From positions 1-36,180 of the forward strand of contig JADFHF010000037.1 of the NCBI GenBank assembly GCA_022567305.1: a stretch of DNA of 36,180 nucleotides, written 5' to 3'. The translations under genes and the position numbers were made by a program. The DNA is from Bacteroidota bacterium. Its GTDB lineage: Bacteria; Bacteroidota; Rhodothermia; Rhodothermales; UBA10348. Positions 1 to 36,180 of the stretch are shown one piece after another (positions within the stretch are counted from its first letter, which is position 1; each line of letters starts with the position of its first letter). The notes beneath the pieces were generated by a model. It made no database searches. It was not told where the DNA came from and saw only the letters and a list, made by a program, of their open reading frames with translations.

Positions 1-357
1 GTGATTGCCCGAAATCAGGACGACCACGTAAAGAATATCGCTTTTCTAATGGACAGGGAAGGAAGATGGTCACTTTCACCTGCCTTTGACATGATCTACA
101 GTTACAATCCGCGTGGAGCCTGGACCTCCAGTCACCAAATGACCATAAATGGAAAACGGGACCATTTTACCTTTCAGGATTTCAAAACATGTGCGGAAGC
201 AAGTTCCATGAAACGAGGGGCGGCCGAACGCATCGTCGAGGAGGTTCAGAGCGCCGTATTGGCCTGGCCGGATTTTGCCGATGAAGCCGACGTTGACCCG
301 CTATCTATAGAGAGAATCCAAAAAGTTCACCGCACCGATATTCTAACCAAAGCGTAG
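1..357 (+). CDS. HipA-like Ser/Thr kinase toxin, C-terminal part (5' end outside window)
   Basis: This is the C-terminal ~118 residues of a HipA-family protein kinase, the toxin of type II HipAB toxin-antitoxin modules. In that family the kinase phosphorylates a translation factor or tRNA synthetase. Seen here: the catalytic-loop motif NQDDHVKN (residues 5-12, Asp7 matching the family's catalytic Asp) and the metal-binding segment LSPAFDM (Asp30), followed by a TSSHQM stretch typical of the family's C-terminal lobe. The reading frame is open at base 1 and the GTG there is internal, so the N-terminal half and any HipB antitoxin lie upstream. The stop at 355-357 is followed 15 bases later by a fragment of a DUF2779 gene. 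Family assignment is secure; activity as a toxin is inference. Confidence 0.85.
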   Translation: MIARNQDDHVKNIAFLMDREGRWSLSPAFDMIYSYNPRGAWTSSHQMTINGKRDHFTFQDFKTCAEASSMKRGAAERIVEEVQSAVLAWPDFADEADVDPLSIERIQKVHRTDILTKA

Positions 358-372
358 CTGAGAACGCTCAAT

Positions 373-516
373 GTGCTTGCTTTCGGCCATATCACCCTCT
401 TCGAAGCCACGTTCATTCCAGACGGAAAACTCGTCCGCCTCGACATCTTCCACCAGACGAGAGACACTATTCAGCTGATCGAAGTGAAAGCCAAGTCATG
501 GGATTCGGAAGAAGAG
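373..516 (+). pseudogene. DUF2779 gene fragment A (nuclease motif region)
   Basis: A short stretch closely resembles the intact DUF2779 gene at 2241-4142. Its translation matches parent residues ~83-123, covering LFEATF, the VR(L/V)DIF strand and the IEVKAKSWDS nuclease motif, at roughly 80% nucleotide identity by eye. Similarity begins about 15 bases after the hipA stop and ends near 513-516, after which the frame runs into unrelated sequence and stops at 564. There is no start codon in the right place and most of the gene is missing, so it is a remnant. Its lost continuation appears to be the fragment at 30824-31036. Confidence 0.8.
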
Positions 517-534
517 ACATTCCCACCGGCGTCC

Positions 535-1503
535 CTACACTTCTTCAAGCCAATGAGACAATGATTCCGTCACGATAAGGAATGCCTCAGAAAACGATCG
601 ACCTGAGAAACTTGTTTTTTGTGGAAGTGAGATTTCGTGGTGTTGGAATGCATCTTGGAATCGATCGACAACATCTCTTGCGAGTGAAGCAGTTACGTGT
701 TCGTTTTGGTCTCCGGATAGAGCACTGGTGGCGAGACGTCGTGCCATGAGCAAGAAGCCGAAGATAGGCACCCACATACACCAGGTTGGGCGATTCCTCT
801 TCTCCGATTCCTCGAACCGGAGTAAATCGATCCAAAGCCGTCGGTTTGTTTTGTAATGCGCCGGACGGTTCGAGGTCTCGTGAACGAGGCCGGCCAATAC
901 CATATCCTTTACGGCGTCTCGAACCGCCTTTTTCGTATATCCAACCGCTGTGCTAATCATCGAAACCGAGTCGGAACCATTGTGAGTTCCTATCAAGTAC
1001 GCAAGCACATCTGGTTTAGCCCCGACTCCGAATGCAGCCCGTAAACGTAACATAAGGGTGGCGGGTGCAATCAGTTGTAACGTACTCTGCCCTCGCGTCT
1101 CGGACAGGAATGTCGGCAGAAGTTCACCCGCAGCATACCGTTTCCAGCTCCGGTGACCAGACGCAGCGGCCAGACTGGCAAATATCGCAAGGCTGGCGTG
1201 GCTATTCTCTTCAAACTGGTTGACCACGCTCTTCATTCGTTGGACACTTGTTAATGGAGATCCGACTCTTGCCCACCAGGACACCATTTCTTCGAGACGA
1301 CGCTCTTCTTTGCGGATCGTAAGCGAAAGCAGTATCAACGCTTCGGGATCGATAATGCAGCGACTTGTTGTCGGTGAGGTCGGTCGGGCTGCAGATCCGA
1401 GAATAGCCCACTGCCGCCAAGCCACATCGACGGCCGTCCGATTAGCGGTTTGGCTTATGTTTAGCCAGGTCTGTTCGTAATTGTTCAATTGCTTGACCGT
1501 CAA
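535..1503 (-). CDS. Winged-helix protein, partner of DUF6036-like nucleotidyltransferase
   Basis: A 322-residue protein without an N-terminal signal or clear membrane segment. A winged-helix-turn-helix-like stretch lies around residues 175-225 (VSMISTAVGYTKKAVRDAV then LVHETSNRPAHYKTN). The rest is mostly helical and is not recognised. It lies directly downstream of the nucleotidyltransferase gene and its first codon (TTG at 1503) overlaps that gene by 62 bases, so the two are translationally coupled, or the true start is a little further in. By analogy with AbiE-type and related modules, a DNA-binding partner next to a nucleotidyltransferase suggests a toxin-antitoxin or phage-defence pair. 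That role is inference; in AbiE the DNA-binding partner normally precedes the transferase, which is not the order here. Confidence 0.6.
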   Translation of the reverse strand: MTVKQLNNYEQTWLNISQTANRTAVDVAWRQWAILGSAARPTSPTTSRCIIDPEALILLSLTIRKEERRLEEMVSWWARVGSPLTSVQRMKSVVNQFEENSHASLAIFASLAAASGHRSWKRYAAGELLPTFLSETRGQSTLQLIAPATLMLRLRAAFGVGAKPDVLAYLIGTHNGSDSVSMISTAVGYTKKAVRDAVKDMVLAGLVHETSNRPAHYKTNRRLWIDLLRFEESEKRNRPTWCMWVPIFGFLLMARRLATSALSGDQNEHVTASLARDVVDRFQDAFQHHEISLPQKTSFSGRSFSEAFLIVTESLSHWLEEV

Positions 1504-2041
1504 ATGTTTTGAATTCCGTTCCGATGTCCTGGCTCCGAACCCAATCGGCCGCCTTATTGATTTCTACCTGTGTTGGTTCTAGCGCAAGGAGATCCTGCCA
1601 GTGTTTCGATGTTGGGCCTTGGTCGATAGCCGCAAACAGCTTCAGAGGAATCAGTCCCGATCGGCCAACGAAGCCAACATTTAGGACCCCAAAAGAATTC
1701 CACGAAATGTCTTCCTCGAAATCCGGCGGTAGTCCGAATTCCCACTGCTTGTCGATGACGGCATTCAGCCAATCTGACTGTAGGTTGTAATCGCGTGAGA
1801 CCCTACTTACTGCTTCAACAAATGCAGATGGGAAAGGAGTCGCTCTCACCAGGCGCTTTTCACCATCAACAATTTCTACGCGAGCAATAACATTTACATC
1901 TTTCGTCGTCCGATCGATTAGTCCGTAGGCCGTCAGGCTTGCTCCTCCCACCACAATAATCGTAATGGGGCAATTATTCCTCTCAAGATGAGCTCCGAGT
2001 GCAGATAATAGCTCAGTCAATAATGTGTCGTCAATGTTCAT
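1442..2041 (-). CDS. DUF6036-like nucleotidyltransferase (AbiEii-like)
   Basis: A 199-residue protein with the nucleotidyltransferase-fold signature VVGGASLTAYGLIDRTTKDVNV (residues 30-51): the GG-S turn, then a T-K-D-x-x strand. In active members of this fold the second motif is D-x-D. Here it reads D48-V-N50, so one metal-binding acid appears replaced and catalysis may be weakened or use a different residue. The C-terminal half (FVGRSGLIPLKLFAAIDQGPTSKHWQDLLAL) matches the helical region of this family, where a Lys and Asp are usually conserved. ATG at 2041 is the first start in frame. It is the first gene of a two-gene minus-strand operon with the winged-helix protein. Likely toxin-antitoxin or antiphage role, inferred from family and pairing. 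Confidence 0.7.
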   Translation of the reverse strand: MNIDDTLLTELLSALGAHLERNNCPITIIVVGGASLTAYGLIDRTTKDVNVIARVEIVDGEKRLVRATPFPSAFVEAVSRVSRDYNLQSDWLNAVIDKQWEFGLPPDFEEDISWNSFGVLNVGFVGRSGLIPLKLFAAIDQGPTSKHWQDLLALEPTQVEINKAADWVRSQDIGTEFKTFDGQAIEQLRTDLAKHKPNR

Positions 2042-2240
2042 GCCTGTAAGATAAGATCATCTTACGTATCGGGAAAGATGAACTATCCTTAAAGAAACGT
2101 CTAACTTACTTACGTATATTGGACCACTTTGACGACAGAATCTGATTTGGAGCTTGCATAAATGGTACTTTCGAATTAAATAATAGGGCCAAGTCCATAA
2201 AACAGGGATATTTATCGCAATACGTGGATGCATCACCCGA

Positions 2241-4142
2241 ATGCCCCGCCTCCTCTCCAAATCCAACTTCAAACACGCCCGCAGCTGCGTAACGAAGCTC
2301 TACTATAAGAAGGAGAAATATCCCTCACTTCTTGACGACGACCCTTACCTGGAGCTCCTCGCAGAAGGCGGATACATGATCGAAGAGATTGCGCGCATCG
2401 TCTATCCGGACGGCATCGCGATCGACTATACAGGTGGGGGAGAGGAAGCGGCCAAAAGAACGGGCGTTGCCCTCGACGCCGGCCACGACACCCTCTTCGA
2501 AGCGACCTTTATTTCAAACGGAAAGCTTGTCCGCGTCGACATCTTTCGCCAGACAGGAGACACGATTCGGCTCATCGAAGTGAAAGCCAAATCCTGGGAC
2601 TCCGACGAGGAAAAACGCCGCGCCACTGCCGGCAAGAAACGAGTCACCTGGGGTAGAAAGGGAATCCATGGCGATTGGGAAGACTACATCGCCGACGTCG
2701 CCTATCAGACGATGGTCTTGAGGGAAGTCTTCCCGGAGAAGACGATCACGCCCTATCTCTTCATGCCCGATAAGGCGAAGACCACATCCATCGATCTACT
2801 GCATAAGCATTTCACGCTGAACAAGCATGTCAATCCGTCGACGGGATATACGAGCTACGACGTAAAGTTCACGGGCGACGCTGAGAGTATGAGGGCCGAT
2901 CACTTCCTCACGCTCGTCGACGTCACCGAGGAAGTAGAATACATGATGCCAATGGTCAGGGCTGAAGCCGAGGCCTTGCTCGAGACGCTTCGTCCGGCAT
3001 TCCATCGACACCAGGCACCGCTGACGCCCAGATGCAAAGTGTGCGAATACCGGATCGAACCAGGTCACGATTCTGAGCACATTTCTGGAATCGATTCTCA
3101 AAAAGATTCTGCAGAAGACGTGCCGCCTTCAGGCTTCATAGAGTGTTGGGGAAGACTGGGCGCGCACAAGCCGCACATCTTTGACCTCTACTATGGGACG
3201 ACCCTGCAACGGGGCGGCGACAATCTGTTTCAGCAGCTAATCGATTGCGGCCAGACGTCGCTTTTGGAGATGGATGAAACGGACCTGTGTAAGGTGGACG
3301 GGACGGTGGGCAAGCGCAACGAGCGGCAGTTGATTCAGCTGCGCTGTTCGCGGGAAGGGGAGGAGTATCAGGATCCGAAGCTGGCCGAGGAGATGTCGGC
3401 TTTGGCGTACCCGCTACACTTCATCGATTTTGAAACGTCAACGACGGGGGTGCCCTATCACGCGGGAATGAGACCATACGAGGTGGTGGCTTTTCAGTGG
3501 AGCTGTCATACGGTTGATAGGGTCGGGGCGACGCCGCGCCATGCCGAATGGATCAATGCCGAAGACGCGTTTCCGAATTTCTTGTTTGCCCGTTCGCTGT
3601 ACGAGCATATCGGTTCGGACGGTACCGTGCTCATCTGGTCCTACCACGAGAACACCATACTGAGAGATATTCGGCGGCAAATGGAGGAGCGGAGTTTTGA
3701 GGATCCTGAATTGCGCACTTGGCTGGACGCAATCGTGCGCGATGATGCATCGGGAGGGCGGTTGGTGGACATGTACAAGCTCTGCGTCGACTACTACTTC
3801 CATCCAGTCATGGGAGGCCGAACGGGTATCAAGTATGTGCTGGCGGCTGTGTGGGCTTCGTCGGAGGCGGTTCGGGAGGCGTTTCCGGAGTACGTTACTC
3901 TGGGGGAGGATGGAGGTGTGCTTTCGCCTTATGAGGCGTTGGGGGCTTCCGAGTTTGACGGGCGGCTCGTGAGCGTGTCGGAAGGAACCGAGGCGATGAG
4001 GGCTTACGAGGCGATGATGTATGGGATAGAGTCGGAATCGCCGGAGCAGCGGGCAGCGATCCGCGAACTGCTCCTAAGCTACTGCAGACTCGACACCGCC
4101 GCGATGGTGATGATTTGGGAGTATTGGATGAGCAAAAGATAA
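2241..4142 (+). CDS. DUF2779 protein: Cas4-like PD-(D/E)XK nuclease plus RNase H-like domain
   Basis: A 633-residue protein of the DUF2779 family. The N-terminal half resembles a RecB/Cas4-type nuclease: E87 (LFEATF), D100 (VRVDIF) and E113-V-K115 (IEVKAKS) form a PD-(D/E)XK-like site. Cys16, Cys265, Cys268 and Cys302 are spaced as in Fe-S-cluster nucleases (one N-terminal Cys, three C-terminal). The C-terminal half carries an RNase H/DEDD exonuclease-like core: D396-F-E398, an IWSYHENTIL segment, LVDMYKLC, and the closing YCRLDTAAMVMIW. Length fits the family. The ATG at 2241 starts the typical LLSKSNFKHARSC opening; no Shine-Dalgarno site is evident. The cellular role of the family is unknown; DNA repair or defence is inference. 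Two degraded paralogous fragments lie at 373 and 30824. Confidence 0.85.
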   Translation: MPRLLSKSNFKHARSCVTKLYYKKEKYPSLLDDDPYLELLAEGGYMIEEIARIVYPDGIAIDYTGGGEEAAKRTGVALDAGHDTLFEATFISNGKLVRVDIFRQTGDTIRLIEVKAKSWDSDEEKRRATAGKKRVTWGRKGIHGDWEDYIADVAYQTMVLREVFPEKTITPYLFMPDKAKTTSIDLLHKHFTLNKHVNPSTGYTSYDVKFTGDAESMRADHFLTLVDVTEEVEYMMPMVRAEAEALLETLRPAFHRHQAPLTPRCKVCEYRIEPGHDSEHISGIDSQKDSAEDVPPSGFIECWGRLGAHKPHIFDLYYGTTLQRGGDNLFQQLIDCGQTSLLEMDETDLCKVDGTVGKRNERQLIQLRCSREGEEYQDPKLAEEMSALAYPLHFIDFETSTTGVPYHAGMRPYEVVAFQWSCHTVDRVGATPRHAEWINAEDAFPNFLFARSLYEHIGSDGTVLIWSYHENTILRDIRRQMEERSFEDPELRTWLDAIVRDDASGGRLVDMYKLCVDYYFHPVMGGRTGIKYVLAAVWASSEAVREAFPEYVTLGEDGGVLSPYEALGASEFDGRLVSVSEGTEAMRAYEAMMYGIESESPEQRAAIRELLLSYCRLDTAAMVMIWEYWMSKR

Positions 4143-4212
4143 ACCAAGTGATGGGTCATTTCGACGGGAACGGCTAGCAACACGGCAGACATCCGGCTAT
4201 TGAATCGACTCT

Positions 4213-4842
4213 CTACCACTTGTTCGCATTCAGCCAGCCAACTACCAGATGGGAATAATCGTGAAACACGAATTCATCTACACCGAGTTTCAAACCAGAA
4301 CAGAGTACCGGGAGCTCACTCAAGAATAATACATACCGATCGACGATTCTTGAACCACTGGGAATGTTGATAGACTTATGCCGGAGGGTGTTGCGAAGCC
4401 AGTTTCTAACCACAACAATTAGCTTTGTGACGTCGTCGTCGTGGGACCGAATATCCTGACCGGCTATATCCGAACAGAACATCTGGTACCGCTACCTTTC
4501 CCGATCAAGCACCAGACAGACTTTCTCTCGTTGACCACGATTACCGAAATGTCGAGCTCCAAGAAAGAGGCCTAGCTCCAGCGGCATGTTGAATCTCGGG
4601 AGCTGGTTTGTTGGATCCAGCTCGGTCCTCGATACGTCGTGAATACCGTATCGGCATTCTCGAATCAGGGTAATCAAGGTATCCGCCCGAACCTGTGCAC
4701 CGTCGTCAAATTCCAGTGCACATCTTGCAATAAATCCACAATCGTGGATTGCAAAAACTAACGCGTCAAAAAGTGAGGAGTACTGATTGTCAAACGGGCA
4801 ATTAATGAACACACCCTTGCGATAGGGTATTTTGCCGCCCAC
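4213..4842 (-). pseudogene. Conserved FINCPFD-type protein gene, interrupted by one amber codon
   Basis: Two frames (4842-4495 and 4491-4213) are the same reading frame separated only by TAG at 4494-4492. Read through, they give a ~209-residue protein: FINCPFDNQYSSLFDA, then IRECRYGIHDVSRTELD, MPLELGLFLGA, VCLVLDRER-stop-RYQMFCSDIAGQDIR, and a C-terminal LVVGWL. I recognise this layout as a widespread uncharacterised family that normally has Tyr where the stop is (DRERYRYQ), so a TAC/TAT to TAG change explains the break. The N-terminal fold suggests a TIR- or nucleotide-binding-like Rossmann domain, but that is inference. The GTG at 4842 is the likely start. A small frame at 4855-5022 may precede it in an operon. 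Sequencing error or amber suppression would make it intact. Confidence 0.75.
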
Positions 4843-4854
4843 GTCGGATCACAT

Positions 4855-5022
4855 CTATTTGTGGAGTTTAGGAGCTGACCTAAACGTTTCCGACGGTGAT
4901 TTACCCATACTGGACCTGGACCGAGTCTTTTTCAACGACCTTGCGGCATCCGCAACCTGTTTCCAGGAAATTTTTAATTTTCCGCTAGGTGGGGCAATCT
5001 CTCTCATTTTGTAAGCTTTCAT
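4855..5022 (-). CDS. Small basic hypothetical protein upstream of FINCPFD gene
   Basis: A 55-codon frame (ATG at 5022, or 50 codons from ATG at 5007) ends 12 bases before the GTG of the FINCPFD gene on the same strand. The product is basic, with a short stretch KLKISWKQVADAARSLKK that could form a helix. No domain is recognised and no Shine-Dalgarno site is visible. The close, co-directional spacing is the main argument that it is real. It could be chance. Confidence 0.35.
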   Translation of the reverse strand: MKAYKMREIAPPSGKLKISWKQVADAARSLKKTRSRSSMGKSPSETFRSAPKLHK

Positions 5023-5549
5023 AGCATACTGCTTGTTGCTGCGTCAATTTACGTATTGAAATACCAACTCGTTTCAATATGAGCTGTTCACTGATCGACG
5101 CATATGAAGAAAGAGTCCCAATGCACCATTATGTAACGGAGCCTAAGAGCAATTCAATACGTGACAGATAGAATCTAAGATGTCGCGTGACTCAACCATT
5201 GGACAAGTTCGCCCATTCTCCCGACTGACCTGCAAACGTGTCCGCACACGATCTAGCCCGGGGTCCGCGCATTATTCAGCAGTACCTATTTCATCTTCTA
5301 CCCGAGGCGTCGCGATCGAGTAGACGGACAGGTAATGACCTTACCCCTCTAGTAGTACCGTAGCAGACGAGATGAAGTTGGGGGCGAGTGATCTCAAACC
5401 CGCTAACCCAATTGCTGGCTAAATTTCTGAAACCAGCTGTTCTCGGTTTTTGTGAGAAGAACTCTCGAGCCTGGCGCTGAGCGCCGTATAGCGGGTGGCA
5501 CTCGATCCGGTGCAATCATGTTATTGGGATCGGTTGTACTTGCGGCGCA
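5023..5549. other. Intergenic stretch without recognisable gene
   Basis: About 530 bases between the small frame upstream of the FINCPFD gene and the end of the aldose epimerase gene. Reading frames here (for example 5291-5515 on the minus strand) have no recognisable motif, no ribosome-binding site and low-complexity composition. No terminator, tRNA or repeat was seen. It separates the accessory defence-like zone from the sugar module. Confidence 0.5.
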
Positions 5550-6701
5550 TCAATCCCGATCTGTGCTAAACGTGTAGATCGTCTGGGACGTATAGATCTC
5601 GCCCGGACGCAGAATCGTTGAAGGAAAAGCGGCTTGATTCGGGGAATCCGGGAAATGCTGGGTTTCGAGGCAGAAACCGGAACGGTGCTCATAAACGACG
5701 CCTCCTTTTCCGATCAGTGATCCGTCCAGAAAATTTCCGGAGTAGAACTGGATGCCGGGTTCGGTCGTGTGGACTTCCATGATGCGCCCGCTCTGCGGCT
5801 CGTAGACGCGCGCGGCCAACCTGAGATCGGTCGTAGCATCCGACAGAACAAAGTTATGATCGTATCCCAGGCCGTAGTCCAGTTGTTCGCCTCCCGAATC
5901 GATGCGCGCGCCGATGGGGGTAGACGTGCGAAAGTCGAAGTGGGTACTCTCGACGGTCCTGAGTTCCCCGGTCGGAATCAGTCCGTCATCGATTGGGGTA
6001 AAATATTCGGCGGCGATCATCAGTTCGTGGTCGAGTATAGAATTCGACGTATTTCCGGCCAGGTTGAAATACGAATGCTGTGTCAGGTTGATCGGCGTGG
6101 CTTTATCGGTCGTGGCCTCGTAGCTGAAGATAATCCGATTATCTGCCGTCATACGGTAGCTGACCTCAACAGACAGATTGCCCGGATAGCCTTCCTCTCC
6201 GGCCGGACTCTCGTACGTGAATACAATTCCAAAATCAAATGCGTTGTTAAATGGCTCGGCGTCCCAGAGCACCTTGTCAAACCCGACTAGGCCGCCGTGC
6301 AGGTGGTTGGCACCGTTGTTTGTGGCGAGTTCGAAGGTCTCGCCATCAAGCGAAAACCTTCCCTCGGCGATCCGGTTGCCATATCGCCCGATGATGGCCC
6401 CGAAATACGGCGTTTCCGCGAGGTAAGAATCCAGGTCGTCGTACCCCAGCACGACGTCTTCGTAATTTCCGCTGCGGTCCGGCGCCGTGAGCGAAGTGAT
6501 GATCCCGCCGTAATCGGTCACTTCCATGCTCATCCCCGACGCGTTGACGAGATGGAAAAGCGTGGCCTCTCGGCCATCCGGAAGGGTACCAAATGTCGTG
6601 GACGTAATTCCTGGAGTCAGGTCGACTTGCTCGTACCCACATCCATTCAGAAAAAGAATCGCCAAGGCGAATTGTACTGCTGAGATGTTGCGCATGGTCA
6701 T
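5550..6701 (-). CDS. galM: Aldose 1-epimerase (mutarotase), lipoprotein
   Basis: Aldose 1-epimerase interconverts alpha and beta anomers of galactose/glucose. Seen: the family segments GRYGNRIAEGRF, NGANHLHGG, TQHSYFNLAG (catalytic His) and CLETQHFPDSPN (catalytic Glu), ending in the usual C-terminal sheet. A start further upstream (6779) would overlap the symporter gene and add unrelated residues. ATG at 6701 (or 6695) gives a normal signal peptide ending in the lipobox LNGC, so the enzyme is probably an envelope lipoprotein. It starts 20 bases after the symporter stop, with AAGGA near that stop as a possible ribosome-binding site. It is the last gene of the galK-glycosidase-symporter-galM operon, consistent with preparing sugar anomers for import. 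Confidence 0.92.
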   Translation of the reverse strand: MTMRNISAVQFALAILFLNGCGYEQVDLTPGITSTTFGTLPDGREATLFHLVNASGMSMEVTDYGGIITSLTAPDRSGNYEDVVLGYDDLDSYLAETPYFGAIIGRYGNRIAEGRFSLDGETFELATNNGANHLHGGLVGFDKVLWDAEPFNNAFDFGIVFTYESPAGEEGYPGNLSVEVSYRMTADNRIIFSYEATTDKATPINLTQHSYFNLAGNTSNSILDHELMIAAEYFTPIDDGLIPTGELRTVESTHFDFRTSTPIGARIDSGGEQLDYGLGYDHNFVLSDATTDLRLAARVYEPQSGRIMEVHTTEPGIQFYSGNFLDGSLIGKGGVVYEHRSGFCLETQHFPDSPNQAAFPSTILRPGEIYTSQTIYTFSTDRD

Positions 6702-6720
6702 GGTGTGCAAGTCTACGTCC

Positions 6721-8247
6721 TTACCAGAAAATAATATACAGAATGGCCGTAGCGACGATGATGCAGGCCCCGAATACATGAGAACTCGGGCTTGTGGTCA
6801 GATCCACCAGACCACGATCCGGCATCACGACCGGCTCGTCGAGCGGATTGCGCCAACGCTCCCAGCCCATGTAAAGCACCAGCACGATGCCCGTGATCAT
6901 CATGTGATGCAGAAACGCGACATCCGGCAGCGTCCAGAGGAGAACGCCATACACGGGAATTCCTATGATCATGGCGCCCACGGCGGCGCGAGGTGGCGTC
7001 CGTTTTGAAATCATTCCGACGACGAACGCGGTGACGATGCCCGGTGAAATAAATCCCCAGACCATCTGGATATACGTGAAAACTCCCTCGAAACTAGCGA
7101 TGAACGGCGCCCACAGACATCCGGCGACAACGAAAAACGCGGTAGCCAGGCGCCCGGTTCGGACGAGATCACGCGCCGACGCGTCGGGTCGCAGGTGTCG
7201 CTTCACGACATCCATCGTCAAGATCGTGGATGCAGAATTGAGCATCGAGTCGAGACTGCTCATCACGGCGCCGAAAAGGGCGGCGAACATCATCCCGCGA
7301 AGGCCGGCCGGAAGCAGATTCCGCATGAGGACGGGATAGGCTGCGTCCGCCTGGCCGATTTCACCGGCGTACAATTGGGCGGCCATGATACCGGGAAAGA
7401 CGATGATGAAGGGGATGATGAGCTTCAGTCCGGCGGCAAGGAAGATTCCGTTCTGACCTTCTTTCAGACTGCGCGCGCCAAGGGTACGTTGCGTGATGAA
7501 CTGATTGAGTCCCCAGTAGAATAGATTTGGAATCCAGAGGCCGCCGATAAAAACCGCAATCCACGGCATTTCGGGATGGTTCCACGGCAGGACGGTGTGA
7601 AGCTTATCTGAGGAAGTGGCGAGAAACGCGTCCCATCCCCCCACGGCCTCCAGCGCCAGAACGGTGATCAACGCGCCACCCAGTAGCAGCGCGATCGCCT
7701 GAATAAGGTCTGACCAGACGACGGCTTTGAGGCCGCCGTAGACGGTGTACGCGCCGGCCAGTATTCCAATCAGCCAGATTCCCGTAACCAGCTCCAGATC
7801 AAAAATCTGTTGCAATGCGAGCGCCCCCGAATACAGGACAGCTGCCAGCGCGACGAAGATGTAGATCACCATCATCAAGACGGCCATAAGGGTTCGGGCC
7901 GCTACACTGTACCGTTGTTCGAGGTATTCCGGGATCGTAAAAATGCCGGCACGCAGAAAGCGGGGGAGAAAAAACAGGGCCACAATGACCAGTGTAACGG
8001 CGGCCATCCATTCATAGGACGCAATCGCCATGCCGAGTTCGTATCCGCGCCCGGCCATTCCGACAAAGTGTTCTGTGGAAATATTCGAGGCAATCAGAGA
8101 AAATCCGATGAGCCACCACGACAGGTTACGCCCGGCCAGAAAGTAATCCTCGTCCGTCTCCTCTTTGCGTCCAGCATACAGAGAAACTCCAATCACGAAA
8201 AGGATAAACGAAACGAAGGCGAATAGATCGAGCGTCGAGAGCTGCAT
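6721..8247 (-). CDS. Sodium/sugar symporter (SSS family, SglT-like)
   Basis: A 508-residue inner-membrane sodium:solute symporter with about 14 hydrophobic segments. The first helix region and the DEDYFLAGRNLSWW / GFSLIASNISTEHFVG block are typical of the vSGLT-type sugar branch, as are FYWGLNQFITQRTLGARS and the AALFGAVMSSLDSMLNS sodium-site helix. Substrate is likely galactose or a related hexose, inferred from family branch and from galK and galM in the same operon. ATG at 8247 lies 47 bases after the glycosidase stop. Confidence 0.92.
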   Translation of the reverse strand: MQLSTLDLFAFVSFILFVIGVSLYAGRKEETDEDYFLAGRNLSWWLIGFSLIASNISTEHFVGMAGRGYELGMAIASYEWMAAVTLVIVALFFLPRFLRAGIFTIPEYLEQRYSVAARTLMAVLMMVIYIFVALAAVLYSGALALQQIFDLELVTGIWLIGILAGAYTVYGGLKAVVWSDLIQAIALLLGGALITVLALEAVGGWDAFLATSSDKLHTVLPWNHPEMPWIAVFIGGLWIPNLFYWGLNQFITQRTLGARSLKEGQNGIFLAAGLKLIIPFIIVFPGIMAAQLYAGEIGQADAAYPVLMRNLLPAGLRGMMFAALFGAVMSSLDSMLNSASTILTMDVVKRHLRPDASARDLVRTGRLATAFFVVAGCLWAPFIASFEGVFTYIQMVWGFISPGIVTAFVVGMISKRTPPRAAVGAMIIGIPVYGVLLWTLPDVAFLHHMMITGIVLVLYMGWERWRNPLDEPVVMPDRGLVDLTTSPSSHVFGACIIVATAILYIIFW

Positions 8248-8294
8248 AGGGCTTGAGTGGGCGGCCGAAGGGATTCCGAAGAGTATCCGGCAAG

Positions 8295-10835
8295 TTACCA
8301 GATCTGAATCTCCGTTGCGCCGGAGACGGACGGAAGGTCGTGTTCAAAATACACACGAACCGCTGCCGATTCGACCGGATCAAAATGCATAGAGTTTCTG
8401 GCCATGGTCTGCGGGGATTCGGGAATGCTCGCGAGATGGTCGACCGGGATCCATTCGCCATCCCGGAGCACGCGAACACGGAGCGCGCGCGGTGCCGAAA
8501 CGGTGCTGTCAATGCGTCCCAGATAGCGCGGGGAGTCACCCCATAAATAGACGTCCACGCGCGAAATGGCTTTGGGAGCATCAAAGTCCACCTGCACCCA
8601 GTCCTCTAAATTGGGCGTGTCGTTCGCCGTCCAACGATTGGCCTGGTACGTCGTGAGGCCAAACGATCCATCAATCAAAACGGCGAGGCCGTCCGGATTA
8701 GGCGCGAAAGACGCGGACACGCGGGGAAAGGGTTCGTTGTCTGGATTCAAGGCCAGATTCCGGGACACATTCGGCGGCTGTTTGGTGGGTGGATTAATCG
8801 TTGCGCCGGCGGGCGTCCAAGCTTCGATTTCTGAGAGTCCGGTGAACGAACTCTGGGCGTGGGTGAAAAGAACGCGGATCCCCTCCGCATCGAGTGGATC
8901 GAAGGACACCGTATTTGCTCGGCGGCCTGTTGGCAATTCGGGGTGGCGTTTGAGCTCGTTGATTGCGGTCCACTTATCGCCCTGAAACGCTTCGATAGCG
9001 TAAGAAAGCGGAGGTACAAGTCGCTCCTCGTCATCGATGAAATACAGCTTGATCTCGGAGATCGTCTGCACTGCGCCAAAATCAACTGCGATCCAATCCT
9101 TGGTGTTTGGCGAATTGATTGTGGTCCAGCGGTTTATAGGTACTTGGTGGTACCAGATTCCGCCGTCATTCGCGTAAAATACGGGCGTCGACGGATGGGA
9201 GTAGGAGGCTGTGATTTCCGGAAAGCGCCTCCCGTTATTGACCGCGAGGTTATGGGGTCGGTCGAAGGATAGTGTGCCCTGGCGCGGCGGGACGCTCAGC
9301 GTCGCGGGCCCCAGATCCGGGCGGTTCAGAACCCCTTTGCCGTCAAGCAGCACGGTGAACCCTGCACCTCGGTCATAACGCGTTCCGTCGCGATCCCAGA
9401 TCAGAGACAGTTCATAGCCATGATAGGGGACACCCTCAACTAAGAAATAGTCCCAGTCACCCGGGACCAGCGGATTGATCCGAAGCGAATCGCCGGCCGA
9501 AGCACGGATCCCAAACAGGCCGCCGAGGATCAGGTCGACATAACCAGAATGCAGGTAGTGCTCACTGTGATTGGGCATGTCGCTCCCGAACCAGGATCCG
9601 TCAAACGGATTGGCCGATTCAGCGATGTAGGGGCGGTTGTCCTTGTACTGTGTACGCGTGTAGGTGTGCAGCAGCTCTGCATAGTCTGCGGCATCTACTT
9701 CATTCTGTTCGTAATTGTTGAGCAGGTTCGCCATCGCCACCAACGTCTGGGTCGTCGCATAAGGCCACGATTGACCGCTCCACACACAGCAATTCGGCGA
9801 CACATAAAATTGTGGATCGTTCTGCTCTGTGGTTGTCGGACCATAAGGCGCCTTGAAATATTCAGGGTCCATCAGATATTTCCACGCGACAGAATGCTCC
9901 GAGTCCGGCAGATTGAATTGCCATGGGACATATCCGATCAACTCGCGGCCGTGTTCGTTGCCCGAAAACGGCCCTGTTTCGTAGGTGCGAGATTTTGCTT
10001 CAATTCCGGGCGGATGGTCATCCACCCATTGATGCAGAAAGAACTGTCGGCGATCGTCCCAGAGTTCTTCGAGCACCCGCCTTTTTAGCTCGGCAGCGAG
10101 GCGGTTGTATTCGGTCATTTTTACCGCCTCTCCGGCAAGTTCTGCTGTACGCGACAGGGCGGTGAGATCGCCGTACAGGTACGCGTTCAGCGTGGGGCGG
10201 TAACCCTCCACGACCCAGCTGTCGTCGGCCTGTCGGCTGTTGATATTGACCTCCATCCCGTCGTCGTGGCCGGTCCGATAAAAAAGACCATGATCCGCAT
10301 CGAAATGCTCGTCGAACCATCCTGACACTTGTTCTTCCATGTACGGAAGCATGGACGTAATCCACTCGACATCCCCCCAAACCTCGTGGATCTGCCAGAG
10401 TCCGGCTCCATACCAGTTGGAATAATTTCTTGGCCACGCGCCCTCGGTGTCGATCCAGTAGCGGGAGAAATCATCAATGATGCGGGGATTTTTCAGCCAG
10501 CGTACTTCGGAGAGTTGATGCCCGAGAGGACACGCAATCCCACCGTACGTGCCCGACCAGAACGGCCGGTCGATGAATTCCGTGAACATGTATCCAGTCT
10601 CAGGCGAGCCGTAGGTGAGGTGTTTGGTCATCACCTCCCATCGATAATAATAGACTTCGTCGATCTGCGCGTCCGGTGTTTCGATGAAGGGGATATTTTC
10701 CGAATACCAGTCCCAGTCGCGATTGTCCCACCAGTCGTAGCGATCGAATACAAGCTGCTTGTCAATGAGTGGGACGCGCTCGCGGCAGCCGGCCAAAAAC
10801 AGGAGGGCCAGTGCGAAAGGGAGGAGCTTTTTCAT
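8295..10835 (-). CDS. Lipoprotein glycoside hydrolase (MGH1-like six-hairpin) with two discoidin domains
   Basis: An 846-residue secreted enzyme. ATG at 10835 begins a lipoprotein signal ending in LAGC; the longer upstream frame has no support. Residues ~30-500 show an (alpha/alpha)6 glycosidase of the MGH1/GH63-like type, with GGIACPLGH, NYSNWYGAGLWQ, the SRQADDSW/VEGYRP block and SPNCCVWSGQSWPYATTQT. A beta-rich segment follows, then two F5/8-type C (discoidin) domains (~528-690 and ~693-846), each starting NLA(V/L)N and holding a W(V/I)xVDF strand and a closing EI-W. Discoidin domains bind sugars. Neighbours (symporter, galM, galK) suggest it releases galactose-type sugar from a polysaccharide or glycan; the exact substrate and GH family cannot be fixed by eye. 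Confidence 0.8.
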   Translation of the reverse strand: MKKLLPFALALLFLAGCRERVPLIDKQLVFDRYDWWDNRDWDWYSENIPFIETPDAQIDEVYYYRWEVMTKHLTYGSPETGYMFTEFIDRPFWSGTYGGIACPLGHQLSEVRWLKNPRIIDDFSRYWIDTEGAWPRNYSNWYGAGLWQIHEVWGDVEWITSMLPYMEEQVSGWFDEHFDADHGLFYRTGHDDGMEVNINSRQADDSWVVEGYRPTLNAYLYGDLTALSRTAELAGEAVKMTEYNRLAAELKRRVLEELWDDRRQFFLHQWVDDHPPGIEAKSRTYETGPFSGNEHGRELIGYVPWQFNLPDSEHSVAWKYLMDPEYFKAPYGPTTTEQNDPQFYVSPNCCVWSGQSWPYATTQTLVAMANLLNNYEQNEVDAADYAELLHTYTRTQYKDNRPYIAESANPFDGSWFGSDMPNHSEHYLHSGYVDLILGGLFGIRASAGDSLRINPLVPGDWDYFLVEGVPYHGYELSLIWDRDGTRYDRGAGFTVLLDGKGVLNRPDLGPATLSVPPRQGTLSFDRPHNLAVNNGRRFPEITASYSHPSTPVFYANDGGIWYHQVPINRWTTINSPNTKDWIAVDFGAVQTISEIKLYFIDDEERLVPPLSYAIEAFQGDKWTAINELKRHPELPTGRRANTVSFDPLDAEGIRVLFTHAQSSFTGLSEIEAWTPAGATINPPTKQPPNVSRNLALNPDNEPFPRVSASFAPNPDGLAVLIDGSFGLTTYQANRWTANDTPNLEDWVQVDFDAPKAISRVDVYLWGDSPRYLGRIDSTVSAPRALRVRVLRDGEWIPVDHLASIPESPQTMARNSMHFDPVESAAVRVYFEHDLPSVSGATEIQIW

Positions 10836-10924
10836 GATCCCAGTATAGGGTATCGTGAGGTTTTGGCCACGCGCCCGCAAAGTCAAGCGTACAGATGCGA
10901 TCTGTTTATCTGCCTCTAATGTGA

Positions 10925-11140
10925 ATAGGCGATTTCGACTCCGAAGCGACGGGCGAGGGCTCTGACGTCCCGACTGGATTATTGGCAACTCTGGCCGGTA
11001 CGATCGGTATCTACGGCCTCCTATTTTCCAGCAGCTACTTCCTAGACGGCCACCCACTGACCGACGCGATCATGGGCGTCGTGGCCTTGGCATCGCTGCA
11101 CTGGCCCAGTCGACTGTGGTCAAAACTTCGGTTCGAGTAG
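10925..11140 (+). pseudogene. C-terminal fragment of a membrane protein (possibly SSS symporter)
   Basis: On the plus strand a 71-codon frame, closed upstream by TGA at 10922 and ending at TAG 11138-11140, has no proper start. It reads as the end of a membrane protein: a hydrophobic helix (LLATLAGTIGIYGLLFSSSYF), a short polar turn, a second helix (DAIMGVVALASLHW), then a basic tail RLWSKLRFE. This resembles the last two helices of a sodium:solute symporter, but the identification is tentative. It overlaps the 3' end of galK by 21 bases and sits opposite in orientation, so it looks like a leftover from a rearrangement. Confidence 0.45.
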
Positions 11141-12610
11141 CAGTCGTTCAGGCGATGCGCCTAGTACAAAGGCACCCGGTCCCGTGGAATCCACGAAGAA
11201 ATGCGCGTTCCGGATCCTCTCAGGGTAAGCGGTCCCGTATTCGAGCATCCATTGCCTCATGAATTGCCCGGACTCGTCAATATCGACAAGAGCCCACACC
11301 GAGCCGCCGAAACCAGCCCCAAATGCAGAGGCCGCAATGGCCCCACACTTCCGGGCGCTGTGTGCAAGAAAACGTGTTTCCGCGACCTGGTTCCTCAACA
11401 GCTTGTCGGTAAGCTCCTGGGATCGTTCGACAGCCGCCCCGAACGCCTCAAGATCGCCCAATTCGAGAGCACGGATGGCGGCAGGCAGAATCGAACCCGT
11501 TTCTTCGGTGAACTGGGTGATTCTGTCGATAACTGCTCGTGCTTCCGCGGCTTCAACACGATCGAGATCGTCGGCGCGAACACCACGACCAACACCACCA
11601 CCGCCGCCGCCGAGCACGCCCTCAAGCGCTTCCATCGTAAAGTCTCCGGACCGGACAAGCGAGCCGAGCGTTGCATACGAAGATCCGTAAGCCTGATTCC
11701 ACTGGGACAGTCCGGTTTCTGCCAGTGCCACGACATTGTTATAGGGCTCCAGTGCGCCCCGGGACTTTTGTGCCCGAACGCCACTTGACGCCACGACAAA
11801 ACAGCTATTTTCCGGAAGGGCCACGCGGCCGAGCCGTGTCAGTGGGCGATATCCGAAGTGTCCGAGCGTCCCCGATTCAGAGAACAGGACCGCTGTGTGA
11901 TCCTGCGCACCGGCCCGCGTTCCGACGCCTTCCCGACCCGCCAACCCCCCGTAACTGAATCCGTTTTCAACGCTTCCGAGATAGTCAGCGAGTGCGGCGC
12001 CGGATGTCAGATTGTCTTTAAAAGCGGTCGTCCTGTCCGGCTCCAGCAGGGCGGCCAGGCAGAGATAAACGCCGACAATCAACGCGCCCGAACTGCTCAT
12101 GCCCGAGGCGCGCGGAATCGTATTGGAAAACGCAATCGTAACGCCAGAGGAGGGTTCGAGAAAATTGGCGACAAAACGCTCGACCACGGAGGCGGGATAA
12201 GACAACCAAGACGATTTCAACGACGAGCGCGTATCCCTGTAGGGAAGAAAGTCGCTTGATGACAAAACCACGTCCTGCAACCGAACACCTGGCTCCTTGG
12301 TGATCGTCGCTACGAACATGAAGGAGCGATCGACCGCGCAAGTGAGACTAGTCCCTCCTGCATAGTCCGTGTGTTTGCCAAGTACTTCGATTCTGCCCGG
12401 GGCATAAACCACCACTGCGCGGGAACCGTCTTCGCCACCCTCCGGCCGACCCGGCGATACGCGAAGCGACTGCACTCTCGTTGCCAGTTCCGTAATTCGA
12501 TTGACCGATCCCCGCACCCGGGGCGCGGAAACATGATGTGAAACCAGTTCCCTCACCAGAACGGGATTGGCCAGTTCTGCCAGCGTCAACATGTGCGATG
12601 TCCGAGACAT
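11120..12610 (-). CDS. galK: Galactokinase (GHMP kinase family)
   Basis: A 496-residue GHMP-family sugar kinase that phosphorylates galactose at C1 with ATP in the cytoplasm. Seen: the galactokinase signature in variant form (APGRIEVLGKHTDYAGG, where classical enzymes have GRxNLIGEHTDY), the ATP loop PRASGMSSSGALIVG, GAQDHTAVL around the catalytic Asp, and the C-terminal GAGFGGSVWALV. The N-to-E and E-to-K changes in the first motif occur in a known distinct branch of the family; whether specificity is unchanged is not provable here. A six-glycine run (GGGGGGVGRGV) lies in a loop near residue 337. ATG at 12610 or 12592 could start it. It heads the sugar operon, but no galT or galE is present. 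Confidence 0.88.
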   Translation of the reverse strand: MSRTSHMLTLAELANPVLVRELVSHHVSAPRVRGSVNRITELATRVQSLRVSPGRPEGGEDGSRAVVVYAPGRIEVLGKHTDYAGGTSLTCAVDRSFMFVATITKEPGVRLQDVVLSSSDFLPYRDTRSSLKSSWLSYPASVVERFVANFLEPSSGVTIAFSNTIPRASGMSSSGALIVGVYLCLAALLEPDRTTAFKDNLTSGAALADYLGSVENGFSYGGLAGREGVGTRAGAQDHTAVLFSESGTLGHFGYRPLTRLGRVALPENSCFVVASSGVRAQKSRGALEPYNNVVALAETGLSQWNQAYGSSYATLGSLVRSGDFTMEALEGVLGGGGGGVGRGVRADDLDRVEAAEARAVIDRITQFTEETGSILPAAIRALELGDLEAFGAAVERSQELTDKLLRNQVAETRFLAHSARKCGAIAASAFGAGFGGSVWALVDIDESGQFMRQWMLEYGTAYPERIRNAHFFVDSTGPGAFVLGASPERLLLEPKF

Positions 12611-12812
12611 GTCAGGGTTGTGTCTGTCAGGTCATACGGTGACAGTTCTCCATCTGCCGTGGCGGAAGAACCACGCCGACATGATGGCAAGAGCCATCTG
12701 TGTGGTAACGACGAGCAGGAAAAATGCCGTCCTCACCGAATCCGAGCGGCCACGCCAGCGCAGCCGCTAGGGGCAGCTGTACAATCCAGCACGCTTCGTT
12801 TACCACCGAATC

Positions 12813-15722
12813 CTAGTTCAGCCGGAAATTGACGCGTATACTCATTAAGACCTTGACCGGGTTTCCCCGTTGTTTTCCAGGTATGAATGATTGAAGCATC
12901 ACAGCCCGCTTGGCTTCGTTGTCGAGGGCTTTGTGGACGGACTTTTCGATTGTAGGATCGCTCGGCTCGCCGTATTCATTGATTATGATCCGTACGACTA
13001 CCGTCCCTTCCAATCCGGCTCTTATTGCTATCTCCGGATATTTGATCGTAGAGTTGAGGGCAGTTATCCCACCTACCATCGTCGGTGGATCTTCAACAAT
13101 TTCGAATATCTCCGGCTCGGTCTCCTCAGATTCTTGAACCGCTGCGGGCGGAGATGGCCGTTCAGCGAAGGCTACATCAAGATCCTGAATTGAATCGAAG
13201 TTCAGGTCGTCGTCCAGGATGACATCGTCCGGGACTACAACCGGAATTACGACCGGGACTGCAACCGGAACTACGACCGGGACTGCAACCGGGACAGGAG
13301 GTCTCGGCGGTGGCGGCCGCTTTTCAATCTGTTTAGTTTGATTAATGAAGTTCGGATTCAACAGTACAAGATTCTCGTCATATCGAGCGCGTTTCCAGGG
13401 ATTATCCGGGAGTATCCTATTCATCAGCAGCCCCCATCTGGGGTCTTCACGAAACTGATTGGTAAACGGAGCCAGATTTAGCATGCTCATCCAGGGTTCG
13501 TGATTATCGAGTGCTCTATTCAGTTGCTCAAAGGCGATATCAAAATCTCCAAGAGCGGCATGAACGGCGGCGAGACCCGTCTCAGGCACGTACTGCATAA
13601 GCGATAATTCCTGAAGCGTTCGAAGGACCGCACGGGCTTCATCCATTCGTCCGTTCATCGCAAGAAATATTCCGCGATAGCTCTGGAAGATTACACTTCG
13701 GCTCCCAGGCCCGGTCGTGAGTCGTCCTAAAATCTCTAACGCACCTACATAGTCGCCCCGTTTCGCGAGCAACTCCGCATGTCGAAGATTGATCAAGGGA
13801 CCGTCTGGGTTCAACTCGATTCCATTCAGCACAATCTCAGTAGCTGATTCAAGGTCACCGAGATTAATGAGATACCAAGCCTGATTTGTGATCATCCGGT
13901 AATCCAAAGCATAGCGGGATGTTGCAATCTGATGATGAACTTGATCTAATACATCGGCAACGTGACCCAGATTAATCAGAATCCTCATGTCTAAACAATC
14001 ATCTCCTCCCGGCCTCGATTCAAGACACAGCTGCATAAAATCGAATGCCTGTTTGAAGTTGAACTCCATGAGTTCAACCTGAGACAGTGAATAATATGCC
14101 ACCCTGGAGTTGGGTGCGTTCACCTGTGCCAGTAGAGACAAGCGGCGAACCTCCTCTCTCAACACTGGAGTCGGAGGTAAAACCCCATACTCCATGGTAG
14201 TATAGATGAGTCTGACCTTTTCCTCGTATGCATTCGCATACGTTGAGTCAAGAGCCAGTGCTTGGTCGACCAACTGTATCGCTGAGTGGTAGGACGCTAA
14301 GGATGATAGATCCACTAAGTGCTCCGCCCTCGCACGCAGAAGCAGGTTGTAGGCCTCCAGGCTATGCGTTCCGTTCGCGCCACCATATTTTGTGATATCG
14401 AGCGGCGTGAAATCCGAATGGATCGCCGCTGCAATATCGCTCGCGACTCTATTTTGTACGGACCAGAATTCCTCTATTTTCAAATCGAGGCCGGCCGACA
14501 TCACAGAAAATCCTGTTTCCGTATCCGTGACTTCATAGATAAACCGCAGAGAATCGCCGCTAATTCGAGTGCTGCCAAGTAGAACGTATCGTACGCCGAG
14601 CCGCACACCCATTTCCAGTGGGTCCGCAGTCTGGCTTTTGATATATCTAGCTGCGTTGATGGATGCGACTCGGATGTTTTCAATCTTACTAACCGTAAGG
14701 AAAAGCTCGTCAGCCATCACGTCTCCGAGATACTGGTTCTCCTCTCCCAAACTGTAATCGTCGAACGGTATGATGGCGATCGTTAGATCGTTCTCTGAGG
14801 TTCGTATGTCTGCGCGCAGTAATCCGGGAAGAACGAACACGAGAAGCGCGGCTGTCACTGCGACTGTGGCTAACGCCCAGGCCCATCGAGGGACAGAGAC
14901 CGTTGATTGGGATTCGTCGATGGAGGAGTCCGATAGCCGGGATGTCACTTCGGCGGCGTCGGGTCGTGCATTCGGATCTTTGGAGAGAAGATCCTCCAAG
15001 CAAGAGATAATGCTCGCAGGTACGGACTCGCGAACCGATACGGGAACTTCAGGATCGACATTTTTAATGGAGTAGGCGAGCGCTGCATCGTAATCGCCCT
15101 GGAACGGGTATTCTCCTACGAGCATTTCAAAAAGTATTACACCGAGCGACCACATGTCGGTCTTCGCCGTGACCTCTTCAGCTCGGGCTTGCTCGGGACT
15201 CATGTAGGCGGGCGTGCCAAGCGTCGTACCATTCTTTGTCAAAACAACTGCACCGGAGAGTTTCGCAATACCGAAATCCAAGATTTTAACTTCTCCGCGA
15301 GAATTGATCATGACGTTTTCGGGCTTGATGTCGCGGTGCACGATGCCGGTCTCATGAGCCCGTTCAAGGCCTTGAGCGATCTGGAGTGCGTAGTAGGCAG
15401 CTGTTTCTGGCTTCATGGGATCTTCTGCAAGGACCTGTCTCAGGCTTCTACCGTCGACATACTCCATGATGAGAAAGAGGCGTTCGTCCGATTCGCTGAC
15501 GTCATAGAGGGTACAGATGTTGGTGTGCGTCAACGAAGCTGCGGCACGGGCTTCTTGCAAAAGCCGGTCGCGGAATCGATCATCCCGAATGAGCCCGTTA
15601 GCGAGAAATTTCAGTGCGACATCTCGATCAAGTCGAGTATCCCGGGCGCGATACACCACGCCCATGCCGCCACGGCCGAGTTCTTCAAGGATTTTGTAGT
15701 GCGAAACCGTTTGGCCAATCAT
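12813..15722 (-). CDS. Ser/Thr protein kinase - TM - TolB-like/TPR - TonB C-terminal domain fusion
   Basis: A 969-residue chimera. Kinase residues ~8-270: GRGGMGVVYRARD, VALKFL, HRDIKPENVM, DFGIAK, GTPAYMSPEQA, DMWSLGVIL; all catalytic residues present. One transmembrane helix follows (~278-300, WAWALATVAVTAALLVFVL). Then comes a TolB/adenylate-cyclase-associated-like segment (IAIIPFDDYS, YVLLGSTRI), TPR-like helices (~450-770), a Pro/Val linker (~800-832) and a complete TonB C-terminal domain (~880-969: YPEIAIRAGLEGTVVVRI, then PxIEKSVH, ending in VNFRL). Kinase should be cytoplasmic and the TPR-TonB part periplasmic. ATG at 15722 is chosen because AGGTGA precedes it and relatives begin MIGQTVSHY. 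A TonB end on a receptor kinase is unusual. Confidence 0.88.
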   Translation of the reverse strand: MIGQTVSHYKILEELGRGGMGVVYRARDTRLDRDVALKFLANGLIRDDRFRDRLLQEARAAASLTHTNICTLYDVSESDERLFLIMEYVDGRSLRQVLAEDPMKPETAAYYALQIAQGLERAHETGIVHRDIKPENVMINSRGEVKILDFGIAKLSGAVVLTKNGTTLGTPAYMSPEQARAEEVTAKTDMWSLGVILFEMLVGEYPFQGDYDAALAYSIKNVDPEVPVSVRESVPASIISCLEDLLSKDPNARPDAAEVTSRLSDSSIDESQSTVSVPRWAWALATVAVTAALLVFVLPGLLRADIRTSENDLTIAIIPFDDYSLGEENQYLGDVMADELFLTVSKIENIRVASINAARYIKSQTADPLEMGVRLGVRYVLLGSTRISGDSLRFIYEVTDTETGFSVMSAGLDLKIEEFWSVQNRVASDIAAAIHSDFTPLDITKYGGANGTHSLEAYNLLLRARAEHLVDLSSLASYHSAIQLVDQALALDSTYANAYEEKVRLIYTTMEYGVLPPTPVLREEVRRLSLLAQVNAPNSRVAYYSLSQVELMEFNFKQAFDFMQLCLESRPGGDDCLDMRILINLGHVADVLDQVHHQIATSRYALDYRMITNQAWYLINLGDLESATEIVLNGIELNPDGPLINLRHAELLAKRGDYVGALEILGRLTTGPGSRSVIFQSYRGIFLAMNGRMDEARAVLRTLQELSLMQYVPETGLAAVHAALGDFDIAFEQLNRALDNHEPWMSMLNLAPFTNQFREDPRWGLLMNRILPDNPWKRARYDENLVLLNPNFINQTKQIEKRPPPPRPPVPVAVPVVVPVAVPVVIPVVVPDDVILDDDLNFDSIQDLDVAFAERPSPPAAVQESEETEPEIFEIVEDPPTMVGGITALNSTIKYPEIAIRAGLEGTVVVRIIINEYGEPSDPTIEKSVHKALDNEAKRAVMLQSFIPGKQRGNPVKVLMSIRVNFRLN
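13234..13294. repeat. 24-bp tandem repeat encoding Pro/Val linker
   Basis: Two full units of 24 bp (13234-13257, 13258-13281) and a partial third (13282-13294) differ at two positions; the unit begins ACTGCAACCGGAACTACG. They encode alternating VPVAVPVV-type residues in the linker before the TonB domain of the kinase fusion. In-frame unit number can change linker length without breaking the gene. Confidence 0.8.
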
Positions 15723-15990
15723 TGCAATCACCTAATTTTAGAATAACATCCTTGCGTACCGGAAGTAGCCGCGTACCGAACGGCGGGTCCTCAGTCATTC
15801 GCGTACCGTAGGTCATCAAAGTCCGTTTTATTTACGGAGTAATTCTATCGTCCGAGGGATAAATACAGGGGGTGGTAACAGAGAAAGGCGTCAATTTCCA
15901 GGAAAAACGGGCGGTGTCCCGTTTGTGGTGGCAAAATGTCCTGTGTGTGCTCTGTCAAGCGAGGTCAGTTCTCGATTGACGCTAACTGCT

Positions 15991-16212
15991 TCAATTTTTA
16001 TAACCGGTTCTGAATGCTGTATATATCTGGCAGATCTGAGTTGTCGATTTCAATCGGAGCTCGCTGAAGACTGCAGCCGGCGACGGCAAAACCTTGATCA
16101 CCACCGTTTGGTCGAGTTTTGTGTCCTCAGCCTTGTAGATGATCCCGATCCCGCCGCGGCCCAATGCTTCGAGGACCCTGTAGTGGAATAAGGACTTGCC
16201 GACCATAGCCAT
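15991..16212 (-). pseudogene. Ser/Thr kinase gene remnant (N-terminal ~45 residues)
   Basis: The frame opens like a complete kinase (MAMVGKSLFHYRVLEALG, then GRGGIGIIYKAEDTKLD and VVIKVLP, the invariant Lys included) and loses similarity after about 48 codons. It then ends at 15991 with no catalytic loop. It lies between the two intact kinases on the same strand and shares the upstream leader of the kinase-NACHT gene. Clearly a truncated paralogue, left after deletion. Confidence 0.85.
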
Positions 16213-16259
16213 TCTGGGAGCGTAGGCCTAAAGAAGAGGGATGCAGGGCGGAAGTGCAC
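16213..16259 (-). repeat. Kinase leader copy A
   Basis: Upstream of the kinase remnant, reading towards its ATG, is CACTTCCGCCCTG, then TTCTTTAGGC and a C-rich tail. The same ordered blocks occur upstream of the kinase-NACHT gene and the 21.66 kb remnant. Likely promoter or 5' leader duplicated with the genes. Confidence 0.6.
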
Positions 16260-16265
16260 TGTGGA

Positions 16266-19262
16266 TCAACCCACTCTGACCTCGGCTGATTCTGCCCTCC
16301 CCATATCGGCGAAATGCTCCAAGAGCATCCGGTGGATGAATATGTAGCCCGCCCCTGCCCGCCGAAGGAAGATCAGGGATACAGCATGATTCAGGAATCG
16401 CTTGAGGCGGCCCGGCAATCGCTTCTTGGCCGTCAGAAAAACTCTGAGCACATAGTGGTCGATAATTTCCATGCCACCATACCAGATAGCTGCAAGCAGG
16501 CCTATTGACCCGGCTGCTTTCGCAAAAGCTGTCACAATCTCGCTGGTGTCGAAAGGATTAGAATCGCCTTTCCAAAGTCCATCGGCGATTACTAATAATG
16601 CTGTAATTATTCCCGCGATCATCGCAGCTACGAGCCCGCCAAATATGGAGCTTCGTACTGAGTAGCTAAACCCTGAATCATCCGCGGTTGCCGACCTCAA
16701 ATGTCGTTTCCCCAAGCCTCCAAAAACTGCCCCTAGTGAACCGACAAACAACATGCCTACTGCAGCCATAATTAATGGAGAGACGACCGCTTCGTCTTCG
16801 GCAAAAGGCGTTGATGGTAGCCACAGACTCAAAATAACTCCAACTGCGAGACCAACAACAGCAAAGTAACCGGCGAGTTTTCTTGCCGCTTTGAATGACC
16901 AGTTGAGGGATTCAACAGGTCGAATGTCGTCATCAAAAGTTGTGCGAAGTCTTCGAAACCCGAATAGGAATCCAAAAAGAAGAGCGTGGATTGTAGCATT
17001 AACGATTGCGTCAACAAGTCCCATGGATGGGAACATAGTTCCAGTCTGTACCAGATAGTGATAGGCGATGCCTGCGGCTACGGCGGAAAGAAATACGGAG
17101 GCCACTTTCATTCCCCTTGTTAGTCTTTTAGATGGTCGCTTTTGGCGAGATGCCTGTTTCCCCTTGCTTAACTGGTTCCATTCAAACTGACCGAGCGTTA
17201 GACCGACAAGTCCTCCCATTACCAAGTACATTGTGGCGTTTGAGAAATCGTGAATCGCTACCACTAGTCCGGCGAGAAGCCCGGCTAATCCGCGAGATAT
17301 CATCACATAAAACCATCGCCCACGGCTCGATTCGATCCAACTCGGCTGAAGCTGCCCAATCGATAAAACAGATTGCGCCTCTGAGTACATCTTCGCTGCA
17401 ATCCATTTTAGTCGGGCGACCGTTTCCGTTTGGCTAAATGACGAAGTGCGCATTCCACGACGAGCAAGCATCCTATTGACATACGTGTCAAATAAGTGGG
17501 TCCGTCGTGCACGTACGTCACCTTCCGAGTCGCTGATCACCTCGGCTAGAGGCACGTCCTGATAGGCAAGACTCATCACGTCCAGCATGAGTGGCGTTCG
17601 CGCCATCTCTTGCAGCGCAGTATCGCTCTGAATGGCCTCATGAAGACCAGAAAGCACCTCCCCTGAGGACGCTATGTAGTCCAGCACTTGCTCCGTACTG
17701 AGCGCTTGAAGCCGTATCGCCGCGAATAGACGAAGACGCTCAGGAAGAGCGGTGTAGTCAGCAAGTCGACTACAAACAGCCAGTCCGGGGACTCCATGCA
17801 GGTCCACATACTCATTAATGGCTTGGACGCACGACAAGCGGTGACTGGTTGAGACCTCGTCTAAACCATCTAGCAGCAGAACGAGCCGATTCTGCTCAAG
17901 CCATGCACGCCCCATCTTTTTCGGGACGTGGTACCTGGTACTCAGTTCTACCGTTAACCACTCAATAAACGGCACCCCTTTTTGAGAGAATGAGGACAGA
18001 TTGAGAACTACGGGTATCGGCTGAGATACGTCCTGTTCAGCGACAGCGATGAGGTACTGAGCTAATTCAAGAAGCGTGATCGTTTTTCCTGATCCCGGTG
18101 AACCAAGAATTAAAATGGATCGACTGACTTCGTCGAAGACTTCCCCGATATCCTTGTCTTGCGATATCGACCGGCTCTCTTGTCCCGGAAGCTCCAAGAC
18201 CTGCTCCCACGGATGTTCGATCGCATCGGATTGCACCTCGATTCCTAGGCGCAGAAGAGCCTCTCCGTGTACGGATTGCTGAAGCACACCTTCGATCCAG
18301 AACTGACGAACCTTTTGAAGCAATATCAACAGGTTCGTCTGATCGAGTGTGTCGATCGGAGGAACTTGTTCTCTCTTCTCTTCAGGTATTTCGGGACGTG
18401 CTTCCGGCTGTCTCGCTCGCACCGCTCCATCACCGGCTAAAGCGTCTTCAGGCCAGAGTGAGGCAATTCGCAGGTCTTCTACGATTTCTTCTGCGTCCGC
18501 GGATCGATACTCGGCTTTCTTATCGAGCATTCGATTCACAAGCTCCTCCAGCGGCTTGGGAATGTCGGGCCGAACGATACGGAGAGACTCGTGGCTCGCA
18601 TTCAGGATCGAATAAATGACCGCTGCTTCGATCGTACCCTCGAAAGGTCTTTGACCCGCCAAAAGTTCGTAGAGCACAGCGCCAACGGACCAGATGTCGG
18701 TCCTGTGATCGACTTCTTCGCCGCGAGTCTGCTCGGGCGACGTGTAAGCAACGGTTCCAAGCGTTGTGCCCGTCTTGGTGATGTCTACTCCTGATATCTT
18801 CGCCAAACCGAAATCAACGATCTTAACCACTCCATCGCCCGTCAACATGATGTTCGCTGGCTTGATATCACGGTGGATGATCCCTGCCTTGTGGGCTGCT
18901 GAGAGGCCATCGGCGATCTGTGCCGCGTATCCGATGGCTTCGTTGATGGGTAAACCGCCATGAACAATTTTCTCTTTGAGTGTGCCTCCGGAGTAGTATC
19001 CCATGGCGATGAAAAGCTCTCCGGTCTCGGTCTCGTCGATCTCGAAGATGGTTCCAATGTTAAGGTGATCGAGCGCGGATGCCGCCTTCGCTTCCTGAAT
19101 GAAGCGGGCTTTTGCATCTGGATCAACGGAGAGCGAGGGGCGGAGAACTTTGAGTGCAACCGTGCGGTCGAGCCGCGTGTCTACGGCTTTGTGGACAACT
19201 CCCATTCCGCCTTCGCCCACTTGCTCGACGACTCGAAAGTGAGATATGGTTTGACCGATCAT
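16266..19262 (-). CDS. Ser/Thr protein kinase - NACHT NTPase - multi-TM protein
   Basis: A 998-residue fusion. Kinase residues ~8-265: GEGGMGVVHKAVD, VALKVLRP, HRDIKPANIML (~130), DFGLAK, GTVAYTSPEQT, DIWSVGAVL. A linker leads to a segment VRQFWIEGVL (~317) that in other bacteria precedes NACHT domains. NACHT follows: Walker A GSPGSGKT (387-394), Walker B LVLLLDGLDEV (~460-470) and a helical/winged part to ~640. Residues ~647-905 hold about eight hydrophobic helices. The C-terminal GYIFIHRMLLEHFA motif is typical of this NACHT branch. ATG at 19262 begins the shared MIGQ(T)xSH opening. Relatives are known in cyanobacteria and Chloroflexota. NACHT proteins include antiphage sensors, so a defence or stress-sensor role is plausible but inferred. 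Confidence 0.9.
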   Translation of the reverse strand: MIGQTISHFRVVEQVGEGGMGVVHKAVDTRLDRTVALKVLRPSLSVDPDAKARFIQEAKAASALDHLNIGTIFEIDETETGELFIAMGYYSGGTLKEKIVHGGLPINEAIGYAAQIADGLSAAHKAGIIHRDIKPANIMLTGDGVVKIVDFGLAKISGVDITKTGTTLGTVAYTSPEQTRGEEVDHRTDIWSVGAVLYELLAGQRPFEGTIEAAVIYSILNASHESLRIVRPDIPKPLEELVNRMLDKKAEYRSADAEEIVEDLRIASLWPEDALAGDGAVRARQPEARPEIPEEKREQVPPIDTLDQTNLLILLQKVRQFWIEGVLQQSVHGEALLRLGIEVQSDAIEHPWEQVLELPGQESRSISQDKDIGEVFDEVSRSILILGSPGSGKTITLLELAQYLIAVAEQDVSQPIPVVLNLSSFSQKGVPFIEWLTVELSTRYHVPKKMGRAWLEQNRLVLLLDGLDEVSTSHRLSCVQAINEYVDLHGVPGLAVCSRLADYTALPERLRLFAAIRLQALSTEQVLDYIASSGEVLSGLHEAIQSDTALQEMARTPLMLDVMSLAYQDVPLAEVISDSEGDVRARRTHLFDTYVNRMLARRGMRTSSFSQTETVARLKWIAAKMYSEAQSVLSIGQLQPSWIESSRGRWFYVMISRGLAGLLAGLVVAIHDFSNATMYLVMGGLVGLTLGQFEWNQLSKGKQASRQKRPSKRLTRGMKVASVFLSAVAAGIAYHYLVQTGTMFPSMGLVDAIVNATIHALLFGFLFGFRRLRTTFDDDIRPVESLNWSFKAARKLAGYFAVVGLAVGVILSLWLPSTPFAEDEAVVSPLIMAAVGMLFVGSLGAVFGGLGKRHLRSATADDSGFSYSVRSSIFGGLVAAMIAGIITALLVIADGLWKGDSNPFDTSEIVTAFAKAAGSIGLLAAIWYGGMEIIDHYVLRVFLTAKKRLPGRLKRFLNHAVSLIFLRRAGAGYIFIHRMLLEHFADMGRAESAEVRVG

Positions 19263-19316
19263 CCTGAGGCCCTGTGGGTTGGCCTATAAGAAACGCGGTT
19301 CAGGGCGGAAGTGCAA
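19263..19316 (-). repeat. Kinase leader copy B
   Basis: Upstream of the kinase-NACHT start, reading towards the gene: TTGCACTTCCGCCCTG, then TTTCTTATAGGC, then a C-rich run before ATG. It matches copies A and C in order and spacing. It may include the promoter, but no experimentally known consensus can be claimed. Confidence 0.6.
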
Positions 19317-19469
19317 TGAGGGGGTGGAGCGGTAAATGAGTGGTCCGGGACGGGGGAATTTCAATACACAACAAGTGGGTGGTTAGATCGTCATCAAATC
19401 TTCTCCTCTACTGGACGGTGCGCAAATTGGCACAAAACAATACAAACCACGATTAACAGCGATGACAAC

Positions 19470-20312
19470 ATGAGTAACGCAAGCGAGAACACACCAAACA
19501 TGACCTTGATACTTGGTGGCACCGGTAAGACCGGCCGGCGCGTCGTAGAGCGGCTCTCGAGCCGTGGCGTGCCGAACCGCGTCGCGTCTCGGACCGGCGA
19601 TCCGCCCTTCGACTGGGGGGACCAGAGCACCTGGGACGCCGTGCTCGATGGCGTTACAGCAGCATACATTAGCTATTTCCCCGACCTCGCCATCCCGGGG
19701 GCGGCGGACGCCATCCGCACCTTCGTCGAGCGAGCCGTGGAGAACGGGGTCCGGCGGCTGGTCCTCCTGTCGGGTCGAGGGGAGGAAGAGGCGCAGCTGT
19801 GCGAGCTGATCATCCAGCGTCCGGACATCGAATGGACCGTCGTTCGCCCCAGCTGGTTCTGCCAAAACTTCTCCGAAGGAGCGTTCCTTGACATGGTGCT
19901 CGCGGGCGAGATCGCGCTCCCAGCCGGGGAGGTCGGGGAGCCGTTCGTCGACGCGGACGACATCGCGGATGTCGCCGTCGCCGCGCTGACCGAAGACGGC
20001 CATACGGGCCAGGTGTACGAGCTCACGGGGCCACGACTCCTCACGTTCGCCGAAGCGGTGGACGAGATCGCCCGTGCCACCGAACGCACGATCCGATACG
20101 TCCAGATATCGCCCGAGGCGTTCGCGGCCGGGGTGACCGAGATGGGCCTGCCAGAGGACATTGTGTGGCTGCTGGACTATCTGTTTGCCACCGTCCTCGA
20201 CGGTCGGAACGCGCACCTCACCGATGGTGTCCAGCGCGCATTGGGCCGGGCACCGCGGGATTTCACCGATTTCGTGCGAGACGCCGCTGCTGCAGGTGTC
20301 TGGAGTCAATAG
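19470..20312 (+). CDS. NmrA-like NAD(P)-binding oxidoreductase
   Basis: A 280-residue atypical short-chain dehydrogenase of the NmrA/HSCARG type. Seen: the dinucleotide-binding loop LILGGTGKTGRRVVERL (residues ~13-29), the RRLVLLSGRG strand in place of the usual catalytic motif, and WTVVRPSWFCQNFSEG. Such proteins bind NAD(P) and act as reductases or redox sensors; the substrate is unknown. The gene is clearly more GC-rich than its neighbours, and a 359-codon antisense frame exists only because of this composition. With the DUF1772 gene 9 bases downstream it forms a pair common in actinobacteria and proteobacteria, suggesting joint transfer. ATG at 19470 is the first start; an alternative ATG is at 19500. 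Confidence 0.87.
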   Translation: MSNASENTPNMTLILGGTGKTGRRVVERLSSRGVPNRVASRTGDPPFDWGDQSTWDAVLDGVTAAYISYFPDLAIPGAADAIRTFVERAVENGVRRLVLLSGRGEEEAQLCELIIQRPDIEWTVVRPSWFCQNFSEGAFLDMVLAGEIALPAGEVGEPFVDADDIADVAVAALTEDGHTGQVYELTGPRLLTFAEAVDEIARATERTIRYVQISPEAFAAGVTEMGLPEDIVWLLDYLFATVLDGRNAHLTDGVQRALGRAPRDFTDFVRDAAAAGVWSQ

Positions 20313-20321
20313 GAGGCAACC

Positions 20322-20798
20322 ATGAACAAACTGCTCTTCATCTTGACTCTCAGCTCGGTGCTGGGCTGCGGTCTGATCGCTGGTGTCTTTTTCGCCTTCT
20401 CGACTTTCGTGATGCGAGCTCTTGCCCGTCTTCAGCCCGCGCAGGGCATTGGAGCCATGCAATCGATCAACCGTACGGTGATCAATCCATGGTTTCTGGG
20501 GGTATTCCTCGGAACGGCTGTGGCTTGTATCCTTCTAGCTGGTTCCGCGATATGGAGGTGGCATCAACCCGGTTCGGTCTATCTTCTTGCCGGCAGTTTA
20601 CTTTATCTCATCGGCACGGTCCTGGTAACCGGTGTCTTCAACGTGCCGCTGAACGATACACTGGAAAGTGTTGAGCCGACAAGCGAAGATGCCTCCGGCG
20701 AATGGGACCGTTACCTTACCAAGTGGATGGTCTGGAACCATGTGCGAACGGCAGCGGCCCTATTGGGAACAGCACTGCTCGCGCTTGCGCTCTGGTAG
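20322..20798 (+). CDS. DUF1772 (anthrone-oxygenase-like) membrane protein
   Basis: A 158-residue inner-membrane protein with four hydrophobic helices. Family features: the first helix with GVFFAFSTFVMRAL, MQSINRTVINPWF, FNVPLND(T)L after helix 3 and WNHVRTAAALLGTALLALAL at the end. A strong ribosome-binding site AGGAGG precedes ATG by five bases. The gene follows the NmrA-like oxidoreductase by nine bases, so they are co-transcribed. Members of the family include fungal anthrone oxygenase, but the bacterial role is unknown. Confidence 0.88.
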   Translation: MNKLLFILTLSSVLGCGLIAGVFFAFSTFVMRALARLQPAQGIGAMQSINRTVINPWFLGVFLGTAVACILLAGSAIWRWHQPGSVYLLAGSLLYLIGTVLVTGVFNVPLNDTLESVEPTSEDASGEWDRYLTKWMVWNHVRTAAALLGTALLALALW

Positions 20799-20864
20799 TG
20801 CGGGGAGGGGAATGCTCTCCGGCAGGGAGTCCTCCTTTTGAAATCTACACCAACCGAATGAGCC

Positions 20865-21590
20865 ATGGAAATCCGACAGATCTTTATAGTCCTGGTCGAC
20901 ATTAGTGGATATACGAGGTTTCTAAAGCTCCACAGGAAGACCCTGTTACACGCGGAGGGCATCATTACCGAGCTTCTTAAACGCATCATCGAGTCTTCGA
21001 AACCACCACTTGTGCTTCACGAACTCGAAGGAGACGCCGTCAATTTCTACGCCCTTTCCGACGGCACACCGGAAATGGCTCGGGATATTGGCGGTCAGGT
21101 ACTCGGGTTCATAGACGCGTTCAGGCAGCGTGAGAGGGAACTGGTTAGTGAGTGCGGGCCTTGTTCATGTGAGGCGTGCCAAAGCGTTGGAAAGCTGAAA
21201 CTGAAGGCGGTGCTTCACCACGGTGAGGCCGCGTTCACAAAGATTCGTCAATTTGAGAAGATCGGGGGCGAGGATGTCATACTCGCGCACCGATTGCTCA
21301 AGAATTCGATTGAAAGAGACGAGTACATTCTACTCAGCGCATCGTTTTTCGAATTATGTGAAAGGCTCAACGGGAAGGAACTCGAAGACAGACGTGAATA
21401 CTGTGAGGGAATTGGTGAAGTAAATGTCAAAGTCCACTACACCGAACCAGCAGCATTCTCCGAGCCAGTGAAAGCGTCATCACTCAGTAAATTTCGTACG
21501 CTGGCGAAGCTCGGCGGATACATGATCAAGAGGCTTTACCGGCCGTCGCCTAAATTCCGCCACTTACGAGCTCAGTGGAAGGATACGTAG
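20865..21590 (+). CDS. DUF2652 protein, class III cyclase-like fold
   Basis: A 241-residue soluble protein of the DUF2652 family. The N-terminal VLVDISGYTRFLK and LHELEGDAVNFYAL resemble the two metal-binding strands of class III nucleotide cyclases (Asp in DISGYT, Asp in EGDAV), and LKLKAVLHHGEAAF occupies the place of a later core strand. A cysteine group CGPCSCEAC (about residues 97-106) interrupts the domain. Whether it makes a cyclic nucleotide is not established for the family. ATG at 20865 follows the DUF1772 stop by 66 bases. Its stop at 21588-21590 lies right against a kinase remnant on the other strand. Confidence 0.8.
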   Translation: MEIRQIFIVLVDISGYTRFLKLHRKTLLHAEGIITELLKRIIESSKPPLVLHELEGDAVNFYALSDGTPEMARDIGGQVLGFIDAFRQRERELVSECGPCSCEACQSVGKLKLKAVLHHGEAAFTKIRQFEKIGGEDVILAHRLLKNSIERDEYILLSASFFELCERLNGKELEDRREYCEGIGEVNVKVHYTEPAAFSEPVKASSLSKFRTLAKLGGYMIKRLYRPSPKFRHLRAQWKDT

Positions 21591-21591
21591 G

Positions 21592-21662
21592 AGTCTCATG
21601 CTGCCACCGCCCAGTACTTCGAGAGTCTCGTAGTGGGATAAATTCTTGCCGACCATAGTCAT
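21592..21662 (-). pseudogene. Ser/Thr kinase gene remnant (first ~20 codons)
   Basis: On the minus strand from ATG at 21662 or 21656 the translation starts MVGKNLSHYETLEVLGGG, the same opening as the neighbouring kinases, and then meets the end of the DUF2652 gene and loses similarity. The upstream leader is also conserved (21663-21709). A third kinase gene was probably deleted here. Confidence 0.75.
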
Positions 21663-21709
21663 TCTGGGTGGGTTCGCCTAAGAAAACGGGGTGAGAGGCG
21701 GCAAGGCAA
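21663..21709 (-). repeat. Kinase leader copy C
   Basis: Reading towards the remnant's ATG: TTGCCTTGCCGCCTCTC, then TTTTCTTAGGC, then a C-rich run and CAGA before ATG. The order and spacing match copies A and B, showing that gene and leader were duplicated together. Confidence 0.55.
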
Positions 21710-21867
21710 AAGAACGAAAAGCTAATTCAAAGGATTGACTCGCTTCAAACGAAGGGTTCTACTTGTGATAATGTCGCTTTTAAAAAGTATCGTACCTTTT
21801 ATTTCGAGAATCGAGGGTGTTTAATACCGATACCCGATTCCGCTATCATGTGTAGTCGCTGAGGTGA

Positions 21868-22401
21868 ATGACATTTAATGATCGAGCAACAGCGGGTGTC
21901 TTCGCGCTCGCGGCGATCCTGTTTCAGGCGTTCTGGCTAGGCCTGCCCGCCATCATGCTAAGCATCGGGATGGTCATTACGTACGCTGTGTGGGCGGCCG
22001 GTGGATGGACGTACCACCCCAAGATCCGGGCTGTGTACGGGATCGGGTGCTTGGTCTTCCTCGTCCATTTCGCCGAGGAGTATCTGACCGGGTTGCATTA
22101 CGCAGGGCCAGCGTTTTTCGGCCGCGAGCCGTGGACCGGTTTCCAGTTTCTGTTTTTCAACGGAGTTTGGTTTTGCGTTTTCGCTCTCTCCTGGCTATTC
22201 CTCCGGGCCGATCGAGCGATCGCTCTGTTTATCTTGTTCTTTTTCGCCCTGATCGGAGGGGCCGTAAACGGCGTCATTCACGTCGGGCTGGCGCTCAATG
22301 CGAGCGGGTATTTTCCGGGATTAGGGACGGCTCCGTTCTGCCTCGTCGTTGGCATCTGGATACTGAGAGAATTTTACATGCGAGATGCTGCTTGCGTTTG
22401 A
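21868..22401 (+). CDS. HXXEE-type membrane protein
   Basis: A 177-residue protein with five or six hydrophobic helices. It carries the family's HFAEEY motif (H-x-x-E-E) after the third helix and a second conserved part NGVIHVGLALNASGYFPG, which has the second His and the G-Y-x-P-G turn. These His and Glu residues suggest a metal site in the membrane; function is unknown. A GAGGTGA ribosome-binding site lies six bases before ATG at 21868. It is a single-gene unit. Confidence 0.85.
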   Translation: MTFNDRATAGVFALAAILFQAFWLGLPAIMLSIGMVITYAVWAAGGWTYHPKIRAVYGIGCLVFLVHFAEEYLTGLHYAGPAFFGREPWTGFQFLFFNGVWFCVFALSWLFLRADRAIALFILFFFALIGGAVNGVIHVGLALNASGYFPGLGTAPFCLVVGIWILREFYMRDAACV

Positions 22402-22490
22402 GCCCTGAGTGATCTGACGTCCTGATCATAGGTGCAGCGAACGACGGTTTGCTGATTTGCGAACGTGAAGCCGTGCGTATGACCATACTG

Positions 22491-23273
22491 TTAGACTGCG
22501 GGCGATAAGGGTCCTGGATCTGGCGTCAGGCGCTCGAATAATACGGGCCAAGTCTCTCGTCGATTACCTCGGCTCCATACGATCTCGAATGATGTGCGCG
22601 TTGTTCGCGGGTGATCCAGGGCCGCAACAAACGCTTCCGCGACGTCCGCCCGAGCGATTCGATAACGCGGGGACAACGGAAGCGGATCCGGGGTCACCTT
22701 AAGCGCGCGTTGCCCGCCCGCGCGGTTCAGCAGCACGCCCGTGCGAATAATCGTGTAATCTAATCCACTGGCACGAATCTTATCCTCGGCGCGGCGGCGC
22801 CACTTGAGCGTGTTCCCCTTGTAGGTATTCAAGCAGAACGTCCAAAACGAACGTGTCATGACTCCGCTCGACGTCATGTAAAGAAAACGGCCTGAGAAAT
22901 CCGATCGTTGCGCCGCGGCGAGGACGTGGAGCACCCCGTGATACTCAGTCGCTTTGATTTTTACCTCTCGAAAAGGGCGGCCGCTTCGGCAGCCAGCAGT
23001 AAAGATGATATGAGCTATTGCGTCCAGCGCCGGAGGGAGGGAATCTTCTTTTGTGAGGTCCCCGGCGACAACCTGAACCGTCGAGCCGAGACGCTCTGCT
23101 GCGCGGATGGGGTCCCGAGCGAGTACCCGAACCGGGCGCCCCTGTCGGTCTAGGATCTTTGCTATCAAGAGCCCAGTACCCCGGGTGCCACCGATTATTA
23201 GGATTGGTTTGCGATCGTTCACAGCTATTCGTCGGTCTAATGGCTCACGGATTTGCGGCGAGCATCCGCTCAC
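22491..23273 (-). CDS. NAD(P)-binding (atypical SDR) protein
   Basis: An atypical short-chain dehydrogenase of NAD-dependent epimerase type. Seen: the dinucleotide loop ILIIGGTRGTGLLIAKIL, VRVLARDP, VVAGDLT, FLYMTSSGVMTRSF, a YKGN-x-LKW-x-R-R-AE-x-x-IRASGLDYTIIRTG stretch, and ISRADVAEAF-like IARADVAEAFVAAL. The substrate is unknown. The GTG at 23273 gives 260 residues, with AAAAG just upstream; a GTG at 23222 would remove the 17-residue N-terminal tail before the Rossmann fold and is equally plausible. It ends 90 bases from the convergent HXXEE gene. Confidence 0.82.
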   Translation of the reverse strand: MSGCSPQIREPLDRRIAVNDRKPILIIGGTRGTGLLIAKILDRQGRPVRVLARDPIRAAERLGSTVQVVAGDLTKEDSLPPALDAIAHIIFTAGCRSGRPFREVKIKATEYHGVLHVLAAAQRSDFSGRFLYMTSSGVMTRSFWTFCLNTYKGNTLKWRRRAEDKIRASGLDYTIIRTGVLLNRAGGQRALKVTPDPLPLSPRYRIARADVAEAFVAALDHPRTTRTSFEIVWSRGNRRETWPVLFERLTPDPGPLSPAV

Positions 23274-23380
23274 CTTTTAGAAAGAGTAGCTATTCGAAGT
23301 CTTAACCGCCACTGTAAGCCCGCAAAATGCGCTTGACATTGGTGGCCATAAGCGTGTTCCATAACATAAGAATCGAATTA

Positions 23381-23700
23381 TTAACCCATTACCATCCCAA
23401 TCATCATCCCATTCGCGAAACTGCCCTCAGCGTCTTCCTCCATCGCCGTTTGAATTAACTCGAGCTCGTTTCCATCAGCCAGACTCCATGGCCAGATGGA
23501 CATCTATCGGTAATTATTTTCTTGACGACGGACTTGTTCATTTCGGCATGGCATAATGGACATATTCGTTTCTCTTCTCGCTCGGCCATCAAGTCGATCT
23601 CGCATTTCTCACAGGTAGGCACGTTTTCGAAATGAGTCCATGTGCGGGTTTCTCCGCAACGTGCACACGTTTTTCCGATCATCGCTTTGAGTAAACTCAT
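23381..23700 (-). pseudogene. zf-TFIIB zinc-ribbon protein gene with 1-nt frameshift
   Basis: The frame from ATG at 23700 encodes two zinc ribbons: C-x2-C (CARC) with C-x2-C (CEKC), then CPLC with a CPSGHGVWL end typical of zf-TFIIB. It then ends MET-SSS-stop at 23455. Shifting by one base at ~23476-23477 restores the family's usual continuation WL-DGNELELI, followed by QTAMEEDAEGSF and a Gly/Met-rich tail, stopping at 23381-23383. A single base therefore seems missing in TGG-CT(n)-GAT. The product would be a small zinc-binding protein of unknown role. It may be a real mutation or a sequencing error. Confidence 0.75.
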
Positions 23701-23832
23701 GGTCGTACGCTTGGGTTGTTACCACTTAGTAGAAGTCAAAGAACGGGTATTCTATGGATCCGTCGAATTCAAAATATCAATGCGCCAACGATCCTCAGTT
23801 GATTCAATTGTATGCGCGTTAGCATGGTCGAT

Positions 23833-23915
23833 TGAACCGAAACGGCGCGTCGAGAGTCAAGCTCCTCGCCTGATTCTGCGAGCGCACGATAGTGGGATAC
23901 GTTCTTGTCGACCAT
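23833..23915 (-). pseudogene. Ser/Thr kinase gene remnant (fourth kinase start)
   Basis: From ATG at 23915 the minus strand reads MVDKNVSHYRALAESGEEL, then LDSRRAVS, where intact kinases have MVGKxxSHYRVLEELG and later DTRLDRxVAL. The P-loop region between them seems deleted. No further kinase motif follows. The start region is 80-90% like the remnant at 21656 by eye over the first 30 bases. Confidence 0.65.
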
Positions 23916-24132
23916 TGATCCGTAAGATTCACGGCTACACTGCACTCATCCTGAACACCTACACGTTAATGAATGCGCTGACCAGCTTTGCGATGCTACA
24001 CAGTTCCTGGTTTCCAGATGCACGTAGTGAACACACCCGCGAGCAGCCATCATCCGTATCCCTGGAAGCCACACCTCGCATGTCTGAAGCCGCCGTCCGA
24101 AAAATTAAGCCATCAACTCCCTGCAGAATAAG
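23916..24132. other. Degraded intergenic sequence
   Basis: Upstream of the kinase remnant on the minus strand is a trace of the shared leader (GTGAATCTTACGGATCA before ATG). The remainder up to the HigA remnant has only non-coding-looking frames. Confidence 0.4.
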
Positions 24133-24231
24133 CTAGGCGGTCTGGAATTTCTTGACTTGCATGTTCTTCGATTTTCCGTGGTTCTGCGCCAGGTCATAGG
24201 CATTCTGCAAACGCAGCCACATTTCCGGATA
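24133..24231 (-). pseudogene. HigA-like antitoxin C-terminal remnant
   Basis: The minus strand reads PEMWLRLQNAYDLAQN, then HGKSKNMQVKKFQTA and a stop at 24133-24135. This is the C-terminal signature of HigA antitoxins (XRE-type helix-turn-helix proteins of HigBA modules), which end xxWLxLQxxYDLxxA. The DNA-binding half is absent: upstream of ~24231 the sequence is unrelated. No HigB toxin is seen beside it. A decayed toxin-antitoxin module is the simplest reading. Confidence 0.7.
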
Positions 24232-24751
24232 CGATTGACACCATCAAAACGATTGATCATCAGGGCTCTTTCATGATCGGTGCCATGATCCACTATGTCG
24301 ATGGCCACGTTGAATTTAACTTCCATCCTCTGATGGGTAGCACAAATAGAGAAGTTGGGAATTGGGAATCCATTTTTATCGTAAGATTCGATCTCACTGA
24401 AAAAAATCGCGGGCATCAAGTTGGGCGGTGAGGATTACGGCTGCATTGAGGGAACGAACTCGAAGTGATGGATTATCTTGCCAAAGAATTCTCGCTTTCA
24501 AAGCTGGCCGAGTTTATTGGGACGCCGAGATGAAGTAGTGGCCCGCAGTAGGTAAAACCGGAACTGAAAACGAGGCGAAATGCCAATTGCTGTTACGGCG
24601 ATACAATTATATATCTCTTTTCCTGCTAACCTAACAGGCCCTTCACTGAAGCATTTTCGCTACTTTCGGAGGCGGCGCTGGTCTTGGCATTGATAAAGAT
24701 GTATTGGGCGATACGTCGCCATCTTCCTAATCAAGATTGGAGTGTACACCG
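24232..24751. other. Region without a supported gene
   Basis: About 520 bases. On the minus strand an ATG at 24419 opens a frame (MPAIFFSEIESYDKNGFPIP...) that runs into the HigA remnant out of its frame. No family is recognised and it is probably another fragment. The rest, 24420-24751, shows no start with ribosome-binding site, no repeat and no hairpin of note apart from the upstream region of the secreted-protein pseudogene. Confidence 0.4.
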
Positions 24752-25368
24752 ATGCACAACAAATCAACCGTGTTTACCGCCGTTGCGTTCGTTTTTGTCA
24801 GTCTAGGTATTGAAATCGATCTCGCTCAAGCTGCTTAGGCCCCGTTCTAGATCTTTCACCCCGCAGAGACACTGACGGACCTTCACTGACTGATCTTCAG
24901 TTCACAGACAATGGATCCACTACCGTTTTTGCACCAGGATTTCCGGACACAATTGTAAGCGGTGAGGTTGACATCATAGCGAACGCCTTCGATCGCCAAT
25001 TTGTGACCGCAACGCAGAACCACCGAACGGGCGTGCTTCAAATTCAATACGAGGTTGAGTCGCTTCCCTCGGGGGTCGTCGTGAAAACAGGGTCTCTTAT
25101 TGATTTCAGTAGAATCCCGCCAGATAATGTGGCAAGCATTCTATATCGGAACACAGCTCCATTTGATTCCAATAGCAATTACTGTGGATCTGAGGAGTAT
25201 TTCTACGTGCCCACAAACGTTGACGACTCCAACCCTCGCAATTTCGCTGAGACCTATGCCTAGGATACGTCTGCACATGACAACGGGCGATATCGCGTAA
25301 CGGTTACAGTCTGGGATCCGTCGAACAATACCACGTCCATCTCTAAGCAAGTCCGAATTAACAACTAA
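24752..25368 (+). pseudogene. Secreted protein gene broken by a frameshift and an amber codon
   Basis: ATG at 24752 (GGAG nine bases upstream) starts a signal peptide, VFTAVAFVFVSLGIEIDLAQAA, then TAG. One base further the frame is open from 24811: LGPVLDLSPRRDTDGPSLTD, LQFTDNGSTTVFAPGFPDT, VSGEVDIIANAFDRQF, down to AETYA-TAG-DTSAHDNGRYRVTVTVWD and a stop at 25366-25368. A missing base near 24834 (QAA-LGP) and TGG to TAG at 25261 (YA-W-DTS) would restore one ~205-residue secreted beta-sandwich protein. It resembles the C-terminal Ig-like parts of envelope proteins in this group of bacteria; function unknown. Confidence 0.7.
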
Positions 25369-25530
25369 GGTTTTTCGGTTTCAGCTTCTTAATAGTCGTC
25401 CTACCCTACAAGAAAGGCAGTTTCGATTCGCAGCTTTTACTCCAGCATGTCCTAGTTTAAAACACGACCGAAGTGCACATCGGGTAACGCGGAATCACCG
25501 ACGGCAAATTGAATTTGGGGAGGGCACAGT

Positions 25531-26070
25531 ATGGGTCTTGCCAAGGTCAAGGAATCGGATACCCTCGCTGACGAACCAGTGGCTCAGCCTTCTAAAGAAT
25601 CCCAAACGTCAGAAAAGCTCATCGCGGCGCCCCCGCTGTACTACCGACCGGGCGATCACGAACAGTATCCCTGGTCGCCATTGCCGTGGAAAGGCATAAG
25701 CAAAAAGGTTCTTTTTTTCGATCCGTGTAGTGGAGCAACCCTGGACATGGCAAGATTCGAGCTAGGGGCTACATTTCCGGAGCACTTTCATACCACGATG
25801 CAGGCCACGTTCGTATTGAAAGGTCGTCTACAGAAGGACGACGGAGATTCCATGGTCGAGGGTTCCTTCTATCTATCGGAAGCCGGGGAAATACAGAGGT
25901 CCATTGTGGCCGCGACAGAGACCATCCTCTACCGGTATTTCGCTGGAGTACCGGTGTATATCTTCTCAGATGGATCTACATTTATCACCCGACCCGACGG
26001 AAGCGTTTCCGTCGCCGGGCGTCTAGACCTGCTTCGCAAAGGACGGTCTACCAATTTGATTTCGCCTTGA
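25531..26070 (+). CDS. Cupin-domain protein
   Basis: A 179-residue protein whose second half is a single cupin barrel. GATFPEHFHTTMQATFVLKGRL holds H85 and H87 of the first metal motif, but the usual Glu is not at its normal place. The second motif EAGEIQRSIV lacks the usual His (Gln/Arg instead). The closest look is to ChrR/dihydroxyacetophenone-dioxygenase-like cupins, yet an intact metal site is doubtful. The first ~35 residues are Ser/Glu/Lys-rich and probably disordered. GGGGAGG precedes ATG by seven bases, so the start is firm. No operon partner. Confidence 0.8.
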   Translation: MGLAKVKESDTLADEPVAQPSKESQTSEKLIAAPPLYYRPGDHEQYPWSPLPWKGISKKVLFFDPCSGATLDMARFELGATFPEHFHTTMQATFVLKGRLQKDDGDSMVEGSFYLSEAGEIQRSIVAATETILYRYFAGVPVYIFSDGSTFITRPDGSVSVAGRLDLLRKGRSTNLISP

Positions 26071-26116
26071 CGAGATGTAGTTCGCCGCAGCGATTTCGCA
26101 GCTGGAACGTGCCGTT

Positions 26117-26335
26117 TTACTCTTTCCCAGTCGTGTCCCCTTCTGCTGTATATATGGTCGGCGTATCGGACGGTAGCATCTTCACGTTTGTCGGAATGTT
26201 TTTGCTGATTTCGACTTGAAGCGCCGCTTGGACATCCGGGAGGGTAGAGGGATTGTTGGTTCCTACCGCATCGCAACCGCTCAAGGTTGCCACCGCCAGG
26301 CCAACAGCAATAGCTAAGGTATACCTGATTTTCAT
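26117..26335 (-). CDS. Small lipoprotein
   Basis: A 72-residue protein with a lipoprotein signal: MKIRYTLAIAVGLAVATLSGC (lipobox LSGC, Cys21), then a short hydrophilic tail without recognised domain. The frame can be extended upstream to 26545, but those residues do not look like coding sequence and ATG at 26335 gives an ideal signal peptide. It lies convergent to the cupin gene. Function unknown. Confidence 0.6.
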   Translation of the reverse strand: MKIRYTLAIAVGLAVATLSGCDAVGTNNPSTLPDVQAALQVEISKNIPTNVKMLPSDTPTIYTAEGDTTGKE

Positions 26336-26606
26336 TTTCGATTCTCGGCTCGTGAGCGGTCTTGCTCTCACCGAAAGCCCATCGAATGACGGTATTCGAG
26401 GAGTAAGACCAATACTGAGGGATGTTGAAAATGAAATCAACAAAGCCGAAACCCGCGTAGTCGTTTCGCACCATATAAATGGCAACGGTATACATAAATC
26501 GACAGGCCAGACGCCTATTGGTGGCGGATGTCGAACGACCGTCAAATCATTGGGTGGTGCAGGACGACTTGCGACGAGGTGTGAATTCGTCTCTGTGCGA
26601 ACGATT

Positions 26607-27344
26607 CTACGAGCTCAGGTCGCGGGCTTGCTCTTCAATGGCTACACCGTTGTCTGAAACGTCGTCTTCCGTGGGCATCTGCATGACCCCGTTCTTCCAC
26701 GACCAGGCTACGAGAGCCGGACGCCATCGTACATCAACCAGGCTCTTTAACTTATCGACTTGATTACGCACCGTATGCTCCGAGCGACAAACAACATCCG
26801 CAATATGTTTGTTGGTGTGCCCCATCGCCACCAGTTTTAAAACACGTAATAGCGTTGTCGTTATGCCCAGCTCCTCAACTTGCTTTCTGGCGTTCTCCTT
26901 CTCCGAAATGCTTCGCACCTTCTGTCTTTCCTGATTGACGATCTGGATAGAAACGCGTGAACTGATATAGACGCCGCCCTTCATGATTTTTCGAATCGCG
27001 TCGGTGATGTCTTTTAGCGACTCATCCTTCGTGATGTATCCGGGTGCTCCGCTTTCCAGAACGCCAATCACATACTCGGGACTGCTGAACCCGCTTAGTG
27101 GAAGGACGAGCGTCGGAATGGATCTGGCCTGTAATTCTCGGGCAACTTCCAGACCAGAGAAAAGAGGTAACTCCATGTCCAGCACGAGCACGTCGGGTAC
27201 GAGTTTTGCCGCCAATTCAATGGCATCTTTTCCGTTCTCGGCCTCTTCGATGACGACCATATCGGCTTCGCGCTCGATCTGTGCACGAATACCCTCCCGA
27301 AAAGCAGGGTGATCGTCGGCGAGCATTACTCGTATCAAATCCAT
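26607..27344 (-). CDS. NarL/FixJ-type response regulator
   Basis: A 245-residue response regulator. The receiver domain has D10-D11, phosphoacceptor D56 (VLVLDMEL), a Ser in LPLSGF where Thr/Ser is conserved, and K in GYITKDES. A LuxR-type helix-turn-helix follows (~155-200: LLRVLKLVAMGHTNKHIADVV, SEHTVRNQVDKL), with a variant first helix (GITTTLLRVL rather than LTxREREVL), then a ~45-residue acidic tail beyond the usual end. It starts 31 bases after the sensor-kinase stop, so the two form one operon and a cognate pair. DNA targets are unknown. Confidence 0.9.
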   Translation of the reverse strand: MDLIRVMLADDHPAFREGIRAQIEREADMVVIEEAENGKDAIELAAKLVPDVLVLDMELPLFSGLEVARELQARSIPTLVLPLSGFSSPEYVIGVLESGAPGYITKDESLKDITDAIRKIMKGGVYISSRVSIQIVNQERQKVRSISEKENARKQVEELGITTTLLRVLKLVAMGHTNKHIADVVCRSEHTVRNQVDKLKSLVDVRWRPALVAWSWKNGVMQMPTEDDVSDNGVAIEEQARDLSS

Positions 27345-27375
27345 GAGAGTGTCATTTTAGCTTGTTGGTAAGATA

Positions 27376-30300
27376 TCACGTTTCGCCTCGAGACAAAATA
27401 CGACCTACGCGAGCAATACGGTTGTGAAGCCGCACCGATAAGCTGGCTTCAAGTGGGATCGTAACCAATATTTGGGTCCCTTTACCGGGGGTGGAATTCA
27501 CCCGTAAAGTCCCTCCCGCTGATTCAGCCCACTCCGAGATACCGAGCATACCATATTGCTTGTTTCTAGCGAGCATTACCCAATTGTTCGGCTCCTTAAA
27601 TCCGTTACCATCATCACGAATTTCAAGGCTGAGAGACGCCACGTCGTATCGAACAGAAATCCACGCATTCTTGGCCTCAGCATGTCTCAAAACATTACTG
27701 ATCGCCCCCTGGTAGATCCGGAAAAGCGTTAACCTCAACTGATCTGGTAATTCAGGCCCCTCGCCGTGAAAATCGAAATGAATCGTAAGATCTTCGATCC
27801 CGTTTTGCAGCGAATGCACATGATCCCTGATGGCAGGCTCAAGCCCAAAAGGGCCGATGGTAGGAGGGCGAAGCTCTCCGATGAGACTCCGAAGATCATC
27901 ACCTGTCTGCCTTAAAAGCTGCTTGGCAGCTTCAAGTCCATTTTCCCTGTTTTCAGGAGGAATCACCGACTCCAGCAGTTCCAACTTGTGCTGTACCGCA
28001 TACAAATTTTGAAGTGGGGCATCATGAATCACTCTTGTGATCAGCAGCCGTTCTTTTTCGCGTCCCTCTGCTAGCATCTGTCGCTTTTCATGGGCTTTCA
28101 TTTTACGTTGCATAGCGCCGTACCAGATGATCACGGCGAAAACGCTGGAAAGCCCAATAATAAAAAAGCTCAGAAAAAACGCCGTTCTCCACCAGGGAGG
28201 CGAGATGGAAACGAAGAAAGTCGATTCGGTCCAGTTTATTCCATCGGCGGTCGCCTGCACATTTAATTCCAACTCTCCAGATCGTCCTTCAACGTTTGCA
28301 TACCGGGCACGACCGGCAGCTCCTCGACTGAACCGACTTCCGTCTTCGAATTCCGAAAGGATTATTTGAAAGACGTGCTCTGACGGAGCAGAATAGTCCA
28401 AGAGCGCGAATTCGAACGAAAACAATCCGTCTCGGTGGGACAGTTCAATCGTTTCACCCGGATAAACATCCGTTCGAATGGTATTACCACGCACCAAAAC
28501 CGAAGTCATAACGAGTGCGGGAGGTTCACTGCTTATTGTTAATGCGGAGACGGGGAATTCCAGGTACCCAACTTTTCCCCCCGCGGTGATTATCCCTTCG
28601 GTTGAAAGGGATAGCGTTCCCAAATTGAACTGAAGATCAGGGAGGCCATTAAGCTGACCATAATTAATGAAGGTATTCGTGTCACGGCTAAATCGTGAAA
28701 TACCGTGGCTCGTAGTCAACCATAATTTATCACCCTGACCAACAGCCAGGCCCAGAACCGCTCCTCCCGGGAGACCGTCAAGGGACGAAAAGACTCGGAG
28801 ACTTTCGCCAGCATATCGGACAAGTCCTCCGTACGTCCCGATCCAAATAATTCCAGCCGCATCTTCTGTGATCGAGGTCACCCGATTTAAAGCGGCAACG
28901 AGCGTACCTCCCTGTGTCAGATCAATGCGATCAATGGTCGAGGTTGCTGGATCGAGGACGTTTACGCCGCTGTCAAACGTGCCTATCCAGATCCTACCGT
29001 CTTGGCTTTGATATAACGTGCCGATGTGATCGTCACTGATCGTAGCTGCATCGTTTTCCCTTGTTCGGTAGCGCTTGGCCTCACCGCTTCGAGGATCTAA
29101 TCGGTTTAGACCACCTCCGTCCGTTCCTATCCAGACCACTCCCGAGTCGCCCACAACTAAGCTATGTACCGCGTTGCTGCTAAGACTAATGGGATTGTCC
29201 GGATCGTTCTTATAGTGCGTGAATGTTTCAGATTTCGGATCGAAAACGGAGACACCTGCATCAGGACTTCCTAACCAAAGGCGACCAGCATCATCCTCGT
29301 CCAGTGCAAAAATCAGATCGCTGGGTATTGAATTCGTCTCTCCAGTCAGATGGCGAAACACAGAAAATTCGGAGTTGCTTCGGTCAAATTTGGTCAGACC
29401 CCCGCTCGTGCCGATCCAGATGATATCGGGCGCGACAGAACTCGTTTTAATCGCGCGAACATCGTTGCTACTCAGTGATACATCAGCGAACGGTTCGCTA
29501 ACGAAGTGATCGAAGGCCTCCGAATGGAGATTGTATCTGTCCACTCCGTTCTCGGTAGCAATCCAGAGCATCCCGGCACGATCCTCGAAGATTGCATCCA
29601 CGATGTTGTTCGACAGGCTTTGAGGATTCGTGGGATCGTGCAAAAATCGAGTAAACGTTCCAGACTCGCGTTCGAATCGGTTGACACCTCCGTCGTAAGT
29701 CCCAATCCAAATCTTGCCTTGCCGATCTTCGTGAATTGCCCAGACTTTGTTGTCCGCAAGACTCGCGGGATCATCCGGATCGCTGCGATAACGCTTGAAT
29801 TCGTCGGTTGTCTGATTCCAGACGATGAATCCGCTTGTTGTGCCGAGAAGGAGGTTTCCGTACTGATCTTCGTTTAGGGCCCGTACCCGACCCGTAATCC
29901 GTCCAATTTCGGCATGAAGTTCGGAGACGCGAGTGACCTCATCGTTCAATGGGTCTAAGATGCTCAGACCGTCCTTCCAGGACGCAACCCATATGTTACC
30001 GTCAGAATCTTCGAAGATCCGCTCAACTGAGTCGCTCGTTATCGTACTCGTGGATGTCGAGTCATGTAGAAAGTGGGTGAACCGACCTGTTTCAGGATCG
30101 AGTCGGCTGAGTCCACCATCTGTTGCGATCCAAATTCTACCATTCCGATCTTGCAATAGACCATTCGTATTTCCCGAAAGTAGACCCTTCCCGGTAGATT
30201 TTCCGCTAAAAGGAAATCGGACAATCGCCACGGAATCTGCAGGCATCATGTTGATTCCAGCGTTTCGCGTTCCAATCCAGATATTTCCTTCTCTGTCCTC

Positions 30301-30588
30301 CAATAGAGAAGTAATCCAATTGTCAGAGAGCGAATTCTGATTGGTCGGCTGGTGATAAAAGTGCCTGAATGAGTGACCGTCGAACCGATCGAGGCCGTTT
30401 TTCGTCCCGAACCACATGAATCCGTGTCGATCTTGAATGATCGCATAGACATCAGCGTGAGATAGGCCGTCCTGAGTCGAAAGATGTTCGAAGCGAGCTC
30501 GCGTGGACTGCGCTACGGACTCCCCGACGAAGAAAATTGCCAGGATTATTAGGGGCGCTCTGTTGAGGTAGACCTGCAAACCGAACAC
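27376..30588 (-). CDS. Sensor histidine kinase with two-component-regulator propeller
   Basis: A 1070-residue membrane sensor. After a signal sequence (APLIILAIFFVGESVAQS), about 13-14 propeller repeats occupy ~30-700, each with a D-x-x-G-x-(I/L)-W-(I/V)-(G/A)-T core. A Y_Y_Y-like beta domain follows (~700-795), a transmembrane helix (~800-825), then a HisKA_3 dimerisation helix with VIHDAPLQN (His ~854) and a HATPase_c domain (NVLRHAEAKNAW, IRDDGNGFKEP, GMLGISEWAESAGG, GKGTQILVTIPL). Such proteins sense a periplasmic ligand, often a polysaccharide product, and phosphorylate the partner regulator downstream. GTG at 30588 has no clear ribosome-binding site. Ligand unknown; there is no neighbouring glycan locus on this side. 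Confidence 0.92.
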   Translation of the reverse strand: MFGLQVYLNRAPLIILAIFFVGESVAQSTRARFEHLSTQDGLSHADVYAIIQDRHGFMWFGTKNGLDRFDGHSFRHFYHQPTNQNSLSDNWITSLLEDREGNIWIGTRNAGINMMPADSVAIVRFPFSGKSTGKGLLSGNTNGLLQDRNGRIWIATDGGLSRLDPETGRFTHFLHDSTSTSTITSDSVERIFEDSDGNIWVASWKDGLSILDPLNDEVTRVSELHAEIGRITGRVRALNEDQYGNLLLGTTSGFIVWNQTTDEFKRYRSDPDDPASLADNKVWAIHEDRQGKIWIGTYDGGVNRFERESGTFTRFLHDPTNPQSLSNNIVDAIFEDRAGMLWIATENGVDRYNLHSEAFDHFVSEPFADVSLSSNDVRAIKTSSVAPDIIWIGTSGGLTKFDRSNSEFSVFRHLTGETNSIPSDLIFALDEDDAGRLWLGSPDAGVSVFDPKSETFTHYKNDPDNPISLSSNAVHSLVVGDSGVVWIGTDGGGLNRLDPRSGEAKRYRTRENDAATISDDHIGTLYQSQDGRIWIGTFDSGVNVLDPATSTIDRIDLTQGGTLVAALNRVTSITEDAAGIIWIGTYGGLVRYAGESLRVFSSLDGLPGGAVLGLAVGQGDKLWLTTSHGISRFSRDTNTFINYGQLNGLPDLQFNLGTLSLSTEGIITAGGKVGYLEFPVSALTISSEPPALVMTSVLVRGNTIRTDVYPGETIELSHRDGLFSFEFALLDYSAPSEHVFQIILSEFEDGSRFSRGAAGRARYANVEGRSGELELNVQATADGINWTESTFFVSISPPWWRTAFFLSFFIIGLSSVFAVIIWYGAMQRKMKAHEKRQMLAEGREKERLLITRVIHDAPLQNLYAVQHKLELLESVIPPENRENGLEAAKQLLRQTGDDLRSLIGELRPPTIGPFGLEPAIRDHVHSLQNGIEDLTIHFDFHGEGPELPDQLRLTLFRIYQGAISNVLRHAEAKNAWISVRYDVASLSLEIRDDGNGFKEPNNWVMLARNKQYGMLGISEWAESAGGTLRVNSTPGKGTQILVTIPLEASLSVRLHNRIARVGRILSRGET

Positions 30589-30823
30589 GGCGAGATTCTA
30601 AAGGCCAACATCGAGGGACGCTGGTTTTTTTGCGTCTGGAGTCGCACAAGCCAGTATCACGGTGTAAACCTACGAAAACAATAGGGTATGGTGCATAAGG
30701 TGAAAGAACTAGAGTTTGGGCCATTATACACTAGTGTCGGGACGGAAAACGTTGCCATAAATTCTTTACGACCGGAAATCGACTTTGCGTAGTAAATGAA
30801 GCGTTGGGTTCCCAAACACTGAC
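30589..30823. other. Upstream region of the sensor kinase
   Basis: About 235 bases before the sensor-kinase start. A short frame here has no recognised motif. It should contain the promoter of the sensor-kinase/regulator operon, but no clear element can be named. It ends where DUF2779 fragment B begins. Confidence 0.4.
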
Positions 30824-31036
30824 AAGAAAGGAGTCACTTGGGGCAAGAAAGGGATCTCGAGCGATTGGGTGGACAACATCGCCATCGTCGCCTATCAGAC
30901 GATGGTCCTGAGGGAAGTCTTTCCGGGCAAGACGATCACGCCCTATCTCTTCATGCCCGACAACACCAAGACCACATCCATTGATCTGCTATATAAATAT
31001 TTCAGGCTGAACAAGCACGTCAATCCGTCGAATTTC
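30824..31036 (+). pseudogene. DUF2779 gene fragment B (middle region)
   Basis: Matches the intact gene at ~2635-2847 with ~85% nucleotide identity by eye: KKGVTWGKKGI, VAYQTMVLREVFPGKTITPY, LFMPDNTKTTSIDLL, LNKHVNPS. It has no start and no continuation: the frame ends at TAG a few codons after NPS. In the parent, fragment A (373-516) ends only about 26 bases before fragment B begins, so the two look like halves of one former gene copy now 30 kb apart. Confidence 0.8.
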
Positions 31037-31130
31037 ACCCAAGCGTAGTAAAAGCCTAGATTCGTTTCTGAAGTTAACCCGTTTTACTGGACAGTTAACG
31101 GCTTGTTGATTGGGGTTGTACCTGCACCCT

Positions 31131-31158
31131 ACTTTTCATCGCAAATGCGACGAAAAGT
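31131..31158. repeat. Inverted repeat (hairpin)
   Basis: ACTTTTCATCGC and GCGACGAAAAGT pair over 12 bases with one A:C mismatch around a four-base AAAT loop. There is no T-run after it, so a classical intrinsic terminator is not supported. It sits between DUF2779 fragment B and iadA. Confidence 0.6.
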
Positions 31159-31438
31159 GAACGCTTGTTTCAGCAACACCATCGTGTTCGTTTCTGAAAA
31201 ATGGCCGGCCGTTAGTTTGTAGAAATCCGTCCCCGTTGGAACCTGGGAGGCGTCCCGCCTTGAACTCGTTCGAGGCTGCCGCCGAAGATCGCTAACCGGA
31301 GAAGACCTTCTTCATCGATGTGGATCGATTGAATCTGGCCGTCTCCTTTGTTTGTCGTATCCCCAGTGAATTAATAGAATTAAGCAGTCTGATATTCTCT
31401 TTGTGGAGTATCATTGGCGTCCCACTACCCACCGTGCA
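31159..31438. other. Upstream region of the cyanophycin operon
   Basis: A 280-base stretch. TTCGTTTCTGAA occurs at about 31062 and 31188, a direct repeat flanking the hairpin. On the minus strand 31220-31371 there is an open frame without start (QIQSIHIDEEGLLRLAIFGG) that may be a leftover gene end; not identified. The iadA promoter should lie near 31390. Confidence 0.4.
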
Positions 31439-32599
31439 ATGCTCACACTTCTAACCAACGCCGATGTGTTCGCACCGGAGCCTCTCGGACTCCGACATGT
31501 CCTCGTTGCAGGCGATCAGATTGTCTTCATGGATGAGCGTTGTCCCGTGCTGGACGATGCGCTGAACGTCGACCTGATGGACCTCGATGGGGCACGGCTT
31601 ATCCCGGGATTTATTGATGCCCACGCGCATTTGACGGGCGGCGGAGGCGAAGCCGGATACGAAACGTCCGTTCCGGCTCCACTGCTGTCAGAGTTTACCC
31701 GAGCGGGTGTGACGACGGTCATTGGACTTCTCGGCACGGACGACCTGGTTAGGACAACGTCTTCCCTGATTTCCCGCATCAAAGCGCTGAGGGCCGAAGG
31801 CTTGAGTGCGTTCGGATATACGGGGGGGTATCACATTCCTCCAATGACACTGACCGGAACGGTCCGAAGTGATATCGTTCACATAGAAGAGTTGATTGGT
31901 GTCGGCGAGTTGGCCATTTCAGATCATCGATCGAGCCAGCCAACACTTCAGGACGTGCTTCGCCTGGCCAGCGAAGCCCACGTGGCAGGCCTGATGACCG
32001 GAAAAGCGGGCGTCGTCCATTTTCATGTTGGTGACGGCGTGCGGGGACTTGAATTGATCCGAGAGGCGCTTGACGTTTCAGAGCTGCCTCCCCGCGTTTA
32101 TTATCCGACCCACGTAAATCGTCGCAAGGCGCTTTTCGAGGAAGCATGCGATCTCGCCAGAAGTGGATGCAGCATCGACATTACCGCGTTCCCTAAATCG
32201 GAAGAGGAGGATACGTATTCGGCAGATGAGGCCCTGTCTCGTTATCTGGATACCGATTGCCCGGTTGAAGGCGTGACGATCAGTTCGGATGGCGGCGGAT
32301 GCCTTCCCGTATTTGATAAACAGGGAAATCCTGTCAGTCTGGATTATGCTCGCGCTTCGGCTCTTTCCGAAACTCTGAGGTCGCTCATTAAGCAGGGTTC
32401 GGATCTTGGCGCGGTTCTTCCCGCGTTTACCAGCAACGTTGCACGAATCCTCCGTCTGTCCCACAAGGGTTCAATTGCTCCCGGAATGGATGCGGATCTG
32501 GTCGTTCTTGGAGAAGACCACTTACCGGAACACGTCATGGCCCGTGGCCGGTGGCACGTGAAAAATAAACAACCTATAGTTAGAGGCACATTCGAGTAA
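31439..32599 (+). CDS. iadA: Isoaspartyl dipeptidase (beta-aspartyl dipeptidase)
   Basis: Zinc amidohydrolase that splits beta-Asp-X dipeptides, including the beta-Asp-Arg released from cyanophycin. Seen: the metal-binding IPGFIDAHAHLTGGGGEAGYET, YTGGYHIPPMTLTGTVRSDI, ISDHRSSQPT, VHFHVGDG, YPTHVNR, TISSDGGG with the metal-binding Asp, and a C-terminal GSIAPGMDADLVVL. Length (386 residues from ATG at 31439) fits; an in-frame GTG at 31403 would add 12 residues before the typical MLTLLTNADVF start. It is followed one base later by cphB, so it is the first gene of a three-gene operon for cyanophycin turnover. Confidence 0.93.
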   Translation: MLTLLTNADVFAPEPLGLRHVLVAGDQIVFMDERCPVLDDALNVDLMDLDGARLIPGFIDAHAHLTGGGGEAGYETSVPAPLLSEFTRAGVTTVIGLLGTDDLVRTTSSLISRIKALRAEGLSAFGYTGGYHIPPMTLTGTVRSDIVHIEELIGVGELAISDHRSSQPTLQDVLRLASEAHVAGLMTGKAGVVHFHVGDGVRGLELIREALDVSELPPRVYYPTHVNRRKALFEEACDLARSGCSIDITAFPKSEEEDTYSADEALSRYLDTDCPVEGVTISSDGGGCLPVFDKQGNPVSLDYARASALSETLRSLIKQGSDLGAVLPAFTSNVARILRLSHKGSIAPGMDADLVVLGEDHLPEHVMARGRWHVKNKQPIVRGTFE

Positions 32600-32600
32600 C

Positions 32601-33458
32601 ATGTTGAAGATGCGTCCCGCGCGCAGTACTGGAGATTCGCAGCGCGGTTTTTTGATTCCGATTGGCGGTGCCGAGGAAAAAGAGACCAACCCGGTCATCC
32701 TGGAACGATTTGTTGAACTGTGCGGGGGATCGAGTGCCAACATCGTGGTCATCCCAACGGCATCGAGAATGGCGGATACGGGATCGCTCTATGTTGAGTT
32801 GTTCGAAGACATGGGCGCGGCTCATGTGGATTTCATGCAGCTCAAGACCCGCGCAGATTGCGATCGCATGTCCAATCTGAAGCGTCTCGACAAAGCAACG
32901 GGCATTTTTATTACAGGAGGCAATCAATTGCGCCTCTCCACGATCATTGGCGGGACACCGATGGCCGATCAGATCCGTCATTTGAATGCCCACGCCGTAC
33001 ATATTGCTGGAACCTCTGCTGGAGCGGCCATCCTACCTGAGCACATGATCGCCGGCGGCAGCACAGGCCCGACGCCGACTCTGGACAAAGTCACTCTCTC
33101 GCCCGGCCTGGGCCTCATCAATTCCCTTGTCATTGACCAGCACTTCCGGGAGCGGGATCGACTCGGCCGACTCCTCGCCGCGTTGGCCTACAATCCATAT
33201 GCATGTGGACTGGGAGTTGACGAAGACACGGCGGCGTTCATTGATCCCTATGGCGTCCTCGAAGTAGTGGGAAGCGGTGGAGTGACGATTGTGGATCCTT
33301 CGGATATTACATACTCTTCGATCGCTGAAATTCGCAACGGAGACGTGGTGACACTGACCAACGTGCGCTTGCACATCCTGGCGTCAGGGGCGCGATTTGA
33401 TATCCAATCGCGCCGGCCCCTTATTGAACGTGTACTTGAGTCCGAGGAAGAAGCATGA
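32601..33458 (+). CDS. cphB: Cyanophycinase
   Basis: Serine-type exopeptidase of peptidase family S51 that degrades cyanophycin (multi-L-arginyl-poly-L-aspartate) to beta-Asp-Arg dipeptides in the cytoplasm. Seen: GFLIPIGGAEEK, VVIPTASR, IFITGGNQLRL, and the nucleophile motif GTSAGAA with Ser139, then LGLINSLVIDQHFRERDRLGRL, GLGVDEDTA. 285 residues, normal for the family. ATG at 32601 lies one base after the iadA stop; its own stop overlaps the cphA start (ATGA). Cyanophycin catabolism and synthesis are therefore coupled in one operon. Confidence 0.94.
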   Translation: MLKMRPARSTGDSQRGFLIPIGGAEEKETNPVILERFVELCGGSSANIVVIPTASRMADTGSLYVELFEDMGAAHVDFMQLKTRADCDRMSNLKRLDKATGIFITGGNQLRLSTIIGGTPMADQIRHLNAHAVHIAGTSAGAAILPEHMIAGGSTGPTPTLDKVTLSPGLGLINSLVIDQHFRERDRLGRLLAALAYNPYACGLGVDEDTAAFIDPYGVLEVVGSGGVTIVDPSDITYSSIAEIRNGDVVTLTNVRLHILASGARFDIQSRRPLIERVLESEEEA

Positions 33459-36180
33459 AAGTTCTCACCACAAACGTTTTTATAGGGCCAAACCTCTACG
33501 CGCACTTTCCTGTAATTCGGCACGTCCTGGATCTTGGAATACTTGAGGAATGGCCAACGGCCAGGCTCGGAGAAGGGTTTATTGATTCACTCATCGAAGC
33601 ATTACCGGGTCTGCAGGAACACGGTTGCTCCTACGGTGAACCAGGCGGATTCATTCGCCGCATGCGCGAGGACGAAGGCACCTGGCTGGGGCATGTTCTT
33701 GAACATGTCGCCATCGAACTGCAGAACGAGGCCGGTTCAGATGTGACTTTCGGAAGGACCCGTTCGACCGGTAATCCGGGCGAATATAACGTGGTCTTCC
33801 AGTACAAGCAGCGTGATGTAGGTCTGGAAGCTTCCCGTCTTGGCCGGCAGCTCATCCTGAATCTGCTTCCTGAAGAAGTCCAGAATCAGCTGGATGATAA
33901 ACTAGAAAAAGACTTCGATTTCGAAGACGAGAAAACGTCGTTCATCCGCTTCGCCCAGCGCAAGGAATTCGGTCCGAGTACGCAGTCGCTGATCGATGCA
34001 GCGGAAGAGCGCGGAATCCCCTGGCTTCGCCTTAATAAGTACAGCCTCGTACAGTTCGGCCACGGCAAATTCCAGAAACGGATCCAAGCTACGATCACGA
34101 GTGAGACGCGTCATATTGGGGTCGAAATCGCATGTGACAAAGAAGACACGCACCACCTGTTGAACGATCTGGGTCTTCCGGTCCCTCAGCAGGAGATGGT
34201 CTACAGCGAACGACAGGCCGTTCGTATGGCGAGCAAACTCGGCTACCCGGTCGTCCTGAAACCACTGAACGCCAATCACGGCCGCGGCGTCTCCATCAAC
34301 CTCATGACAGACGAAGAAGTGGCTACGGCGTTCGCGTTTGCTCTCGAGGAAGGTACCAGCCGTGCCGTGCTCGTCGAGAGCTTCATCACAGGATTCGATC
34401 ACAGGATGCTGGTTGTGGATGGGAAACTAGTAGCCGTAGCGAAGCGCGTGCCCGGTCACGTTGTAGGTGATGGCAAGCGCACGATCGCCGAACTCGTTGA
34501 CATTGTAAACGACGATCCTCGACGCGGTATCGGCCACGAGAAGGTCCTGACCCGCCTGGAGTTCGACCAAAAAGCCATGGAGCATTTGGACGAAGCAGGA
34601 TATACCAAGGAATCTGTTCTCCAAAAGGATGAGATCCTCCACCTCCGCTCTACAGCCAACCTGTCGACGGGCGGCACGGCCATCGACCTGACCGATGTCG
34701 TCCACCCGGATAACCGTACCATGGCAGTCCGCGCCATTTCTGCCATCGGTCTCGACGTGGGCGGTGTGGACTTCCTGACAGACGACATTTCACAGTCGTA
34801 CAAAGACATCGGCGGTGCAATCGTGGAAATAAATGCGGCGCCGGGATTCCGTATGCACGTGGCGCCATCCGAAGGCAAGCCACGCGATGTGGCGGGCGCT
34901 GTCATGGACATGCTCTTTCCTCCCGAAACGCCCCGTCGCATTCCGATTGCCAGCATCACGGGGACAAACGGCAAGACCACGACCAGCCGCATGCTCTCGC
35001 ACATCATGAAAGGTGTCGGGCATACGGTTGGCATGACGTCGACAGACGGAGTGTACATCGACGGACACCTCAGCGTAAAGGGCGACATGACCGGACCCGT
35101 ATCTGCGCGGATCGTACTTCGCGATCCGTCTGTGGATATGGCGGTTCTGGAAACCGCCCGCGGCGGACTCGTAAAGCGCGGTCTCGGGTACAACAAATCA
35201 AATGTTGCCGCCTGCCTAAACATAGCGGCCGATCATCTGGGTATTCGGGGAATCGATACGCTGGAACAGCTTGCTGAACTCAAACGAATCGTCGTGGAAG
35301 TCGCGCAGGACGTCGCCGTCTTGAATGCGGACGATGAACTGTGCCTCAAGATGGCGGACTACACCCAGGCCAAGCGCATCTGCTACTTCACCCTCAACCC
35401 GAATCACGAGCTGGTTCGTGAGCACATTCGCGCAGGAGGCCTGGCATGCGTGCTCGAGCAGGGCATCAACGGCCATATGATTACTCTCTTTGATGGAGGG
35501 GCGCATATTCCACTGTTGTGGACACACCTCGTTCCGGCCACGTTGGAAGGAAAAGCCCTTCACAACGTACAAATTGCCATGTGTGCATCGGCGATGGCCT
35601 ACAGCCTTGGGGCATCGCTCGAAGACATCCGCCATGGACTGAGGACCTTCGATACGTCCTTTTTTCAGACTCCAGGCCGCATGAACGTATTCGACGAACA
35701 CCCCTTTAAAGTCATTCTCGACTACGCCCACAATCCGGCTGCCGTCGAAGCGATGTGCAAAACCGCGGCCCAGCTCAGCGTGAACGGCCGACGCATTTCG
35801 GTGCTGGCTGCGCCGGGGGACCGTCGAGACCAGGACATCGATGAAATCGGGCGCCTCGCTGCCGGCAATTTCGACATCTATCTGTGTAAGGCAGACGATG
35901 ATCGCCGGGGCCGCGACTTCGACGAGGTACCACAGCGCATCAAAGCTGCACTGGTTGAGGCCGGCGTCTCGGAAGACGCCATCGAAGTCATTCCCGACGA
36001 ACAGGTCTGTATCGACCACGCTCTACATATGGCCGAATCCGGAGATCTGGTGCTCATCTTCGGCGATAACACCACCCGATGTTGGAAACAGATTATCGAT
36101 TTCGATTCGGAAGTCGAGCCGGTCAAAGCAGGTGCAATCACAGCTTCAGACGTCGCCGATCTTCCGGACCTCGGCGACTA
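33455..36180 (+). CDS. cphA: Cyanophycin synthetase (3' end at window edge)
   Basis: ATP-dependent synthesis of cyanophycin from Asp and Arg. ATG at 33455 overlaps the cphB stop by four bases. The frame stays open for 908 codons to 36178; the last two bases, TA, may begin the stop codon, which would fit the usual length. Domains: N-terminal (~1-160), ATP-grasp (~220-480, NANHGRGVSIN, EINAAPGFRMH), and Mur-ligase-like (GTNGKTTTSRM from G503, ETARGGLVKRG, NIAADHLG, LDYAHNPAA from ~755). All three are intact. It makes a nitrogen/carbon store that cphB and iadA break down. Confidence 0.94.
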   Translation, partial: MKVLTTNVFIGPNLYAHFPVIRHVLDLGILEEWPTARLGEGFIDSLIEALPGLQEHGCSYGEPGGFIRRMREDEGTWLGHVLEHVAIELQNEAGSDVTFGRTRSTGNPGEYNVVFQYKQRDVGLEASRLGRQLILNLLPEEVQNQLDDKLEKDFDFEDEKTSFIRFAQRKEFGPSTQSLIDAAEERGIPWLRLNKYSLVQFGHGKFQKRIQATITSETRHIGVEIACDKEDTHHLLNDLGLPVPQQEMVYSERQAVRMASKLGYPVVLKPLNANHGRGVSINLMTDEEVATAFAFALEEGTSRAVLVESFITGFDHRMLVVDGKLVAVAKRVPGHVVGDGKRTIAELVDIVNDDPRRGIGHEKVLTRLEFDQKAMEHLDEAGYTKESVLQKDEILHLRSTANLSTGGTAIDLTDVVHPDNRTMAVRAISAIGLDVGGVDFLTDDISQSYKDIGGAIVEINAAPGFRMHVAPSEGKPRDVAGAVMDMLFPPETPRRIPIASITGTNGKTTTSRMLSHIMKGVGHTVGMTSTDGVYIDGHLSVKGDMTGPVSARIVLRDPSVDMAVLETARGGLVKRGLGYNKSNVAACLNIAADHLGIRGIDTLEQLAELKRIVVEVAQDVAVLNADDELCLKMADYTQAKRICYFTLNPNHELVREHIRAGGLACVLEQGINGHMITLFDGGAHIPLLWTHLVPATLEGKALHNVQIAMCASAMAYSLGASLEDIRHGLRTFDTSFFQTPGRMNVFDEHPFKVILDYAHNPAAVEAMCKTAAQLSVNGRRISVLAAPGDRRDQDIDEIGRLAAGNFDIYLCKADDDRRGRDFDEVPQRIKAALVEAGVSEDAIEVIPDEQVCIDHALHMAESGDLVLIFGDNTTRCWKQIIDFDSEVEPVKAGAITASDVADLPDLGD

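Follow-up and report, generated by a model that had tools for sequence, protein, structure and literature searches.

Why should a bacterial receptor kinase end in a TonB C-terminal domain, and what could such an end do for it? The question is raised by the gene P0001, located in a 36,180-nt stretch of DNA which was analysed as a whole and is called the window in the following. The gene is a single uninterrupted frame of 969 codons, which runs on the minus strand from an ATG at position 15722 down to 12813; an alternative start at an upstream GTG would yield 972 aa. A first-pass annotation had read from this frame a kinase with all catalytic residues, one transmembrane (TM) helix, TolB-like/TPR segments, a Pro/Val linker and a full TonB C-terminal domain. 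All of these elements were recovered, the TolB-like part only weakly.

The N-terminal part of the protein (residues 9-260; 14943..15698, minus strand as for all features of the gene) matches the Pfam kinase domain PF00069 with an E-value of 2.5e-59. The catalytic residues K38, E57, D131, N136 and D149 are kept, and the motif HRDIKPEN is intact. By its fold and by the catalytic Lys, HRD Asp, Asn and DFG Asp, P0001 is a Hanks-type Ser/Thr kinase, whose activity is predicted. Residues 280-302 (14817..14885) are the sole stretch that scores as a membrane helix, both by hydropathy and by a simplified insertion score, and this TM helix is the kinase's own and not that of TonB. A TPR region of about residues 450-775 (13398..14375) is supported by Pfam TPR matches within residues 609-741 as well as by the alignment with relatives that stop here, and closes with FREDPRW..LL, the end motif of this kinase type. 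Between helix and TPR region, the alignment with kinase relatives suggests a TolB/FlgO-like domain at about residues 308-440 (14403..14801). This assignment is the weakest piece of the layout: the Pfam search of P0001 gave no match over this part, and FlgO/TolB_N matches were obtained for relatives only and below the cut-off.

A Pro-rich linker follows at residues 793-868 (13119..13346), recognised by its homology to the linkers of free TonBs and predicted to be periplasmic. It contains the expanded Val/Pro run VPVAVPVVVPVAVPVVIPVVVP, which is encoded by a 24-bp tandem repeat of 2.7 copies (13229..13292) and stands where free TonBs have the shorter PVEVPND. With a Kyte-Doolittle hydropathy of 2.74, this run exceeds the TM helix 280-302. 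We considered it as a second TM helix and rejected it on the grounds of its simplified insertion score, which is +2.05 versus -2.6 for helix 280-302. The score is unfavourable despite the high hydropathy, proline occupying every fourth residue. A periplasmic tail is therefore the better prediction, and we infer a layout in which the kinase is cytoplasmic while the TolB-like/TPR segment and the TonB arm are periplasmic.

The tail itself (residues 893-968; 12819..13046) is a complete TonB C-terminal domain as judged by profile searches and by its modelled fold. Pfam TonB_C (PF03544) matches with an E-value of 1.6e-16 and 61 bits (cut-off 24.6), spanning profile positions 3-79 of 79, and the NCBIfam model tonB_Cterm scores 45.1 bits over residues 894-969 versus a cut-off of 27.1. 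Solved TonB domains are also matched by a profile that combines the tail with Bacteroidota TonBs (5lw8, E-value 3.2e-10). The structure prediction is in good agreement with this. When the last 200 residues were modelled with AlphaFold2, the domain came out confident and the linker did not, and in a Foldseek search with the tail model TonB domains rank first, including those solved with FoxA, BtuB and FhuA; the best match is 6i97, a TonB with the receptor FoxA (E-value 1.2e-5, target TM-score 0.84). We compared 42 free TonBs of the order and called a position conserved if 80% or more of them agree. Of 30 such positions, 26 are kept in the tail and 27 in the free TonB that the same genome carries on contig C76, and the domain therefore shows no visible decay. 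One of the exchanged positions is P963 in the last strand, which is R in P0001 and T in two Bacteroidales TonBs. In E. coli, Ton boxes are exposed once the receptor is loaded. The tail of P0001 is expected to bind the Ton boxes of TonB-dependent receptors.

As the genome is split into 115 contigs and the fusion was seen in a single genome, kinase and TonB pieces might have been wrongly joined during assembly or binning. We searched the genome for a second copy of the junction DNA (501 bases) and found none, the best other match comprising 28 bases at 89%; an assembler would thus have had no repeat to join on. Neither did the genome yield an orphan TonB front half lacking its own end. The two sides of the junction resemble each other in GC content and codon usage and differ in both from the adjoining sugar genes; the frame is kept, and other kinase/TonB_C fusions exist. 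We consider an artificial join very unlikely, with a small doubt remaining. Both outcomes that the first-pass annotation had named as speaking against the fusion are hence missing: the tail matches TonB_C well, and there is no sign of an assembly join.

In kinase relatives of the same build, the motif FREDPRF..LL..G marks the C-terminus, which corresponds to residue 770 of P0001. The fusion junction lies within residues 783-793 (13344..13376), where the homology to kinases ends and that to TonB starts at I793 and continues to the C-terminus. Over 177 columns, this part shares 56% identity with the free TonB on contig C76, and a tblastn-type search gave 62%. A tree of TonB domains, derived from a short alignment and with many forks open, places the tail beside this free TonB (SH-aLRT 89) and inside the set of free TonBs (94). 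By these sequence comparisons, the tail derives from a free TonB, and most likely a receptor-type kinase of the lineage's expanded kinase/TolB/TPR family gained the linker and C-terminal domain of a free TonB by gene fusion. In the nearest free TonB (L076; 3795-4649 of contig C76, minus strand), the TM helix is preceded by a long cytoplasmic extension at the N-terminus, which is seemingly common to other members of its clade.

The N-terminal TM helix of TonB docks on ExbB. This helix is absent from P0001, since its TonB homology starts downstream of the helix position in free TonBs. Between TM helix and proline linker, 15 free TonBs have the stretch QE(V/I/L)VQ(M)EE(I/V) in common; P0001 reads LLNPNFI at this site, and the junction falls inside that stretch. 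In E. coli, the D-box of TonB binds ExbD (PMC10907165), and this element, also called the motor box, was reported in all TonBs (PMC12204202). Assigned by position, the conserved juxtamembrane stretch of the order's free TonBs would correspond to this box. The motif occurs in none of the kinase-fold/TonB_C proteins examined. Its absence is suggestive rather than decisive, because the pattern, which was defined on the 15 free TonBs, matches only 23 of 48 collected free TonB frames. These observations suggest that P0001 is devoid of either element by which TonB binds its motor, the TM helix as well as the likely ExbD-binding motif, so that the arm would be passive, probably able to bind Ton boxes but not to pull. 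The earlier idea of a TonB end on a receptor kinase thus holds as far as the domain is concerned, while the coupling would be that of a tether or Ton-box reader and not an energised one.

Searching for the same fusion in other genomes, as had been proposed, we obtained no ortholog. The kinases found with full-length P0001 among 60 relatives end before the tail, and a search with the tail in 114 genomes, followed by the complete lists for 48 of them, returned no orthologous fusion in the family or order. None of the long frames fetched from the tail searches is an active kinase of the P0001 type, and a scan of GTDB contigs with the tail gave only free TonBs of Bacteroidota. Selection on the architecture as a whole is therefore not directly apparent.

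The assumption that P0001 is unique in its architecture was rejected, as kinase-fold/TonB_C proteins were found in 14 other genomes of the order. In eight long frames, a kinase fold is combined with a TM helix and a C-terminal TonB_C, and in most of them also with TPRs. They have HG/HA in place of HRD, which identifies them as pseudokinases. With a pseudokinase profile, TonB_C-tailed members were found in the same order only, among 394 genomes of the phylum. The same search yielded the locus L117, an active-looking kinase of 559 aa, in which VAVK, HRD and DFG are kept and TonB_C matches with an E-value of 3.2e-23. After a further search with L117, pseudokinases were counted in 13 genomes and the active-looking kinase in one. 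The pseudokinase-TM-(TPR)-TonB_C family (L090-L094, L096, L098, L099, L115, L124, L129, L153, L157, L159, L162, L164) extends over at least three families of the order, and its lineage is seen in families other than that of P0001. In a quick tree of the kinase parts, P0001 is located among ordinary TolB/TPR kinases, across a branch of length 1.97 with 100% support from the pseudokinases and L117. The two kinds of fusion would accordingly have arisen independently; by this tree, the kinase-fold/TonB_C architecture emerged at least twice in the order.

M56 peptidases, a multihaem cytochrome and PEGA/TPR proteins of the same order likewise have TonB_C at their C-terminus. The cytochrome (L078; contig C439 of genome G041, 1371-3797, plus strand) is an 809-aa protein of the NapC/NirT type in which a linker leads to a complete C-terminal TonB_C; it would be odd for a cytochrome to extend towards the outer membrane through a TonB domain. 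Four genomes each encode a large TPR protein (L089, L097, L103, L104; frames of 959-1260 aa) with a lipoprotein-like signal first and TonB_C last, and three M56/BlaR1-like proteins (L101 at 1337-4705, plus strand; L080; L095) carry two consecutive TonB_C domains. Kinase, TolB/TPR part and TonB_C are each already known, and TonB_C on signalling-type proteins (M56) is also present in the order. No account of a kinase/TonB_C protein turned up in the open-access literature; public domain databases may list such architectures.

The surroundings of the gene were inspected as well. Downstream on the same strand, 202 bases off, a galactokinase-like gene is found together with genes for a glycoside hydrolase with F5/8 type C domains, a sodium:solute symporter and an aldose epimerase. 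Due to the 202-base gap and the different GC content, P0001 is not placed in this sugar operon, though it may act in sugar uptake. Upstream, a 543-base gap contains the relic of a kinase gene (16087-16206, minus strand), i.e., 40 residues of a kinase N-terminus with 53% identity to P0001 (E-value 1e-13), after which the frame breaks. It is followed by a second Ser/Thr kinase (16266-19262, minus strand), which contains a NACHT-like part and, in its C-terminal portion, several hydrophobic stretches. Further away (26607-30588, minus strand), a two-component-propeller sensor histidine kinase of 1070 aa adjoins a response regulator. In the window we observed no TonB-dependent receptor or ExbBD gene, no RNA family and no tRNA, and its promoter and terminator scans gave matches no more than expected by chance. 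The genome as a whole matches 3 ExbD, 7 TonB_C and 25 receptor plug domains. Partners of the TonB domain, including free TonBs, thus exist elsewhere in the genome, in line with the check proposed at first.

How could these parts work together? Our favoured reading, to which we grant not quite an even chance, is that P0001 is a receptor kinase that passively reads TonB-dependent receptors or is tethered to them. Its TonB domain would bind the Ton boxes of loaded receptors. Without TonB motor parts, the arm would stay passive and tether the kinase to these receptors; if the periplasmic part is thereby clustered or pulled, the kinase activity may change. A regulation of P0001 phosphorylation by receptor loading is hypothetical. 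In the other, mostly pseudokinase lineage, phosphorylation may not be the purpose of the TonB end.

Two alternatives are serious, whereas coupling to the motor and an assembly artefact are less likely. PASTA domains position the kinase PknB, and the TonB end of P0001, or its whole periplasmic part, might likewise only position the kinase at the outer membrane or cell wall, without conveying any information on receptor loading. Such a role is in good agreement with the presence of TonB_C on very different proteins of the order (M56, multihaem cytochrome, PEGA, TPR), which fits a general anchoring module, and with a linker of about 76 residues, long enough for crossing the periplasm. However, the tail is most closely related to ordinary free TonBs, and the conserved positions of the domain are kept, so we regard mere positioning as unlikely, though to be reckoned with. 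Alternatively, the tail may have no function at all and just lengthen the C-terminus after a fairly recent read-through fusion. The confinement of the fusion to one genome, the slippage-type repeat in the linker and the kinase relic just upstream, which suggests a high gene turnover at the locus, would suit this explanation. Yet the tail is only about 60% identical to its nearest relatives and hence not brand new, its frame and conserved positions are kept nevertheless, and the same kind of architecture persists across several families in another lineage; a functionless passenger appears rather doubtful to us.

An arm that is still coupled to ExbB/ExbD, by which the kinase would read the motor or the proton-motive force, could rely on the ExbD genes of the genome. 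With the TonB TM helix absent, the juxtamembrane motif broken at the junction and a large folded segment separating TM helix and linker, we hold such an energised sensor for improbable.

If the reading as a passive reader or tether is true, a kinase with a Ton-box-binding periplasmic end links receptor loading to phosphorylation in one chain. Known signalling by TonB-dependent receptors mostly involves a receptor signalling domain and an anti-sigma factor. In P0001, nature would also have parted the end of TonB that binds receptors from the one that binds the motor, which provides a way to ask what force-free binding of Ton boxes does. TonB_C recurs on kinases, pseudokinases, M56 proteins and a cytochrome, which suggests a portable, outer-membrane-reaching module in this order. 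As a speculation that we ourselves consider unlikely to hold in full, the TonB_C-tailed kinases and pseudokinases may be repeatedly evolved trans-envelope receptors that read the Ton-box exposure of loaded receptors directly and passively, allowing for phosphorylation signalling without a receptor signalling domain, an anti-sigma factor or a motor.

Compared to known systems, P0001 shares the Pro-rich linker and the complete C-terminal domain with the TonB energy transducer, its closest counterparts being free TonBs of the same bacterial family. The transducer has a TM helix and an intact juxtamembrane motif, whereas P0001 has a kinase and a TolB-like/TPR segment ahead of the linker. With the TolB-like/TPR Hanks-type receptor kinases it has the kinase, the one TM helix, the TolB-like/TPR segment and the end motif at about residue 770 in common; these stop there, while P0001 adds about 190 residues of linker and TonB_C. 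The PknB/Stk1 PASTA kinases (NF033483) also consist of a kinase, one TM helix and an extracytoplasmic binding part, the latter being predicted in P0001. Their PASTA repeats have no Pfam match in P0001, which carries TonB_C instead, and NF033483 reaches 304.7 bits versus a cut-off of 450, over residues 8-267 only. The M56/BlaR1-like proteins with TonB_C resemble P0001 as membrane proteins of signalling type with a TonB_C end and no motor-box motif, but they are peptidases and not kinases, and P0001 has no M56 match in Pfam. The pseudokinase-TM-TPR-TonB_C proteins and L117, finally, share kinase fold, single TM helix and C-terminal TonB_C with P0001. In contrast to P0001, they belong to a distant kinase lineage with no recognised TolB-like domain and with tails unrelated to its own in the tree, and the pseudokinases have lost the HRD that P0001 keeps.
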